A DNA stretch of 64,000 bases from Mariprofundus ferrinatatus. GTDB lineage: Bacteria > Pseudomonadota > Zetaproteobacteria > Mariprofundales > Mariprofundaceae. Position 1 is the first letter of the stretch. Each line of letters starts with the position of its first letter. The notes under the pieces are model-generated. The model was not told the origin of the DNA and searched no databases. It saw only the letters and a list, made by a program, of their open reading frames with translations. A program made the position numbers and the translations under genes. Shown one piece after another: positions 1 to 64,000 of the stretch. Location of the stretch: NCBI RefSeq assembly GCF_002795825.1, contig NZ_CP018800.1, positions 124,001 to 188,000 on the forward strand, in the 5' to 3' direction.

Positions 1-837
1 ACCGAGCGGATGGCCGAACTCGGCGCGGAGGAGCATCCGGCATCGATCCAGATTGCCGGTTCCGATCCCCTGTTTGTCACCGAGGCGGCACGCTGGGCGG
101 TTGGACACGGGGCCGATTTTGTCGATATCAATATGGGTTGCCCGGTGAAGAAGATCTGCAAGCAGACAGCAGGTTCCGCCATGCTGAAAGACGAGGCGCT
201 GGTAGCGCGCGTGCTGGAGGCCGTGGTCAAGGCGGTTGATGTTCCGGTGACACTGAAGATACGCACCGGCTGGGATGAGGTCTCGAAGAATGTCGAGAAT
301 ATCGCCCGCATTGCCGAAGAGAGTGGCATCCAGATGCTGACGGTGCACGGGCGCACACGCGCCCAGATGTTCCACGGCCACGCAAACTGGGAGGATATCG
401 GGCTGGCCAAGGCGGCCTGTTCGATCCCGGTGATCGGCAATGGTGACATTGTCGACGGAGAATCCGCGAAAGAGATGATCCGCATCTCGAACTGTGATGG
501 CGTCATGGTCGGGCGCGCGGTGCAGGGCAATCCCTGGGTTCTCGGTGAGGTGTATGCCGCACTGACCGGGGAGCCGAAGCCTGCTGCGCCGACAGCTGAA
601 GAGCGCTGGGCAATCGTTATCGAACACATGAACAACCTTGCCGAGCACCACGGGGTGAAGTTCGCCTCGAAAATGGCCCGTAAACATGTGATCTGGTACA
701 GCAAGGGTTTGCGCGGTTCAGCCGATTTCCGCTCCCACTTCCAGGTGATGAACGACTGGCAGCAGATGCTCGATTTTGCACAGGGTTACTTCCTGGGTCT
801 TGGTGAGCATGAGGATGAGCTCTCCGATGTCGCCTGA
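1..837 (+). CDS. dusB: tRNA-dihydrouridine synthase DusB, 5' end outside window
   Basis: FMN-dependent enzyme that reduces uridine to dihydrouridine in the D-loop of tRNA. The frame is already open at base 1 and the protein starts inside the TIM barrel, so roughly 40-50 N-terminal residues lie upstream. Visible family marks are NMGCP, whose Cys is the expected catalytic acid, then TLKIRTGW, TVHGRTR, and GNGDI followed by GVMVGRAVQGNPW, the FMN phosphate-binding part. The C-terminal helical tRNA-binding domain is present. The gene overlaps the next gene ntrB by 11 bases. A dusB (nifR3)-ntrB-ntrC order is well known from alphaproteobacteria. Identification is firm; the symbol dusB rather than another Dus subgroup rests on that context and on the sequence. 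Confidence 0.93.
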   Translation, partial: TERMAELGAEEHPASIQIAGSDPLFVTEAARWAVGHGADFVDINMGCPVKKICKQTAGSAMLKDEALVARVLEAVVKAVDVPVTLKIRTGWDEVSKNVENIARIAEESGIQMLTVHGRTRAQMFHGHANWEDIGLAKAACSIPVIGNGDIVDGESAKEMIRISNCDGVMVGRAVQGNPWVLGEVYAALTGEPKPAAPTAEERWAIVIEHMNNLAEHHGVKFASKMARKHVIWYSKGLRGSADFRSHFQVMNDWQQMLDFAQGYFLGLGEHEDELSDVA

Positions 838-1849
838 TCTGATCTCGCTTGCTGCGGTACCTGTGCCGCTTCTGCTGCTCGATCACGATGCGCGGGTGGT
901 GCGTTGCAACATCCCTGCGCAGGAGGTGCTGGGGAGGTCTGAGCGCAGACTGATCGGCGTGCATATGAACGGTATTTTTTCACCACGTGCCGAGATTGAT
1001 AAACTGTTTGAGCGGCTGACGCCGCACAGCAGCGTCTCCGACCATCAGATATCCATTCTGAAAACGGGGATGCCGGTATCCCTGCATTTGGGCTGCCATG
1101 AGGAGGGCATCTCCGCGCTCTTTGTGCCGGAAGCGGCACGAAGCGAGGTGGAGCGGCACAACAAACGCCACGAAATGGCCGAGGCGGTAGCGCGTATTGC
1201 ACTTGAGATGGCACATGAAGTGAAAAACCCGCTGGCTGCACTCAGGGGAGCGGCGCAGTGGCTTGCCGAACAGGAGGATATCTCCAGCACAAACAGGGAG
1301 GCGGTAATTCAGATGCTGAGCGGCGTGGACCGCATCCGTGACCGTATCGATGCCTTCCTGCAGGTGGGGCCGAGGGCTGAGGTGAAGATGGAGATGACCA
1401 ACCTGCATGCCCTGATCCAGGAGGTGACCGTTTACCAGGATGGCATCCATGTGCATCGGGTGTTCGATCCGAGTCTGCCGGAGATTCTGACCCACCCCGC
1501 CCGGCTCAGGCAGGCACTGGAGAATCTCTGGCAGAATGCCTGCGAGGCGGCTGAGACCTCTATTGAGTGGCAGACGCGCATGGCGCCGCTTGTGCACCTG
1601 CCCGGTCATGGCGGACAGGTGGTCGAGGTGCGCATCACCAACGATGGACGTATGGTGCCGCAGGAGTTGCGTGAGCGCCTCTTTGAGCCCTATGTGACCG
1701 GAAAAACACGCGGCAGCGGTCTGGGCCTGGCTCTGGTGGAGCGGGTGATGGTGGAGCATGGCGGCAGGGTAAGCGTGAAAAGTGAAAACGGACGAACAAC
1801 AATGACATTGCATCTGCCGGTCAGGCAGACAGGGCAGGAGGAGCAGTGA
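827..1849 (+). CDS. ntrB: Nitrogen regulation sensor histidine kinase NtrB
   Basis: Two-component sensor kinase/phosphatase that normally takes its nitrogen signal from PII and phosphorylates NtrC. It is soluble, about 340 residues: an N-terminal PAS-like domain (about 1-100), then the H-box AHEVKNPLAALRGA with phospho-acceptor His about 130, then an ATPase domain with an N-box (NLWQNACEAA) and a G-box (GSGLGLALVERV). No transmembrane segment is visible, as expected for NtrB. In-frame ATGs exist at 809, 815 and 827. 827 is chosen because GAGGA lies 11 bases upstream and it gives the most family-like N-terminus, but 815 is possible. It overlaps dusB at the start and shares one base with the ntrC start, so translation is probably coupled. 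Confidence 0.9.
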   Translation: MSPDLISLAAVPVPLLLLDHDARVVRCNIPAQEVLGRSERRLIGVHMNGIFSPRAEIDKLFERLTPHSSVSDHQISILKTGMPVSLHLGCHEEGISALFVPEAARSEVERHNKRHEMAEAVARIALEMAHEVKNPLAALRGAAQWLAEQEDISSTNREAVIQMLSGVDRIRDRIDAFLQVGPRAEVKMEMTNLHALIQEVTVYQDGIHVHRVFDPSLPEILTHPARLRQALENLWQNACEAAETSIEWQTRMAPLVHLPGHGGQVVEVRITNDGRMVPQELRERLFEPYVTGKTRGSGLGLALVERVMVEHGGRVSVKSENGRTTMTLHLPVRQTGQEEQ

Positions 1850-3255
1850 TGCGGGCACTGGTGATTGATGACGACGATGGGATTCGCTGGATTCTTGACC
1901 GTGTGCTCAAAGAGGAGGCGGTGGAGGTTGTGCAGGCCGGCACGATTGCCGAAGCTGAAGAAGCGCTGGCTGATGGCGCCTTTGATATCGCATTCCTCGA
2001 TGTCTATCTGCCGGATGGCAACGGCATGGATCTGCTGGCCACCGGCGTTTTCACCATGCCTGTAGTGATGCTGACTGCCGAAACCACCTTCGGCCATGCC
2101 GCCGAGGCCTACCGCATTGGCGCCATGGAGTATCTGCCGAAACCGTTTGATATCAACGAGGTGCGCCAGCTCGTGCAGCGCGTGCGCCCCAAGAAGAAAA
2201 CCAGAAAGGTGGAAGATAAACCTGCCATCAATGTGCAGCACGATATGATTATCGGACGCAGCCAGGCAATGCAGAACCTCTTCCGCACCCTTGGCCGCGT
2301 GGCGGCTTCCGACCTTACCGTGCTGATTACCGGTGAGTCGGGTACCGGTAAGGAGATGGTGGCGCGCACACTGCATGAGCGAAGCCAGCGGGCCAAAAAA
2401 CCGTTTGTGGCCATCAATACGGCGGCAATTCCGGCCGAACTTCTCGAGTCGGAGCTGTTCGGTCACGAAAAGGGATCCTTTACGGGTGCTGATAAAACCC
2501 GCGAGGGCCGTTTTGAACAGGCCGATGGCGGCACCCTCTTCCTTGATGAGATCGGTGATATGCCGGCAGCACTGCAGGCAAAGCTGTTGCGCGTGCTCGA
2601 GGAGGGGCGTGTTCAGCGCGTTGGTGGCAGTTCATCAAAAGTGGTCAATGTACGGCTGCTTGCCGCCACCCACCAGCATCTGCCCGAAAAAATCAGCAGG
2701 GGGGAGTTCAGGGAGGATCTCTACTACCGCCTGAATGTGATTCCCGTCCACATTCCGCCGCTGCGTGAGCGCCGTGATGATATCATGGAGCTGGCAAACT
2801 TCCTGCTCGATCAGGCGGTTGAGGAGTTGGGCATGGATGCACCGATCCTGCTTGATGATGCGGCAGACCTGCTCACCCGCCATGACTGGCCGGGCAATGT
2901 GCGCGAACTGAAGAATGTGATGCGCCGGCTGGCGGTGTTGACGCCGGGTGCAAGCATTACGCTCTCCGACGTGGCGCTGGCGCTGGGCAATGTCGATAAC
3001 ATGAAGAGGGGGGAGGAGACGCTCTCCGAAGCGGTTACCCGCTGCACCCGCAACTACATGCACCAGCTCGGTTACGCCAAGCCGGTGAATATGTACCAGC
3101 ATATGCTGGAGCAGGTAGAGCCGCCGCTGCTGCTGCTGGCGATGGAGCGCTGCAACGGCAATCAGCTGAAGGTGGCCGATATGCTGGGGCTGAACCGCAA
3201 TACGGTTCGCAAACTATTGCGTAAATACAATATCGATCCGACCTATTTCAGATAA
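1849..3255 (+). CDS. ntrC: Nitrogen regulation response regulator NtrC (sigma-54 activator)
   Basis: Activator of sigma-54 promoters under nitrogen limitation, 468 aa. The receiver domain (about 1-120) has acidic residues IDDDDG and phospho-acceptor Asp51 (FLDVYLPDG). The AAA+ domain (about 135-370) has Walker A GESGTGKE, the sigma-54 contact loop as GSFTGA (Ser in place of the usual Ala), and Walker [14 protein letters not shown] Fis-type helix-turn-helix lies at the C-terminus ([19 protein letters not shown]). The ATG at 1849 follows AGGAGGAG and overlaps the ntrB stop as TGATG; a GTG at 1846 is less likely. Length and domain order are normal for NtrC. Confidence 0.95.
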
Positions 3256-3348
3256 GATTTATCCTGTCCATCCGTGGCCCTCACCCTGCTGGCGCTCTAA
3301 AGCCCGGCCGAACGGCTATCCTGTGGCCTGTCCTGTACGGAGGCAGTC

Positions 3349-4536
3349 TTAGATATGGCCGGCGATGGCAAGTGCCGCAGCGTATCCGGATGACCAGGCC
3401 CACTGGAAATTGAAGCCGCCGAGGTGTCCTGTGACATCCACCACCTCGCCGATGAAGTAGAGGCCGGGCACTTTCTTCGCCTCCATCGTTTTGGATGAGA
3501 GTTCGTTGGTATCGATGCCGCCGACGGTGACTTCGGCGGTCCGGTAGCCTTCGGTGCCGTTCGGCTTCAGTCGCCAGCAGTGGAGACGGATTGCGACCTC
3601 ACCCATCGTCCGTTCACTCATCTGTGACATGCGCATGTCGCTGATGTGGCTTTCACACAACAGCTGGACGAGCCGCTTCGGCAGTTGCTCGGAGAGGATC
3701 GTGGCCAGCATCGCCTGCGGGCGTGACTGCCGTTTTTCAGCCAGGAGTGCCTCGACATCAATGCCCGGCAGCAGGTCGATCTCCAGAGTATCACCAGGCT
3801 GCCAGTAGGATGAGATCTGCAGCATGGCGGGCCCAGAAAGTCCGCGATGGGTAAAGAGCATCGCCTCCGCGAAGCTCTTGCCGCGGCAATGTACCGAAAC
3901 ATCCAGCGATATGCCGGCCAGGGCTTTAAGCGACTCCTTCTCCCTGCCGGTAAAGGTGAAGGGTGCCAGTCCCGCAACCGTTGGCACAATCTGCAGACCG
4001 AACTGTTCAGCCAGCCTTATTCCGAACGGGGTCGCCCCCATTTTCGGAATGGAGAGTCCACCCGTGGCAATGACGAGCGCGCTGGCCCGAAAAGTGCCCC
4101 TGTCGGTATCAACCACGAAGCGGCCATTGTTTTGAATGCTGCCAATCGTGCAGTTCAGCTGCATATTGACGCCGTGCTCCCGGCACGGCCGCAGCAGCAG
4201 TTCGACAATCTCTCTGGCGGAATCGTCACAGAAAAGCTGGCCGTGATCGCGCTCGTGGTATTTGATGCCGGCGCGCTCAACCATCCCGATAAAGTCGGCA
4301 GCCGTGAAGCGGGCCAGTGCCGACTTACAGAAGTGGGGATTGCTTGAGATGAAATCGCCGGCGGTGGCAAAGCGGTTGGTGAAGTTGCAGCGCCCGCCTC
4401 CCGAGATGAGAATCTTTTTGCCCGCCTTCTCGGCATGGTCGATAACCACTACCGATTTTCCGTATGTGGCGGCGGTTCCGGCGCACATCAGCCCTGCCGC
4501 ACCTGCGCCGATCACGATGAGATCAAATTCGTCCAT
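3349..4536 (-). CDS. NAD(P)/FAD-dependent oxidoreductase, HI0933/BaiN (YhiN) family
   Basis: Flavoprotein of 395 aa in the HI0933-like family, often annotated as aminoacetone oxidase or BaiN-like; the substrate is not settled for most members. An N-terminal Rossmann FAD motif is clear (VIGAGAAGLMCAGTAA), followed by the family signature GKKILISGGGRCNFTN and ATGGLSIPKMGATPFG. The C-terminus returns to the FAD fold with GLYFIGEVVDVTGHLGGFNFQWAWSSG. It runs convergent to ntrBC and divergent from msrA; the 93-base gap before ntrC holds repeated TCCTGT motifs (see findings). Family assignment is firm; no specific reaction is claimed. Confidence 0.88.
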   Translation of the reverse strand: MDEFDLIVIGAGAAGLMCAGTAATYGKSVVVIDHAEKAGKKILISGGGRCNFTNRFATAGDFISSNPHFCKSALARFTAADFIGMVERAGIKYHERDHGQLFCDDSAREIVELLLRPCREHGVNMQLNCTIGSIQNNGRFVVDTDRGTFRASALVIATGGLSIPKMGATPFGIRLAEQFGLQIVPTVAGLAPFTFTGREKESLKALAGISLDVSVHCRGKSFAEAMLFTHRGLSGPAMLQISSYWQPGDTLEIDLLPGIDVEALLAEKRQSRPQAMLATILSEQLPKRLVQLLCESHISDMRMSQMSERTMGEVAIRLHCWRLKPNGTEGYRTAEVTVGGIDTNELSSKTMEAKKVPGLYFIGEVVDVTGHLGGFNFQWAWSSGYAAALAIAGHI

Positions 4537-4638
4537 GCCGGGATTGTGCCCATCCTGTCGCGATCATTCATCTGAAATTCAGAAATAGTCTGTAATGATC
4601 TGTGCATCTGGACGTCTAACTGGCATTCAGGAGGCTGT

Positions 4639-5235
4639 ATGAAGCGAATAATATTGTTGGCGATGGCGATGATGATGGCATTAACGAACACCACAGAGGC
4701 AAAAGGGATGGAGAAGGCAACCTTTGCGGCTGGCTGCTTCTGGTGCATGGAGCATCCGTTTGATGAACTGGACGGGGTGATCTCTACCACCTCCGGCTAT
4801 ACCGGTGGCAGCAAGCGGAACCCGAGTTACCAAGAGGTTTCAGCCGGTTCAACGGGCCATACCGAGGCCATACAGATTGTCTTTGATCCGGCACGGGTCT
4901 CCTATGCGAAGCTGCTGGAGGTCTACTGGCGCAACTCCGACCCGACCACCGCCAACCGCCAGTTTTGCGATGTGGGTAGCCAGTACCGGCCGGCAATCTT
5001 CTATCATAACGGGCAGCAGCACGAACTGGCGCAGGCATCGAAGTTGAAGATCGAGAAAACCAAATCGTTTGCCGCACCGCTGGTGACCGAGATCGTCGAG
5101 GCCGGCGAGTTCTGGCCTGCTGAGGAGTATCACCAGAACTACTATTTAAAAAACCCTATCCGCTATAAATTCTACCGTTACAACTGCGGCCGCGATCAGC
5201 GCCTTGAGCAGCTCTGGGGAGCGTCGCATGAATAG
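4639..5235 (+). CDS. msrA: Peptide methionine-S-sulfoxide reductase MsrA, exported
   Basis: Reduces the S-epimer of methionine sulfoxide in oxidised proteins. The catalytic motif GCFWC is at residues 32-36 (Cys33), followed by the family run SGYTGG, and GHTEAIQIVFDP. The first 21 residues (MKRIILLAMAMMMALTNTTE) look like a Sec signal peptide, so the enzyme probably works in the periplasm, unlike cytoplasmic MsrA of Escherichia coli. AGGAGG lies 6-11 bases before the ATG. The 3' end overlaps msrB by 8 bases and the two are clearly one transcription unit. Fusion MsrAB proteins are common, but here they stay separate. Confidence 0.95.
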   Translation: MKRIILLAMAMMMALTNTTEAKGMEKATFAAGCFWCMEHPFDELDGVISTTSGYTGGSKRNPSYQEVSAGSTGHTEAIQIVFDPARVSYAKLLEVYWRNSDPTTANRQFCDVGSQYRPAIFYHNGQQHELAQASKLKIEKTKSFAAPLVTEIVEAGEFWPAEEYHQNYYLKNPIRYKFYRYNCGRDQRLEQLWGASHE

Positions 5236-5719
5236 GCGGGACTTTCTCAGGGCCGGGTTGGCGGCCGGCGTGGTTCTGGCGATGCCGCGCCTGCTGCAGG
5301 CGGGAGAAAAAAGGAGTAACAGGATGATTAAGAGGATTGAAAAGTCGGATGCCGAGTGGCGTAAGCTGCTCACCCCCGAGCAGTATGAGGTGTTGCGCAA
5401 CGAGGGCACCGAGCGCGCCTTTAGCAGTCCGCTTAACAAGCAGTACGATAAAGGCACATACCACTGCGCCGGCTGTGATCTGCCGCTCTTCTCCTCCGAT
5501 ACCAAGTTCGACTCCGGCACCGGCTGGCCGAGCTTCTACGCTCCGATTGAGGGGCATGTCGAAACCAAACGGGACTTCAGACTGGTCTGGCCGCGTACCG
5601 AATACCATTGTGCCCGCTGCGGCGGCCATCAGGGGCACGTCTTCAACGACGGGCCTCAGCCGACCGGTCAGCGCTGGTGCAATAATGGCGTGGCCCTGAG
5701 GTTTGAACCGGCCGCGTAA
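5228..5719 (+). CDS. msrB: Peptide methionine-R-sulfoxide reductase MsrB, Tat-exported
   Basis: Reduces the R-epimer of methionine sulfoxide. From the ATG at 5228 (GGGGAGCG just upstream) the protein begins MNRRDFLRAGLAAG, a twin-arginine signal ending near LLQAGE, so a folded, zinc-loaded enzyme is probably exported. Zinc ligands are CAGC and CARC, with the family motif GTGWPSF between. The catalytic region reads RWCNNGVALRF, with Trp where Tyr is more usual. Length is 163 aa including the signal. It pairs with the Sec-exported MsrA upstream, making a periplasmic methionine-repair set. Confidence 0.94.
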   Translation: MNRRDFLRAGLAAGVVLAMPRLLQAGEKRSNRMIKRIEKSDAEWRKLLTPEQYEVLRNEGTERAFSSPLNKQYDKGTYHCAGCDLPLFSSDTKFDSGTGWPSFYAPIEGHVETKRDFRLVWPRTEYHCARCGGHQGHVFNDGPQPTGQRWCNNGVALRFEPAA

Positions 5720-5763
5720 TTTCCGGCTTGCTCAGGTCGTGCCGAAACTGTCAGAGTTGGCTA

Positions 5764-6876
5764 ATGAGTGAAACTGGCACTGCACAACACACCTACCGGG
5801 TCGAACTGGGCCCACGCTCCTACGATATCCATATTGAACCGGGCTGCCTCGGCCGCCTCGGTGAGGCGATGGCGGGGCTGTTCAGCTCCCCGAGCCGTTG
5901 CATGGTGATCAGTAATGTCACCGTTGCTCCGCTCTATATGGATTCTGTGCGCACTTCACTGGAGCTGGCTGGCTGGCAGGTATCCGAATGCATCCTTGCC
6001 GATGGCGAGCGCTACAAAACCATGGAGAGCTTTGGCCTGATCATGGACGCCCTGATGGAGGCCAAGCTTTCGCGCAATGAGCCGGTGATTGCGCTCGGCG
6101 GTGGCGTGGTCGGTGATATGACCGGCTTTGCAGCAGCCTGTTACCGGCGCGGCATTCCCTTTATCCAGGTGCCGACGACCGTACTGGCACAGGTGGACTC
6201 CAGTGTCGGAGGCAAGACGGCGATCAACCATCCGCACGGCAAGAACATGATCGGCGCCTTCTATCAGCCGAAACTGGTCTGGATTGATCCCACGGTGCTG
6301 AACACGCTGGAGCTGCGTGAAATCAGGGCAGGTATCGCCGAGGCGGTCAAGTACGGCCTGATCCGCGATGCCGCTTTGTTTGCATGGATGCGGGAAAACA
6401 TGCATGCCGCCCTCAACCTTGATGCCGATGTGCTTGGGAAGATGATTCTTAGCTCCTGCCGTCACAAGGCCGAGGTGGTGATGGCCGACGAGACAGAACA
6501 GGGGCAGCGGGCGCTGCTTAATCTCGGCCACACATTCGGCCACGCGATTGAATCGATGACCCACTATAGCACCTACCTGCATGGTGAAGCCGTGGCGATT
6601 GGCACGCTGATGGCCGCACGCCTTTCGGAACAGCTCGGCCATGCGCCTGCAGGCACCGAGGATGCGATCCGCACCTGTTACCGACAGGTCGGCCTGCCTG
6701 TCGATGTTCCGGCATTTTCTGCACAGCAGTGGCTCGATGCGATGGGGCATGACAAGAAGAATGTCGGCAGCCGGATCCGCTATATTCTGCTGCACGGTAT
6801 CGGCAACGCATTTCTGGCCGAAGATGTCTCTCCGGATGCGATTTGCTCACTGATCGACTCCTACCTCGCGGAGTGA
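5764..6876 (+). CDS. aroB: 3-dehydroquinate synthase
   Basis: Second step of the shikimate pathway, converting DAHP to 3-dehydroquinate with NAD+ and a divalent metal; cytoplasmic. The 370-residue protein shows the NAD site GGGVVGDMTGFAA, the PTTVLAQVDSSVGGK motif, and the metal/phosphate region GHTFGHAIE and HGEAVAIG. The frame is open back to 5728, but that extension has no family character. The ATG at 5764 gives the usual N-terminus; its ribosome-binding site is weak. It follows msrB after 44 bases and precedes cobT by 85 bases. A short GC hairpin in that gap (near 6898-6912) has no U-tract. Confidence 0.95.
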   Translation: MSETGTAQHTYRVELGPRSYDIHIEPGCLGRLGEAMAGLFSSPSRCMVISNVTVAPLYMDSVRTSLELAGWQVSECILADGERYKTMESFGLIMDALMEAKLSRNEPVIALGGGVVGDMTGFAAACYRRGIPFIQVPTTVLAQVDSSVGGKTAINHPHGKNMIGAFYQPKLVWIDPTVLNTLELREIRAGIAEAVKYGLIRDAALFAWMRENMHAALNLDADVLGKMILSSCRHKAEVVMADETEQGQRALLNLGHTFGHAIESMTHYSTYLHGEAVAIGTLMAARLSEQLGHAPAGTEDAIRTCYRQVGLPVDVPAFSAQQWLDAMGHDKKNVGSRIRYILLHGIGNAFLAEDVSPDAICSLIDSYLAE

Positions 6877-6961
6877 GCTTCCTTCAGGGTCGCAAAGGCC
6901 GGTTTTCCGGCTATACTTGTGTGAGGGTGCTCGATGCGTCGCACTGCTCAGGGGGAAGTGA

Positions 6962-7939
6962 ATGATGGAAATTCCTGTCATTAATCCGGAAAGCGAACAC
7001 TACAGCTCGCTTCTTCAGCCTGCCGGTTGCATAAGCCGGCTTGAGGATGTGGCGAACTGGTTTGCCAAGCGACAGGGCAAGGAGCTTCCCGACCAGCTGA
7101 AGCCTGCCATCGTCCTGTTTGCCGCCGATCACGGCGTTGCGGCCTCATTGTCGCATCAGGACTCCAGGTCAGGCACTGCCGGACGGGTCGCCCATGCGAC
7201 ATCTTCCGATTCCGTCATTCGGAAGCTGGCAAAAGAGGCAGGGGCATCCTTGAGCATTGTCAATCTCGGTGTAAGGGATGAGATCACGGGTGTTGATAGC
7301 GAAACCGTAAGGGAGTCGGGCTCAGGCGATATCAGGGTAGAGCCTGCGATGAGCCAGGAGGAGTACTGGGAAGCCGTGGGTATCGGAGAGGAGCTGGCTG
7401 CCAGGGCGATCAGCGATGGGGCAAACCTGCTGGCGACAAGCTCACTTGCATCCGGCGACCATGTATCGGTTGCCGCCCTGCTCTGTGAACTGGCGGGTGT
7501 CGCTCCTGAAGAGGCGCTGGAGTCGGGCAGCCATGAGAGCTATCCGGATGAGCTGATGGCCCTTGAGGCTTCCCTCGAGCGTGCCCGGGGAACCCCATCA
7601 CACGATATACTGAGGGAGCTTGGCGGTTTAGAGCTGGCAGCGATGGCGGGATTCTTCCGTGCGGCAGCACGTAAAGGTGTGCCGGTATTGCTCGATGGCA
7701 AGGCATCTGCCGTTGCGGCGCTTGCTGCTACGGCATGGGATGTGCGCATTGCGGGCTGGTTGCTGGCCAGTTTCGTCTCCGATGAGAGTGCTCACCGCAT
7801 TGTGCTTGAAGAGCTGGGGCTTGAGGCAATGATGCATCTGAAGAGAAGTCTGAGTGGCGGTAAAGGTGCGGCACTGCTGATGCCGTTGCTGCAGGCCTCT
7901 CTGACACTTCAAAGAGGATTGGCAACGATCGAGGATTAA
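6962..7939 (+). CDS. cobT: Nicotinate-nucleotide:5,6-dimethylbenzimidazole phosphoribosyltransferase CobT
   Basis: Makes alpha-ribazole phosphate for the lower ligand of cobalamin. 325 aa, near the family length of 340-350. Recognisable parts are FAADHGVAASLSHQ near the N-terminus, LGVRDEITG, then GANLLATSSLASGDHVSVAALL and GGLELAAMAGFFRAAARKGVPVLLDG in the nucleotide-binding half. GGGGGAAG sits 3-10 bases before the ATG. Cobalamin matters here because the ribonucleotide reductase at 15.9 kb is adenosylcobalamin-dependent. No B12 riboswitch fits in the short upstream gap. A strong terminator follows. Confidence 0.9.
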   Translation: MMEIPVINPESEHYSSLLQPAGCISRLEDVANWFAKRQGKELPDQLKPAIVLFAADHGVAASLSHQDSRSGTAGRVAHATSSDSVIRKLAKEAGASLSIVNLGVRDEITGVDSETVRESGSGDIRVEPAMSQEEYWEAVGIGEELAARAISDGANLLATSSLASGDHVSVAALLCELAGVAPEEALESGSHESYPDELMALEASLERARGTPSHDILRELGGLELAAMAGFFRAAARKGVPVLLDGKASAVAALAATAWDVRIAGWLLASFVSDESAHRIVLEELGLEAMMHLKRSLSGGKGAALLMPLLQASLTLQRGLATIED

Positions 7940-7965
7940 CACGCCTGCCCGGTTTAAATATTTTC

Positions 7966-7997
7966 GGCTGCCGCTCTAAACGGCGGCCGGTTTTTTT
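7966..7997 (+). terminator. Rho-independent terminator after cobT
   Basis: An 8-bp stem, GGCTGCCG pairing with CGGCGGCC (one G-U pair), a 7-base loop CTCTAAA, then a run of seven T. It ends the aroB-cobT unit 5 bases before the ribosome-binding site of the M48 protease gene. Confidence 0.85.
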
Positions 7998-8009
7998 GAG
8001 GTGATAGCG

Positions 8010-9275
8010 ATGATTACTGCATGGACATGGAGCGTGGTCAGCTTCGCACTATTGGCGACGATGACAGGTCTCTATCTCTCCTGGCGGCAGCAAAATTCGG
8101 TGCTGCGTAACAGGGGGGCTGTCCCTCCCCGTTTTGCCGAAAAGATTCCGTTGTCTGCGCATCAGAAGGCTGCTGACTACACCAGGGCCAAGATACAGCT
8201 GGGCAACATCGGTCGGATCTGGGGGCTGCTGCTGTTGCTCGCATGGACACTTGGCGGCGGCCTGGCCCTTCTCTCGGATATCACCGCCTCGTTCGGGCTC
8301 TCCGAAGTATGGAGCGGTGTCGCCTTTCTGATTCTCTTCGCCCTGATCGGTTCCCTGCTGGATCTGCCGCTTGAGCTCTACGGCACCTTTGCCATCGAGG
8401 CGCGCTTCGGGTTCAACAAAATGACCGCCGCACTCTTTGTCAGCGACATGGTGAAGCAGCTGGCGCTGATGCTGGTCATCGGTACGCCTCTGGCATGGGT
8501 GATTCTGGCCCTGATGGAAGGGGCCGGGGACCTCTGGTGGTTCTATGGCTGGCTGTTTCTGACGCTGTTTATGCTCTTCATGATCTGGGCCTATCCGACG
8601 TTCATCGCGCCGCTGTTTAATAAGTTCACCGCACTGCCGGACGGGGAGATGAAGCAGCGCATCGAGGCGCTGCTTGATCGTTGCGGATTCAAAAGTAACG
8701 GCCTGTTTGTCATGGACGGTTCGCGCCGCTCCAGCCACGGCAACGCCTATTTTACCGGCCTTGGCAACGCCAAGCGCATTGTTTTTTTCGATACCCTGAT
8801 TAATCAGCTGGAGCCGCTGGAGACCGAGGCGGTGCTGGCCCATGAGCTGGGGCACTTTCACCACGGCCATGTCAAAAAGCGGCTGATTGTAATGGTGATG
8901 ATGAATCTTCTGGGTTTTGCCCTGCTCGGCTGGTTGAGCCAGCAGGCATGGTTTTATGTCGGGCTGGGGGTAAAGCAGCCCTCCAATCATGCAGCGCTGG
9001 TGCTGTTCATGCTGGTGCTGCCGGTTTTCACTTTCGCGATCACGCCGCTGATGAGCTACTTCTCACGTAAAAACGAGTTTGAGGCTGATGCATATGCGGT
9101 CGCCAACAGCAGCGGGCAGGCGCTTGCGGATGCCCTGGTGAAGATGTACGAGGACAATGCCAGCACCCTCACCCCCGATGCGCTGCACAGCGCGTGGTAT
9201 GACTCGCACCCTCCCGCACCGGTGAGGATCGATCATATTGAACTGCTGTTGCGGCAAAGCAGGCAGGCGGCATAA
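8010..9275 (+). CDS. M48 family zinc metalloprotease (Ste24/CAAX prenyl protease 1-like)
   Basis: Multi-spanning membrane metallopeptidase of 421 aa. Family marks are the N-terminal helix, the conserved QNSVLRNRGAVPPRF and DYTRAKIQLG region, LPLELYGTFAIEARFGFNK, and the zinc site VLAHELGHFHHGH with first His about 278. The third ligand lies in KNEFEADAYA. At least six hydrophobic helices are visible. Bacterial members of this Ste24-like group are thought to act in membrane-protein quality control; the real substrate is unknown. ATG 8010 follows GAGGTG at good spacing; a GTG at 8001 is inside that site. Confidence 0.92.
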   Translation: MITAWTWSVVSFALLATMTGLYLSWRQQNSVLRNRGAVPPRFAEKIPLSAHQKAADYTRAKIQLGNIGRIWGLLLLLAWTLGGGLALLSDITASFGLSEVWSGVAFLILFALIGSLLDLPLELYGTFAIEARFGFNKMTAALFVSDMVKQLALMLVIGTPLAWVILALMEGAGDLWWFYGWLFLTLFMLFMIWAYPTFIAPLFNKFTALPDGEMKQRIEALLDRCGFKSNGLFVMDGSRRSSHGNAYFTGLGNAKRIVFFDTLINQLEPLETEAVLAHELGHFHHGHVKKRLIVMVMMNLLGFALLGWLSQQAWFYVGLGVKQPSNHAALVLFMLVLPVFTFAITPLMSYFSRKNEFEADAYAVANSSGQALADALVKMYEDNASTLTPDALHSAWYDSHPPAPVRIDHIELLLRQSRQAA

Positions 9276-9276
9276 A

Positions 9277-9302
9277 AAAAGCGCCTGTTCATGGGCGCTT
9301 TT
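9277..9302. terminator. Bidirectional terminator between convergent genes
   Basis: Stem AAAAGCGCC / GGCGCTTTT with loop TGTTCATG. An A-run on one side and a T-run on the other allow it to stop transcription from both the M48 gene and the minus-strand gene that ends at 9325. Confidence 0.85.
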
Positions 9303-9324
9303 CTTGTTTGACATATCCGGTGCT

Positions 9325-9603
9325 CTATTCGTAGACCGAGCGAAGCGCTTTCAGGAAGTGAGCTCCGCGGGTTTCACTCCCTTCCAGAACGGCATGGGGA
9401 TCTTCGCCCATCGCCTTGACCGACTCATTGGCATAGGCGCGCTTGGCATCCTCGGTCATGCGTTGCCAGTCCGAGGCGTCGACGATGCCGTCATTGGTCA
9501 GGTCGAAGCGGGCATCAATGCCGAGTCCGCCAGCTGCCTGGCCAGGCTGGCCGGCAACAAGGCAGGCAAAGGCAGTGGCAATCAGAACAGTATTGATCTT
9601 CAT
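9325..9603 (-). CDS. Small exported protein with one EF-hand/dockerin-like loop
   Basis: 92 residues from the ATG at 9603. The first about 25 residues (MKINTVLIATAFACLVAG) form a Sec signal peptide. After it comes DLTNDGIVDASD, a 12-residue loop with acidic side chains at positions 1, 5, 9 and 12, as in EF-hand and dockerin calcium loops; only one copy is seen. The rest is helical and charged. It lies 22 bases downstream of ahcY on the same strand and may be co-transcribed. Function unknown; a calcium-binding periplasmic protein is inference from one loop. Confidence 0.72.
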   Translation of the reverse strand: MKINTVLIATAFACLVAGQPGQAAGGLGIDARFDLTNDGIVDASDWQRMTEDAKRAYANESVKAMGEDPHAVLEGSETRGAHFLKALRSVYE

Positions 9604-9625
9604 GGCCACTGCCCCCGCGCAATCC

Positions 9626-11032
9626 TTAGTAGCGGTAGTGGTTCGGCTTGTATGGACCTTCCACCGGTACGCCGATGTAATCAGCCTGTTCCTGAGACAG
9701 TGGCGTCAGGTTAACGCCAACCTTGGCCAGATGCAGACGTGCCACCTCTTCGTCCAGCTTTTTAGGCAGCGTATAGACTTCATTCTTGTACTCGCCGCTC
9801 TGTGTGAACAGTTCGATCTGCGCCAGTGTCTGGTTGGTAAAGGAGTTGGACATGACGAAACTCGGATGGCCGGTTCCGCAGCCAAGGTTCACCAGTCGGC
9901 CCTCAGCCAGCAGCGTGATGCGCTTGCCGTCCGGGAAGATGATCTGATCCACCTGTGGCTTAACATTATCCCACTCATACTTCTTCAGGCTGGCCACATC
10001 AATTTCGTTGTCGAAGTGGCCGATGTTGCAGACGATCGACTGATCTTTCATTGCAGCCATGTGGTCGTGAGTGATGACATGGTAGTTGCCGGTGGTGGTG
10101 ACGAAGATGTCGCCCAGTGCGCATGCATCGTCCATGTTCACAACACGGTAGCCCTCCATGGCCGCCTGCAGGGCGCAGATCGGATCGATCTCGGTCACCC
10201 AGGTGGTGGCACCCATGCCGCGGAATGCCTGTGCACAGCCTTTACCGACATCGCCGTAACCCAGAACCACGCAGATCTTGCCTGCAATCATCACATCTGT
10301 GGCACGCTTGATGCCGTCCAGCAGTGACTCGCGGCAGCCGTAGAGGTTGTCGAACTTGGACTTGGTCACAGAGTCGTTCACATTGATGGCCGGGAATGGC
10401 AGGTCGCCAGCCTCCTGCATCTGGTAGAGGCGGTGTACGCCTGTGGTGGTCTCTTCGGTTACACCGCGAATCGCATCGCGACGGCTGGTGTAGTAACCAG
10501 GCTGCGTGGCCAGGCGTTTCTTGATGGATGCGAAGAGATACTCCTCCTCTTCAGAGCCGGGGTTATCCAGTACCGCGGGGTCTTTCTCCGCCTTGGCGCC
10601 GAGAATCAGCAGCAGCGTGGCATCGCCACCATCGTCAAGAATCATGTTTGGCGTGCCGCCGTCATGCCACTCCATGATGTTGTGGCAAAACTCCCAGTAC
10701 TCCTCCAGCGTCTCGCCCTTATGGGCAAAAACCGGAACACCCTCGGCAGCGATCGCTGCAGCAGCGTGATCCTGTGTCGAGTAGATGTTGCATGATGCCC
10801 AGCGCACTTCGGCACCGAGTGCAGTCAGTGTTTCAATCAAAACGCCGGTCTGGATGGTCATGTGCAGGCTGCCTGCAATGCGTGCACCCTTGAGCGGCTG
10901 CTCGGCAGCATACTTTTCGCGCGTGGCCATCAGCCCCGGCATCTCTGTTTCGGCGATGGTCAGCTCTTTGCGGCCCCAGGCGATGGTTTTCGGGGACATA
11001 TCGGCTACTTTATAATCGGTAAATTCAGACAT
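9626..11032 (-). CDS. ahcY: Adenosylhomocysteinase (SAH hydrolase)
   Basis: Splits S-adenosylhomocysteine to adenosine and homocysteine, relieving product inhibition of methyltransferases. 468 aa. Seen are the substrate-domain run [36 protein letters not shown], the NAD+ Rossmann motif [13 protein letters not shown], and the C-terminal KPNHYRY with the Lys/Tyr that reach the neighbouring subunit's NAD. The chosen ATG has AGGAG seven bases upstream; a second ATG at 11038 is too close to that site. An SAH riboswitch lies in the leader, so expression should rise when SAH accumulates. metK is upstream on the same strand but separated by a terminator. Confidence 0.97.
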
Positions 11033-11051
11033 TCTCATACTCCTATGGCTT

Positions 11052-11076
11052 GCCCGGCTGTTTGCAATGGCCGGGC
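11052..11076 (-). other. Leader hairpin before ahcY ribosome-binding site
   Basis: Perfect 7-bp stem GCCCGGC / GCCGGGC with an 11-base loop, between the SAH riboswitch pseudoknot and the AGGAG of ahcY. There is no U-tract, so it is not an ordinary terminator. It could be part of the expression platform or simply insulate the ribosome-binding site; its role is not known. Confidence 0.5.
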
Positions 11077-11086
11077 ATAAAAATAT

Positions 11087-11153
11087 GAGCACCGTTGAAC
11101 ATTTTTCGACTGAGCCTGGTGCCGCCTTTGCGGCACTGCAGTGCTCCTCAGTC
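11087..11153 (-). promoter_or_regulatory. SAH riboswitch (ahcY RNA motif) in the ahcY leader
   Basis: Read on the minus strand, the element begins GACTGAGGAGCACTGC and closes with CACCAGGCTCAGTC, matching the conserved core of SAH riboswitches (GAGGAGCGCUGC ... CCAGGCUCGG). Stem P1 is seven pairs (11108-11114 with 11147-11153). P2 is GTGCCGC / GCGGCAC with a 4-base loop (11119-11125 with 11130-11136). The pseudoknot partner GTGCTC at 11087-11092 pairs with GAGCAC at 11141-11146. SAH riboswitches are known ON switches for ahcY, which is exactly the gene that follows. All pairings were checked by eye. Confidence 0.93.
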
Positions 11154-11157
11154 CGGC

Positions 11158-11188
11158 AAAAAATCCGGCCACCCTGAAGTGACCGGAT
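11158..11188 (-). terminator. Rho-independent terminator after metK
   Basis: On the minus strand: a 10-bp stem ATCCGGTCAC / GTGGCCGGAT (one G-T pair), a short loop, then six T. It ends metK transcription and sits directly in front of the SAH riboswitch, so ahcY probably has its own promoter or depends on read-through. A second hairpin without U-tract is at 11204-11232. Confidence 0.85.
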
Positions 11189-11239
11189 CTGCCGTTATCT
11201 CATCCGGAAGATGCGGAGTGCATCTGCTCCGGACTGTAA

Positions 11240-12409
11240 TTATACCCCGGCGGCTGCCTTGAGGGCATCAACCTTATCGGTCTTCTCCCATGTGAAGTCA
11301 GGCAGTTCACGGCCGAAGTGACCGTAAGCTGCAGTCTGTGCGTAAATCGGACGCAGCAGATCAAGCGCCTGCACAATCCCCTTCGGACGCAGGTCAAAGA
11401 CTTCGCGCACGATGCCGGAGAGTTTTCCTTCGTCGATCTTGCCGGTGCCGAAGGTGTTGACCATGACGGAGAGCGGGTGTGCCACGCCGATGGCATAGGC
11501 CACCTGCACCTCACAGCGATCAGCCAGGCCTGCAGCGACAATGTTCTTGGCGACATAGCGCATCATGTAGCAGGCGGAGCGGTCCACCTTCGTCGGATCC
11601 TTGCCCGAGAATGCGCCGCCACCGTGGTGGCCGAAGCCGCCATAGGTATCAACAATGATCTTGCGACCGGTAACACCGCAGTCGCCAACCGGGCCGCCGA
11701 TCACGAAACGACCGGTCGGGTTGATGTGATACTCGGTGCCGGAGTGCAGCAGGCCGGTTGATCCGAGTACCGGGTTGATCACCTCATCCATGATCGCTTC
11801 GCAGAGCACCTTGTGCTCGATATCCGGATTGTGCTGTGTGGAGAGTACCACGGCATCGATAGCGACAGGCTTGTAGTTTTCGTAACGGACAGTGACCTGG
11901 GACTTCGCATCGGGGCGCAGGAAGTTCAGCGTGCCGTTCTTGCGCTTCTCTGCCTGTTTGGCCACCAGCAGGTGCGAGAGATGGATCGGGGTTGGCATCA
12001 GCACTTCGGTTTCGTTGGATGCATATCCGAACATCAGCCCCTGGTCGCCGGCACCCTGGTCGAGATCCAGCCCCTCGCCTTCGTTAACGCCCATGGCGAT
12101 ATCAGGCGACTGTTTGTCGAGGCTTACGAGTACCGCGCAGGACTCCCAGTCAAAGCCCATGGCTGAGCTGTTGTAGCCGATCTCCTTGATGGCGCTGCGT
12201 ACAACATCCTGATAGTCGATCACGGCAGATGTGGTGATCTCGCCGGCAATCAGCGCCAGGCCGGTGGTGACCATGGTTTCGCATGCTACGCGTGCGTACC
12301 TGTCCTGCTCGAGAATGGCATCGAGAATGCCGTCGGAGATGCGGTCAGCAACCTTGTCCGGGTGACCCTCGGAAACGGATTCGGATGTAAATACAAAATT
12401 TCGGCTCAT
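11240..12409 (-). CDS. metK: S-adenosylmethionine synthetase
   Basis: Makes SAM from methionine and ATP. 389 aa, the standard length. Signatures are [20 protein letters not shown] at the N-terminus, [12 protein letters not shown] in the ATP region, and [18 protein letters not shown], the phosphate-binding loop. ATG 12409 has AGGA about 8 bases upstream. Together with ahcY downstream it forms the activated-methyl cycle. The 88-base gap upstream holds a possible promoter but no SAM riboswitch that can be recognised. Confidence 0.97.
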
Positions 12410-12462
12410 GAATATCCTGCCTTAAGTAATGGAGTTGGGTGAAACCTGGAAAATCGCTGCGA

Positions 12463-12491
12463 ACTATAGACGAAAGAGATGAAACCACCAA
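12463..12491 (-). promoter_or_regulatory. Possible sigma-70 promoter of metK
   Basis: Minus strand: TTGGTG (12491-12486), a 17-base spacer, then TATAGT (12468-12463). The -10 is five of six to consensus, the -35 only three of six. It lies between the end of ubiB and metK. Offered as a weak candidate only. Confidence 0.35.
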
Positions 12492-12497
12492 CCTCTG

Positions 12498-14105
12498 TCA
12501 GGTGCGGCTTACCGCAAGCACGAAACCGAGACCCATCAGGGCGGCTGAGAGCAGCAGCAGGCCGCTGCCTGCATCGTTCGCGCTGTTCCAGACCAGCCAG
12601 CCGCCGCCGGCAGCCGAGAGCATGGCGCCTATTGCGGTGGAGAGGCGTGACGGCTCACTGGTGAAGGTGACCGATCCCTCGTCGATACGTGAGAGTACGC
12701 TGTCAATCTTGGCAGGCAGCTGCATCCAGTCGCGCAGCTGGCCGTGAATCTCCTCGCCGATTGCCTCGGCCCGGCCGACGGGTCCCATATGGCGGGAGAC
12801 CCATTCGGTGATCAAAGGCCTGGCGAGCATCCAGACATTGGCCTGATCGGCGAGCTCCCTGGCCACCCCTTCGATCACAACCATGGTTTTCTGCAGCAGC
12901 AGCAGCTGCGGCTGCGTCTCCATCTTGAAGCGTTCGGTGACGGCGAACATCGAGAGCAGCAGTTCGGCAATCGAGATGTCACCAAGCGGCCGGTTGAAGA
13001 TCGGAACGGCGATCTCCCGCAGCGCATCCTCGAAGGCGGAGATGTCGGTGTTGGCCGGCACGTAGCCCGCCTCGACATGCACCTCGGCGGCGCGCCGGTA
13101 ATCCTCCTGCAGGAAGGCCAGAAGCATCGAGGCAATATAGCGGCGCGATCTGATATCAAGGCGACCGACGATGCCGAAATCGATAAAGATGAGATCGCCA
13201 TTGTCGGCAACGAAGATGTTGCCGGGATGCATGTCGGCATGGAAGTAGCCGTCGACAAACACCATGCGGAAGAACTGGGTGGCAGCGCGTTCGCAGAGCT
13301 TCAGGCAGTCATGCCCCGCCGCCTCCAGCTTCTCTTTCTCATCGATCGGGATACCGGAGATGCGCTCGGTGGTCAGCACCTCGGTCTGGGTGTAGTCCCA
13401 CATCACCTCGGGAACCCGTACCCCCTCAACCCCGGCAAAGTTCTCGGCAAAGCGGCTGGCGTGGGCCGCTTCGGCACGCAGATTCAGCTCCCCCCGGATG
13501 GTCACGGCGAACTCCTCGATCACCTGGGGTGCCTTCAGGCGGTGGTATTCGGGGAAGTAGCGGTCGAAGAGGCCGGCCAGCAGTTTAAGGATGGCGAGAT
13601 CCGATTCGATCGTGCGGCTGATATGATCCCGCCTCACCTTCACGGCGACATGGCGGCCATCTTTCAGTTCGGCAAAATGAACCTGGGCGATCGATGCGGC
13701 GGCAACCGGTGTCTCATCGAAGGCTGCAAACACACCGCCCTCGCCGGTCACCGGTTTTTTGAAGCTCTGCTCAATCACGCGTCGGACCTTTGCGATCGGT
13801 TCCGGCGGCACATTGTCCTGCAGCTTCTTCAGCTCCAGGGCGACATCGAGCGGCAGCAGATCCACACGGGTGGAGAGCATCTGCCCGAACTTGATAAAGG
13901 TGGGGCCCAGCTCCTCAAGCACCAGTCTGATCTGGGCGCCGAGATCCTTCGGCAGATCATCGCCCCTGAACAGCTGTACAAGCCATACATAGGGATAGAA
14001 GAGCCGCATGCGCACTGCCAGCGCTGCCATGCCGTGGGTGGCCAGGATGTGGCCGATGCGCATCAGGCGAAGGTTGCGCCGAAGGTTGGAGGGGAGTCGG
14101 ATCAT
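12498..14105 (-). CDS. ubiB: UbiB, ABC1/ADCK atypical kinase-like ubiquinone biosynthesis protein
   Basis: Membrane-bound ABC1-family protein needed for aerobic ubiquinone synthesis, acting as an ATPase/chaperone of the Ubi complex. 535 aa. The family marker KFGQMLSTRVDLLP (KxGQ motif) is near residue 90. The alanine-rich loop region, the catalytic-like HADMHPGNIF and FIDFGIVG motifs are all present. Two C-terminal hydrophobic helices anchor it (GAMLSAAGGGWLVW and LLLSAALMGLGFVLAV). It is the last gene of a ubiE-ubiJ-ubiB run, the same trio found together in many proteobacteria. Confidence 0.95.
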   Translation of the reverse strand: MIRLPSNLRRNLRLMRIGHILATHGMAALAVRMRLFYPYVWLVQLFRGDDLPKDLGAQIRLVLEELGPTFIKFGQMLSTRVDLLPLDVALELKKLQDNVPPEPIAKVRRVIEQSFKKPVTGEGGVFAAFDETPVAAASIAQVHFAELKDGRHVAVKVRRDHISRTIESDLAILKLLAGLFDRYFPEYHRLKAPQVIEEFAVTIRGELNLRAEAAHASRFAENFAGVEGVRVPEVMWDYTQTEVLTTERISGIPIDEKEKLEAAGHDCLKLCERAATQFFRMVFVDGYFHADMHPGNIFVADNGDLIFIDFGIVGRLDIRSRRYIASMLLAFLQEDYRRAAEVHVEAGYVPANTDISAFEDALREIAVPIFNRPLGDISIAELLLSMFAVTERFKMETQPQLLLLQKTMVVIEGVARELADQANVWMLARPLITEWVSRHMGPVGRAEAIGEEIHGQLRDWMQLPAKIDSVLSRIDEGSVTFTSEPSRLSTAIGAMLSAAGGGWLVWNSANDAGSGLLLLSAALMGLGFVLAVSRT

Positions 14106-14124
14106 ATAGGGGTGAATGCCACGT

Positions 14125-14778
14125 TCAGGAGTCGACCTTCTCTTCGATGAGATGTTCGTGCCGGTGCTCGAGGCGGGTGATGCGCCCTTTCAGTCGGCTG
14201 ATCTGGTGGGAGAGGTGTTCGACACCCGCCTGCCACTGCTGCAGGCGCTCACGGTCGGGAATATCCATCCCCTGCAGGTTCTGCTGCACCATCTTTCTCG
14301 TACCCTCGGCCAGCTTCTGCTCAGTGGCGACCAGTGCATGGGCCGCGCGGGCGACACGGGTGCCGAAAAAGTCGCCGAAGTTTGCGCGCAGCTCCCGCTC
14401 CCAGTCCAGATCGGCAGCGGCAAAAAGCTTTTTGAAGCGCAACATCGCATCGGAGTCCCCGGAGAGTTTCAGCACCTGCTGGAAAACAAGGTCGTCCGGG
14501 TCCTCATGGGCAAAGCACATGCGTGCAAAGCCTGCCGTGGTGCCGGTAAGGCGCACATCGGGGGTGCCGTCATAGGTGGAGTGGACCCAGGCCCTGCCGC
14601 GCGAAAAGCCGAGAAACATGATCGCATCGGTGTCAGAGACATGGATGCGGAAAACCCGCCCCTCGAGATCGGCCATGTAGGGCTTCAGGTTTGCGTCGCG
14701 AGAGAAGACCAGGTCGAGCACCGTGGTCATGACCACGCACTGCACAGGCACCGGTATAAGTCGCAATGGTAAAAACAT
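14125..14778 (-). CDS. ubiJ: UbiJ-like SCP2-domain ubiquinone biosynthesis accessory factor
   Basis: UbiJ binds lipid ubiquinone precursors through an SCP2 (sterol carrier) fold and scaffolds the Ubi complex. This 217-residue protein has an SCP2-like N-terminal part (about 20-115: GRVFRIHVSDTDAIMFL ... DVRLTGTTAGFARM) and a C-terminal helical tail that looks like a coiled coil (HLSHQISRLKGRITRLEHR). Sequence identity to characterised UbiJ is low, but the position between ubiE and ubiB is diagnostic. ATG 14778 was preferred over a GTG at 14787 and an ATG at 14730, which lacks a ribosome-binding site. Confidence 0.86.
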   Translation of the reverse strand: MFLPLRLIPVPVQCVVMTTVLDLVFSRDANLKPYMADLEGRVFRIHVSDTDAIMFLGFSRGRAWVHSTYDGTPDVRLTGTTAGFARMCFAHEDPDDLVFQQVLKLSGDSDAMLRFKKLFAAADLDWERELRANFGDFFGTRVARAAHALVATEQKLAEGTRKMVQQNLQGMDIPDRERLQQWQAGVEHLSHQISRLKGRITRLEHRHEHLIEEKVDS

Positions 14779-14797
14779 CACGCTCACGTGCGGGCTC

Positions 14798-14858
14798 CAC
14801 TACCGCACAGGACGTGCGGCTTTAGTGAGCAACCGCAAAACCGCGCTTTTGGGGTTGC
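14798..14858 (-). repeat. Hairpin element A between ubiE and ubiJ
   Basis: On the minus strand there are two stacked hairpins one base apart. Hairpin I (14858-14829) is GCAACC, a mismatch, CAAAA, loop GCGCGG, TTTTG, a mismatch, GGTTGC. Hairpin II (14827-14798) is CACTA plus CCGCAC, loop GTCCT, then GTGCGG and TAGTG. The same plan (AAAAGCG loop hairpin, TCAC spacer, TCCT loop hairpin, closing GTG strand) occurs on the plus strand at 18144-18232 with different but still paired stem bases. It lies inside a transcription unit, before the ubiJ start. It is a repeated palindromic element or structured RNA of unknown role. Confidence 0.65.
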
Positions 14859-14900
14859 GTCATAAGGCGAGGACAGGATGTTCCGAGTCCGTATCATGAA

Positions 14901-15695
14901 TTAAACCTTATACCCGCGGTGCAGGGCGACGATGCCGCCGGTCAGGTTGTCGTGCCTGACGAGGTCGAATCCGGCCCTGCTGATCAGCTTGTCGAAGCGC
15001 TTCTGATCGGGGAAGCGGCGGATCGATTCGACCAGGTACTGGTAGGAGTCGCGGTCACCGGTCACCTTCTCGCCCATCAGCGGAATGATATTGAAGGAGT
15101 AGGCGTCGTAGATGACGTCGAGCCCGGGCAGTACGGGGCGTGAAAACTCCAGGCAGATGAACTGTCCCCCCGGCTTCAGGATGCGGTAGAACTCCCTTAA
15201 GCCAGCCTCGATATCGAGGAAGTTGCGGATGCCGAAAGCGATGGTAACGCAGTCGAAGGCGTTGTCGGCAAACGCGAGCCTGGTGCCGTCGGACTGGATG
15301 CAGTCGGCGCGGCCCGGCAGCAGCCCCTCATCGATCACCCGGCGCGCACCCTCGGCCAGCATCGGGCCGTTCAGGTCGGTGAGTACCACGCGGCCGGTCG
15401 GCCCCATCTTCCTGGCAAGGCCAATGGCGATATCGCCGGAGCCCGCCGCCACATCGAGTACGCGGCTTCCTGCGCCGATGGCGGCAGTTGCGATCATGCG
15501 CCGTTTCCAGAGCCGGTGCATGCCGCCGCTCATGACGTCGTTCATGATGTCGTACTGGCTGGCCACAGATGAGAATACGCCCATCACGCGGTTCACCTTC
15601 TCGCTTCCGCTGACGGTCTCAAAGCCGAAGTGGGTTGTGCCCTCCGGGCTGCCGGATGCTGTGTCGCTGTCGATATTTCGGGTTGTCTCGTTCAT
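14901..15695 (-). CDS. ubiE: Demethylmenaquinone/2-methoxy-6-polyprenylbenzoquinol C-methyltransferase UbiE
   Basis: SAM-dependent C-methyltransferase of ubiquinone and menaquinone synthesis. 264 aa. Family signatures are FGFETV followed by VFSSVASQYDIMNDVMS, motif I DVAAGSGDIAIGLA, and the late motif RILKPGGQFICLEFSRP. The C-terminus GGIVALHRGYKV is typical. It is the first gene of the minus-strand ubiE-ubiJ-ubiB run, and its start faces the nrdJ promoter region. Confidence 0.96.
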   Translation of the reverse strand: MNETTRNIDSDTASGSPEGTTHFGFETVSGSEKVNRVMGVFSSVASQYDIMNDVMSGGMHRLWKRRMIATAAIGAGSRVLDVAAGSGDIAIGLARKMGPTGRVVLTDLNGPMLAEGARRVIDEGLLPGRADCIQSDGTRLAFADNAFDCVTIAFGIRNFLDIEAGLREFYRILKPGGQFICLEFSRPVLPGLDVIYDAYSFNIIPLMGEKVTGDRDSYQYLVESIRRFPDQKRFDKLISRAGFDLVRHDNLTGGIVALHRGYKV

Positions 15696-15781
15696 GGGAT
15701 GCGCATCGTATCAGGCCGACGCCGAGTCTCCAAACAAAGCCTTTATATATATAGGGCTACGCCCCTTTTTATTGCATAACC

Positions 15782-15790
15782 TGTGGATAA
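15782..15790 (-). promoter_or_regulatory. Consensus DnaA box upstream of nrdJ
   Basis: TGTGGATAA, the exact complement of the strict DnaA box TTATCCACA. It lies 148 bases before the nrdJ start, between ubiE and nrdJ, flanked by two copies of TGCATAA (15773-15779 and 15795-15801). DnaA control of ribonucleotide reductase genes is known in Escherichia coli. A single 9-mer can occur by chance, so function is inference from position. Confidence 0.5.
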
Positions 15791-15816
15791 ACAGTGCATA
15801 AGATGTGCATGCAAAA

Positions 15817-15871
15817 ACACTACAGTTAGTGCAACAAGATTGCTTGACACCCTAGATATAGTGCCTACACT
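15817..15871 (+). promoter_or_regulatory. nrdJ promoter with paired NrdR boxes
   Basis: Box 1 ACACTACAGTTAGTGC (15817-15832) and box 2 ACCCTAGATATAGTGC (15849-15864) match the known NrdR pattern acaCwAtATaTwGtgt and lie 32 bases apart start to start, the usual three-turn spacing for NrdR. A promoter overlaps box 2: TTGACA (15844-15849, perfect -35), 16 bases, TACACT (15866-15871). Binding would cover the -35/-10 spacer and repress. The nrdR gene itself is not in the window. Confidence 0.8.
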
Positions 15872-15929
15872 CCTCCGCAGATTTCGTATTCCGGCGCGCT
15901 TGCCGGAGCAGTGCCGGAGGGAGACTAGC

Positions 15930-18101
15930 ATGAGTGCAAACACGAATATTTTGAAGATCGCGTCGGTTGACGGGGCGCAGCATAAAGCGGTGACAGAGAT
16001 CGGTTTCCAGCCGGCATCGCTCGATATATGGGATAAGAAGTATCGCCTCAAGGACAAGTTCGGGAACGCCGTCGATGAGGATATCGAAGCAACCTATGAG
16101 CGCGTTGCCAGGGCACTGGCTGCGGTCGAGGATGAGGAGAAGCGCGACGAGTGGTTCGAGAAGTTCACCTGGGCGCTGGCCAACGGTGCGATCCCTGCCG
16201 GCCGTATCATGTCCAATGCCGGTGCCGAGGCGCATAAGCCGGCCACCAGCACCATCAACTGTACCGTATCCGGCACCATCCCCGATTCGATGGACGGTAT
16301 TCTCTCCATGGTTCACGAGGCGGGACTGACGCTGAAGGCCGGCTGCGGCATCGGTTACGAATTCTCCACACTGCGTCCCAAGGGGGCATATGTGTCCGGC
16401 GCCGGCGCCTACACCTCCGGCCCGCTCTCGTTCATGGATATCTACGACAAGATGTGCTTCACCGTATCCAGTGCCGGCGGCCGCCGCGGTGCCCAGATGG
16501 GGACATTCGATATCTCCCACCCCGATATCACCGACTTTATCCGTGCCAAGCGCGAGGACGGGCGGCTGCGTCAGTTCAATCTCTCCTGCCTGATCACCCG
16601 CGACTTCATGGAGGCGGTGAAGAACGATGGCGACTGGGATCTCGTGTTCCCGGCCAGCCAGACCGAGATCGACGATGCCGAGACACGCATCGTATTCAAA
16701 CATGTGGCCAACCCGCCGAAAGATGCGGTGAAGGACGATCGCGGTCATGTCGCCTGCAAGGTGTACCGCACCATGAAGGCGCAGCGGCTCTGGGATGTGA
16801 TCATGGCCTCCACCTACGACTACGCCGAGCCCGGCTTCATCCTGATCGATGAGGTGAACGATCTGAACAACAACTGGTTCTGCGAGGATGTGCGTGCCAC
16901 CAACCCTTGCGGCGAGCAGCCGCTGCCGCCCTACGGCGCCTGCCTGCTCGGATCGGTCAACCTGACCAAGTTCGTGCGCGAGCCGTTCACCGACAGCGCC
17001 CATTTCGACTGGGAGGCCTACCGCAAGGTGGTGGCGATCTTCACCCGCATGCTCGACAACGTCGTCGATATCAACGGCCTGCCGCTGCCGAAGCAGCGCG
17101 AGGAGATTCTCTCCAAGCGTCGCCACGGTATGGGTTTCCTCGGTCTCGGTTCCGCCCTGACCATGCTGCGCACCCCCTACGGCACCCCGGAATCGCTGCA
17201 GTTCACCGAGCAGATCGCCTACGAGATGGCGCGTACCGGTTTCCAGACAGGTCTTGCGCTGGCCGATGAGAAGGGGCCTGCCCCCGCGCTTGAGCAGGAG
17301 TATCAGGTGACGCCGGAGATGATGGCCAAGCGTCCCGAGATGGCCAACGACGGCATCCGTATCGGCGACAGGCTGGCCGGTAAGGTCCTGTGGGCGAAGT
17401 ACTCCAGATATATGCAGAAGTTCCTCGCCACCGGTTCGGAAGAGGATGCGGCGATGATCGAGGCGATGATCGACAAGGGGTGCCGTTTTACCCACCACTC
17501 ATCGATCGCCCCGACCGGCACCATCTCGCTCTCGCTGGCCAATAACGCATCCAACGGTATCGAGCCCTCCTTCGCGCATCACTATGCACGCAACATCATC
17601 CGCGAGGGCAAGAAGAGTAAAGAGAAGGTGGATGTCTTCTCCTTCGAGATGCTCGCCTACCGCGAGCTGGTCAATGCCGACGCGATGCCGTTTACCGATG
17701 ATGTGGCGAACAAACTGCCGGACTACTTTATCTCCGCAGATGAGGTGACGCCGAAGCAGCATGTTGATATCCAGGCCGCAGCACAGCGTTGGGTGGACTC
17801 ATCGATCTCCAAGACCGCCAACGTGCCGACCGACTTCCCGTATGAGGATTTCAAGGATATCTACCTCTACGCCTACGAGCAGGGATTGAAAGGGTGCACC
17901 ACCTTCCGCTTCAACCCCGAGGCGTTCCAGGGTGTACTGGTGAAGGAGACCGATCTCGCCAACACCACCTACAAGTTCAAGCTGGAGGATGGCACCGAGA
18001 TCGAGGCGAAGGGCAACGAGGAGGTCGAGTACGACGGCGAGATGCACACGGCCGCCAACCTCTTCGATGCACTGAAAGAGGGGTATTACGGTAAGTTCTG
18101 A
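15930..18101 (+). CDS. nrdJ: Adenosylcobalamin-dependent ribonucleotide reductase, catalytic subunit (NrdJa)
   Basis: Class II ribonucleotide reductase, making deoxyribonucleotides with a B12-derived thiyl radical, independent of oxygen. 723 aa. Visible are SNAGAEAHKPATSTINCTVSG near residue 95 (substrate-site Cys), GGRRGAQMGTFDISHPD, NPCGEQPLPPYGACLLGSVN with the radical-bearing Cys near 327, and HHSSIAPTGTISLSLANNASNG. The C-terminal TSCPD/cysteine tail is absent and is supplied by nrdJb downstream, the split arrangement known from Pseudomonas. ATG 15930 follows GGAGGGA; earlier in-frame codons overlap the NrdR boxes and are not used. Confidence 0.95.
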   Translation: MSANTNILKIASVDGAQHKAVTEIGFQPASLDIWDKKYRLKDKFGNAVDEDIEATYERVARALAAVEDEEKRDEWFEKFTWALANGAIPAGRIMSNAGAEAHKPATSTINCTVSGTIPDSMDGILSMVHEAGLTLKAGCGIGYEFSTLRPKGAYVSGAGAYTSGPLSFMDIYDKMCFTVSSAGGRRGAQMGTFDISHPDITDFIRAKREDGRLRQFNLSCLITRDFMEAVKNDGDWDLVFPASQTEIDDAETRIVFKHVANPPKDAVKDDRGHVACKVYRTMKAQRLWDVIMASTYDYAEPGFILIDEVNDLNNNWFCEDVRATNPCGEQPLPPYGACLLGSVNLTKFVREPFTDSAHFDWEAYRKVVAIFTRMLDNVVDINGLPLPKQREEILSKRRHGMGFLGLGSALTMLRTPYGTPESLQFTEQIAYEMARTGFQTGLALADEKGPAPALEQEYQVTPEMMAKRPEMANDGIRIGDRLAGKVLWAKYSRYMQKFLATGSEEDAAMIEAMIDKGCRFTHHSSIAPTGTISLSLANNASNGIEPSFAHHYARNIIREGKKSKEKVDVFSFEMLAYRELVNADAMPFTDDVANKLPDYFISADEVTPKQHVDIQAAAQRWVDSSISKTANVPTDFPYEDFKDIYLYAYEQGLKGCTTFRFNPEAFQGVLVKETDLANTTYKFKLEDGTEIEAKGNEEVEYDGEMHTAANLFDALKEGYYGKF

Positions 18102-18440
18102 TGGTTTGACCCGGGATGCGGGCTCCTGCCCGCCCCCTTTTACGGATCGGCAAAAGCGTCCTTTTCCCGATCCTCACAAAGATGAAAAGCGCGCTTGTCA
18201 TCTTTGGCGACACCTCCTGTGTCGCAGTTGTGAAGTTACGGGGGAGGGGCTACGGATGGCTCCTCTCCCGCCAGAAATCTGTGGGTATTGGCTGGTTCTC
18301 CCGTCGCTTGTTCGGGCGGATATGAGAACACCCGCAACCACCGGCCGCAGCGTCCGGACATGAAAGGCAACCATGAGAACACGCTGCAACATTTTGGGCA
18401 CGACCGGGAAGAGAGTCCCGCGCATGCACGGAGGTAAATG
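18102..18440 (+). other. 339-base structured spacer between nrdJ and nrdJb
   Basis: No convincing gene. Hairpins tile the first half: GCGGGC/GCCCGC followed by CCCCTTTT (18118-18138), then 18144-18173, 18178-18205, 18207-18225 (loop CTCCT), and 18241-18268 (10-bp stem). GTTCTC at 18295-18300 can pair with GAGAAC in either of two direct repeats ATGAGAACAC (18322 and 18373, 51 bases apart). A last hairpin CGGGA/TCCCG (18405-18420) sits just before the nrdJb ribosome-binding site GGAGG. This much ordered pairing between halves of one enzyme suggests a regulatory RNA or processing region; nothing known was recognised. Confidence 0.6.
18144..18232 (+). repeat. Hairpin element B between nrdJ and nrdJb (relative of element A)
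   Basis: Hairpin I is GGATCGG, mismatch, AAAAG, loop CGTC, CTTTT, mismatch, CCGATCC. After one base, CACAA (18175-18179) can pair with TTGTG (18228-18232) and encloses an extra hairpin (18180-18203) and GCGACAC, loop CTCCT, GTGTCGC (18207-18225). Order, loop bases (AAAAGCG, TCCT) and the closing helix correspond to element A at 14798-14858 on the other strand, while stem bases differ in a paired way. Confidence 0.62.
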
Positions 18441-19082
18441 ATGGCAATTAAAATCGAGAAGAAGATCACCGGTTACGAGGTGAAGAAGCCCGAGAGTGAG
18501 GCGAAAAAGGAGGAGGCGACGGTCCACCATATCGCGCCACTGCTCGAGCGCGACGATATCCTCGAAGGCAACACCTACAAGATCAAAACGCCGAACTCCG
18601 AGCACGCCATGTACATCACCATCAACGATGTCTGGGTGACCGAGCCGGATGGCTCCCGCCACCGTCGCCCGTTCGAGGTGTTCATCAACTCCAAGAACAT
18701 GGAGCACTTCATGTGGATCGTGGCGCTGACCCGCATCACTTCGGCGATCTTCCGCAAGGGCGGCGATGTCACCTTCCTGGTCGAGGAGCTGAAGGCGGTA
18801 TTCGATCCGCGCGGCGGCTACTACAAGCGCGGCGGCAAATATATGCCCTCGATCGTGGCCGAGATCGGCGAGGTGATCCAGCAGCACCTGATCTCCATCG
18901 GCATGATGGAGGGGCAGCTCAACAACGCCGAGCTGCAGGCCAAGCGTCAGGAGGCCGAAGAGAAGCTGGGCACCGATGCCGTTGCCAAAGGGCAACAGTG
19001 CGACAAGTGCGGCGCCATGGCGGTTGTAAGGCTTGATAACTGCAACTGCTGTCTCGAGTGCGGCGACAGCAAATGCGGCTAA
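18441..19082 (+). CDS. nrdJb: NrdJb, C-terminal TSCPD-type component of class II ribonucleotide reductase
   Basis: 213 aa. It matches the separate small component of split class II reductases (NrdJb of Pseudomonas), which carries the region fused at the C-terminus in one-chain NrdJ. Seen are the TSCPD-like core (HAMYITINDVWVTEPDGS ... ITSAIFRKGGDVTFLVEEL) and a C-terminal tail with cysteine pairs CDKC, CNCC and CGDSKCG that should re-reduce the active-site disulphide. GGAGG precedes paired ATGs at 18438 and 18441; the second has better spacing. The last 78 bases of the gene, with stop and terminator, are repeated at 20510-20661. Confidence 0.9.
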   Translation: MAIKIEKKITGYEVKKPESEAKKEEATVHHIAPLLERDDILEGNTYKIKTPNSEHAMYITINDVWVTEPDGSRHRRPFEVFINSKNMEHFMWIVALTRITSAIFRKGGDVTFLVEELKAVFDPRGGYYKRGGKYMPSIVAEIGEVIQQHLISIGMMEGQLNNAELQAKRQEAEEKLGTDAVAKGQQCDKCGAMAVVRLDNCNCCLECGDSKCG

Positions 19083-19156
19083 GTTACTCGCGGCTGATCA
19101 TTTGATCAGTAGCCAGTGCAAAGAAAAAGGGGAGCCATCGGCTCCCCTTTTTTCGT
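19005..19156 (+). repeat. Left copy of 152-bp direct repeat (nrdJb 3' end plus terminator)
   Basis: From within nrdJb through its stop and terminator. It aligns without gaps to 20510-20661 (constant offset 1505) with four substitutions. Two are synonymous changes in Ser and Lys codons of the tail; two fall in or near the loop of the palindrome CTGATCATTTGATCAG (19094-19109). This copy belongs to the intact gene. Confidence 0.95.
19124..19153 (+). terminator. Rho-independent terminator after nrdJb
   Basis: Stem AAAAAGGGGAGCC / GGCTCCCCTTTTT with a 3-base loop, followed by more T. Very strong. It lies inside the left direct repeat, and an identical copy is at 20629-20658. It isolates the following two-gene cassette from nrdJb transcription. 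Confidence 0.93.
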
Positions 19157-19225
19157 AAAGGCGAGAACGCAATCTTTTACCGCTTATTTGTCGAGATTGT
19201 ACCTGTGCTTTAGGCCTCTTGCACG

Positions 19226-19242
19226 ATTCGCGAATCGCGAAT
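19226..19242. promoter_or_regulatory. Perfect palindrome upstream of the HTH gene, likely operator
   Basis: ATTCGCGA-A-TCGCGAAT, an exact inverted repeat of 8 bases around one central A, ending 12 bases before the ATG at 19255. Position and symmetry suit autoregulation by the helix-turn-helix protein, as in toxin-antitoxin operons. No clear -35/-10 pair could be set with confidence. Confidence 0.6.
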
Positions 19243-19254
19243 AGCGTATGCATC

Positions 19255-19782
19255 ATGATTCTTAAACCACAGGATATCGTTGTTGTACTCAAGTTGGTGG
19301 CTCTTAAGGGGCGGCCATGGCGTTACGTACAGCTAGCTAATGAACTGGCTATGAGCGCATCGGAGATCAATGCCGGAGTCAAGCGTGCCCTGCAGGCGCG
19401 CCTGCTTGTGCAGCTTGGCCCGGATAAGCAACCAATGCCTAATCGCAAGGCGTTGGGGGAGTTTCTGATTCATGGTGTGAAATACGCCTTCCCACCGGAT
19501 CACGGCGCAATTGTCCGGGGTATGAAGACTGCCTATGCGGTTTCGCCGGTGGCCGATCAGCTGCACCTGAACGATGAGAATCCACCCGTATGGCCTCATG
19601 CTGAGGGTAAGGATCGCGGCCCATCGTTTTCGCCGCTCTACAGGTCAGTGCCGATGGCTGCAGAGCGGGATGCGGCGCTCTATGAGCTACTCGCACTGGT
19701 CGATGCTATCCGGGACGGGCGGGTCCGCGAGCGCGAAATCGCTGAAAATCTGCTGAGACAGCGGTTAAATGCATGGGCCTGA
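19255..19782 (+). CDS. Helix-turn-helix protein of an HTH/nucleotidyltransferase gene pair
   Basis: 175 aa from ATG 19255. Residues about 1-55 (ILKPQDIVVVLKLVALKG ... NELAMSASEINAGVKRAL) read as a winged helix-turn-helix of MarR-like type. The rest has conserved-looking blocks HGVKYAFPPDHG, PVWPHAEGKDRG and ALYELLALVDAIRDGR and no enzyme motif. It overlaps the nucleotidyltransferase gene by 10 bases, and a 17-base palindrome sits upstream. I recall such pairs as widespread but unnamed. An antitoxin or autorepressor role is inference from architecture similar to AbiE-type systems, not from a match to AbiEi. Confidence 0.8.
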   Translation: MILKPQDIVVVLKLVALKGRPWRYVQLANELAMSASEINAGVKRALQARLLVQLGPDKQPMPNRKALGEFLIHGVKYAFPPDHGAIVRGMKTAYAVSPVADQLHLNDENPPVWPHAEGKDRGPSFSPLYRSVPMAAERDAALYELLALVDAIRDGRVREREIAENLLRQRLNAWA

Positions 19783-20474
19783 ACAGGAACGCTAACCTGG
19801 CTATGCTAGGGCTGGTCGCTGACAGGTTGGGTGATCTGAGGGAGCAGGTGGTATTCTTGGGCGGTTGCACAACCGGCCTGCTGATTACCGATACAGCTGC
19901 GCCTGATGTGCGCGCTACGATGGATGTTGATCTGATTGTAGAGGTGGCAAGCGCTCTGGAATTTCACGATATTGAAGCAGAGATGCAAAAGAGAGGGTTC
20001 ACTCCGGATGTTGAAAGTGGCATCCGTTGTCGCTGGCGCAGCGGTGACCTTATTATCGACCTGATGCCCGATGATGAAGAGATACTTGGGTTCAGCAACC
20101 GCTGGTATAGCGATGCCATAGTCCATGCGGTTGAGGAGCGGCTGGCCGATGGCGCCGTTATCAGGCGAGTGAGCGCCCCTTACTTCATCGCAACCAAGAT
20201 TGAGGCCTTTAATGGTCGCGGTAATGGAGACTATCTGGCCAGCCATGATTTCGAGGATATCGTAACGCTGATCGATGGCCGTGAAGAGCTATACGCCGAA
20301 ATCGAAGAAAGCGATGCATTACTACGCCGCTTCATTGCATACACCTTCAAACAGTGGGCGGAAGATTCCGATCTGTTTATCGCTCTGGCCGGGCAGCTTC
20401 CTCCTGATGCAGTCAGTCAAAGCAGGTACTCGATCCTGGAACGCAAGTTCGAGGCAATCGCATCAATGGATTAG
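19773..20474 (+). CDS. Nucleotidyltransferase-fold protein, AbiEii/MenA-like
   Basis: 233 aa with the polymerase-beta-type nucleotidyltransferase core: GG at residues 30-31 (VVFLGGCTTGLLITD), Asp51-x-Asp53 (ATMDVDLIVEV) and a third acidic strand GDLIIDLMPDD (Asp96). The helical part has VSAPYFIATKIEAFNGRG and LASHDFEDIVTLIDGRE, similar to AbiEii-type toxins, which have Lys and Asp in that place. All three catalytic acids are present, so it should be active. Known relatives transfer nucleotides to tRNA or protein; the target here is unknown. It is translationally coupled to the HTH gene. Confidence 0.82.
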   Translation: MGLNRNANLAMLGLVADRLGDLREQVVFLGGCTTGLLITDTAAPDVRATMDVDLIVEVASALEFHDIEAEMQKRGFTPDVESGIRCRWRSGDLIIDLMPDDEEILGFSNRWYSDAIVHAVEERLADGAVIRRVSAPYFIATKIEAFNGRGNGDYLASHDFEDIVTLIDGREELYAEIEESDALLRRFIAYTFKQWAEDSDLFIALAGQLPPDAVSQSRYSILERKFEAIASMD

Positions 20475-20509
20475 AGCGGCTGAATAGCATGGGAACATCC
20501 GTCATGTGA

Positions 20510-20587
20510 AAGTGCGGCGCCATGGCGGTTGTAAGGCTTGATAACTGCAACTGCTGTCTCGAGTGCGGCGACAGTAAGTGCGGCTAA
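20510..20587 (+). pseudogene. Orphan 3' fragment of nrdJb
   Basis: Encodes the last residues of NrdJb (KCGAMAVVRLDNCNCCLECG and the closing CG tail) and stop, with no start codon or ribosome-binding site. Compared with the intact gene it has AGT for AGC and AAG for AAA, both silent. Silent-only divergence points to a tail that was under selection in another genome rather than decay in place. Confidence 0.85.
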
Positions 20588-20628
20588 GTTACTCGCGGCT
20601 GATCGTCTGATCAGTAGCCAGTGCAAAG

Positions 20629-20658
20629 AAAAAGGGGAGCCATCGGCTCCCCTTTTTT
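20629..20658 (+). terminator. Second copy of the nrdJb terminator
   Basis: Same stem and T-run as at 19124-19153. In its present place it ends transcription of the HTH/nucleotidyltransferase pair. Confidence 0.9.
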
Positions 20659-20753
20659 CGTCTTATCATAAACGGGAATTTCATTGAAATTTCTGCCTGG
20701 CAAAGGGTATTTCGCCTGGTACAATATAACCTTCCTTATCAAGGAGGTGCGCG

Positions 20754-20834
20754 ATGTTGAAAAAAGGCGACAGGATTTCAATTCTTCCGGAATATCGGGA
20801 CAAAGGTGATGAGCTCTATATATGGGTTGTTGTG
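20754..20834 (+). pseudogene. Truncated small conserved-type gene
   Basis: A strong ribosome-binding site AAGGAGGTG is followed by ATG and MLKKGDRISILPEYRDKGDE then LYIWVVV, which reads like the start of a family of short proteins of the type KPEYQDKGDDEFTWVVVDDE. After about residue 27 the frame runs into sequence antisense to the response regulator and loses this character. The open frame nominally continues to 21059, but that part is not credible. The 3' half seems lost by deletion at about 20830-20843. A TACAAT -10-like hexamer is at 20720-20725. Family recall is from memory and unsearched. Confidence 0.55.
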
Positions 20835-20843
20835 TGTCAGGCG

Positions 20844-21308
20844 CTATGCGGGTCGTTTGTTTCTGTCACACTCGAAACAGTTTATAGGGCACTTCCAGGA
20901 CTCATCCGGTGCGCCGCCGCGAACATCCCCTCCCGCGTCAGGGGCGCCATCCATCGCATGGCACTTGGCCAGCGTGGTCACCAGCTGTTCAATGTCCGCA
21001 GGGTTGAAAGGCTTGCCGATAAACTGACAGGTGCGCAGGCCGGGGGGCTTCTCCTGTGAATAACCGGAGATGGTGACAATGCGCTGTTCGGGATAACGCC
21101 TGTGGATCTCTTCAATCATCTCATAGCCGCTCATCTCCGGCATCCTGATATCAGTGAATACACAGATGGGCCGGGTGAACCCCGGGCTTTCCATGTAGCT
21201 CAGGTATTGTAGCGGGCAGGCAAACGATTCGACCCCATGGCCTAGAAGGATGAGTAATTCGCTGAGGAACTCGCGAATATAGTTATCATCATCCACTATA
21301 TGAAACAT
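20844..21308 (-). CDS. Orphan single-domain response regulator with cysteine-rich tail
   Basis: 154 aa. Residues 1-120 are a receiver domain: acidic pocket VDDDN (6-8), phospho-acceptor Asp53 (VFTDIRMPEMSGYEM), Thr/Ser switch region VTISGY and Lys in FIGKPF. There is no output domain. A tail of about 30 residues ends SWKCPINCFECDRNKRPA with Cys spaced CxxxCxxC, which could bind metal. No histidine kinase is adjacent. The 3' end abuts the truncated gene on the opposite strand, which suggests a rearrangement joined them. Confidence 0.85.
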   Translation of the reverse strand: MFHIVDDDNYIREFLSELLILLGHGVESFACPLQYLSYMESPGFTRPICVFTDIRMPEMSGYEMIEEIHRRYPEQRIVTISGYSQEKPPGLRTCQFIGKPFNPADIEQLVTTLAKCHAMDGAPDAGGDVRGGAPDESWKCPINCFECDRNKRPA

Positions 21309-21498
21309 CTCTTCAGGGTCTTCTCAATCGGACGATTATTCAACCACATGTTTTTGTCGGGAATGGAGATAATGGGGGCGGTCAACGCACTCGCGAAGCG
21401 GTATTTTGCGGCCCGGCCCGAATCGGCCAGTGCAAAACAGGGGCGGGACGTTAGGGTTCGCCCGATTTTCCACCCCGCGACACGAGAGAGAGAACCCT

Positions 21499-21780
21499 AT
21501 GACACCTGATGATTTGACCATCGATTTTGAAGAGGGCGGTATCCTTACCACCAAGCAGCTGGACAAAGTAATCCTCAGCAAGGGGGCATGGACCACGATT
21601 ATGTTCCGCTATGCGAACTGGGATTTTAAAACCGAAGCCTACGGTGAGGACAAGTTCACCATCCGCCGCTACCAGAAGCGTAACGGCGAATATGTGCCCC
21701 GCTCCAAGTTCAATATCACCAACGCCAAGCAGGCGAAGATGATTGTCGAAGCGCTTAACGGCTGGATTGAAGAGCAATAA
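21499..21780 (+). CDS. Small hypothetical protein, 93 aa
   Basis: Starts MTPDDLTIDFEEGGILTTKQ after GAGAGAG. Contains the run WTTIMFRYANWDFKTEAYGE, then TIRRYQKRNGEYVPRSKFNI and NAKQAKMIVEALNGWIEEQ, an alpha/beta pattern with a basic centre. No signal peptide or known motif. It is followed by a clear terminator, which supports a real gene. An upstream in-frame extension to 21406 has no ribosome-binding site and is not used. Function unknown. Confidence 0.75.
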   Translation: MTPDDLTIDFEEGGILTTKQLDKVILSKGAWTTIMFRYANWDFKTEAYGEDKFTIRRYQKRNGEYVPRSKFNITNAKQAKMIVEALNGWIEEQ

Positions 21781-21807
21781 AGGCTTTTGCCTTCTCAGGC
21801 ATCAGTT

Positions 21808-21835
21808 AAAAAGGGAGCCATTCGGCTCCCTTTTA
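21808..21835. terminator. Bidirectional terminator
   Basis: Stem AAAAGGGAGCC / GGCTCCCTTTT with loop ATTC. It serves the 93-aa gene on the plus strand and directly follows the stop codon of the 47-aa gene on the minus strand. Confidence 0.88.
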
Positions 21836-21979
21836 TTATACCCGGTCAGCCTGAATACGTTGCGGCTCTCCTGAATGGGCCTGGGCCGATTTTTTGGCCT
21901 TCTTTGCTGCTCTCTTTTCTTTATTCGTCAAAACTGCGTGCTTCTTACCTTCTCTGCTGTTTTTATGTTCTTTGCTCAT
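21836..21979 (-). CDS. 47-residue highly basic small protein
   Basis: Short gene on the minus strand: CCAGGAGC lies 9-14 bases before the ATG and the stop runs into a terminator. The product begins MSKEHKNSREGKKHAVLTNK and continues EKRAAKKAKKSAQAHSGEP, ending QRIQADRV; about a third of residues are Lys or Arg. It is predicted to be disordered or helical with nucleic-acid or ribosome affinity, which is inference from charge. Ribosome-binding site, start, stop and terminator together make it likely real. Confidence 0.7.
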   Translation of the reverse strand: MSKEHKNSREGKKHAVLTNKEKRAAKKAKKSAQAHSGEPQRIQADRV

Positions 21980-22262
21980 GATGGTTGCTCCTGGCAATGC
22001 TTTACAAGCCACTGAACGGTCTGCAGTGATGGGCTGACTCAGTTCGGTGGTGGGATGCCTGTCAGCCAGACTGCTGAAGAAGGGTCATTTTTTGGACGCT
22101 AGCCGTATCTTCCAACTGGCCAGCTGGCTGCACGTTACGCCTTTGCGTCGAATCTATCCATCTTTTCACCCATACCGGCCAGTCGAAATGATGAATCGCA
22201 AGCCGAATGGCTCCATTTTCTGCTATAGTAACTTCAGGTAACGATTATCAGCGGAGGCCAGA

Positions 22263-22682
22263 ATGAATCATTTCAATGCGCTCTCTCTCACTCTGCTGGT
22301 TTGTTTTTCAGCCACGGCCTGCTCTGACGATCAACTGCTCGAAGAGGGCGAGTGGGAGATGACAAGCCAGATGGAGATGCGTGGCATGCCTGAAGGGATG
22401 CCTGCCATGCCACCTGTAATCTACCGGCAGTGCCTCACCAACGAGATGATGGTTCCCACGCAGGAGCAAGGTAATAAGAGTTGCGAAACGGTTGAGCAGA
22501 CCGTCTCCGGTAACACGGTGACATGGCACATGCGCTGCAGCAGTCAGGGTGTCCCTTCCGAGATGAACGGTAGCTCAACCTATACAGGCGATTCGATGCA
22601 GGGCTCGATGCAGATAACAACGCAAGGCATGGAGATTACAAGCCGGATCACCGGCAAACGACTTGGTCCGTGCAAGAAATAG
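22263..22682 (+). CDS. DUF3617 family lipoprotein
   Basis: 139 aa. N-terminal signal with lipobox (LLVCFSATAC, Cys20), then the DUF3617 pattern EEGEWEMTSQMEMRGMP ... CLTNEMMVP ... CETVEQTVSGNTVTWHMRC and STYTGDSMQGSMQI. Members are envelope proteins of unknown function common in proteobacteria. GGAGG precedes the ATG. The 283-base region upstream (21980-22262) holds no gene that can be supported. Confidence 0.82.
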   Translation: MNHFNALSLTLLVCFSATACSDDQLLEEGEWEMTSQMEMRGMPEGMPAMPPVIYRQCLTNEMMVPTQEQGNKSCETVEQTVSGNTVTWHMRCSSQGVPSEMNGSSTYTGDSMQGSMQITTQGMEITSRITGKRLGPCKK

Positions 22683-22752
22683 CCTGATACATTTCTTCAA
22701 TAGATATAACCCTTAGAAATAAAGCAGTTGAACCCGCGAGCAATGTTCGATT

Positions 22753-22766
22753 AATATTCGAATATT
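22753..22766. promoter_or_regulatory. Palindrome before the TetR gene, likely operator
   Basis: AATATTCGAATATT is a perfect 14-base inverted repeat within a longer AT-rich stretch that repeats ATTCG. It lies 24 bases before the regulator's ATG, the usual place for TetR autoregulation. Confidence 0.55.
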
Positions 22767-22790
22767 ATTCGGAAATCCGGCGGGGTGGCT

Positions 22791-23546
22791 ATGCAGCGGC
22801 GAGAAAAGCGTGAACTCAGGGAGAGGGAGATCATCGAGAAGAGCATTGCGCTGCTTTCCCAGCGTGGCTTCCTGGATCTGCGCATGGCCGATATCGCCAG
22901 CGAAACGAAATATTCGATGGGCACCATATACTCCCACTTCGAGAGCAAAGAGGATCTGCTGGTCGCTTGTGCGCTGACGCTGGTCCTGGAGCACAGGATC
23001 GTCTTCAACGCCATCGCCGATCAGCCCGTCAGCGCTATAGAGAAGATCATCACCACGGCGCTCTGCAGCTGGCAGATCTCCATGCGCCACCCCGACCTGA
23101 TTGAGATTGATAACCTCTCGCTGATGCCGTCGGTCTGGCGAAGGGCGACAAAGCAGAGGGCCAATGAGCTGAATCAGCTGCATGTGGAGCTGGCCGGGAT
23201 GTTTCTCGGCATCGTGGTTGAGGCGATCGAGACGAGCCTGAGCGGCTACGAGCAGCTGGATCGGAACCAGGTTGAGCAGCTGGCGAGCCACCTTACCCAT
23301 GGCATGTGGGGGTTATGTGTAGGGCTATCCAGCACCGCGCAGTCCGGATATGCCAGCACACTCTGTCCCGATGGTGCGGATGAGAGCGACAGATACTTTT
23401 ACACCAACTACAGCAATTTCCTCAAAGGTTACGGCTGGCAGGAGGAGAACCCAGAGGCGGTCTTTGCACGTTGCCGGCGCATGGCGCAGCAGTGCATAGA
23501 TCAGACCACCTGGTTTTCTGATGCCCGCCAGGGGCCGCAGTCGTGA
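22791..23546 (+). CDS. TetR/AcrR-family regulator of the first RND efflux operon
   Basis: 251 aa. The N-terminal DNA-binding domain is typical: IIEKSIALLSQRGFLDLRMADIAS then YSMGTIYSHFESKEDLL, a helix-turn-helix around residues 30-50. The C-terminal ligand domain is helical and not assignable. ATG 22791 is preferred to a GTG at 22785. Its last four bases are the start of the outer-membrane gene (GTGA overlap), so it is the first gene of a regulator-OMF-MFP-RND operon, and a palindrome upstream suits autorepression. Confidence 0.92.
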   Translation: MQRREKRELREREIIEKSIALLSQRGFLDLRMADIASETKYSMGTIYSHFESKEDLLVACALTLVLEHRIVFNAIADQPVSAIEKIITTALCSWQISMRHPDLIEIDNLSLMPSVWRRATKQRANELNQLHVELAGMFLGIVVEAIETSLSGYEQLDRNQVEQLASHLTHGMWGLCVGLSSTAQSGYASTLCPDGADESDRYFYTNYSNFLKGYGWQEENPEAVFARCRRMAQQCIDQTTWFSDARQGPQS

Positions 23547-25009
23547 AGCCCTTCACCCCCTATCTGACCTGCATGCTGCTTCTTTCAGCGTGTGCCGTGG
23601 GCCCCGACTTCAAGGCGCCGGAGCCGCCAAAGGATGCAACCTACGGCAGCGCAGTCACAGCCGGGCACGATGGCGGGGCGTCGCCGAAGCTTGTGACCAG
23701 CGATGCCGTCCCGGAGCAGTGGTGGCAGCTGTTTCAATCCCGGTCACTGTCGCAACTTGTTGCGCAGGGGCTGGCCAACAGCCCGACACTGGCGGCAGCG
23801 CAAGCGAGACTGATCTCGGCGCGTGAAACGCTGGATGCCGACAGCGCCTGGGTACTGTTTCCCAGGGCCGACGCCGCACTGAACAGCTCACGGCAGAGGA
23901 TCTCAGGGGCCTCATTCGGCAATGCCGGCAACCCGCGCATCTTCACGGTGCATAATGCCGCGCTGCAGCTCAGCTATAGCATTGATGCATTTGGCGGCGG
24001 CCAGCGCTACCTGGAGCTGGGTGAAGCGGGCGTTGCATATGAGGCCTGTCAGCTTGAAGCGGCAAGGCTGACGCTGATCACCAATATCGTTACGGCAGCA
24101 GTAGCCGAGGCATCGCTGCGTGAGCAGGTCAAGGCAACCGAAGCGATTATTGCGGATGCCACCAGCCTGCTGGAGATGAGCGAAAAGCAGTTTGAACTTG
24201 GTGTCATCGGCAAGGCGGAGCTGCTCAGCCAGCGCACCACGCTGGCGCAAACCCGCAGCCAGCTGCCTCCCCTGCAGAAGGCCGTGGCCTCCATGCGCCA
24301 CCAGCTTGCCGTGCTTACCGGCAACATGCCGGATGGACAGGGCCAGCCGGAAATGGCGATGGATGAGCTGGTGCTGCCCGATGAGATTCCATTGACGATA
24401 GCTTCAGAGCTGACCCGCAGGCGCCCCGATGTGCTGGCCGCCGAAGCGGCACTGCACCAGGCCAATGCCCGGGTCGGCGTGGCAACGAGCAACATGTATC
24501 CCAAGCTCGCCTTGTCCGCCAGCTACGCAACAGAGGCAACAAAAATCGCCGATCTCTTCAATGCCGGCTCGGTGGTCTGGGGATTGGGGGCAGGCCTGAC
24601 CCAGCCGCTGTTCCGGGCCGGGGAGCTGCGCGCCAGAAGACGCGCCGCCCTGGCCGATTTCGATCAGGCGGCGGCTGACTATCGCCAGCGTGTTCTTACA
24701 GCCTTTGCAGATGTCGCGGATGCCCTCTCCGCCATTGCGCTGGATGGAAGGCTGCTGCGGCTGGAAACAGAGGCGGAAAAACTGGCTGGCGAGACACTCG
24801 CCATAGTGCGGGAGCAGCACAGCCAGGGGGCGGTCAGCCTGCTGATGCTGCTCGATGCCCAGCAGCGCTATCAGCAGCTGCGCATCAACCTGATCAGGGC
24901 TCGCGCTGCGATGTTTAACGACACAGCCGCCTTGATGTTTGCGCTCGGCGGCGGCTGGCAACAGGGCCATAGCAGTGGAAATGCGGATGTGATGGAGAAA
25001 CAGCAATGA
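23543..25009 (+). CDS. Outer-membrane efflux lipoprotein, NodT/OprM (TolC) family
   Basis: Outer-membrane channel of a tripartite pump, 488 aa, GTG start overlapping tetR. It has a signal with lipobox LLLSACAVGPDF (Cys at about 18), the classic NodT-family start. Two repeated OEP halves follow, with LAAAQARLISARETL, ELTRRRPDVLAAEAAL and ARVGVATSNMYPKLALSASY. It ends FALGGGWQ, as is typical. The gene precedes the adaptor with a 4-base ATGA overlap. Confidence 0.93.
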   Translation: MKPFTPYLTCMLLLSACAVGPDFKAPEPPKDATYGSAVTAGHDGGASPKLVTSDAVPEQWWQLFQSRSLSQLVAQGLANSPTLAAAQARLISARETLDADSAWVLFPRADAALNSSRQRISGASFGNAGNPRIFTVHNAALQLSYSIDAFGGGQRYLELGEAGVAYEACQLEAARLTLITNIVTAAVAEASLREQVKATEAIIADATSLLEMSEKQFELGVIGKAELLSQRTTLAQTRSQLPPLQKAVASMRHQLAVLTGNMPDGQGQPEMAMDELVLPDEIPLTIASELTRRRPDVLAAEAALHQANARVGVATSNMYPKLALSASYATEATKIADLFNAGSVVWGLGAGLTQPLFRAGELRARRRAALADFDQAAADYRQRVLTAFADVADALSAIALDGRLLRLETEAEKLAGETLAIVREQHSQGAVSLLMLLDAQQRYQQLRINLIRARAAMFNDTAALMFALGGGWQQGHSSGNADVMEKQQ

Positions 25010-26154
25010 GAAAAACTATGAGTAAACGCATGACTATTATGTTGATCAGCGTTGGCTGCGTGTTCGCTGCGATTGTCGGTTATCAGCTGTTTGTCGCCAG
25101 CATGATGAAGCAGTTCCTGTCGGCCAATGCGCAGCCCCCCGCCACGGTTACGGCAGTGCAGGTGGAGCGGCAGTTATGGCAGCCCCGGCTCGCATCGGTG
25201 GGCAGCCTGCGTGCAGTGCAAGGCGTCGATATCAGCGCAGAGGTGTCGGGTATGGTGAAGGAGATCCATTTTAAATCCGGTGATGAGGTGCAACAGGGCG
25301 ATCTGCTGCTGGAGTTGAACAGCGCCGAGGAGATGGCGCATCTGCAGGCCTTGACTGCAAGCCGCAAGCTGGCGGAGATCAACCACAAACGTAACCAGCA
25401 ACAGTTCAAGATTCACGCCATCAGTCAGGCACAGCTGGATGCGTCGCAAGCGGAGCTGGCCAGTCGCCGGGCGCAGGAGTCTCAGCAACAGGCCGTTATA
25501 GATAAAAAACATATTCGGGCGCCATTTTCAGGGCGGCTGGGAGTCAGTCGCATCAGCCAGGGGCAGTTTATTAATCCGGCCGAGCCGATTGTAAGCCTGC
25601 AGAACAGCCGGAGCCTCTATGTGGATTTCAATCTGCCGCAGAAATTCATTCCGCTGCTGGAGCCGGGCCAGGGTATCAGCGTCTCCCGGGCTCAGGATGA
25701 GACGGCTGAGGTCGCCGGCACGATCAGCGCCATCAATGCCGCTGTGGATAGCTCGACGCGTAATGTGCGCATCGAAGGGCGGATCGACAATAGAGACGGC
25801 ATGCTGCTGCCCGGCATGTTCGTCAATGTCAGGATCAATAGCGGCGAACCTCAGCGGCTGCTGACGCTGCCGCAGACGGCCATCAGCTATAACGCCTACG
25901 GCTCCACCCTGTTTGTCGCCAGGGCTGAGAAGGGTGCTGAACAGCCCGACTCTCAGCCCCGGCTGCTGGCACAACAGGTGTTTGTGAAGACCGGTGAAAA
26001 ACGCGGTGACCAGGTCGCCATCCTGGAGGGGATCGAGGAGGGGGATACAGTCGTGACCTCCGGCCAGTTGAAGCTGAAAAACGGCACACCGTTGATTATT
26101 AACAATGCCGTATTGCCTGCCAACGAAGCGGCACCGAAGCCGGAGGAGAGGTAG
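25006..26154 (+). CDS. RND efflux periplasmic adaptor (membrane fusion protein)
   Basis: 382 aa. One N-terminal transmembrane segment (MTIMLISVGCVFAAIVGYQL) anchors it. Domains in order: barrel-sandwich half (DISAEVSGMVKEIHFKSGDE), helical hairpin (about 100-165), second half (IRAPFSGRLGVSRISQGQFI), beta-barrel (LYVDFNLPQKFIPLLEPGQ) and membrane-proximal domain. It links the inner-membrane pump encoded next to the channel encoded before. Closest in feel to MexJ/VexC-like adaptors; the drug spectrum cannot be read. Confidence 0.92.
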   Translation: MRKTMSKRMTIMLISVGCVFAAIVGYQLFVASMMKQFLSANAQPPATVTAVQVERQLWQPRLASVGSLRAVQGVDISAEVSGMVKEIHFKSGDEVQQGDLLLELNSAEEMAHLQALTASRKLAEINHKRNQQQFKIHAISQAQLDASQAELASRRAQESQQQAVIDKKHIRAPFSGRLGVSRISQGQFINPAEPIVSLQNSRSLYVDFNLPQKFIPLLEPGQGISVSRAQDETAEVAGTISAINAAVDSSTRNVRIEGRIDNRDGMLLPGMFVNVRINSGEPQRLLTLPQTAISYNAYGSTLFVARAEKGAEQPDSQPRLLAQQVFVKTGEKRGDQVAILEGIEEGDTVVTSGQLKLKNGTPLIINNAVLPANEAAPKPEER

Positions 26155-26155
26155 G

Positions 26156-29100
26156 GTGCGCTACACCGATATCTTTATCCGCAGGCCGGTCCTGGCCACG
26201 ACCATCAGCCTGCTGCTGCTGGTGCTGGGGTTGCAGGCCATTCTTGATATGCCGATTCGGCAATATCCGGAAACGCAGAATGCCGTGGTGACGGTGAGTA
26301 CAGCCTATTATGGTGCCGATGCCGAGACGGTTTCCGGCTTTATCACCCAGCCGCTGGAGAGTGCCGTTGCACAGGCTGAAGGCATTGACTATCTCTCATC
26401 CGTCAGTGTCAGCGGGGCCTCCACTGTCACCGCCACCCTGCGCTTGAATCATGACTCCAACCGGGCCTTGACCGATATCAACGCCAAGGTGAATGCCGTA
26501 TTGAATCAGCTCCCTGCCGAGGCGCAGCAGCCGGTGCTCACCGTGCAGGTCGGCGAGACCATTGCCTCGATGTACATGGGATTTTTCAGTGATGTGCTGG
26601 CGAGCAACAGTGTCACGGACTATCTGTTGCGCGTGGTGAAGCCGCAGATCGATGGTATCGAGGGGGTGCAGCGCGCCGAGATTATCGGGGCACGCCAGTT
26701 TGCCCTGCGAGCATGGCTCGATCCCGCCCGCATGGCGGCCTTTGGCATTTCAGCTTCCGATGTCTACGCGGCCCTGGCGGCAAACAATTATCTCGCGGCC
26801 CTGGGCAGCAGCAAGGGGCAGATGGTCAGCGTTGAACTCAATGCGGCCACCAGCCTGCACTCGGTGGATGAGTTCAAACAGCTGGCCATCCGCGAGAGCA
26901 ACGGCGCCATCGTACGCCTGCAGGATGTCGCCAATGTGATGCTGGGGGCGGAGGATTATAACCTGACCACGGCCTTTGGCGGCAAGAAGTCGGTATTTAT
27001 CGGTATCAAGGTGGCTCCCGATGCCAATGTGCTGGAGGTGATCAAGCGCGTGCGCGACGCCTTCCCGGCCATACAGGCAGAGATGCCCAACGGCCTGACC
27101 GGCAAGATTGTCTATGACGGTACCAGGTTTATTGAAAGCTCCATTGACGAGGTGATCAAAACACTGGTTGAGGCGCTGCTGATTGTCGCCTTTGTGGTCT
27201 TCATCTTTCTCGGCAACTGGCGTGCGGTCATTGTGCCGCTGGTGGCCATTCCGCTCTCGCTGGTCGGCGCATTTTTTATTATGCAGTCGCTCGGTTACAC
27301 CATCAACCTGCTCACCCTGCTCTCGCTTGTGCTGGCCATCGGGCTGGTGGTCGATGATGCCATTATCGTGGTGGAGAATGTCGATCGCCATATGCACCAT
27401 GAGGGCAAGAGCCCGTTTGAGGCGGCGATCATGGCCGCGCGCGAGCTGGGCGGTCCGATTATCGCCATGACCGTGGTTCTGATCGCCGCCTATGTGCCGA
27501 TCGGTTTTCAGGGCGGCCTTACCGGCGCCCTGTTCAGTGAATTCGCCTTTACCCTGGCCGGTGCCGTCACCATCTCCGGCATCGTGGCGCTCACCCTCTC
27601 GCCGATGATGACCTCCAAGATGTTCAGGCCCAAACAGCAGCAGAGCCCGCTGGTGATCTTTATTGATCGCCAGTTTTCACGCCTGCACGACGCCTACCGG
27701 CGCAGGTTAACCGGCACACTGGCGACATGGCCTGTGATGGTGGTGATGGGGGGGCTGCTGCTGGTCGGAGTGGTCTATCTGTTTGCCACCTCCAAGGCGG
27801 AGCTGGCGCCGCAGGAGGATCAGGGCATTGTACTGGCCCATGTTGCCGGCGCCCCCAATGCCACCGCCCAGCAGATGGGGGTCTATGCCGATCAGGCCTT
27901 CGAACTGGCAAGGGATCTGCCCGAATATGACCAGATGTTCCAGCTCACCGGCATGCCAACGATCAACCAGGGGATTGGCGGCGTAATGTTCAAGCCGTGG
28001 GATGAGCGCGACCGCAGCGCTGCAGAACTGCAGCAGATTCTGCAGCAGAAGTGGAATACGATTGCCGGTGCACATGTTGCCGCATTTCAGTTTCCGGCCC
28101 TGCCCGGCTCCGGCGGTCTGCCGCTGCAGTTTGTTATCAAAACCACCGAGTCCTTCGAGAATCTGAATGAGATTGTCGGCAAGGTGCTGGCCAGGGCGCA
28201 GGCCAGCGGCATGTTTTTCTTTATTGATTCCGATCTGAAGATCGATAAACCGCAGAGTACACTGGTGGTGGATCGTGACATGGCGACCAGCCTCGGCCTG
28301 ACCCAGCAGGATATCGGCGCATCCCTCGGTGCAGCTCTTGCAGGCGGTTATGTGAACTATTTCTCTATAGGCGGCCGCTCTTATCGCGTGATGCCGCAGG
28401 TCGGGCAGGAGTTCCGGCTGAATCCCGAGCAGGTGCTTGATTATTATATCCGGACACCGGCCGGAGATATGATTTCCGCGTCCACCATCGCATCGATCTC
28501 CTATGAGGTGGTGCCGGAGTCGATCAACCGTTTCCAGCAGCTCAATTCAGCCACGATCATGGGCGTGTATGCGCCGGGTGTATCGCAGCAGCAGGTGCTC
28601 GATTTTATGCGCAACATCCTGAATGAGGAGGCGCCCAGCGGTTACACGGCCGATTATGCCGGGCCGTCGCGCCAGTATATGCAGGAGTCGGGCGGATTTG
28701 TCTTCACCATGCTGTTCGCCATCGTGATTGTCTTTCTCGCGCTCTCCATCCAGTTCAACAGTTTCCGCGATCCGCTGGTGATTCTGGTTTCCGTTCCTCT
28801 GGCACTGCTGGGGGCACTGCTGTTTATCAATGTCGGCCTCGCCTCGATCAATATCTATACACAGGTAGGATTGGTGACGCTGATGGGGCTGATCAGTAAG
28901 CATGGTATCCTGATGGTTCAGTTTGCCAACGAACTGCAGCTCAAAGGCAGGTCGAAACTCGATGCAATCATCGAAGCGTCCAGTGTGCGTCTGCGTCCGA
29001 TTCTGATGACCACGGCAGCGATGGTGCTGGGGGTTATTCCGCTGGTACTGGCCAGTGGTGCGGGTGCGGCCGGGCGCTATTCCATGGGGCTGGTGATATT

Positions 29101-29233
29101 TACCGGCCTCTCCATCGGCACGCTGTTCACCCTGTTTGTGGTGCCGGCCGTTTACATGCTGCTGGCCAGGGACCGTAGGGAAGAGCTCCTCAACAGTGAA
29201 CGGGAAGTGAACGCTTCAGAGGGGTTGGCGTAA
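26156..29233 (+). CDS. RND efflux permease (AcrB/MexK-like, HAE1)
   Basis: Proton-driven inner-membrane transporter, 1025 aa from GTG 26156 with GGAGGAGAG upstream; an earlier ATG at 26105 lies inside the adaptor gene. It has the standard start YTDIFIRRPVLATTISLLLL, QYPETQNAVVTVSTAYYGAD, the TM4 motif LVLAIGLVVDDAIIVVENVD with the two essential Asp, and the second-half equivalents to GLISKHGILMVQFANE. Two large periplasmic loops and about 12 membrane helices are expected. Substrate unknown. Confidence 0.95.
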   Translation: MRYTDIFIRRPVLATTISLLLLVLGLQAILDMPIRQYPETQNAVVTVSTAYYGADAETVSGFITQPLESAVAQAEGIDYLSSVSVSGASTVTATLRLNHDSNRALTDINAKVNAVLNQLPAEAQQPVLTVQVGETIASMYMGFFSDVLASNSVTDYLLRVVKPQIDGIEGVQRAEIIGARQFALRAWLDPARMAAFGISASDVYAALAANNYLAALGSSKGQMVSVELNAATSLHSVDEFKQLAIRESNGAIVRLQDVANVMLGAEDYNLTTAFGGKKSVFIGIKVAPDANVLEVIKRVRDAFPAIQAEMPNGLTGKIVYDGTRFIESSIDEVIKTLVEALLIVAFVVFIFLGNWRAVIVPLVAIPLSLVGAFFIMQSLGYTINLLTLLSLVLAIGLVVDDAIIVVENVDRHMHHEGKSPFEAAIMAARELGGPIIAMTVVLIAAYVPIGFQGGLTGALFSEFAFTLAGAVTISGIVALTLSPMMTSKMFRPKQQQSPLVIFIDRQFSRLHDAYRRRLTGTLATWPVMVVMGGLLLVGVVYLFATSKAELAPQEDQGIVLAHVAGAPNATAQQMGVYADQAFELARDLPEYDQMFQLTGMPTINQGIGGVMFKPWDERDRSAAELQQILQQKWNTIAGAHVAAFQFPALPGSGGLPLQFVIKTTESFENLNEIVGKVLARAQASGMFFFIDSDLKIDKPQSTLVVDRDMATSLGLTQQDIGASLGAALAGGYVNYFSIGGRSYRVMPQVGQEFRLNPEQVLDYYIRTPAGDMISASTIASISYEVVPESINRFQQLNSATIMGVYAPGVSQQQVLDFMRNILNEEAPSGYTADYAGPSRQYMQESGGFVFTMLFAIVIVFLALSIQFNSFRDPLVILVSVPLALLGALLFINVGLASINIYTQVGLVTLMGLISKHGILMVQFANELQLKGRSKLDAIIEASSVRLRPILMTTAAMVLGVIPLVLASGAGAAGRYSMGLVIFTGLSIGTLFTLFVVPAVYMLLARDRREELLNSEREVNASEGLA

Positions 29234-29247
29234 ACCTGAGTGAGCGT

Positions 29248-30060
29248 TTAGTTGTTGAGGTTTCCGGCCGCTTCACCGGTGGCGAGCTCGAAAAGTTCGG
29301 CGGATTTTGCAGGAGAGCGTGAGGTGATCAGCCTGAGCAGCTGCAAGCCGCTGATCAGAGAGACGTCGCAGGTCTCTGAAAAATTGCGTGCATCTTCGGT
29401 GAACGACGAGGCGGTGGCAAAATATGATTTGCCGATACCGGTCTGATCGACAATGCCACAGAACTCCAGAATGTCGCCGGCATTCACGGGATCACTGCTC
29501 GCTTTGCACTTGGCAATGGCGACAGGCGACTCCGGCGAATTTCCTGCATAGAGGTCGAGATCGGCGCCGCAGTCGCTCTCCCGGGCAAGCAGCCCCAGAT
29601 CCTCGAACAGCGCCCTGCAGAGCGTTTTAAAGCGGCCTTTTGAAAGCGACTGCAACAGCTCGAGGCTCCACTCCTGAGCAGCCTCCCCGGCAACATCTGC
29701 TGCTTCTGCCGGAGCCTTCACAGCCGCATCGGGGGTGGCCGGAGCAGCTTTTGTGCGGGCTCTATTGCCGGAGGGGCGGCCTGCGAAGAGTGCCTTTCCG
29801 AGACCGTACAGTGCGACAATGAACAGGCTTGCCGCCAGGAAATAAGAGAGCAGCTCGGCGCCGCTGACAATGCCCCGCTTAAAGGCGAAACCCGCCTGGG
29901 TCGCACCGGCAGGGAAAATCGCCTGTATGAAGTAAGGGATAAGCAGAGATCCCGCTGCAAGCACACCGGTAGCCCACCAGGGGAGGGCCAAAATAGTCTC
30001 TATCCATGTTTTTGCTCTTCTTGCCATTGGTCCGTCACGAGCGGGGTTGCTTTGCTCCAT
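29248..30060 (-). CDS. Membrane protein with Mrr-like restriction-endonuclease-fold domain
   Basis: 270 aa. Two hydrophobic segments in the first half (TILALPWWATGVLAAGSLLI and LLSYFLAASLFIVALYGLG), then an Ala-rich linker (about 100-130), then a C-terminal domain like the Mrr catalytic fold: FKTLCRALFEDLGLLA, Asp in GADLDLY, and AIAKCKASS, giving the D ... xxK pattern. FATASSFTEDARNFSE matches the closing part of such domains. The usual Glu/Gln before xK is Ala (AKCK), so activity is uncertain. Starts at 30060 or 30027 are both possible. It lies downstream of hpf-pcm. Confidence 0.72.
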   Translation of the reverse strand: MEQSNPARDGPMARRAKTWIETILALPWWATGVLAAGSLLIPYFIQAIFPAGATQAGFAFKRGIVSGAELLSYFLAASLFIVALYGLGKALFAGRPSGNRARTKAAPATPDAAVKAPAEAADVAGEAAQEWSLELLQSLSKGRFKTLCRALFEDLGLLARESDCGADLDLYAGNSPESPVAIAKCKASSDPVNAGDILEFCGIVDQTGIGKSYFATASSFTEDARNFSETCDVSLISGLQLLRLITSRSPAKSAELFELATGEAAGNLNN

Positions 30061-30126
30061 GCCCCCGAAGCATCCATTGCTAACTCTTATCTTAGCAGCG
30101 AAATCATATTCTGCTATCGGACAACA

Positions 30127-30759
30127 TCAATCCTGCGTTTGCCCTTTTCCGGTCAGCGGTACAAAACGGACCGGAAGCTTCGGTGCGGCCCTGATCACCC
30201 CCTGCCGTTTCTCCAGCAGTATCAGCTCCTGTGACGAGAAGGGGCTGCCGACGGGAATCACCAGTCGCCCCCCCTCAACGAGCTGGTCGAGCAGTGGCTG
30301 TGGAACCTGTTCTGCCGCGGCGGTGACGATAATGGCATCGAAGGGGGCTGCCTCCGGCCAGCCATCGTGGCCGTCACCGAGGCGGACAGTGATATTGTCG
30401 TAGTGCAGCTGGCGCAGCTTTTCAGCAGCGCGCCGGGCAAGCTCCGGAACGATTTCAATGGAATAGACGTGATCGACAAGCCGGGAGATGACGGCGGCGT
30501 TGTAACCCGAACCGGTACCCAGCTCGAGCACGTGATCGCTCGGCTCAAGGCGGGCCAGCTCGCACATGTAGGCCACGATATAGGGCTGCGATATGGTCTG
30601 GTGAAAGCCGATGGGGAGCGGGAAATCACCATAGGCGTCGCATCTGTCTTGCGGCAGCACGAAGCGGTGGCGCGGCACCGTCCGCATCGCTTCCAGCACG
30701 CGCGCATCGTGTACGCCGCGATGCTCGATCTGATCGCGCACCATATCATGCAGTGGCAT
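30127..30759 (-). CDS. pcm: Protein-L-isoaspartate O-methyltransferase
   Basis: Repairs isoaspartyl residues in aged proteins using SAM. 210 aa. Seen: RVLEAMRTVPRHRFV, GFHQTISQPYIVAYM (the substrate-region signature), motif I VLELGTGSGYNAAV, and DAIIVTAAAEQVPQPLLDQL. It starts 20 bases after hpf on the same strand and is probably co-transcribed with it, a pairing that fits stationary-phase survival. Confidence 0.95.
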   Translation of the reverse strand: MPLHDMVRDQIEHRGVHDARVLEAMRTVPRHRFVLPQDRCDAYGDFPLPIGFHQTISQPYIVAYMCELARLEPSDHVLELGTGSGYNAAVISRLVDHVYSIEIVPELARRAAEKLRQLHYDNITVRLGDGHDGWPEAAPFDAIIVTAAAEQVPQPLLDQLVEGGRLVIPVGSPFSSQELILLEKRQGVIRAAPKLPVRFVPLTGKGQTQD

Positions 30760-30779
30760 GGTCGCTTCCGTTATCGGAT

Positions 30780-31115
30780 TTAGCTGCCGCCGTGCAGCCT
30801 TGCCTCGCCGCTGCGCCTCTCGCTGTGCTCCTTGAGTCTTCTCTCTGCGGCATCGAAAGCGTCGCGGATGGCGACATAGATATCCTCATTCGGTTCATGT
30901 TTGATCATCAGCTCTTCGCCGGGAAGCGTGATGAGGATGCGGACTTCGTAGCTCTCCCCCTTCTGTTTGTGATGGTGCGGGGCATCGACGGTGACACGGC
31001 AGCCGATGATGCGTTCTGAAAAGTGCTCCAGTTTGTCTGCCCTGCCCTGAATGCGCGCTTCGGCTGCATCGGAGAGTGAGAGATTGTGGACGGTAATCTG
31101 TAAAGGTCGCTGCAT
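30780..31115 (-). CDS. hpf: Short ribosome hibernation promoting factor (HPF/RaiA family)
   Basis: 111 aa. It has the compact beta-alpha-beta fold of HPF/YfiA: MQRPLQITVHNLSLSDAAEA, RIIGCRVTVDAPHHHKQKG and EDIYVAIRDAFDAAERRLKE. It lacks the long C-terminal dimerisation domain of long HPF. It binds the 30S decoding region and silences ribosomes in stationary phase. AGGAGGCGG stands before the ATG on the minus strand. Confidence 0.9.
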   Translation of the reverse strand: MQRPLQITVHNLSLSDAAEARIQGRADKLEHFSERIIGCRVTVDAPHHHKQKGESYEVRILITLPGEELMIKHEPNEDIYVAIRDAFDAAERRLKEHSERRSGEARLHGGS

Positions 31116-31247
31116 AGGCCGCCTCCTGTATGACTATTATAGACCAAGCCGGAGGAGGTGGCTGCATCCATGCGACAATTTGTCGCTTTTCGATGATCAT
31201 TGTAAAAGTAGTTTCGCATGCATGTTTTTTAGCCATAGAGTACGCTG

Positions 31248-31260
31248 ATATGTCACATAT
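31248..31260. promoter_or_regulatory. Short palindrome upstream of second efflux operon
   Basis: ATATGT-C-ACATAT, 19 bases before the adaptor ATG. A 13-base symmetric site could be an operator, but there is no adjacent regulator gene and AT-rich palindromes of this size occur by chance. Confidence 0.3.
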
Positions 31261-31278
31261 TATTGCGAGCATCACGAT

Positions 31279-32364
31279 ATGAATCTCTGCCGGTTCTCTC
31301 CCCCCCTTTTGATTGCAGCACTGCTGACACTGCTGGCAGGCGGCTGTTCGGAGCAGGGGAGTGGTTCCGGAGAGGCCACCGGCAAGCCGGTTGTGGTGCT
31401 GAAGACATATGCTGTCACCCTGCACGACCGGGTCGAAGCGCTTGGAACAGCGCAGGCCGGCGAAGCTGTCACGATTACCGCACGGGTGGCCGGCAGGCTC
31501 GAAGAGGTCGCTTTCAGTGACGGCCAGTTGGTGCGCAAAGGCGATCTGATTGTACGCATGGATCAGGATGAGGAGCTGGCGCAGCTTGCCGCCGCCGAGG
31601 CACAGCTTGCCGAGCACAAGCGGGAGATCCAACGGCTTGAAACACTTCTCTCACGCAAGGCCGCGGCAGGCCGCGATCTGGATGAGCGCAGAACTCTTGC
31701 CGCGATTTCGGCCAGCAACATACAGGAGATCAGGGCACGCATTGCCGAGTTGACCCTTACCGCACCGTTTGACGGCAGGCTCGGTATCCGCCGGGTGAGT
31801 CCCGGCGCGCTGGTGCAGCCCGGCACGGTGATTACCACCCTCGACGCGGCCGGCGCGATCAAGCTCGATTTCACCATCCCGTCCACCCAGCTGCAGGGGC
31901 TGAAGGCAGGCTCTGCCGTTGAGGCGACGGGCGAGGCGCAACCCGGCAAGCGTTTCACCGGCCTGGTTTCCGCCATCGATTCGCGGATTGATCCTGTGAC
32001 CCGTTCCATTTTCCTGCGTGCCGTGATCGACAATACGGAGGGGCTGTTGCTGCCCGGAAGTCTGATGCGGGTGGTGCTGCGCAAGAATGAGCGGCAGGCC
32101 GTTGTGGTTCCGGAAGAGGCGGTTACGCAGAAGCAGGAGAAGCATCTCCTTACCCTGGTCGGTGCTGACGGCAGGGCGGAGATCAGGGCGGTAGAGATCG
32201 GTCTGCGCGCGGGTGGTCTGGTTGAGATCAGCAGGGGGCTTAAGGCCGGTGAGCTGGTGGTGGTACGCGGCATGGGCTTTGTCCAGAACGGTAAGCCGGT
32301 GAGCATCAGCGAAACATGGACGGCGATTCCGGAGCGTGATGGTGCCGCGGAAGCGGCCCGGTAA
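31279..32364 (+). CDS. RND efflux periplasmic adaptor lipoprotein
   Basis: 361 aa, first gene of the second efflux operon. It has a signal with lipobox (LLTLLAGGC, Cys about 23), so it is lipid-anchored, unlike the adaptor at 25006. It has barrel-sandwich halves (TITARVAGRLEEVAFSDGQL and LTAPFDGRLGIRRVSPGALV) around a helical hairpin, and the beta-barrel run IKLDFTIPSTQLQGLKAG. It belongs to the MexE/MdtE-like HlyD_D23 class. The permease and channel follow in that order, the reverse position of the channel compared with the first cluster. Confidence 0.92.
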   Translation: MNLCRFSPPLLIAALLTLLAGGCSEQGSGSGEATGKPVVVLKTYAVTLHDRVEALGTAQAGEAVTITARVAGRLEEVAFSDGQLVRKGDLIVRMDQDEELAQLAAAEAQLAEHKREIQRLETLLSRKAAAGRDLDERRTLAAISASNIQEIRARIAELTLTAPFDGRLGIRRVSPGALVQPGTVITTLDAAGAIKLDFTIPSTQLQGLKAGSAVEATGEAQPGKRFTGLVSAIDSRIDPVTRSIFLRAVIDNTEGLLLPGSLMRVVLRKNERQAVVVPEEAVTQKQEKHLLTLVGADGRAEIRAVEIGLRAGGLVEISRGLKAGELVVVRGMGFVQNGKPVSISETWTAIPERDGAAEAAR

Positions 32365-32412
32365 TCAGCGGCATGATCGACATGTTCAAATATCTTCTGA
32401 CAGCAGGCAGTG

Positions 32413-35400
32413 ATGTGGCTGTCTGATACCAGCGTAAGGCGGCCTGTGCTGGCCGTGGTGCTGAACCTGCTGCTGGTTGTCTTCGGCATTCTCTCATTCA
32501 GCAATCTGCCGCTGCGCGAGTATCCGGACATCGATCCGCCGATTGTCTCGATCACCACCGACTATCGTGGTGCTGCCGCCAATGTCGTGGAGACACGCAT
32601 TACCGAGGTGATCGAGGGACGCATTGCCGGCATCGAGGGGATCCGTTCGATCACCTCGAAAAGCCTCGATGGCCGCTCCGATATCTCGGTCCGTTTTAAC
32701 ATCAGTCGCGATATCGATGACGCCGCAAATGATATCCGCGACCGTGTTTCGCGCATCATGGATGAGCTTCCTGATGGCGCTGACCCGCCCGATATCCGCA
32801 AGTCCGATGCCGACGAGCGGATCATCAAATGGATGCACCTGACCGGCAAGGACATGACCACCATGCAGGTGACCGATTATGCCAGACGCTATGTTGAGGA
32901 TCGCTTTGCCTCTCTCGATGGTGTGGCGCGTGTGCGAATCGGTGGCGGCAAGGAGCAGGCGATGCGCATCTGGCTGGATCGCAACAGGCTGGCGGCATTC
33001 GGGCTGACGGCGGGCGATATCGAGCAGGTGTTACGGCAGGAGAATGTCGAGCTTCCTGCTGGTGTTCTGGAGTCGGAAAAACGTGATTTTACGGTGCGCA
33101 TGCAGCGCAGCTACAGCAGCGTCGATGATTTTCGCGGTCTGGTGCTGAGAGGCGGAAACGACGGCTATCTGGTGCGGCTTGGCGATGTGGCACGGGTAGA
33201 ACTCGGCGTGACCGAGGAGCGCAGCACCTTGCGCGGCAACGGTATCCGGATGGTCGGTATCGGAATCGTCAAGCAGTCGAAAGCCAATACCCTGTCGGTT
33301 GCAAGGCTCGCCCAGGCAGAGATGCAGCGTGTGAACGAGGTGCTGCCGCCGCACATGCATATGGAGCAGAGTTACGACTCCAGCCTGTTTATCGACAACG
33401 CCATCAACGAAGTATTTAAAACCCTGCTCATTGCCGTGCTGCTGGTGGTCGTGGTGATCTACCTCTTTCTCGGCAATGTGCGGGCCACGCTGGTGCCTGC
33501 GGTCACGGTGCCGATCTCGCTGATCTCAACGTTCGCAGTGCTCTATGCCTTCGGATATACGATTAACCTGCTAACCCTGCTGGCGCTGGTGCTTGCCATC
33601 GGCCTGATCGTGGATGATGCGATTGTGGTGGTGGAAAATATTCACCGCCGCATGGAGATGGGGGAGTCGAGACTGGTCGCGGCCTTTCGCGGTACCCGCC
33701 AGGTCGGTTTTGCCGTGATCGCCACGACCGCTGTTCTGGCCGCGGTCTTTATACCGATCACCTTTATGGAGGGAGATATCGGGCGACTGTTCAGTGAGTT
33801 TGCCATCACCATTACCGCTGCGGTTGTCTTCTCCACCTTTGCCGCGCTGACCATTGCGCCGATGATCGCCTCCAAACTGCTGCAGGGGCGCAGTGAAAGT
33901 GGCGGCCTGAGCCTGCGCATTGACCGCTCCTTCTCACGCCTGCGCGAGTTCTATCTGCATAAGCTCAATACGCTGCTCGATCGCCCCGCACTGGCGCTGC
34001 TGGTCATCGCGGTAATGCTGCTGCTGGCGATGTTGCTGCTGCGCCAGATTCCGCAGGAGTACTCGCCGAAAGAGGATCGCGGAGTCTTTTACATCATGAT
34101 CAAGGGACCTGAAGGGGCCTCCTATGCCTACGTGCGTGAACATATGGATGAGATCGAACGGCGCCTGATGCCGTTTACCGAGACCGGAGAGTTCCAGCGT
34201 TTGTTGATGCGCGCCCCAGGCAGTTTCGGCACCACTGCCAACTACAGCGACGCCCGCGGTATTGTTGTGTTAAGCCACTGGAACAGCGGCCGCCAACCGA
34301 TCTGGTATTACCTCGAGCAGGTGAAAAGGCTCACTGCAGATATTCCCGGCGTACGTGTGTTCTCTACCGTGCGGCAGGCATTCGGCGGCGGTGAAAGTAA
34401 GCCGGTGCAGTTCGTGATCGGTGGCCCGACATACGAGGAGCTGGCTGGCTGGCGCGATATTCTGATCGCCAGGGCATCTGAAAACCCGGGACTTGTCGCT
34501 CTCGATCATGACTACGATGAGACCAAGCCGCAGATCGGCCTGCAGGTGCGCCGGGATCGGGCCGATGCGCTTGGTGTTTCGGTGAGCGAGATCAATCGCA
34601 CGCTGGAGACGCTGATGGGCGGGCGTCGGGTGACCACCTATATCGACCGGGGCAAGGAGTACGATGTATTGCTGGAGAGCGAGAAGGCGCTCAAGCAGCA
34701 GCCTTCCGACATAACCAACATCCGGGTGCGTTCTGAACGCAGCGGCCAGCTGATCCCACTTGCCAGTCTCGTCGAAATCAGCGAATTCGCTGACAGCAGC
34801 ACGCTCAACCGCTACAACCGGCAGCGCGCGATTACGCTGGAGGCCAACCTTGCTGACGGCTATTCGCTCGGCGAGGCGCTGGAGTATCTCGAGGGGGTGG
34901 TGCGCGAAGAGCTGCCTCCGGGAGCCACGATTGATTACAAGGGGCCATCTCTGGACTTTATCGACAGCGAATCGTCGATCTATCTCGTCTTTGCGCTGGC
35001 GCTGATGGTCGCTTTTCTCGTTCTGGCCGGCCAGTTCGAAAGCTTCCTGCATCCGCTGACCATCATGCTCACCGTCCCGCTGGCGATTACCGGTGCGCTG
35101 GCTGCCCTTTGGGGCTTCGGCATGAGCCTCAATATCTACAGCCAGATCGGCCTGATTATCCTGATCGGTATAGCCGCCAAGAACGGCATCCTGATAGTCG
35201 AATTTATCAACCAGTTGCGTGACGAGGGTGTCGAGTTCCGCGACGCCATCATCGAGGCGACCGGCAAACGGTTGCGTCCGATCATCATGACTGCGCTGAC
35301 CACGGCGATGGGTGCCGTACCGTTAATCCTCTCTTCAGGGGCAGGTTCCGAAACGCGGCTGGTGATCGGCACGGTGATTCTGGCCGGTGTTCTGGTCACG

Positions 35401-35523
35401 ACCTTTTTTACCCTGTTTATCGTACCCGTGATCTATCGACTCTGGTCGAGCCACACCTCATCACCGAGGGCCACGGGTCGCCGGCTTGAGGCCGAACTTG
35501 TCGAGCATGAGGAGAGGATATGA
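32413..35523 (+). CDS. RND efflux permease (AcrB-like, HAE1)
   Basis: 1036 aa. Starts MWLSDTSVRRPVLAVVLNLL; a GTG three bases earlier is possible. Family features: LREYPDIDPPIVSITTDYRG, ITSKSLDGRSDISVRF, TM4 LVLAIGLIVDDAIVVVENIH with paired Asp, and second-half GIAAKNGILIVEFINQLRDE. It resembles the MexF/YegN-type group that pairs with lipid-anchored adaptors. It overlaps the next gene by ATGA. Inner membrane; proton motive force driven; substrate unknown. Confidence 0.95.
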   Translation: MWLSDTSVRRPVLAVVLNLLLVVFGILSFSNLPLREYPDIDPPIVSITTDYRGAAANVVETRITEVIEGRIAGIEGIRSITSKSLDGRSDISVRFNISRDIDDAANDIRDRVSRIMDELPDGADPPDIRKSDADERIIKWMHLTGKDMTTMQVTDYARRYVEDRFASLDGVARVRIGGGKEQAMRIWLDRNRLAAFGLTAGDIEQVLRQENVELPAGVLESEKRDFTVRMQRSYSSVDDFRGLVLRGGNDGYLVRLGDVARVELGVTEERSTLRGNGIRMVGIGIVKQSKANTLSVARLAQAEMQRVNEVLPPHMHMEQSYDSSLFIDNAINEVFKTLLIAVLLVVVVIYLFLGNVRATLVPAVTVPISLISTFAVLYAFGYTINLLTLLALVLAIGLIVDDAIVVVENIHRRMEMGESRLVAAFRGTRQVGFAVIATTAVLAAVFIPITFMEGDIGRLFSEFAITITAAVVFSTFAALTIAPMIASKLLQGRSESGGLSLRIDRSFSRLREFYLHKLNTLLDRPALALLVIAVMLLLAMLLLRQIPQEYSPKEDRGVFYIMIKGPEGASYAYVREHMDEIERRLMPFTETGEFQRLLMRAPGSFGTTANYSDARGIVVLSHWNSGRQPIWYYLEQVKRLTADIPGVRVFSTVRQAFGGGESKPVQFVIGGPTYEELAGWRDILIARASENPGLVALDHDYDETKPQIGLQVRRDRADALGVSVSEINRTLETLMGGRRVTTYIDRGKEYDVLLESEKALKQQPSDITNIRVRSERSGQLIPLASLVEISEFADSSTLNRYNRQRAITLEANLADGYSLGEALEYLEGVVREELPPGATIDYKGPSLDFIDSESSIYLVFALALMVAFLVLAGQFESFLHPLTIMLTVPLAITGALAALWGFGMSLNIYSQIGLIILIGIAAKNGILIVEFINQLRDEGVEFRDAIIEATGKRLRPIIMTALTTAMGAVPLILSSGAGSETRLVIGTVILAGVLVTTFFTLFIVPVIYRLWSSHTSSPRATGRRLEAELVEHEERI

Positions 35524-36950
35524 AACGATTCTCCCTGCTGGCGGCAATCCTTGTTCTGAACAGCTGTGCGGTCGGGCCCGATTACGAGACCCCTGCTCAG
35601 AAGCACAGCGACAGCTGGCATAGCCAACAGGCCCTCCGGGTTGCAGGCGTTGCGGCCGATGATATCGGATGGTGGCGCCAGTTTAATGATCCGCTTCTCA
35701 CAGGGCTGATTGAGAAGGCGATGGTGAACAATCGCGACATGGCAGTGGCTCTCGCCAATGTTGAACGTGCCAGAGCGCTGCGGCGCGAAGCGGCCGGCGG
35801 TTTTTATCCGGGCATTGATGCAGGCGCTTCAGCCAGCCGCAGCCGGTACAGCCGACAGAATGTGTTCGGGGCAACGACCGGAACACGAAACACCTTCAGT
35901 GCAGCGCTCGATGCCAGTTGGGAGATCGATCTTTTCGGACGCACCCGCCGCAGCGTAGAGGCGGCCGAGGCCCGGGTCGGAGCCACTGAAGCCGCCCACA
36001 GGGGGCTCACGCTTTCGCTGGCCGCCGAGGTTGCGGCCGGTTATTTCGAACTGCGCGGAGTGCAATCCCGTCTGGCCATGACCCGGCGCGACATTGCCTT
36101 GCTCGGCGAGGTGGAGGCGATCGCGCGTGCGCAATCGGAGCTTGGGGCAAGCAGCGGGCTCGACCTGGCGAGGGCAGAGGGAGAGCGCGAAAGCATCGAG
36201 GCAAAGCTGCCGGGCCTTGAGGCGGAAGCGATGGCGCTAATCTACCGTATCTCCGTGCTGACCGGTGAGGCACCGGAATTTCATGCCGAGGCACTCTCTG
36301 AGGCAGGCCCGATGCCCGATGTGGTCGATCGGGTGCCCGTGGGGTTGCGTTCTCAGATACTCATGCGCAGGCCTGACGTTCAGCTGGCGGAGCGCGAACT
36401 TGCTGCTGCCACGGCCAACATCGGTATTGCAACAGCCGATCTTTTTCCGGACTTTTCGCTGACCGGCGCGATCGGCAGCAGTGCCCGCCTGTTCAGCGAC
36501 CTCTTTACGCCGGCCACCATGACCCGTTCGCTTGGGGCAGCACTGGGCTGGCCGCTCTTTGCCGGTGGCGCGATCTCAGCCCGTGTTGATGTGGCAAAAG
36601 CCGAAGCGAAGGCAGCGCTTGCCCGTTATGAGCAGAGCCTGCTGCTGGCGCTCGAGGATGCCGAGTCATCACTGACGCGATATGGCAACGAGTGGCTTAC
36701 CCTGAAGGGGCTGCGGCTTGCAGAGCAGTCGCGAGTACGCGCCTTTGAGATTGCCCGCCTGCGTTATGAGGCCGGAGAAGAGGATTTTATGGTCATGCTC
36801 GATGCTGAACGTGCCCTGATCACAACGCGTGAGGAGATTGTCATCAGCAATGTGAGAATCCACACGGGCCTGACGCAGCTCTACAAGGCTCTTGGCGGCG
36901 GCTGGAAACAGGCCGGGAATCCGGAAACGGTTGAGGTGAATAAAGAGTGA
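35520..36950 (+). CDS. Outer-membrane efflux lipoprotein, NodT/OprM (TolC) family
   Basis: 476 aa. Lipobox LNSCAVGPDYETP at the N-terminus (Cys about 16). OEP halves show LALANVERARALRREAAGG in the first and ILMRRPDVQLAERELAAATA and NIGIATADLFPDFSLTGAIG in the second. The end ALGGGWKQ is like the paralogue at 23543. GAGGAGAGGAT precedes the start, which overlaps the permease stop. It completes an adaptor-permease-channel operon. Confidence 0.93.
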   Translation: MKRFSLLAAILVLNSCAVGPDYETPAQKHSDSWHSQQALRVAGVAADDIGWWRQFNDPLLTGLIEKAMVNNRDMAVALANVERARALRREAAGGFYPGIDAGASASRSRYSRQNVFGATTGTRNTFSAALDASWEIDLFGRTRRSVEAAEARVGATEAAHRGLTLSLAAEVAAGYFELRGVQSRLAMTRRDIALLGEVEAIARAQSELGASSGLDLARAEGERESIEAKLPGLEAEAMALIYRISVLTGEAPEFHAEALSEAGPMPDVVDRVPVGLRSQILMRRPDVQLAERELAAATANIGIATADLFPDFSLTGAIGSSARLFSDLFTPATMTRSLGAALGWPLFAGGAISARVDVAKAEAKAALARYEQSLLLALEDAESSLTRYGNEWLTLKGLRLAEQSRVRAFEIARLRYEAGEEDFMVMLDAERALITTREEIVISNVRIHTGLTQLYKALGGGWKQAGNPETVEVNKE

Positions 36951-36952
36951 AA

Positions 36953-37648
36953 ATGATGCTGCACGAGTCATGGCGGCGCCATCTGGGGGTTGAGTTCGAC
37001 AAAGCCTACATGCTGGAGCTGCAGGCATTCCTCAAGGCCCGACAGGCGGAGGGGGGCACGATCTATCCGGCCAGGAGTCACTGGTTTGCTGCTTTCGCAG
37101 CAACACCCTTCGAAAAGGTCCGGGTGGTGATTCTGGGGCAGGATCCCTATCACGGGCCGAATCAGGCGCACGGACTCAGCTTCTCGGTGCCGCATGGTGT
37201 GGCTGTTCCTCCCTCGCTGCGCAATATCCACAAGGAGCTGGCTTCAGATCTCGGCATCGTGACTCCCGGCCATGGCTGTCTCGCCGCCTGGGCAGATGCG
37301 GGGGTGTTGCTGCTCAATGCGACGCTGACGGTGGAGGAGAAGAGGGCCGGCGCCCATCAGGGTAAGGGGTGGGAGCAGTTTACCGATGCTGCGATCTCTT
37401 CCCTGAGCGCAAACCGCGAGCATCTGGTCTTCATGCTCTGGGGCAGCTTTGCACAATCCAAGGCGGCCCTGATAGAGGGCGGCAAGCACCTGATCCTTAC
37501 GGCGCCACACCCCTCGCCGCTCTCCGCCCATCGGGGTTTTCTCGGCTGCCGGCACTTTTCATGTGCCAATGCCTATCTTGAGGCCCATGGCATGGCATCT
37601 GTTGACTGGGCACTAGAGCCGTCGAAGGAGCAGTTGACGCTGATCTGA
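36953..37648 (+). CDS. ung: Uracil-DNA glycosylase (family 1)
   Basis: Removes uracil from DNA. 231 aa. The catalytic water-activating motif GQDPYHGPNQAHGLSFSV and the DNA-minor-groove loop HPSPLSAHRGFLGCRHFS are both complete. It starts just after the efflux channel stop; GTG 36947 and ATG 36956 are alternatives. It may be transcribed by read-through from the efflux operon. It converges on the hydrolase gene with only three bases between stops. Confidence 0.97.
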   Translation: MMLHESWRRHLGVEFDKAYMLELQAFLKARQAEGGTIYPARSHWFAAFAATPFEKVRVVILGQDPYHGPNQAHGLSFSVPHGVAVPPSLRNIHKELASDLGIVTPGHGCLAAWADAGVLLLNATLTVEEKRAGAHQGKGWEQFTDAAISSLSANREHLVFMLWGSFAQSKAALIEGGKHLILTAPHPSPLSAHRGFLGCRHFSCANAYLEAHGMASVDWALEPSKEQLTLI

Positions 37649-37651
37649 CCG

Positions 37652-38611
37652 CTATTCGGATGTGTCAGTAATCTCCGCTCCGCTCAGGAACTGGTGAAGA
37701 TTGCGGGCCGAACGCACCGGGATCTCTTCCATCGGCATATGTCCGGCATCGGGATAGATAACCACCTTTGCATGGGGCAGAGCCTGCTGCCACCGCTTCA
37801 GATGAGGGTCGGCGGGAATCCAGTGATCCTGTTCGCCCCACATCAGCAGGGTCGGCATGGTCAGTTGCTCCAGCCCCGAAGGCTCCTGCCTGAGTATCTC
37901 AAGGTTACGTTTAAACAGTGTTTGAGAAGCCCTGCGGTTTCCCGGCCGCAGCTGCAGTTCGTAGTAGCGCTCCGTCATCGCTTCGCTGATTCTGGAGGGT
38001 TCGGCATAGACCTCTCGCAGCAGTATGGAGGAGGCAATGCGGGGTGTGAAATGCATGGATATCTCGCCCAGAAGCGGCGCGGTAAATGCCCTGACGGGGA
38101 ACGGGATCTTCTTTAGCGGAAAGCCGGCGGTATCGATCAGCACCAGCTTCTCCACCTGCTGCGGATATCTGATGGCGTAGTTCCAGGCGAAATAGCCACC
38201 CAGCGAGTTGCCCACCAGCGTGAACTTTTCAAGCCCGAGCCTGGACGCAAAGCTGTTGATAAACTGTATGTAATTCTCCGTATTGTATTCGAAATTGGCC
38301 GGGCCAGTCAGGCCATGGCCTGGCAGGTCGAGCGAAATCACCCGGTATCTGCCTGCAAGCTCCCGGCTCCATACCTCCCAGTTGTGCAGTGATGCGAGAA
38401 TGCCGTGCAGCATCACAAGGGTGTGATCGTTATCTTTTCCCTCTTCCCGGTAGTGAACCTGCAGACCGTCAACATCGATATAGAGGGGCGGGTTGCTGGC
38501 ATACCTCTTCTCAAGTTCGGCCACCGGAATCTCGGAGATGCCCAGGGCGCAGCCGCTGACCACTGCCGCCAGCAGAACGGACAGGATCGCCTTTGCAATA
38601 TTCGTCACCAT
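37652..38611 (-). CDS. Alpha/beta-hydrolase lipoprotein
   Basis: 319 aa from ATG 38611 with GGGAGG upstream. Lipobox LLAAVVSGCALG gives a lipid-anchored envelope protein. The hydrolase fold is clear: oxyanion HGILASLHNW, nucleophile elbow GNSLGG, acid region WGEQDHWIPAD, and His in DAGHMPMEE. Esterase, lipase or haloperoxidase-like; the substrate cannot be named. A perfect 16-base palindrome lies upstream at 38648-38663. Confidence 0.9.
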   Translation of the reverse strand: MVTNIAKAILSVLLAAVVSGCALGISEIPVAELEKRYASNPPLYIDVDGLQVHYREEGKDNDHTLVMLHGILASLHNWEVWSRELAGRYRVISLDLPGHGLTGPANFEYNTENYIQFINSFASRLGLEKFTLVGNSLGGYFAWNYAIRYPQQVEKLVLIDTAGFPLKKIPFPVRAFTAPLLGEISMHFTPRIASSILLREVYAEPSRISEAMTERYYELQLRPGNRRASQTLFKRNLEILRQEPSGLEQLTMPTLLMWGEQDHWIPADPHLKRWQQALPHAKVVIYPDAGHMPMEEIPVRSARNLHQFLSGAEITDTSE

Positions 38612-38647
38612 ACCAGCCTCCCGCAGCACTTCCGCCTGTGAACCACC

Positions 38648-38663
38648 TGATCATATATGATCA
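38648..38663. promoter_or_regulatory. Perfect 16-base palindrome upstream of the lipoprotein hydrolase
   Basis: TGATCATATATGATCA reads the same on both strands with no spacer, 37 bases before the hydrolase start and between it and the end of selO. It could be an operator or a -10-overlapping site; no regulator is next to it. Confidence 0.4.
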
Positions 38664-38709
38664 TAGCAGGGGAATAAGAAACCTGTAGCAGCTGCAGCCG
38701 ACAGGTCGT

Positions 38710-40305
38710 TCAGGAGCTGCAGGAGAGCATGGAACAGCCTGCCCGGTTGCGCGCCCATTCGGGACGCCTGGCGGCAAAATGTTCGTTTTCGGGCTGCTCC
38801 TCATAGGGGCGGCGAAGCAGGTTCAGCAGTTCGTGGATCATCGAGCTGTCGCCGGATTCGGCCCTGTCGATCGCCTGCTGGGCCAGGTAGTTGCGCAGTA
38901 CGTATTTCGGATTCACCGCATGCATCTTCTGGCGACGCTCGGCATCACCGCTCCCCTGCCGGCACAGGCGCGTAATGTAGTTGCGCATCCAGCTCGCAAA
39001 GCGTGTGCGGTAGCTCTCGTCGAGTGCGCCGAGATCGTAGTAGGCATCCAGCAGCGGTGCGATCAACTGTTCATCGCTGCGCAGTTCGGGATCATGGCCG
39101 GTTTCAATATCGGCGAGCTTGCGGAAGAAGATGGTCATGTCGGTTTCAACCAGCGGCAGAATACCCAACAGCTCCCTGATCAAAGGTTCATCCTCCCGGG
39201 TGATTTTCGAGAGCCCGAGTTTATCCCCCATCATGGAGAACCAGCCGTTTTCGTAAGTGGTTGAATAGACCTGCATCGCCTGCTGCAACTGTTCAACTGA
39301 TCCGGTCAGCGGGATCAGCGCCTCTGCAAGCCGGGCCAGATTCCAGCCGGCAATCTGAGGCTGGTTGCCGAAGCGGTAGCGGCGCATCTCGGAATCGGTG
39401 ATGTTGGGGGTCCACTCCGGATCGTATCCCTCCAGCCAGCCGTAGGGGCCGTAATCGATCGTCAGCCCCAGCACCGACATGTTATCGGTATTCATCACCC
39501 CGTGCACAAATCCGACCCGCATCCAGTGCACCATCAGCTCGGCGGTGCGCCGGCACACCTCTTCGAACCATGCCAGGTATACTGCCGGTGCAGGTGCACC
39601 AATCCCGGGGAAATCGGTGAGGATGGTGTAGTCGAGCAGCTTTTGCAGCAGTTCGATTTCACCGCGTGCGGCAAAGAGCTGGAAGTTTCCGAAGCGTGTG
39701 AAGGAGGGGGCGACGCGGCACAGCACGGCTCCGGGCTCATAACCGGCATTGCCGTTATAGAGAATGTCACGCAGTACACCTTCGCCCGTGGTGATCAGTG
39801 ACAGTGCCCGCGTGGTCGGAACACCGAGATGGAACATCGCCTCGCTGCAGAGGAACTCGCGCAGCGAGGAGCGAAGAACGGCAAGTCCGTCGGCATTGCG
39901 CGAATAGGGTGTGAGACCCGCCCCTTTGAGTTGCAGGCTCCAGCGTTCGCCTTTTGCATTGATCACTTCACCGATATTGATGGCGCGGCCGTCGCCCAGC
40001 TGCCCCGCCCAGTGGCCGAACTGGTGGCCGCCGTAACAGCTGGCGTAGGGCACCATGGCCGGCAGCAGCCGGTTGCCCGAGAAGAGCTCTGTAAATTTCA
40101 CGGATTTACAACTCTCTTTTGAGATACCGAGCAGCTCTGCCACCTCATCTGCGCAGGCGAGCAATGCCGGCGCTTTGACAGCGGTCGGCTGAACAAACGA
40201 ATAGCAGGCACCTGTTACCTGACGCGTGAAGTTCGCACGCTCCGGATCACCCGGCAGGGCACGGGTATAGGCGTTATCGATAACAAGTTGTTCAAGGCTG
40301 TTCAT
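38710..40305 (-). CDS. selO: Protein adenylyltransferase SelO (YdiU)
   Basis: Pseudokinase that transfers AMP to protein Ser/Thr/Tyr, linked to redox stress. 531 aa. Family signatures GGHQFGHWAGQLGDGRAI (ATP loop), LKGAGLTPYSR, RSSLREFLCSEAM and HGVMNTDNMSVLGLTIDYGP are present. The C-terminus ends CSMLSCSS, keeping the conserved Cys that replaces selenocysteine of animal SelO. The start is 16 bases past the end of the hemerythrin gene on the same strand, so the two are probably one unit. Confidence 0.95.
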   Translation of the reverse strand: MNSLEQLVIDNAYTRALPGDPERANFTRQVTGACYSFVQPTAVKAPALLACADEVAELLGISKESCKSVKFTELFSGNRLLPAMVPYASCYGGHQFGHWAGQLGDGRAINIGEVINAKGERWSLQLKGAGLTPYSRNADGLAVLRSSLREFLCSEAMFHLGVPTTRALSLITTGEGVLRDILYNGNAGYEPGAVLCRVAPSFTRFGNFQLFAARGEIELLQKLLDYTILTDFPGIGAPAPAVYLAWFEEVCRRTAELMVHWMRVGFVHGVMNTDNMSVLGLTIDYGPYGWLEGYDPEWTPNITDSEMRRYRFGNQPQIAGWNLARLAEALIPLTGSVEQLQQAMQVYSTTYENGWFSMMGDKLGLSKITREDEPLIRELLGILPLVETDMTIFFRKLADIETGHDPELRSDEQLIAPLLDAYYDLGALDESYRTRFASWMRNYITRLCRQGSGDAERRQKMHAVNPKYVLRNYLAQQAIDRAESGDSSMIHELLNLLRRPYEEQPENEHFAARRPEWARNRAGCSMLSCSS

Positions 40306-40320
40306 GCCCGCATCAGCCGC

Positions 40321-40737
40321 TTATTCCCGCATGGCGAGAAAGCGCGCGGTTACAAAGTCCATGCTGCCGATATGATCCTTCATCCAGTCGGGGAGCCGGC
40401 CGCGCATGAAGGCGGCGATCGCCACAATCCGATGTGTCGCGTTCCAGTCAGCAATCGCAGCCTCAAGTTCGCGAAGGAAGAGATCGTGCGCACCCTTATG
40501 CACCGGGTAGGGCGGGAAACGGGCCTCCAGCATAAGCCGCTCCTCATTGGAGAAATGCGCTTTCGTATGGGCAAGAAGCCCGGCCAGCCTTTCATCAAGG
40601 GTATATGCAGCAGCATCGCCCGCCTCGAGGTCTTCAATCAAGGCATCGATGGCATTGATCATCTCCACCTCTTCAAGGTGAACGTCATGCATGGCCCGGA
40701 ATGGCACTTCGGGGAGATCGGATGCGTATAATGTCAT
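40321..40737 (-). CDS. Bacteriohemerythrin
   Basis: Di-iron oxygen-binding four-helix protein, 138 aa from ATG 40737; an upstream TTG at 40773 is less likely. Iron ligands follow the family plan: HDVHLEE near residue 17, HTKAHFSNEE (H ... HxxxE), HKGAH (HxxxH) and WMKDHIGSMD (HxxxxD). It probably carries or senses O2, or stores it for microaerobic respiration. It lies upstream of and with selO. Single domain, no fusion. Confidence 0.9.
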   Translation of the reverse strand: MTLYASDLPEVPFRAMHDVHLEEVEMINAIDALIEDLEAGDAAAYTLDERLAGLLAHTKAHFSNEERLMLEARFPPYPVHKGAHDLFLRELEAAIADWNATHRIVAIAAFMRGRLPDWMKDHIGSMDFVTARFLAMRE

Positions 40738-40800
40738 CCCCGCAGCTTGCCAGAGCAGCTGCTTCTGTGCCAATCAACAGCGCCGGATATCTGCCGGGGG

Positions 40801-40828
40801 TTGATATATTAGCAAATCATAATATAAT
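40801..40828 (+). promoter_or_regulatory. Sigma-70 promoter of the thioredoxin gene
   Basis: TTGATA (40801-40806), 16-base spacer, TATAAT (40823-40828): five of six and six of six to consensus. The leader then holds an 8-bp hairpin CTGACGTT / AACGTCAG (40848-40875) before the ribosome-binding site AAGGAGG. Confidence 0.75.
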
Positions 40829-40915
40829 GCGGACTCCTGAGAGTTGCCTGACGTTGGCTGGCCGATAAACGTCAGGGTAAGTCAGGGATGATACAGCTGT
40901 TTTAAGGAGGTCTAG

Positions 40916-41287
40916 ATGGCTACGGTAGAACTGACCAAAGAGAATTTTAAGCAGAAGGTGGATGCAAGCGATATCACGGTGCTCGACTTCTGGGCGCCAT
41001 GGTGTGGCCCCTGCAAGATGTTCGGGCCGACCTTCGAATCCGTATCGGAAAATCATCCCGATATTCTCTTCGGCAAGGTGAATACAGAGCAGCAGCAGGA
41101 GCTGGGTGCCCACTTCAATATCCGCTCCATTCCGACCCTGATGGTGATTCGGGAGAATGTGCTGCTCTACTCCGAAGCCGGAGCGCTGCCGAAACCGGCA
41201 TTGGAGGAGCTGATCGGACAGATCAGGGCGGTCGACATGCAGGAGGTGCATGCCGAGGTTGCCAAGATGCAGGCTGCGGAGGCCTGA
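40916..41287 (+). CDS. Thioredoxin
   Basis: Cytoplasmic disulphide reductase, 123 aa. Active site FWAPWCGPCKMFGP with standard WCGPC, cis-Pro region SIPTLMV. A C-terminal extension of about 18 residues beyond the thioredoxin fold (DMQEVHAEVAKMQAAEA) is helical. Strong promoter and AAGGAGG ribosome-binding site upstream. It may be one of several thioredoxins, so no trxA symbol is given. Confidence 0.93.
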   Translation: MATVELTKENFKQKVDASDITVLDFWAPWCGPCKMFGPTFESVSENHPDILFGKVNTEQQQELGAHFNIRSIPTLMVIRENVLLYSEAGALPKPALEELIGQIRAVDMQEVHAEVAKMQAAEA

Positions 41288-41293
41288 GCTGAG

Positions 41294-41311
41294 AAGGGGG
41301 CATGCCCCTTT
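41294..41311 (+). terminator. Probable terminator after thioredoxin
   Basis: Stem AAGGGG / CCCCTT with loop GCATG, followed by a short T-run (TTTAAT). Weak tail, but well placed 7 bases after the stop. Confidence 0.5.
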
Positions 41312-41414
41312 AATCATGCTGCTGAAAATATCGCAATGAGTGCCGCTCTACAGAGGCAGTATGCAATCGGCATGCTTCCTGTTTATGCTTCTGCTTCCGG
41401 CAAAGGAGGTCTCC

Positions 41415-42098
41415 TTGAGAAAAACACCCCTGTTACATCTGTTTCTACTGCCAGCAATCATGCTGATGCCGTCACTTTCCCACGCCGAAACGTGTGACGG
41501 ACTTACCGCGACGATTGTCGGCACTGAGAAAGAGGACAGGATCACTGGTACGGAAGGGGATGATGTGATTGCAGCTCTTGGCGGCAACGACAAGATCGAC
41601 GGAAAAAGCGGCAACGACGTGATCTGTGGCGGCAGTGGCGATGATGAGATCAAGGGTGGTCGTGGCAATGACCGCCTGTTCGGTGAGGCGGGCGAGGATA
41701 AGCTGCTGGGTGGCTACGGTGACGACCAGCTTGATGGCGGTGAGGGTAATGACAAACTCACGGGTGATAAGGGAAATGACAAGCTCACGGGAGGCCCCGG
41801 CAAGGATAAACTGAGTGCCGGCCCGGGAGACGACCATCTTGAGGGTGGCGACGGCGATGACACCCTCTATGGCGAACATGGCGACGACCGGCTATTCGGC
41901 AACGGCGGCGATGATCGCTTATATGGATGGTACGGAAACGATAAGCTGAATGGTGGTGACGGCGACGACCAGCTCTTCGATCGCGATGGTCAGGATATGA
42001 TGGATGGCGGCAGCGGCAATGATGCGTGTCAGGGGTTGCTTGACGGCAGGCCAAGTGAAGAGTCGGCAACGTGGTCCGGTTGCGAAAGCCTGTTTTAA
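41415..42098 (+). CDS. Exported RTX-repeat calcium-binding protein
   Basis: 227 aa from TTG 41415, chosen because AAAGGAGGT lies five bases upstream and the product then starts with a clean Sec signal (LRKTPLLHLFLLPAIMLMPS, cleavage after SHA). The mature part is almost entirely RTX nonapeptides of type GGxGNDxLx (for example GGSGDDEIKGGRGNDRLFG), about 17 repeats by eye, forming a calcium-filled beta-roll. Cys residues flank the repeat block. Most RTX proteins leave by type I secretion with a C-terminal signal; a Sec signal here suggests periplasm or surface. Function unknown. Confidence 0.85.
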   Translation: MRKTPLLHLFLLPAIMLMPSLSHAETCDGLTATIVGTEKEDRITGTEGDDVIAALGGNDKIDGKSGNDVICGGSGDDEIKGGRGNDRLFGEAGEDKLLGGYGDDQLDGGEGNDKLTGDKGNDKLTGGPGKDKLSAGPGDDHLEGGDGDDTLYGEHGDDRLFGNGGDDRLYGWYGNDKLNGGDGDDQLFDRDGQDMMDGGSGNDACQGLLDGRPSEESATWSGCESLF

Positions 42099-42130
42099 TC
42101 CTCCACGGTGAGTGAGCGGAGATGGGGGTG

Positions 42131-42886
42131 ATGCAGCTGATCGACAGCCACTGCCATCTTGATGATGCGCGCTTTGATGTCGACAGAGCAGAAGTGGTCG
42201 AGCGGGCCAGAGTGGCAGGGGTTGAGCGGTTTATTGTTCCTGCGGTCAGCCGGGAGGGCTGGGATAAACTGAAAACGCTCGCGTCAAAGCATGAATCGAT
42301 CCTTCCTTCCTTCGGCATGCACCCCTGGTTCTGCGACCGGCACAGCGATGATGACCTGGAGTTGTTGCCGGCGTTTCTTGAAGATGCTGTGGCTGTCGGA
42401 GAGTGCGGTCTCGATGCCGGATTATGCAAATTTGGCGTGGATGAACAGCTGTCCTGGTTTCGGGGACAGCTTCGTCTGGCTGCCGAATTTGAACTGCCGG
42501 TCATTGTTCACGCCTATAAAACCGTTGATACGGTTATCCATGAAATGAAAAGTTATCCGGGCCTGCGTGGCGTGGTACACAGCTTTTCAGGCTCCCGGCA
42601 GCAGGCTGAGAGGTTGCTTGATCTGGGCTTCTATCTCGGTATAGGCGGGGCCGTAACACATGAGCGGGCGACCAGGCTGCAGGGTATTGTAAAGGCGCTG
42701 CCGATTGAGCGACTGTTGCTCGAAACCGATGCGCCTGATCAGCCACCTTGTGCCCGCAGCGGTATGCGAAACGAGCCTGCTTTTCTGATCGAAATAGTTG
42801 ACCATATTGCTACGCTTCGCGGCATTGATGCAGAGGCGCTTGTACGCACCTGCAATGCCAACACCATGGAGCTGTTCAGAATATGA
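42131..42886 (+). CDS. tatD: TatD-family metal-dependent deoxyribonuclease
   Basis: 251 aa from ATG 42131 (MQLIDSHCHLDD); ATG 42122 is an alternative. Metal ligands are in DSHCHLDD, with Glu in GECGLD, His in HAYK and HSFSG, and Asp in LLLETDAPDQPP. TatD proteins act as 3'-5' DNA exonucleases in repair, or on D-aminoacyl-tRNA in some relatives. Its last four bases overlap the tcdA start (ATGA), so the pair is coupled. Confidence 0.92.
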   Translation: MQLIDSHCHLDDARFDVDRAEVVERARVAGVERFIVPAVSREGWDKLKTLASKHESILPSFGMHPWFCDRHSDDDLELLPAFLEDAVAVGECGLDAGLCKFGVDEQLSWFRGQLRLAAEFELPVIVHAYKTVDTVIHEMKSYPGLRGVVHSFSGSRQQAERLLDLGFYLGIGGAVTHERATRLQGIVKALPIERLLLETDAPDQPPCARSGMRNEPAFLIEIVDHIATLRGIDAEALVRTCNANTMELFRI

Positions 42887-43620
42887 CTCACGCACAGGAG
42901 CGCACCGAAATCCTCGTTGGAAAAGAGGGTCTCAATTATCTCGAAGGGCTGCACATCTTGGTGGTTGGTCTTGGCGGCGTTGGAGGTGCGGCGAGCGAGG
43001 CGATTGCCCGCGCTGGTATTGGTGCCATGACGATTGTTGACCATGATACCGTGGGCCTCTCCAACATGAACCGGCAACTGGTCTGTACGCATAGCACTAT
43101 TGGAGAGGCAAAGGCAGAGGCGATGGGCGAGCGAATCAGGGATATCAATCCGGAGATTCGACTCAATGCCCATGTCGGTTTTCTCGGCTATGACAATATG
43201 GAGTCATTTCTTGCCGCTGGTGATTTCGATTATGTGATCGACTGTATCGATTCGGTGGCCTGCAAGGCCCTGTTGGTGGCCACATGCCAGAAGATGGGGC
43301 TCCCCATCGCCTCAAGCCTCGGCGCAGGCGGCAGACTCGATGTTACGAAAGCCGAGATCACCACGCTGGACCGAACCTATAACTGCGGCCTGGCGGTCAA
43401 CCTTCGACGCAAGCTGCGCCGGGCCGGGGCCTCACTGGACTACCCGGTGGTTTTTTCAGGCGAGTTTCCGATCAAGCCGCTGCCTCAGGAACCTGTCGGC
43501 AATGATGCAAACAGGCTTCCGCGAGCTGTGAATGGAACCATCTCCTATATGCCGAACCTGTTCGGTTTTATGCTGGCAGGTTTCGTCATCAAACAGTTAA
43601 TTGAAAAGCAAGAGCAGTAA
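42883..43620 (+). CDS. tcdA: tRNA threonylcarbamoyladenosine dehydratase TcdA (CsdL, ThiF/MoeB family)
   Basis: E1-like enzyme that cyclises t6A37 of tRNA to ct6A with ATP. 245 aa. Rossmann ATP site VVGLGGVGGAASEAIARAGI, then DHDTVGLSNMNRQL (adenylation loop with N-x-N-R-Q), DCIDSV, and the C-terminal hydrophobic segment typical of TcdA. It lacks the zinc Cys pairs of MoeB. It is coupled to tatD and followed closely by a parvulin gene. Confidence 0.92.
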   Translation: MTHAQERTEILVGKEGLNYLEGLHILVVGLGGVGGAASEAIARAGIGAMTIVDHDTVGLSNMNRQLVCTHSTIGEAKAEAMGERIRDINPEIRLNAHVGFLGYDNMESFLAAGDFDYVIDCIDSVACKALLVATCQKMGLPIASSLGAGGRLDVTKAEITTLDRTYNCGLAVNLRRKLRRAGASLDYPVVFSGEFPIKPLPQEPVGNDANRLPRAVNGTISYMPNLFGFMLAGFVIKQLIEKQEQ

Positions 43621-43629
43621 GGAGTTATT

Positions 43630-43935
43630 ATGTTCGGATGGAACAGGAAGAGGAAAACAGCATCGGCGCGCCATATTCTCGTGACGGATCGTGAACTGTG
43701 CGAGGCAGTGAAGGCGGAGATTGAAGCCGGGGGTGATTTTGCCGAGCTGGCGAAGCAGCACTCAAGCTGTCCGTCAGGCAGCCGTGGCGGTGATCTCGGA
43801 ACATTCCGCGAGCGCCAGATGGTCAAAGAGTTTAATGATGTGGTGTTCAGTTCTGAGTTGAATAAGGTGCACGGGCCGGTAAAAACCCAGTTCGGGTATC
43901 ACCTGATTGAGATTACATCACGCTCTGAGGGGTGA
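43630..43935 (+). CDS. Single-domain parvulin-type peptidyl-prolyl isomerase
   Basis: 101 aa PpiC-type rotamase: SARHILVTDRELCEAVKAEI, DFAELAKQHSSCPSGSRGGD, LGTFRERQMVKEFNDVVFS and TQFGYHLIEI follow the parvulin fold end to end. No signal peptide, so cytoplasmic, like PpiC/Par10. AAGGAG precedes the start. Confidence 0.92.
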   Translation: MFGWNRKRKTASARHILVTDRELCEAVKAEIEAGGDFAELAKQHSSCPSGSRGGDLGTFRERQMVKEFNDVVFSSELNKVHGPVKTQFGYHLIEITSRSEG

Positions 43936-43938
43936 CAG

Positions 43939-44610
43939 TTACAGGCCGTCGGTAGCGGCGATCTCAACCTGATGCTGTTTCCAGGTGCGGTGCCTGCACA
44001 TGATCGCAACCGCTTCATCAATATCGTCGGTGACGGTCACCAGCCGCAGGTCACCCTCGGAGATATAACCGGCATCCAGTACCGTGTTACGCACCCATTC
44101 GAGAAGGTCATGCCAGAAATCGCTGCCAAAAAGCACCAGCGGTAGCGGAAATGCCTTCTGCGTCTGCATCAGCGTCAACGATTCGAAAAACTCGTCGAGC
44201 GTGCCGAAGCCGCCGGGCATACAGATGTAACCCATCGAGTATTTAACGAACATCACCTTGCGAACGAAGAAATAGCGGAAATTGATGGAGATATTCTGGT
44301 AGCTGTTGGGGGTCTGCTCCTCTGGAAGCGAGATGTTCAGCCCGATTGATCTGCCGCCCCCTTCTCTTGCCCCCTTGTTGGCCGCCTCCATGATGCCGGG
44401 GCCACCGCCCGAGATGATGCCAAAGCCCTCCAGTGAAAGTTTCCGGGCAATTTCCACAGTGGCTTCATAGTAGCTGTCACCGGGTTTTTCCCTCGCCGCC
44501 CCAAAGATGGTGATCGAGAAGGGCAGGTTGTTGAGGGTTTCAATGCCTTCAGTGAATTCACTGATAATTCTGAAAATGCGCCATGATTCTGAGCCTTTGA
44601 GGTCTTCCAT
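43939..44610 (-). CDS. LOG-family (TIGR00730) protein, nucleotide 5'-monophosphate phosphoribohydrolase-like
   Basis: 223 aa with the lysine-decarboxylase-like Rossmann fold: ISGGGPGIMEAANKGARE and the signature PGGFGTLDEFFESLTLMQT (PGGxGTxxE). Family members cleave the base from nucleoside monophosphates; plant ones activate cytokinin. N-terminal extension of about 25 residues beyond the usual length. GGAGG upstream of ATG. It converges on ppiC with three bases between stops. Confidence 0.88.
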   Translation of the reverse strand: MEDLKGSESWRIFRIISEFTEGIETLNNLPFSITIFGAAREKPGDSYYEATVEIARKLSLEGFGIISGGGPGIMEAANKGAREGGGRSIGLNISLPEEQTPNSYQNISINFRYFFVRKVMFVKYSMGYICMPGGFGTLDEFFESLTLMQTQKAFPLPLVLFGSDFWHDLLEWVRNTVLDAGYISEGDLRLVTVTDDIDEAVAIMCRHRTWKQHQVEIAATDGL

Positions 44611-44666
44611 ACACTGCCTCCACTGCTATGATTATAGACTACTCACTCCGAGCCGCCACAAAGTGC

Positions 44667-45080
44667 TTAACCGCCGCGCATTTGCGGGATAAGAAAGCGT
44701 AGTGCCTCAAAGAAGATCCAGCGTGTAATAAGGTACACTCCCCCCATGGCGAGGCTGCTCAGCGCTGTGACCTTCAGCTTCTCTATCGTTGTGGTGGCTG
44801 GAATGAAGAAGCGGGGAAGAAGAATCATCGCCCCGATAACGCCGCAACTGAACCCCTGCAGCATAAACAGGAAGTATTTCAGGGCGTTCTCAGTTTCAGC
44901 CAGATCCGGAATAGACATAAACTGAGGCATCAGGAACTGGAAGATAATCAGCGGCGTATAGATGAACGGATACTCAAGCCACAACAGCCCCACTTTTTTC
45001 TGGCCGAACACATAGATGACCCCGGCCATGATATTGGCAGAAATAAGATACAGCGTGACCGAGATCAACACGCTGTTCAT
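44667..45080 (-). CDS. Hypothetical four-helix membrane protein
   Basis: 137 aa with four hydrophobic segments (about 3-24, 38-55, 68-90, 102-125). No motif recognised. GGGGAGTT lies 3-10 bases before the ATG. It ends 57 bases before the start of the LOG-family gene on the same strand, so the two may be co-transcribed. Function unknown. Confidence 0.7.
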   Translation of the reverse strand: MNSVLISVTLYLISANIMAGVIYVFGQKKVGLLWLEYPFIYTPLIIFQFLMPQFMSIPDLAETENALKYFLFMLQGFSCGVIGAMILLPRFFIPATTTIEKLKVTALSSLAMGGVYLITRWIFFEALRFLIPQMRGG

Positions 45081-45227
45081 TCAGAACTCCCCAATTTGCT
45101 CCCCCCTCTCTGCCTGCCGGGCAATCATGCCAACTGCCGACGATATGATAGCTCTCTAATCTTGAATTACACTGTAAGCAAGCATTTCTAGCTGGAATTA
45201 TGGATTTGTGCCCCTAGTCTGCGCGCC

Positions 45228-45944
45228 ATGATGAAAAAGACAGTTATCCCCTTTCTATCCATAATGATGATTTCTCCGATTGCCGCCATTGCAGAAGAGG
45301 AGGCAAGCGCCTGGAAAAACAATGTCGAACTTGGCGCAGTGCAGACCTCGGGCAATACCCAGACCCTGACCGTGAATGCCAAGGCCAAGTCAGTGCACGA
45401 TGGCGAAATAGTGCGTAGCACACTGACCGGCAGTGCCAATAACTCTACTGATCGCAACAGAACGACGGCCGAAACCTACAAGGCCAGTCTGCAGGAGGAC
45501 TGGAAGTTCTCAGAGCGCGGTTACGTCTTTGGCCGCCTCGGTTTCGAGAGCGACCGCTTTGCAGGGTTTCGGAGCCGCTTCAGTGAAACAGTCGGTTATG
45601 GCCGTGATCTGGTAAAAACAGATGCCCTGCTCTGGAAGTTCGAGCTGGGTGGCGGTTTAAGGCAGACCCGGTTCACCGACCGTACCAAGAAGAGTGAGGC
45701 TATTATCCGCTCTGCAACCGGGTTGAACTGGAAGGTGAGCGATTCGGCCCTGTTTACGCAGGAAATCTCGACCGAAGGTGGCAAGAGCGGCTGGGCTACT
45801 GAATCGATTACCGGCCTGCAACATGCCCTGAATTCGCATCTTTCAAGCAAGATTGCCGTGAAGCTTGAACACAACAGCAAGGTTCCTGCCGGCATCAAGA
45901 AGCTGGATGTAGAGACGGCTATTACGCTGGTCGTGAACTTCTGA
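45228..45944 (+). CDS. DUF481 outer-membrane protein (YdiY-like)
   Basis: 238 aa. Sec signal (VIPFLSIMMISPIAAIAEEE), then WKNNVELGAVQTSGNTQTLT, the N-terminal signature of DUF481, and alternating polar/hydrophobic strands to a C-terminal TLVVNF ending in Phe, the mark of an outer-membrane beta-barrel. Paired ATGs at 45228 and 45231 lack a good ribosome-binding site. Salt-induced in E. coli (YdiY); role unknown. Confidence 0.88.
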   Translation: MMKKTVIPFLSIMMISPIAAIAEEEASAWKNNVELGAVQTSGNTQTLTVNAKAKSVHDGEIVRSTLTGSANNSTDRNRTTAETYKASLQEDWKFSERGYVFGRLGFESDRFAGFRSRFSETVGYGRDLVKTDALLWKFELGGGLRQTRFTDRTKKSEAIIRSATGLNWKVSDSALFTQEISTEGGKSGWATESITGLQHALNSHLSSKIAVKLEHNSKVPAGIKKLDVETAITLVVNF

Positions 45945-45948
45945 AGCC

Positions 45949-46161
45949 ATGGGGCTGATCTGGTGCCTCAAGCATGGCAAAGGCCGCGGCTTCAAGAATG
46001 AGCTGACAGCCTGTGTTGCTTGCGACTGTCGGCACCGCAAATCCTGCGAGTCTTATGCCTCCATGCCGCTGGATCAGATTGTAGAGGCGAATGCCGAAGC
46101 AAAGCGAAATGGCCACCAGGTGTTCGAGGATTTTCCGCTATTTGAGAGTGTGCATAAATAA
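45949..46161 (+). CDS. Small cysteine-rich protein, 70 aa
   Basis: Starts four bases after the DUF481 stop, with no clear ribosome-binding site, so translation may depend on coupling. Five Cys in the first half (WCLKHG ... CVACDCRHRKSC), spacing CxxCxC-x5-C, suggest a zinc or FeS site; the rest is charged and helical (LDQIVEANAEAKRNGHQ). Followed by a bidirectional terminator. Function unknown. Confidence 0.6.
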   Translation: MGLIWCLKHGKGRGFKNELTACVACDCRHRKSCESYASMPLDQIVEANAEAKRNGHQVFEDFPLFESVHK

Positions 46162-46183
46162 CGTTGAAGGGAATCTTTCCAGT

Positions 46184-46199
46184 TGTGAGCCATGTCACG
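46184..46199. promoter_or_regulatory. CRP-like site 1
   Basis: TGTGAGCCATGTCACG, nine of ten matches to the CRP half-site pattern TGTGA-N6-TCACA. It shares the 13-mer TGTGAGCCATGTC with the site at 47574. It lies between two gene ends, with no promoter evident, so its role is unclear. Confidence 0.4.
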
Positions 46200-46273
46200 G
46201 TTTTGTCATCATCGTGTTGTAAGTTATCACACACTGTCAGCAGCAGTAAGAAGTTTCCTCAACAGATATCCTG

Positions 46274-46302
46274 AAAGGCGGAGAGTGCAAACTCCGCCTT
46301 TT
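46274..46302. terminator. Bidirectional terminator between convergent genes
   Basis: Stem AAAGGCGGAG / CTCCGCCTTT, loop of 8 bases, T-run TTTTCTTTT. It serves the 70-aa gene (plus) and yciH (minus). Confidence 0.85.
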
Positions 46303-46332
46303 CTTTTGTGCTGAATCCTTTGGCTCCTGAAC

Positions 46333-46701
46333 TCACCCGCCGGAGAGCTTGGCTTTGACGCCCTCTTGTTCCAGCAGCTGCATAAGTTTTTCGCGATGTT
46401 CACCCTGAATTTCAAGGCTGCCGTTTTTAACCGCGCCGCCTGTTCCGAGCTGCGCTTTCAGTTTTTTCAGCAACACCTTCAGTTCACTTCCATCCAGTGC
46501 CAGGCCGTCGATGATCGAAACGGTTTTGCCGCCGCGCCCCTTTGACTCGCGTCGGATACGAACACCCTGTTTGCCCGGGCTTGTGATTGCAGGCGAGGAC
46601 GATTGCGGCGACATTTTTTTGCGCCCGCTTTTTTTGCCCCGCATCGGCTTGTCGAGCGGGCCATTTTCGGTTGAATAGACGAGCCGTCGATCACTGTTCA
46701 T
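46333..46701 (-). CDS. yciH: SUI1/eIF1-family translation factor YciH
   Basis: 122 aa. The C-terminal half is the eIF1/SUI1 fold: GVRIRRESKGRGGKTVSIID, LKVLLKKLKAQLGTGGAVKN and GSLEIQGEHREKLMQLLEQE. The N-terminal 45 residues are basic and disordered. YciH takes part in fidelity of start selection or stress inhibition of initiation in E. coli. Starts 37 bases after the cyclic-nucleotide gene on the same strand. Confidence 0.92.
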   Translation of the reverse strand: MNSDRRLVYSTENGPLDKPMRGKKSGRKKMSPQSSSPAITSPGKQGVRIRRESKGRGGKTVSIIDGLALDGSELKVLLKKLKAQLGTGGAVKNGSLEIQGEHREKLMQLLEQEGVKAKLSGG

Positions 46702-46738
46702 GGGATCCTCTTCGTAGATCAGGGCTGCTGAAAGCCCC

Positions 46739-47500
46739 TTATTCTAAAACCTCGATACCGAACTCATATGGGTCAATGGGGTCACCGAAGCGGATCATGT
46801 GATAACCGGTTGGCAGGGGTTCGATACTGCTGGATGCACCATATCCCACACGTTTCTCATTCACTTCGCAATAATCGCCATGCTGCATTAAACGCAGTTG
46901 CAGGCTCGCCTGCTCGCCTGCCTCAATGCTGATATGGTGCTCACGAATTCTTCTGTTGGCTTTGGTCAGCTGGATATCAGCTTCGCATGCTGTTCGAAAC
47001 AGATCTGTCACACTTTGTGGTGGAACATGGGCACCCAGTGTCCAGGGAAGGTGTGAGATAGTGCAAGGCAGATTGCAAAGAGCCTGCCTGGAGATGCTGT
47101 TCAGGCCGACGACCAAGGCGTGCGGCCTTTCGCCGGCACTGTTTTTGAGCGCATCTTTTTCATCAACCATGGTACTTTTCAGCCGCGAAAGAAATGCGGC
47201 CAGTATAGGCGTCAGCTTATTTGCCGGGCCGTTAACCATGCGAATCAGGGCCCCTCTGTCGATGATTTCGGCTGTCACGTCAGTGATGGCTGTTGCCGAA
47301 GCGCTGCGTTGTGTTACCAGTCCAGCCAGTGCCAGTTCACCAATAATCTCGCCGGTTCCTATCTTGGTCTGAAAGATGGTTCCCCCCTCTTTTTTCTGTT
47401 CGATAAGGACCCAGCCACTCTGGATCAGGTAAGCGGTGGTTCCATGATCTCCCTGTTTGATCAGTGATTCACCTTTATTGAAGGAGACGGTTCTTGTCAT
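46739..47500 (-). CDS. Cyclic-nucleotide-binding-domain protein without HTH, possible degenerate FHA domain
   Basis: 253 aa. Residues about 1-110 form a Crp-type cNMP-binding domain (SLIKQGDHGTTAYLIQSGWV and IGTGEIIGELALAG with the phosphate cassette Glu). No helix-turn-helix follows. The C-terminal part (about 175-250: RIREHHISIEAGEQASLQLR ... YCEVNEKRVG) has the SRxH-NG-like rhythm of an FHA fold, but without a firm match. AGGAAGG precedes the ATG. It is divergent from the pdh operon and upstream of yciH. Likely a signal-sensing protein; partner unknown. Confidence 0.78.
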   Translation of the reverse strand: MTRTVSFNKGESLIKQGDHGTTAYLIQSGWVLIEQKKEGGTIFQTKIGTGEIIGELALAGLVTQRSASATAITDVTAEIIDRGALIRMVNGPANKLTPILAAFLSRLKSTMVDEKDALKNSAGERPHALVVGLNSISRQALCNLPCTISHLPWTLGAHVPPQSVTDLFRTACEADIQLTKANRRIREHHISIEAGEQASLQLRLMQHGDYCEVNEKRVGYGASSSIEPLPTGYHMIRFGDPIDPYEFGIEVLE

Positions 47501-47573
47501 GGCTGTTACCTTCCTCTAAATTGATAATGGTTGCTCAGAGCCCTCTCACGCTGCCCTCAATACGCCGCAGCTC

Positions 47574-47589
47574 TGTGAGCCATGTCGCA
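47574..47589. promoter_or_regulatory. CRP-like site 2 upstream of pdh operon
   Basis: TGTGAGCCATGTCGCA, one mismatch in the second half-site (TCGCA for TCACA), in the intergenic region between the divergent cyclic-nucleotide protein and pdhA. TATAAA at 47599-47604 may be the pdhA -10. The regulator is not in the window. Confidence 0.45.
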
Positions 47590-47670
47590 AAAATGTGTAT
47601 AAAACAGTTGTGGTTGCTGGAGTTGTGAGCTGGCGGCAGCATTCGCCAACTACTATTTGCCGGAGGCATC

Positions 47671-48720
47671 ATGTCTGCAAAGCAGAAATCGGAAGCTGGT
47701 ATCACTCACGATGGTCTTTTTTTTCCGCAAGAGAGGCTGCATGAGATCCATGACCAGATGCTGTTTATCCGCCGCTTCGAAGAGAAAGCAGGCCAGCTCT
47801 ACGGCCTGAAAAAGATCGGCGGATTCTGCCATCTCTGCAATGGGCAGGAAGCGGTTTGCGTCGGCCTGCATCAGGCCTCCGAGCCAACCGACTACATGAT
47901 GACCAGCTATCGTGATCATGGCCATATTCTGGCGCGCGGCTCAGACCCGACGGCCGTGATGGCAGAGCTGCTGGGCCGTTCCGGCGGCATAGTCAAAGGC
48001 AAGGGCGGTTCGATGCATATGTTTGATATCGACAGGAACTTTGCCGGTGGCAATGGCATTGTCGGCGAGCAGGTGCCTGTCGGCCTCGGATTCGGCTTCT
48101 CCAGCTGGTACAAGGATGATGGCCGTGTGACCATCTGTATTATGGGCGATGGCGGAATCAATCAGGGTGCGGTTTACGAATCGTTCAACATGGCTGCGCT
48201 ATGGAAGCTGCCGATCGTTTTCGTGGTCGAAAATAACCAGTACGCCATGGGCACCTCGCTGGATCGCGCATCGGCAGAGACCCATCTCTTCAAGCGTGGC
48301 ATCTCATTCAAGATTCCCGGCATGAAGATTGACGGCATGGATGTGCTGGAGTTCGAGAAGAAGATGCGAGAAGCGATGGAGCATGCGCGCTCAGGCAAGG
48401 GGCCGATGCTGGTTGAGGCGATCACTTACCGCTACCGCGGGCACTCGATGTCCGATCCGGCAACCTACCGGACACGCGCAGAGGTGGACGAGTGGCGTAG
48501 CGGCCGCGATCCGATTGCACGCCTGCAGGCGCAGATGATCGATGCCGGGCTGGCTACCGAAGAGCACTTCAAACAGAAAGACAAGGATATCAAGCAGCAG
48601 GTTGCGGCGATTGCCAAAGATGCGGAGGCGCAGCCGGAACCGGACGTCTCCGAACTGTGGACTGATATCTATAACGACCCGATCGAGAATGCATATCCCT
48701 ATCCAGGCAAGGTGAACTGA
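47671..48720 (+). CDS. pdhA: Pyruvate dehydrogenase E1 component, alpha subunit
   Basis: Thiamine-diphosphate-dependent decarboxylase subunit of the alpha2beta2 E1, 349 aa. TPP motif [20 protein letters not shown] ending ENNQYAMG (GDG-x-NN). The phospho-loop region [20 protein letters not shown] is conserved. This two-gene E1 is of the alphaproteobacterial, mitochondrial and Gram-positive type, not the single AceE of enteric bacteria. First gene of pdhA-pdhB-pdhC-lpd, with two bases between pdhA and pdhB. Confidence 0.96.
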
Positions 48721-48722
48721 AG

Positions 48723-49703
48723 ATGAGCAAGATGACCTATCGTGAAGCACTGAACCAGGCAATGGTCGAGGAGATGAAACGCGATGATCGCGTATTCCTC
48801 ATGGGCGAAGAGGTGGCCGAGTACAATGGCGCCTACAAGGTTTCGCAGGGGATGCTGGAGAAGTTCGGGCCAAAGCGTGTTATTGATACACCGATTACCG
48901 AGCTCGGGTTTGCCGGCCTGGGCGTAGGTGCTGCCATGGCCGGGCTGAGACCTATTATCGAGTTTATGACCTGGAACTTCGCCATTCTGGCACTGGACCA
49001 GATTGTTAATGCGGCAGCAAAGATGAAATACATGTCCGGCGGCCAGTATGATGTGCCGATGGTATTTCGCGGTGCGGGCGGTTCCGCGGCCCGCGTTGGC
49101 GCCCAGCATTCGCAGAGTCTGGAGAACTGGCTGGCCAACGTGCCCGGTCTGAAGGTGGTGATGCCCTCCAATCCGGCGGATGCGAAGGGGCTGCTAAAAG
49201 CATCAATCCGCGACAATGATCCCGTTGTGTTTATCGAGAACGAGATCAACTACGGTGATGTCGGAGAGGTTCCCGATAAGGAGTACATTATTCCGCTCGG
49301 CGTGGCTGATGTGAAACGGGCAGGAAGCGATGTCACCATCGTAGCGCATTCGCGCATGACCGGTTTTGCATTGCAGGCAGCCGAAATCCTGGCCGGACAG
49401 GGTATCGAGGCCGAGGTGATCGATCCGCGAACGATCAGGCCGCTTGATGAGAATACGATTCTGGCCTCGGTGGCCAAGACCAATCGTGCCGTAGTCGTCG
49501 AAGAGGGGTGGCGTTTTGCCGGTATCGGTGCCGAGATCTCCGCGCGCATTATGGAGCGGGGCTTTGATGATCTTGATGCGCCGGTTATCCGGGTGACCGG
49601 CAAGGATGTTCCGATGCCGTATGCCGCCAACCTGGAAGCGATGGCGCTGCCGAGTGTGGCCGAAATAGTCCAAGCCGCCCGTGTGGCGTGCGGAAAAGCG
49701 TAA
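48723..49703 (+). CDS. pdhB: Pyruvate dehydrogenase E1 component, beta subunit
   Basis: 326 aa. It has [59 protein letters not shown] (Glu that activates TPP) and [19 protein letters not shown]. The C-terminal transketolase domain contains [13 protein letters not shown]. It lacks the N-terminal lipoyl domain found on some alphaproteobacterial PdhB proteins; in this operon the extra lipoyl domain is on E3 instead. Confidence 0.96.
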
Positions 49704-49712
49704 GGGGAAATA

Positions 49713-50996
49713 ATGCCGATTGATCTGTTTATGACTCAGCTCTCTCCAACAATGACCGAAGGGCGTATTGCCCGCTGGCTGAAGAAGGAGGGGGATACAC
49801 TGGAATCGGGAGAGATCCTGGCAGAGGTGGAGACCGATAAAGCGACCATGGAGATGGAGGTGGTTGAAGAGGGTGTCCTGCACAAAATCATCTCCCCCGA
49901 AGGTTCCGTGGTTCCCGTCGGCAGTGTGATCGCCGTGATTGCGGAAGAGGGTGAAGATGTACCTGCCGATTATGTTCCGGAAGGAGGAGGGGCTGCAGCG
50001 CAAACCCCGGTCGCGCAGACAGAGGTCGAAGCGCCAGCTGTTGCTGCAGTGGCCGGGAAGGCTCCTGCTGCTGCACCGGCACCCGTAGCTAAAAAAGGTC
50101 GTATCAAGGCCAGCCCGCTGGCGCGCAGGCTTGCCAAACAGAAGGGTATTAATCTGGCCGCGATTACAGGCACAGGCCCAAATGGTCGTATCACCCGATC
50201 CGATGTCGAGAGTGCGGTCAGGCGTGGCATCAATATCGGGGGGAATGCTCCTGCTGTTGTCGCACCTCCGTCGAGGCCATTACCGGCGGGGCCACTGCCC
50301 TACCACGAAGATGAGTTCGAGCGCATTGAGAACTCCATGATGCGCAAGGCGATTGCCCGTCGACTGAGCGAGTCGAAGCAGCAGGTGCCGCACTTCTACC
50401 TGAGCCTCGATGTGGCAATGGATCGCCTGATGGATCTCAGGGCGCAGCTCAATGAAGCGGCAGATGGTGCTTTCAAGCTCAGCGTGAATGATTTTATTAT
50501 CAAAGCCGTGGCAAAAGCGCTGGCTGACGTGCCTGCTGCCAATGCCAGCTGGACAGACAGCCATACCCTGCAACACAAACATGCCCATATCTCGGTGGCG
50601 GTAGCCATAGAGGGTGGCCTGATTACCCCGGTGATTCGATTCGCCGAACAGAAGGGGATTGCCGACATCTCTGCCGAAGTGAAAGAGCTTGCTACGCGAG
50701 CGCGAGCCGGCGCACTGCAGCCGGAGGAGTATTCGGGCGGCACTTTCTCGATCTCAAATCTCGGCATGTATGGCATCAGTCAGTTTGCTGCGATTGTAAA
50801 CCCGCCGGAGGGGGCGATTCTCGCTGTTGGTGCTACCGAAGAGCGCGCTGTGGTTGAAAATGGCGCGGTTGGCGTAAAGAAGATGATGACACTGACCCTC
50901 TCCTGCGATCACCGCGTGGTGGATGGCGCGGTCGGAGCCGAATTCATGGCCGCCCTGAAGAAGCATATCGAAATGCCTGCCAGTGTGCTTATCTAG
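49713..50996 (+). CDS. pdhC: Pyruvate dehydrogenase E2, dihydrolipoamide acetyltransferase
   Basis: 427 aa. One lipoyl domain (about 1-80, lipoyl-Lys in ETDKATMEMEV), Ala/Pro linker, peripheral-subunit-binding domain (KASPLARRLAKQKGINLAAI), second linker, and catalytic domain with HFYLSLDVAMDRL and active-site CDHRVVDGAVGAEF. Transfers acetyl to CoA. GGGGAAA ribosome-binding site just upstream; nine bases after pdhB. Confidence 0.96.
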   Translation: MPIDLFMTQLSPTMTEGRIARWLKKEGDTLESGEILAEVETDKATMEMEVVEEGVLHKIISPEGSVVPVGSVIAVIAEEGEDVPADYVPEGGGAAAQTPVAQTEVEAPAVAAVAGKAPAAAPAPVAKKGRIKASPLARRLAKQKGINLAAITGTGPNGRITRSDVESAVRRGINIGGNAPAVVAPPSRPLPAGPLPYHEDEFERIENSMMRKAIARRLSESKQQVPHFYLSLDVAMDRLMDLRAQLNEAADGAFKLSVNDFIIKAVAKALADVPAANASWTDSHTLQHKHAHISVAVAIEGGLITPVIRFAEQKGIADISAEVKELATRARAGALQPEEYSGGTFSISNLGMYGISQFAAIVNPPEGAILAVGATEERAVVENGAVGVKKMMTLTLSCDHRVVDGAVGAEFMAALKKHIEMPASVLI

Positions 50997-51075
50997 GTCA
51001 ACTGTCTGAAAAATATGATTCGAACCGTCTTGTGCCCTAGTGTCGAAGCGGTGATTTTCCATGAGGTGGAAGCGT

Positions 51076-52917
51076 ATGCCGATTGATCTGTTTATGACCC
51101 AGTTGTCCCCGACCATGACCGAAGGACGTATTGCCCGCTGGCTGAAGAAAGAGGGCGATGAACTTGTTTCCGGCGAAGTGCTGGCTGAGATCGAGACCGA
51201 CAAGGCGACCATGGAGATGGAGGTTGTCGACGAGGGTATCCTGCACAGGATTCTTGAGCCTGAAGGTTCGATCGTCGCAGTGGGTGCCCCGATCGCCGTA
51301 ATTCGCGAAGAGGATGAAGATGTCGCCGACGATTATGAGCCTGACGGCCTGACCCCTGACCGGGCGATCGAGATCAGGGAGGATGAGGAGTCTGAAGAGG
51401 CGGACACACTCGGGGCTGAGTCGGTGCCGGACATGCACCCGGCTTCCATTACCTCGCATGCGGTGCACGATGCTGATGAGGCGGAGACGCTGCATCTAAA
51501 ATCTGCCGGTCTGTTCAATCCCGATGGAGAGTATGATGTTGTGGTGATCGGTGCCGGGCCAGGCGGATACGTGGCTGCGATTCGGGCTGCTCAGCTTGGC
51601 ATGAAGGTGGCATGTATCGAGTCGACCCATCTGGGCGGTATCTGCCTGAACTGGGGCTGCATCCCGACCAAGGCGCTTCTGCGCACTGCCGAAGTGATTA
51701 ACATCATCAAGCATAGTGGTGATGTGCTGGGTATCGGGGTGAGCGAAGCCAACCCCGATCTCGACAAGGCGGTGGCACGATCGCGTACCATCTCCGAGAA
51801 GCTCAACAAGGGAATCGGTTTCCTGTTTAAGAAGAATAAGGTGACCCATATCGAGGGATACGCCTCATTCGAGGCCGGCAACAGATTGATGGTCAAAGAC
51901 AGCGAAGGTAATTCGCAGCAGGTCACGGCCAAGCATGTGATTGTTGCGACTGGAGCCCGCGCCCGCGCTTTCCCGGGTATGGAGGTCGACCATGAGGTGG
52001 TCATCACCTATAAGCAGGCACTTGCCCCGAAGGCACTGCCCGAAAAGCTGGTGGTGATCGGCTCCGGTGCCATCGGCATGGAATTCGCCTATTTCTACAA
52101 GGCGATGGGCTCCGATGTGACTGTGATTGAGGCGGCAGATCAGATTCTGCCTTTGGAGGATCACGAAATTTCCCGTGTGGTTGAGCGCAGCTTCAAGAAG
52201 CAGAAGATCAAGATCATTACCGGCGCCATGGTATCTTCGGCTAAGAACGTGGATGGCAAGGCAGTCGTCGAGTATGAGTCCAAGGGCAAGAGAGAGACGG
52301 TTGAGGGCGATGTCTGCCTGGTGGCGGTCGGTGTGATTGGTAATACCGATGCCATTGGTGCGGAGAACACCGCCATGCAGATTGAGCGCAACACCATTGC
52401 GGTTGACGACTGGTACCGTACCGATCATCCGGGCATCTATGCGATCGGTGACGTGGTGGGGGCCCCTGCACTGGCGCATGTGGCAAGCCATGAGGGCATT
52501 GTCTGCGTCGAGGCTATTGCCGGTAAACATCCGCACCCGGTCGATTATGGAAATGTGCCGGGCTGCACCTACTGCCAGCCGCAGGTGGGGTCATGCGGAA
52601 AGACCGAGAGGCAGTGTAAGGATGAGGGAATCCCCTACAAGGTCGGCCGAATGCCTTACGGCACCAACGGCAAGGCGATGGGGCTGGCTGAGACCGAGGG
52701 TATGGTCAAAACGATCTTCCACGCCGAATCCGGGGAGCTGCTCGGTGCACATATCGTAGGGGCAGAGGCGACCGAGATGATCGTTTCGCTTGGTGTTGCC
52801 AAGACGCTTGAAACCACTGAAGCGGAGCTGGCACACCACATGTTCCCGCATCCGACACTGTCGGAGATGATCCACGAGTCGGTGCTCGATTCCGACGACC
52901 GGGCGATTCACATTTAA
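51076..52917 (+). CDS. lpdA: Dihydrolipoamide dehydrogenase (E3) with N-terminal lipoyl domain
   Basis: 613 aa, longer than plain E3 by an N-terminal lipoyl domain (about 1-80). The first 28 residues are identical to those of the E2 lipoyl domain encoded upstream. An acidic linker of about 70 residues follows, then E3: FAD motif VIGAGPGGYVAAIRAAQLG, redox disulphide GGICLNWGCIPTKALLR, NAD domain VVIGSGAIGMEFAYFYKAMG and the catalytic His-Glu HPTLSEM. It regenerates lipoamide with NAD+. ATG 51076 follows GAGGTGGAAG. Confidence 0.95.
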   Translation: MPIDLFMTQLSPTMTEGRIARWLKKEGDELVSGEVLAEIETDKATMEMEVVDEGILHRILEPEGSIVAVGAPIAVIREEDEDVADDYEPDGLTPDRAIEIREDEESEEADTLGAESVPDMHPASITSHAVHDADEAETLHLKSAGLFNPDGEYDVVVIGAGPGGYVAAIRAAQLGMKVACIESTHLGGICLNWGCIPTKALLRTAEVINIIKHSGDVLGIGVSEANPDLDKAVARSRTISEKLNKGIGFLFKKNKVTHIEGYASFEAGNRLMVKDSEGNSQQVTAKHVIVATGARARAFPGMEVDHEVVITYKQALAPKALPEKLVVIGSGAIGMEFAYFYKAMGSDVTVIEAADQILPLEDHEISRVVERSFKKQKIKIITGAMVSSAKNVDGKAVVEYESKGKRETVEGDVCLVAVGVIGNTDAIGAENTAMQIERNTIAVDDWYRTDHPGIYAIGDVVGAPALAHVASHEGIVCVEAIAGKHPHPVDYGNVPGCTYCQPQVGSCGKTERQCKDEGIPYKVGRMPYGTNGKAMGLAETEGMVKTIFHAESGELLGAHIVGAEATEMIVSLGVAKTLETTEAELAHHMFPHPTLSEMIHESVLDSDDRAIHI

Positions 52918-52933
52918 CGGTTTTGATGAACTG

Positions 52934-52960
52934 AAAAAGGCTCCCGAGGGAGCCTTTTTT
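52934..52960 (+). terminator. Terminator of the pdh operon (bidirectional form)
   Basis: AAAAAGGCTCCC and GGAGCCTTTTTT around a very short loop, 17 bases after lpdA. It also faces the 3' end of the minus-strand membrane-protein gene. Confidence 0.9.
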
Positions 52961-52968
52961 GTTGCTGC

Positions 52969-53649
52969 TTAAGTTAACAGTACAGCCACGATGCCGGTGA
53001 GAAAGATGCCGTCGAAGGTGCCGGCACCACCGATGGAGGCGACGGGTGTGCCGAGCCGGGCGATATCACGGATATGCATCAGGTCAGCTCCGACCAGTAC
53101 GCCCAGTGTGCCGGTGATATAGGCAAGCGGGGCAGCATATTCGCCGCCAAAGCTCACTGCGATAATGGCGGCAGTGACGGGAGCGACAAGTGGCATCATG
53201 CCGATGCCGACACCGGGGATCGGCCGGCTGGAGAGATAACAGATGATTGAACAGATACCGACCGAGAGCAGGAGTTCAGGCGTGCCGATCGGGAAGCGGT
53301 AAATCAGGCTTGCCGAGAAGACGATCGGAATCATGCAGCCGCCGACGTTGATGGCGATCATGGTCTTGCCCTGAAATTTCGGTACCGGAATGCCCAGCAC
53401 CTTCTGGGCCACTTCAACGTTGATGCCGTTATCCGGCATGATCGCCTTGATCGACACCAGTGGCAGATTCAGCGCGCTGCCTATCAGTGAAAAAATCAGA
53501 AACAGGATGCCCTGCATTGGAGAAATGCCAAGTTTTTCCACCATCAGGGATATCACACCCAGCTGGACCAGCGAGAGCAGCAGCGTACCGGCCAGAATCG
53601 AAAGTACGATAAGCAGCAGAAGCCGGCCGGGCGAGGGGGGAAGTGGCAT
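52969..53649 (-). CDS. DUF1614 family membrane protein
   Basis: 226 aa with about seven hydrophobic helices. The family signature is seen at the C-terminus (ASIGGAGTFDGIFLTGIVAV) together with GVGIGMMPLVAPVTAAIIAV in the middle. Its function is unknown across bacteria and archaea. It converges on the pdh operon; its start is 55 bases downstream of the rubrerythrin-like gene on the same strand. Confidence 0.85.
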   Translation of the reverse strand: MPLPPSPGRLLLLIVLSILAGTLLLSLVQLGVISLMVEKLGISPMQGILFLIFSLIGSALNLPLVSIKAIMPDNGINVEVAQKVLGIPVPKFQGKTMIAINVGGCMIPIVFSASLIYRFPIGTPELLLSVGICSIICYLSSRPIPGVGIGMMPLVAPVTAAIIAVSFGGEYAAPLAYITGTLGVLVGADLMHIRDIARLGTPVASIGGAGTFDGIFLTGIVAVLLT

Positions 53650-53704
53650 AACCCTATTGTAACAGAAAATGTTTCAGACTGAGTTTATTTACAGGTCGTG
53701 CAGA

Positions 53705-54379
53705 TCAGGGGCGGGCTACCTCGACATAGCTATTAATGGGAAGGTGACAGACAGGACACGCATCCGGCGGCAGTTTGCTGACGGTAGTGCCGCAGTTCCG
53801 GTTGACGTAATAACGCGAGCTGGTTGCATCCATGCTGGATAAGAGCTTGTCGAAAAAGAGATCGGCGCCGCTATGGACTTTCACGATCAGGGCGCGGTGA
53901 TGTTTCTCCGCCTCCCATGCAAAGCGAACATATTCCATCGCTTGCTGATGATTTTCCGGGTTAATGCGATCGATGTATCTGGGATACTGGTTGTTGATTT
54001 CGGCAAGCTCTGTTGTCGCAGCGTATTCAAGGTTCTCTTTCGTGCTTTCAGCCTTAATCGAAGAGAAATCAACCATGGCAACTGTGCCACCCAGCTCTTC
54101 GATCAGCGCTTTGAAATGCGCCGCGTGGATACTCTCGGAGAGGGAGATGGCCTTAAAGAGATGGGCGGTTCTCCCATAGCCATCCTCTTTGGCGCGTTCT
54201 GAAAAAAGGTTGAAGCGGTACTCTGCGCGAGTCTCGATGCCATAGAGCATCTGCATCACCGCCAGGGTTTCGGGATACGGTTTTGAAGCGGCGTCTTCAG
54301 CCTGTGAATGCTGGATGTTGCCGGAGAGGGCAAGCAGAAGGGCCGCAGTGAACATTGTCCATGCAGCGGGTCTGTGCAT
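53705..54379 (-). CDS. Exported rubrerythrin-like ferritin-fold protein with incomplete rubredoxin site
   Basis: 224 aa from ATG 54379 (GGAAGA upstream). Signal peptide (AAWTMFTAALLLALSGNIQH), then a ferritin-like four-helix bundle with Glu ligands (YGIETRAEYRFNLFSER, SESIHAAHF, AWEAEKHHR). The C-terminal part looks like the rubredoxin domain but has only RNCG and CPVC: the first Cys of the first CxxC is missing, so a normal FeS4 centre cannot form. Last gene of the FeS flavoprotein-nifJ-sthA cluster. Export and a damaged site are unusual for rubrerythrin. Confidence 0.82.
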   Translation of the reverse strand: MHRPAAWTMFTAALLLALSGNIQHSQAEDAASKPYPETLAVMQMLYGIETRAEYRFNLFSERAKEDGYGRTAHLFKAISLSESIHAAHFKALIEELGGTVAMVDFSSIKAESTKENLEYAATTELAEINNQYPRYIDRINPENHQQAMEYVRFAWEAEKHHRALIVKVHSGADLFFDKLLSSMDATSSRYYVNRNCGTTVSKLPPDACPVCHLPINSYVEVARP

Positions 54380-54449
54380 GGTGTCTTCCATAGAAGCACC
54401 ACTATACACCCTTATTTTCGGAGTTGCAGCCCCTTGCTGGCAGCGGATG

Positions 54450-55835
54450 TCAGCTGTTCAGGTTTTCCAGACAGTCGTGAGCCGCAAGTTTGTAACACTC
54501 GGCAAGTGTCGGGTAGTTGAATACATTGGCTGCCAGGTCATGCACCGTTCCGCCAAAATGCATCAGTAACTGGCCGGTATGGATCAGTTCACTGGCATGC
54601 TCGCCGGCAATATGGACACCGATCAGCTTGTGCGATTCGGCATCGACAATCAGTTTTACCAATCCGATGGTATCGCCACTGATCTGGCCGCGGGCGCTCT
54701 CTTTGAAGTAGCCGCGTCCGACCACGTAATTGAGCCCCTCTTTCTTGGCCTCTTTCTCGGTTTTGCCGACCCAGGAGAGTTCCGGGATGGCATAGATTGC
54801 CATCGGCAGGTGCTCTGGCATGGCGTGTGTCTTTCCCGCAAAGGCATGCAGCACACAAGCGCGCCCCTGCTCCATGCCGGTGGAGGCCAGCGCGGGCCTG
54901 CCAATCAGGTCGCCAACGGCATAGATGTGGGGAATACTGGTCTGGAAATCCTCATTAACGGCAATCCAGCCGTTATCCAGTTCGATGCCGATCTTGGGGG
55001 TATTCAGGTTCTGGGAGTTCGGTTCCCGGCCCAGTGCGTAAAGTACTGCTTCGGAGTAGAGCTTCTTTCCTGATTCCAGAAGTGTAAGGGTGCGCCCCTC
55101 TTCGCAGCTGATGGCAGCCACCCGCTCTTTCATATGAAGTTGCACACCCATATTCTCAAATGATTCGGCCAGCACACCGACAACATCCTCGCTGAGGTAG
55201 GAGAGCAGCTGTTCGTGAGAATCGACAATCGTGACCTCTACGCCCAGAGCGGCAAAGATCGAAACAAATTCACAGGCAATAACGCCGCCGCCGACCACCA
55301 GCAGGCTTTTCGGCAGTTTTTTGAGATTAAGAATCGAGGTTGAGTCGAGCACGGTTTTCTTGTCGAACGGGATGTGCGATGGACGGCGCGGCCTGGAGCC
55401 GGTGGCCAGTACGATCACCTCGGCTGAAAGGGTTTTGGACCTGCCTTTGGCGTCAATGATTTCAAGGGTGTGCTCATCGAAGAAAGAGGCCTCGCCCGGG
55501 ATGACCGATACCCCGGATTTAAGCAGCCTTTTAACGATCACCGACTCCTGCTGTGCAATGACCATCTCCTTTCGGCGAACAGCATCGGCAAGCAGGCCGT
55601 AGCGGGTTGTCGAGAGTGCACCGGAGGCGATGCGCATGCCGTGGTCGCTGGCACGCGATGCGAGGTAGGCTGCTTCGCGAAGTGCCTTGGATGGAATTGT
55701 GCCGGTCTGCAGGCCTGCGCCTCCGATGCTCGGCTTACGCTCCACAATAGCCGCTTTTTTGCCCATGCGTGCAGCCTGCCACGCGGCATGCTGTCCGGCA
55801 GGACCGGAACCGACGATCAGGATGTCATAGTCCAT
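54450..55835 (-). CDS. sthA: Soluble pyridine nucleotide transhydrogenase (Si-specific)
   Basis: 461 aa flavoprotein that interconverts NADPH and NADH. FAD motif ILIVGSGPAGQHAAWQAARM; the disulphide region reads GLQTGTIPSKALREA, where both redox Cys of lipoamide dehydrogenase are replaced, the hallmark of SthA. NAD domain VVGGGVIACEFVSIFAALGV. Co-oriented with nifJ upstream (74-base gap with a hairpin), so it can balance reducing equivalents from that enzyme. Confidence 0.92.
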   Translation of the reverse strand: MDYDILIVGSGPAGQHAAWQAARMGKKAAIVERKPSIGGAGLQTGTIPSKALREAAYLASRASDHGMRIASGALSTTRYGLLADAVRRKEMVIAQQESVIVKRLLKSGVSVIPGEASFFDEHTLEIIDAKGRSKTLSAEVIVLATGSRPRRPSHIPFDKKTVLDSTSILNLKKLPKSLLVVGGGVIACEFVSIFAALGVEVTIVDSHEQLLSYLSEDVVGVLAESFENMGVQLHMKERVAAISCEEGRTLTLLESGKKLYSEAVLYALGREPNSQNLNTPKIGIELDNGWIAVNEDFQTSIPHIYAVGDLIGRPALASTGMEQGRACVLHAFAGKTHAMPEHLPMAIYAIPELSWVGKTEKEAKKEGLNYVVGRGYFKESARGQISGDTIGLVKLIVDAESHKLIGVHIAGEHASELIHTGQLLMHFGGTVHDLAANVFNYPTLAECYKLAAHDCLENLNS

Positions 55836-55883
55836 AACTTGCTCTCCTGTCAGTTGACACTAGAAGGCTGATGCAACAGGCAT

Positions 55884-55903
55884 CTCCCCGGAAAACCGGG
55901 GAG
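55884..55903 (-). other. Hairpin between nifJ and sthA
   Basis: Perfect 8-bp stem CTCCCCGG / CCGGGGAG with a TTTT loop on the minus strand, seven bases past the nifJ stop, with no U-tract. It may stabilise the nifJ message or attenuate sthA expression. Confidence 0.55.
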
Positions 55904-55909
55904 GCGCTG

Positions 55910-59494
<3,585 letters not shown>

Positions 59495-59506
59495 GTGGGA
59501 TCGTCC

Positions 59507-61132
59507 TTATTCCTTGACCATTTCGATAGCGTGGCACGGGCACTGCTCAAAACATGCGGCGCAACCGGTGCACTTGTCGTAGTCGTATAGATAACGTTTG
59601 CCTTTGCCCAGCTTGATGATCGCATCTTCCGGGCAGGAGCCATAGCAGCCGTCGCACTCGAAACAGTTGCCGCAGGAGAGGCAGCGCTTGGCCTCAAACA
59701 GCGCCTCTTTTTCCGAGTAGCCCTGCAGGATCTCCTCGAAGCCACCAAGCCGTGCTTCAGGCGACAGCTCGCCCTGTTTGCGTTTCGGCGCTTCAGTGCT
59801 GTACCAGAGCTGTAACTTGTCGTGTTCGACGATCGGGTGCTTGGCTGCCGGCTGGTAGCTCTCACCGCGCAGCCATGCATCGATATAGCGGGCTGCCTTC
59901 TTGCCGTGGCCTGTTGCAATGGTCACGGAACGCTCGCTCGGCACCATGTCGCCGCCGGCAAATACGCCGTCCGCGCCGGTCATCATGTTCGGGCCGACAA
60001 TCACTGTGCCGTCCCAGTTGAACTCAATGCCTTCCACCTTTTTCAGGAAGCCGGTATCGGTATCCTGGCCAACGGCCATGATCAGTGCGTCGGTTTCAAG
60101 TGTTTCAGTCCTGCCGGTTGGTTGCGGCCGGCCATCCGCATCCAGCTCCATCACCTCAACGGTCATGGTGGTGCAGTCGATCTCCTTGATGGTGCGCAGC
60201 CAGTTGATCTTCACGCCCTCTTCAATCGCCTCATCCGCCTCGAAATCGTGGGCAGGCATGCTGGCGCGGTCGCGGCGGTAGATAATTACGGCCTCTTCGG
60301 CACCCAGGCGCTTGGCGGTACGGGCTGCATCCATGGCGGTGTTGCCGCCGCCGTAGATGGCAACGCGGCGGCCCAGCTGCAGGTCTTCGCCGTTTTCAAC
60401 ACTCTTCAGGAAGCTCACCGCATCCATCATCTTACGTGCATCGCGGCTGGGGATCTCAATGTTCTTGCTCAGATGTGCACCGACTGCGATAAATACCGCA
60501 TCGAAGCCACCTTCAGCTTTTGCCTTCTCGATATCCTCGACCCGACAGTCGAGAACGATCTTGGCGCCCATGTCGACAACGCGCTGAATCTCCTGGTTGA
60601 GCTCTTTACGCGGCATACGGTAGGCGGGAATGCCGAAATGGATCATGCCGCCGGCCACCGGGCCCGCTTCACGGATCTCCACTTCATGGCCCAGCCGAAT
60701 CAGATGGTAGGCAGCCGAGAGGCCGGAAGGGCCTGCGCCGACAATCAGAACGCGTTTACCCCCTGGTTTCGGCGTAAACTCGGGCTTCCACCCCTTCTCC
60801 ATTGCCAGATCGCCGAGGAAGCGCTCGACGGCATGGATGCTTACCGTGTCATCTGTGTAGTTGCGGTTGCACGCGGTTTCGCATGGGTGGTAACAGACGC
60901 GACCATGGATCGCAGGAAACGGGTTGTTCTCCAGAAGCTTTTGCCAGGCAGCCTCATATTCGCCGGCCTGTGCAAGAGCCAGCCATGCCTGAATATCTTC
61001 GCCGGCAGGACATGCATGATTACATGGCGGCAGGAAATCCATATATACCGGCTTGCGGGAGCGGTGGGCGCCGGTGCCGGTATCGTGTTTGGTCAGGTCA
61101 AGGCTACCTGTCATGTATTTCTTAGAACTCAT
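59507..61132 (-). CDS. FeS/FAD NAD(P)-binding oxidoreductase, glutamate-synthase-small-subunit-like, PFOR partner
   Basis: 541 aa. N-terminal Cys-rich helical domain as in GltD (CNHACPAGEDIQAWL, CYHPCETACNR), FAD motif VLIVGAGPSGLSAAYHLIRL, NAD(P) motif AIYGGGNTAMDAARTAKRLG, FAD closing motif ADGVFAGGDMV, and C-terminal ferredoxin domain (CLSCGNCFECDGCYGSCPED and CTGCAACFEQCPCHAIEM). Similar proteins sit beside PFOR genes and probably move electrons between ferredoxin or PFOR and NAD(P)H. First gene of this minus-strand cluster. Reaction inferred from domain content. Confidence 0.9.
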   Translation of the reverse strand: MSSKKYMTGSLDLTKHDTGTGAHRSRKPVYMDFLPPCNHACPAGEDIQAWLALAQAGEYEAAWQKLLENNPFPAIHGRVCYHPCETACNRNYTDDTVSIHAVERFLGDLAMEKGWKPEFTPKPGGKRVLIVGAGPSGLSAAYHLIRLGHEVEIREAGPVAGGMIHFGIPAYRMPRKELNQEIQRVVDMGAKIVLDCRVEDIEKAKAEGGFDAVFIAVGAHLSKNIEIPSRDARKMMDAVSFLKSVENGEDLQLGRRVAIYGGGNTAMDAARTAKRLGAEEAVIIYRRDRASMPAHDFEADEAIEEGVKINWLRTIKEIDCTTMTVEVMELDADGRPQPTGRTETLETDALIMAVGQDTDTGFLKKVEGIEFNWDGTVIVGPNMMTGADGVFAGGDMVPSERSVTIATGHGKKAARYIDAWLRGESYQPAAKHPIVEHDKLQLWYSTEAPKRKQGELSPEARLGGFEEILQGYSEKEALFEAKRCLSCGNCFECDGCYGSCPEDAIIKLGKGKRYLYDYDKCTGCAACFEQCPCHAIEMVKE

Positions 61133-61211
61133 GGGCTGCTTCTCTCAGTCAGAAAATATTAGTCCAGCAATAAAGGCCGGAACTATAATCTAAATTGGTG
61201 CGGATGAGTAC

Positions 61212-61625
61212 TCACAGTTGACCCGTCTGAGGCTCCGGTATTGCGACCGGAAGGTTGTTTGTCTTCCATGCCGACCAGTCGCCCTGCAGATGGAATACGC
61301 GCTCGAATCCATTTTCCAGCAGGGCTGATTCCACCATGGATGCCCGCATGCCGGAGAGGCAGTAAACCACAACCGGATGCTGTCTGTAACCGGCAATCTC
61401 ATGCAGTCGCCCATCGATTTCGCGGTGGTCAATGTGCCTGGCTCCGGGAATATATCCTTGCGCATATTCCTCTGGCGTACGGACGTCGAGGATGAGAATT
61501 TTCTCTCCGCTATTGATGGCATCCAGTAGCTGAGTCTGCGTTAAGACGGGTGCCCCGCTCTCCAGCGAGCAGGCGGCAAGCGTGGACAGCAGAAGAAACA
61601 GCAGAGAACGGATGTATATGCGCAT
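61212..61625 (-). CDS. Rhodanese-domain lipoprotein
   Basis: 137 aa from ATG 61625. Lipobox LLSTLAACSLE makes it an envelope lipoprotein. One rhodanese domain: ILDVRTPEEYAQGYIPGARH and active-site loop YCLSGMRA (Cys present). Likely periplasmic sulfur transfer or thiosulfate/cyanide handling, as in PspE-like proteins; substrate unknown. It is divergent from the NnrU-like gene and 79 bases downstream of the start of the FeS flavoprotein gene. Confidence 0.88.
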   Translation of the reverse strand: MRIYIRSLLFLLLSTLAACSLESGAPVLTQTQLLDAINSGEKILILDVRTPEEYAQGYIPGARHIDHREIDGRLHEIAGYRQHPVVVYCLSGMRASMVESALLENGFERVFHLQGDWSAWKTNNLPVAIPEPQTGQL

Positions 61626-61718
61626 TTGCTCTGTTATGTCTCCTCTTTTCATATATTCTTAACGCAGGAACCATAACGTTTCGGAGCAGATAAATTCAAG
61701 CGAAGGGGAGATGTTTAT

Positions 61719-62276
61719 ATGGAACTGTTAATTGTCGGACTGGTCATCTTTTTTGCCATCCACCTGATACCGGCGATGGGGTCACTGCGCTCCTCTCTTG
61801 TCGGGAAGTTTGGCGACAACGGCTATAAGGGCATCTTTGCACTGGCTTCGCTGGCGGGCCTTGTGCTGATCGTGCTCGGCAAGGGAGATGCTGATTTCAT
61901 AGAGGTGTATGAACCGCCTTCGTGGGGTATGCATGTCACCGGGCTGATGATGCTTCTCGCACTTGTTGCCCTGGTCTCTTTCAAGCTGGAGACGAGTCTG
62001 AGACGAATCACCGCCCACCCGATGCTCTGGGGCATCACCTTCTGGGCAACGGGCCACCTGTTTGCCAACGGCGATGCCGCGTCGCTTCTGCTGTTCGGTT
62101 CGTTCCTGATTTACTCCCTGTTTGCCATGGCCTCTGCAAACCGGCGTGGAGCAAGGCCTTCTGGCCGCAAGATGGCCTTGATGCAGGATGGCATTGCGCT
62201 GGTGGTGAGTTCAATTATCTATGTCGCCCTGATGATGATGCATGCTCACTTCACAGGCATCTCTCTGATGTCTTGA
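61719..62276 (+). CDS. NnrU-family integral membrane protein
   Basis: 185 aa, five or six hydrophobic helices. NnrU pattern: HLIPAMGSLRSSLVGKFGDN, YKGIFALASLAGLVLIVLG and HPMLWGITFWATGHLFANGD. Family members occur near denitrification and carotenoid isomerase (Z-ISO) genes; no nitrogen-oxide gene is in the window. AAGGGGAG precedes the ATG. It converges on the glycosyltransferase with one base between stops. Confidence 0.88.
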   Translation: MELLIVGLVIFFAIHLIPAMGSLRSSLVGKFGDNGYKGIFALASLAGLVLIVLGKGDADFIEVYEPPSWGMHVTGLMMLLALVALVSFKLETSLRRITAHPMLWGITFWATGHLFANGDAASLLLFGSFLIYSLFAMASANRRGARPSGRKMALMQDGIALVVSSIIYVALMMMHAHFTGISLMS

Positions 62277-62277
62277 T

Positions 62278-63363
62278 TCAGGTCGATGCAGAGGCGAGAA
62301 GCGCCCGATAGCGCTGCTTCATGTGGCGCCATGCCAGTTTCGAGATATCAATGGCTGCCGGTTCCGTATGTTTTGAAAGGGCGATGATTCTATCCGCCAT
62401 CGCTGCAGCCTCCCTGTCGGCGTCATCTGCGCATGATTCGGCCAGATAACCCGCGTGAATAAATTCCGGATAAGCAAGCCGCCTGGGGGCGACAGGAGTG
62501 CAGCCGCAGGCAACTGCCTCCAGTATGGCAATGCCCTGAAAGTCGTGCAGGGCAGTCGAGATTGCGATGTCACTGCTGCGGAGAATATGTAGATAAGCCG
62601 CTCGATCCTCGATATAGCCCCATTTGCCTATGCGGTGCGAAAACTGCATGCGCATGGCATCGAAACTCTCAGGCATAGCTCTGAACTGCTGGCCGATAAT
62701 GTGGATGCGGTAGTCCAGGCCTGCTGTTTCCAGCTTCTGCATCAGCAGGAGAAGCCGTTCAGGCCCCTTGTCATACTCCCAGCGGTGGTTCCATAACAGG
62801 GTCGTCGGCCCCTCTTTATTTCTTTCACGGCGGGCAAAACATGCCTCATCCAGCGGCACCGGCAGCACCAGACTCTTTGCCGCCAGTGAATCGATCAGGG
62901 TGGTTGGGGCGTGGTCCGGCATCTTCCTGATCAGCGCCAGGGCCCCGGCCAGGAAGCTGTCGCGATTATATGCCGAGTTGAAGACGAGCCGGTCGGCGGC
63001 GAGTCCTGAGTAGATGGATGTGATCTGTGCCTCCACACTCGGGTGCGCATGGCCAGATTCAGGATAGGCGAACTGGTTTTCATGAAAGTAGATGATGGCG
63101 GGTGTTGTGGAAAGGCCGGGGACGATGCCGCGCAGGGTGGCAAGGTCGACCATCGATGTTGCAAGGATCAGGTCGTATGGCTCGTTCAGCATCTGTCGCT
63201 GTTCGCCGGCCCAGGAAAAAGCGTTGCCACGGATCCGCCATGAGAAATGGCGGGGAGGGAGTGCTAATACGCACCATTCATGTTCCGGCAGGTTGTTCGC
63301 AAGCCCCTGTCGCCACTGGCGATGGCTGGCCGCATCATAGGCGGAGAGAAGAAGGATTCGCAT
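62278..63363 (-). CDS. GTDC1-like glycosyltransferase (tRNA-queuosine alpha-mannosyltransferase family)
   Basis: 361 aa. DUF3524 N-terminal domain (ILLLSAYDAASHRQW, ALPPRHFSWRIRGNAFSW, YFHENQFAYP) plus a GT-B group-1 glycosyltransferase domain (LWNHRWEYDKGPERLLLLM, DFQGIAILEAVACGCTPVAP). The animal homologue GTDC1/QTMAN puts mannose on queuosine of tRNA-Asp; the same role in this bacterium is inference. Longer reading frames back to 63408 add residues without family character. Confidence 0.88.
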   Translation of the reverse strand: MRILLLSAYDAASHRQWRQGLANNLPEHEWCVLALPPRHFSWRIRGNAFSWAGEQRQMLNEPYDLILATSMVDLATLRGIVPGLSTTPAIIYFHENQFAYPESGHAHPSVEAQITSIYSGLAADRLVFNSAYNRDSFLAGALALIRKMPDHAPTTLIDSLAAKSLVLPVPLDEACFARRERNKEGPTTLLWNHRWEYDKGPERLLLLMQKLETAGLDYRIHIIGQQFRAMPESFDAMRMQFSHRIGKWGYIEDRAAYLHILRSSDIAISTALHDFQGIAILEAVACGCTPVAPRRLAYPEFIHAGYLAESCADDADREAAAMADRIIALSKHTEPAAIDISKLAWRHMKQRYRALLASAST

Positions 63364-63438
63364 GAGCCGATTGTAACGGCTGGCTGTCAAAGCAACAGGG
63401 GCTCGCACAGGCGGGCCCCTGATCTGGTCGTTGAGATG

Positions 63439-63990
63439 CTATTTGTCGAGTTTGGTGATCTTGGAGCCCTCAAAGGTGAGGTTGAACATCAGTCCCTTGT
63501 TGGAGAAGATGAAGCCGATAATCGGATCCTTGATCGTGTTGGTGTCAACATCACCCCCGGCTCCAACGGTGACCACTGCAACGCTGCCATCGACACCGGC
63601 CTTCCAGCCGTCGCTGGATTTAAAGCTCGTGAGCGCATCCCGGGTCATAAACATGATAATCTGAGATTTCATCTGCGCCCCCAGCTGGAAGCCGATGGAG
63701 GCTGAAGCTGTGTTGTAGTAGCCGGTGGTTTTTCCGCCCTCAAGTAACGCACCTTCGCCATATTCACCGCCGATGCCGATGCCGGCCTTGAATACCTCGG
63801 GGAAGACGAGGATGCCGACAGCCTTGTTTGCAAGCTCCTTGCCGGATTTAACCTGTGAGTAAAATGTGGTCAGGGTTGCCCTGACCTTGGCATTAATCTC
63901 CTCTTTGCTGGCCGCGTTGGCGGTGGCGGGCAAAGAGAGCAGGCTTAGTGCTATAAACAGATATAATAATCGAATGGATGCAGCTTTCAT
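63439..63990 (-). CDS. SYLF (Ysc84-like) lipid-binding domain protein, exported
   Basis: 183 aa. Sec signal (LLYLFIALSLLSLPATANA). SYLF domain: KELANKAVGILVFPEVFKAG, IGGEYGEGALLEGGKTTGYY, SIGFQLGAQMKSQIIMFMTR and AVVTVGAGGDVDTNTIKDP, with the final FSNKGLMFNLTFEGSKIT. Binds acidic lipids in eukaryotes; bacterial role unknown. Complete: the start is 10 bases from the window edge. A GC-rich hairpin (63396-63421) follows the stop. Confidence 0.9.
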   Translation of the reverse strand: MKAASIRLLYLFIALSLLSLPATANAASKEEINAKVRATLTTFYSQVKSGKELANKAVGILVFPEVFKAGIGIGGEYGEGALLEGGKTTGYYNTASASIGFQLGAQMKSQIIMFMTRDALTSFKSSDGWKAGVDGSVAVVTVGAGGDVDTNTIKDPIIGFIFSNKGLMFNLTFEGSKITKLDK

Positions 63991-64000
63991 ACAGACCTCC

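Follow-up and report, generated by a model that had tools for sequence, protein, structure and literature searches.

A two-gene PDC-M21 module stands between two copies of the end of nrdJb in the window, i.e., the whole 64,000-nt stretch of Mariprofundus ferrinatatus DNA analysed here, and modules of the same family lie between direct repeats of other host sequences in other genomes. This architecture, the identity of the module and its recurrence are observed directly, as are an unoccupied site in one parallel case and a mostly silent divergence of the repeat copies in three cases. The recurrence of modules between duplicated gene ends points to capture by ordinary recombination without an integrase, and we consider additive, integrase-free integration of foreign DNA at the nrdJb tail to be the best explanation, one held with rather more belief than doubt.

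The question behind these loci is how small defence or toxin-antitoxin modules travel from one chromosome to another without a transposase. If our explanation is true, duplicated ends with a silent signature of another lineage would be a readable scar that could be counted in any genome collection, and insertions at gene ends without gene breakage would be explained. The arrangement of a cargo between two copies of a gene end is already known for restriction-modification genes and has been produced by experiment in E. coli; what is new is the class of cargo, the recurrence within one lineage and the allelic signature.

The duplicated nrdJb tail

The features of the locus are as follows.

18438..19082, + strand: nrdJb, C-terminal subunit of the split adenosylcobalamin (class II) ribonucleotide reductase, 214 aa (PF12637 TSCPD, E 7e-10)
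19005..19156, + strand: left (proximal) repeat copy, continuous with intact nrdJb
19124..19153, + strand: intrinsic terminator GGGGAGCC-ATC-GGCTCCCC-T6, by predicted fold
19224..19237, no strand: perfect palindrome CGATTCGCGAATCG just upstream of gene A
19255..19782, + strand: gene A, PDC-M21A, winged helix-turn-helix, 175 aa (PADLOC PDLC04515, E 1.6e-46)
19773..20474, + strand: gene B, PDC-M21B, nucleotidyltransferase, 233 aa (PADLOC PDLC04516, E 1.7e-72)
20510..20661, + strand: right (distal) repeat copy with nrdJb tail, stop, hairpin and terminator, starting 35 nt past the gene B stop
20662..21405, no strand: interval from the right repeat to orf21.4k, with a small ORF from 20754 and a response-regulator gene (20844-21308, minus strand, PF00072)
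21406..21780, + strand: conserved gene orf21.4k, a frequent follower of nrdJb in the genus and right border of the variable interval, with its own terminator at 21808-21837

The sequence-only reading had reported two ungapped 152-nt copies at an offset of 1505 with four differences, and our realignment has returned exactly this pair, 19005-19156 and 20510-20661 (97.4% identity, self-BLAST E ~1e-68). Its account of the content, namely the last 25 codons of nrdJb, the stop and the terminator, with two silent differences and two in a hairpin loop, is likewise borne out, the hairpin lying with the intrinsic terminator behind the stop. The differences at 19070 C/20575 T and 19073 A/20578 G are silent (AGC/AGT for Ser and AAA/AAG for Lys), while those at 19100 A/20605 G and 19102 T/20607 C fall within the 4-nt loop of the 3'UTR hairpin. 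Both copies have an identical predicted fold of -37.9 kcal/mol, and the right one probably ends the transcript of gene B.

Outside the two copies the flanks share no sequence, and a whole-genome search has found no third copy of the 152-nt repeat in the 2.30-Mb single-contig genome, where the other matches are only short terminator-like stretches at C1:1131351 and 446012. At the former (G000:C1:1131351-1131417), 67 nt match the 3'UTR hairpin and terminator of nrdJb and adjoin another nucleotidyltransferase-like gene. The inverted repeat of the terminator core has 5 copies in the genome, 3 of them inside 2.7 kb at the locus. Recombination on terminator sequence only was considered, as the GGGAGCC terminator occurs 5 times in the genome, and was rejected because it leaves 75 coding nt of the repeat unexplained. 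At the four variable sites the relatives are too divergent to tell the native tail from the other.

The module between the repeats

Genes A and B overlap by 10 nt (19773-19782), and alignment makes the ATG at 19255 the likeliest start of gene A, rather than that of the longer TTG ORF at 19219. Both genes match their PDC-M21 models strongly and stand adjacent and in order. Gene A itself has no Pfam match, whereas half of its family members match MarR_2, TrmB or HTH models; its structural model (pLDDT 78) has an N-terminal winged helix-turn-helix, and it is predicted to be an antitoxin and autorepressor. The palindrome CGATTCGCGAATCG, a similar form of which precedes gene A in most relatives, is likely the operator or promoter of the module.

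In gene B the motif GG..D51xD53...D96 is invariant in an alignment with 18 relatives. AbiEii (PF08843) matches 9 of 11 members of the family, while gene B stays below the cut-off (19.2 versus 22.5 bits). Its structural model (pLDDT 88) finds the MenT1 toxin as best PDB matches (8an5/8rr5), with a TM score of only ~0.45. We predict gene B to be a nucleotidyltransferase toxin, and the two genes together to be a toxin-antitoxin or abortive-infection pair, that is, a candidate defence module.

The third gene of the system, M21C, is missing, as the repeat begins 35 nt past the B stop and no such ORF follows. No integrase or recombinase is present in or beside the two-gene unit, in agreement with the earlier observation that none lies inside. 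PDC-M21B is carried by many other bacteria and by 116 plasmids; it is absent from 50,697 phage records, and carriage by phage was accordingly rejected. Genes A and B are followed by a third gene in most of the plasmid loci viewed, and in both loci scanned (Duffyella and Agrobacterium) this gene is the PP2C-like PDC-M21C. On small plasmids of Acinetobacter (L212, L213, L216) M21 A and B are again followed by a third gene, annotated as a phosphatase in 2 of 3, a context typical of plasmid-stabilising modules. We have found no report on PDC-M21 in the literature, most subscription journals lying outside the coverage of the search.

nrdJb and its variable 3' flank

Besides its Pfam domain, nrdJb matches the NCBIfam model for the C-terminal part of B12-dependent ribonucleotide reductase, and its orthologs within the genus show 80-93% identity. 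The DNA 3' of the gene differs between nearly all species (18 relatives viewed in detail, the comparison set for this locus being relatives at the species level). Where orf21.4k is found, the gap between nrdJb and this gene ranges from ~100 nt or less (G009) to ~30 kb (G001). The relatives have a single nrdJb tail, but different downstream DNA: in the stretches read after nrdJb no second tail has been found, and a tblastn search of 20 loci around nrdJb or the cassette has not found the interval 20662..21405 beside nrdJb.

In G001 (C1 ~2343000-2369700, L137/L138) the ~30-kb insert that separates nrdJb from its usual neighbour has TniQ directly after nrdJb, TniA/B/Q ~22-26 kb further, and also a serine recombinase and a MobA-type relaxase. 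A weak TnsE-like gene occupies the same place in G015. The nrdJb 3' end may be an attachment site for Tn7-like elements. That the 152-nt blocks are the attachment site of such a large element was considered and rejected, as the ~30-kb TniA/B/Q insert of G001 has no duplicated tail. M21 genes also occur near nrdJb at other positions, in G009, G008 (gene A only), G012 (inverted, with a frameshifted B) and G004.

The sequence-only reading held that a duplicated tail without cargo, or cargo without a duplicated tail, would argue for an old local duplication. Judged by this, the outcome is mixed: at none of the 18 nrdJb loci viewed is the tail duplicated in the absence of cargo, and the cargo does occur in relatives away from any nrdJb tail, at other places and in several of them with flanking repeats of its own. 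The suggestion that nrdJb is a special landing site is not upheld: variable as its 3' flank is in Mariprofundus, nrdJb is one target among many.

Recurrence of the cassette between direct repeats

At 9 of 16 loci in Zetaproteobacteria, PDC-M21 is flanked on both sides by directly repeated host sequence (44-169 nt, another sequence at each locus), a count that includes G022, where the repeat is further out, and that becomes 6 of 16 if three terminator-only cases are dropped (G008, G009, G012), whose short repeats might partly reflect similar terminators. The repeats around M21 modules in individual genomes are listed below, where the target genes are named by our own reading of the sequence and not from database results.

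G009: 47 nt, terminator
G008: 55 nt, terminator
G012: 44 nt, terminator
G047: 115 nt around a gene start
G061: 107 nt, gene 5' end
G046: 51 nt near the 3' end of an mnmA-like gene
G031: 108 nt
G022: 169 nt of a NERD-type gene
G136: 89 nt, tRNA 3' end with terminator
G222: 402 nt of an FMN-dependent lactate-dehydrogenase-like gene

In most cases the right repeat starts 6-65 nt past the module. Repeats within 450 nt of the cassette are seen at 9 of 26 M21 loci versus 2 of 268 random 1.2-kb windows (Fisher p 4e-9, only a guide because the loci are not fully independent), and 8 of the 9 positives are from Zetaproteobacteria. There, the 9 of 16 M21 loci also exceed the 1 of 21 found for acetyltransferase loci (p 7e-4). 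Outside Zetaproteobacteria, 2 of 23 M21 loci lie between repeats by one pipeline, and none of the 12 plasmid loci does. Overall, the view that a unit has been inserted, rather than that the repeat arose by chance, is supported.

Two further loci show variants of the arrangement. In G008 (L034) gene A alone remains between the terminator repeats and gene B is gone, as would be expected if the antitoxin outlives the toxin. A defence island of G003 (L098, G003:C4:770000-781000) holds chained duplicated gene fragments, among them an antitoxin-like gene end and a 'FFRPYRHPQSSCDIWGG' family gene, around M21 and another HTH/nucleotidyltransferase pair; it looks like the product of repeated additive insertions. 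An integron cassette array was rejected for this island, where the repeats are gene fragments and reading by eye has found no integron signature.

Other toxin-antitoxin families with the same scar

The same test in the same class has given 4 of 20 for AbiEii, 2 of 22 for ParE (ParDE) and 1 of 21 for an acetyltransferase family. Pooled, all three toxin-antitoxin families, M21 among them, reach 12 of 53 versus 1 of 21 for the acetyltransferases; as p is 0.06, specificity for addictive cargo is only suggestive. In G053, ParDE has an intact DsbA-like gene on one side and, on the other, a 458-nt repeat made up of the final 404 nt of that gene and 54 nt more. In G070, the 3' portion of a tRNA-Met (called by ARAGORN) is present with its terminator on either side of AbiE, one copy being inside the intact tRNA; no clean unoccupied site is available for this case, the flanks having diverged in G069 and G071. 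ParDE or AbiE between 91-458-nt repeats of gene or tRNA ends has been seen in other Zetaproteobacteria (L152, L165, L185, L187). A systematic report of such scars at toxin-antitoxin modules was not found in a search whose coverage left out most subscription journals, while direct repeats next to a toxin-antitoxin pair are noted in one study of mycoplasma (PMC8562856).

Unoccupied site and allelic signature

The clearest parallel is the AbiE locus of G009, whose target gene is single-copy in G008 and G001, with AbiE absent and the same distal flank 129-604 nt further. In G009 the order is the complete native gene, AbiE, a 206-nt second gene end and then ~730 nt of other DNA. The last codons of the extra tail are unlike those of the native copy, of G008 and of G001.

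We have compared silent and replacement changes between repeat copies, for which, by our own estimate, a freely drifting local copy would approach a pN/pS of ~0.5 or more (one copy neutral and one constrained). The two copies in G009 differ by 13 silent and 5 replacement changes and those of the pirin-like gene in G075 by 9 silent and 3 replacement changes (pN/pS 0.10 in each), whereas the nrdJb tails of the window have 2 silent and 0 replacement changes, a pN/pS of 0 that is weak alone with two changes only. As the divergence in these three cases is nearly only silent, the second tail has the look of an allele that came from a different strain or species. In at least two cases, then, and probably in the window too, each copy appears to have spent its past as the functional end of a gene in a lineage of its own, and the earlier proposal that the right copy evolved under selection in a relative is backed to this extent. 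On the other hand, copy divergence is mixed or decayed in G053, G046, G061, G022 and G222, and G053, G022, G222 and G047, with pN/pS of at least 0.4 or frameshifts, fit the decay of a local copy equally well.

Proposed mechanism and alternatives

For a cargo between two alleles of the same gene end, additive integration is the simplest event. A fragment with the M21 module beside an nrdJb tail would have entered the cell from another strain or species. It would then have recombined homologously with the chromosomal nrdJb tail, by one crossover if it had circularised, or else with one homologous and one illegitimate end. The product would be nrdJb tail, M21 and second nrdJb tail, and the nrdJb frame would be kept because either tail allele is functional. 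Such closely spaced repeats should tend to collapse, RecA-dependent loss being possible; the module may persist because cells that lose the addictive pair of toxin (the nucleotidyltransferase) and antitoxin (the winged helix-turn-helix protein) would be poisoned, which suggests addiction as a filter on the surviving recombination products. We infer the single-crossover route, the donor, the toxicity and the addiction. In E. coli, incoming DNA circularises and recombines by a recA-dependent single crossover, giving gene-end duplications of 109-950 nt (PMC3240628), and a one-sided model has been proposed for effector-immunity modules of Vibrio (PMC5361080).

The sequence-only reading had left two options, a mini-element restoring the gene 3' end and recombination that hitched cargo to the tail. 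The latter fits better because the same cargo is found between unrelated repeats, at gene 5' ends (G061, G047) and at bare terminators (G009, G012), and therefore no single site-specific element explains all cases. The event is thus probably recombinational capture and not a special nrdJb element. An integrative element is still to be weighed in the form of a CIME-like relic, in which the 152-nt blocks would be att sites of a lost integrase that restored the nrdJb 3' end. A target at a gene 3' end, an intact frame and silent differences, all present here, are typical of tyrosine-recombinase attachment sites; M21 in G136 and AbiE in G070 lie at tRNA 3' parts, and the DNA 3' of nrdJb varies across the genus, with a Tn7-like element there in G001. 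This relic is nevertheless improbable in our judgement: an integrase is absent in or beside the unit, the flanking blocks differ per genome and include gene 5' ends, the repeats hug both genes so that precise trimming would have been needed many times over, and the G001 insert at nrdJb has no duplicated tail. Among the species-level relatives no attachment site common to a related integrase-bearing element was found.

A strict insertion with long target duplication, in which a transposition-like or repair process copies 50-400 nt of the target, deserves more weight, while being unlikely. Such a process has been proposed for restriction-modification genes in Helicobacter, with an identical architecture, long variable repeats of ~100 bp and addictive cargo (PMC3874152, PMC3031569, PMC1643837). 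The 6-65 nt between module and right repeat in most cases and the diversity of targets fit it as well. Against it, the copies in the window, G009 and G075 differ nearly only silently, and the different C-terminus of the extra copy in G009 is unexpected for a drifting local copy. An ancient tandem duplication that arose locally at the nrdJb tail and only later, by an unrelated event, received the gene pair between its copies would be compatible with the window taken alone and its two coding differences; it is very improbable, as a duplicated tail lacking cargo is absent from the nrdJb loci read in relatives, the right copy shows no decay, and the repeats around the same cargo elsewhere would be coincidence.

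Additive integration may also be extended to Zetaproteobacteria at large, where addictive two-gene modules would spread without an integrase and use the carried gene end as homology handle. A circle of gene end and cargo would loop out by RecA and re-enter relatives at the same gene end, and addiction would stabilise the merodiploid. This broader scheme is a speculation that we think unlikely.

Relation to known systems

In Neisseria, minimal mobile elements are small gene units swapped between conserved genes by homologous recombination. The exchange of a small unit in this way is common to both; duplicated gene tails are not known to belong to the definition of those elements.

Restriction-modification genes inserted with long target duplication (Nobusato 2000 and Furuta 2010, as described in the citing papers PMC3874152, PMC3031569 and PMC1643837) resemble the present loci in their small addictive unit, long variable target repeats and lack of a recombinase. 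Repeats on the order of 100 bp are also found in our cases (152 nt here, 44-402 nt elsewhere). The differences from that system are that the cargo is PDC-M21A/B and not a restriction-modification system, and that the second copy behaves as an allele of another lineage. In the single-crossover products of E. coli conjugation, a gene-end duplication of variable length (109-950 nt) likewise brackets foreign DNA; that case is a laboratory construct, unlike the natural loci with preserved cargo here (PMC3240628).

As to the cargo, the module shares the order of A and B with PDC-M21, which PADLOC lists as a candidate system of phage defence, and lacks the PP2C-like M21C of other bacteria and plasmids. 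It is like AbiE type IV toxin-antitoxin systems and MenAT in having an HTH regulator followed by a nucleotidyltransferase with the catalytic motif, MenT1 being the best structural match, and unlike AbiE in that gene B is under the Pfam AbiEii cut-off and gene A has no AbiEi match.

Elsewhere in the window, 49713-49974 and 51076-51337 form another direct repeat, of 262 nt with 77% identity and 1.1 kb apart.
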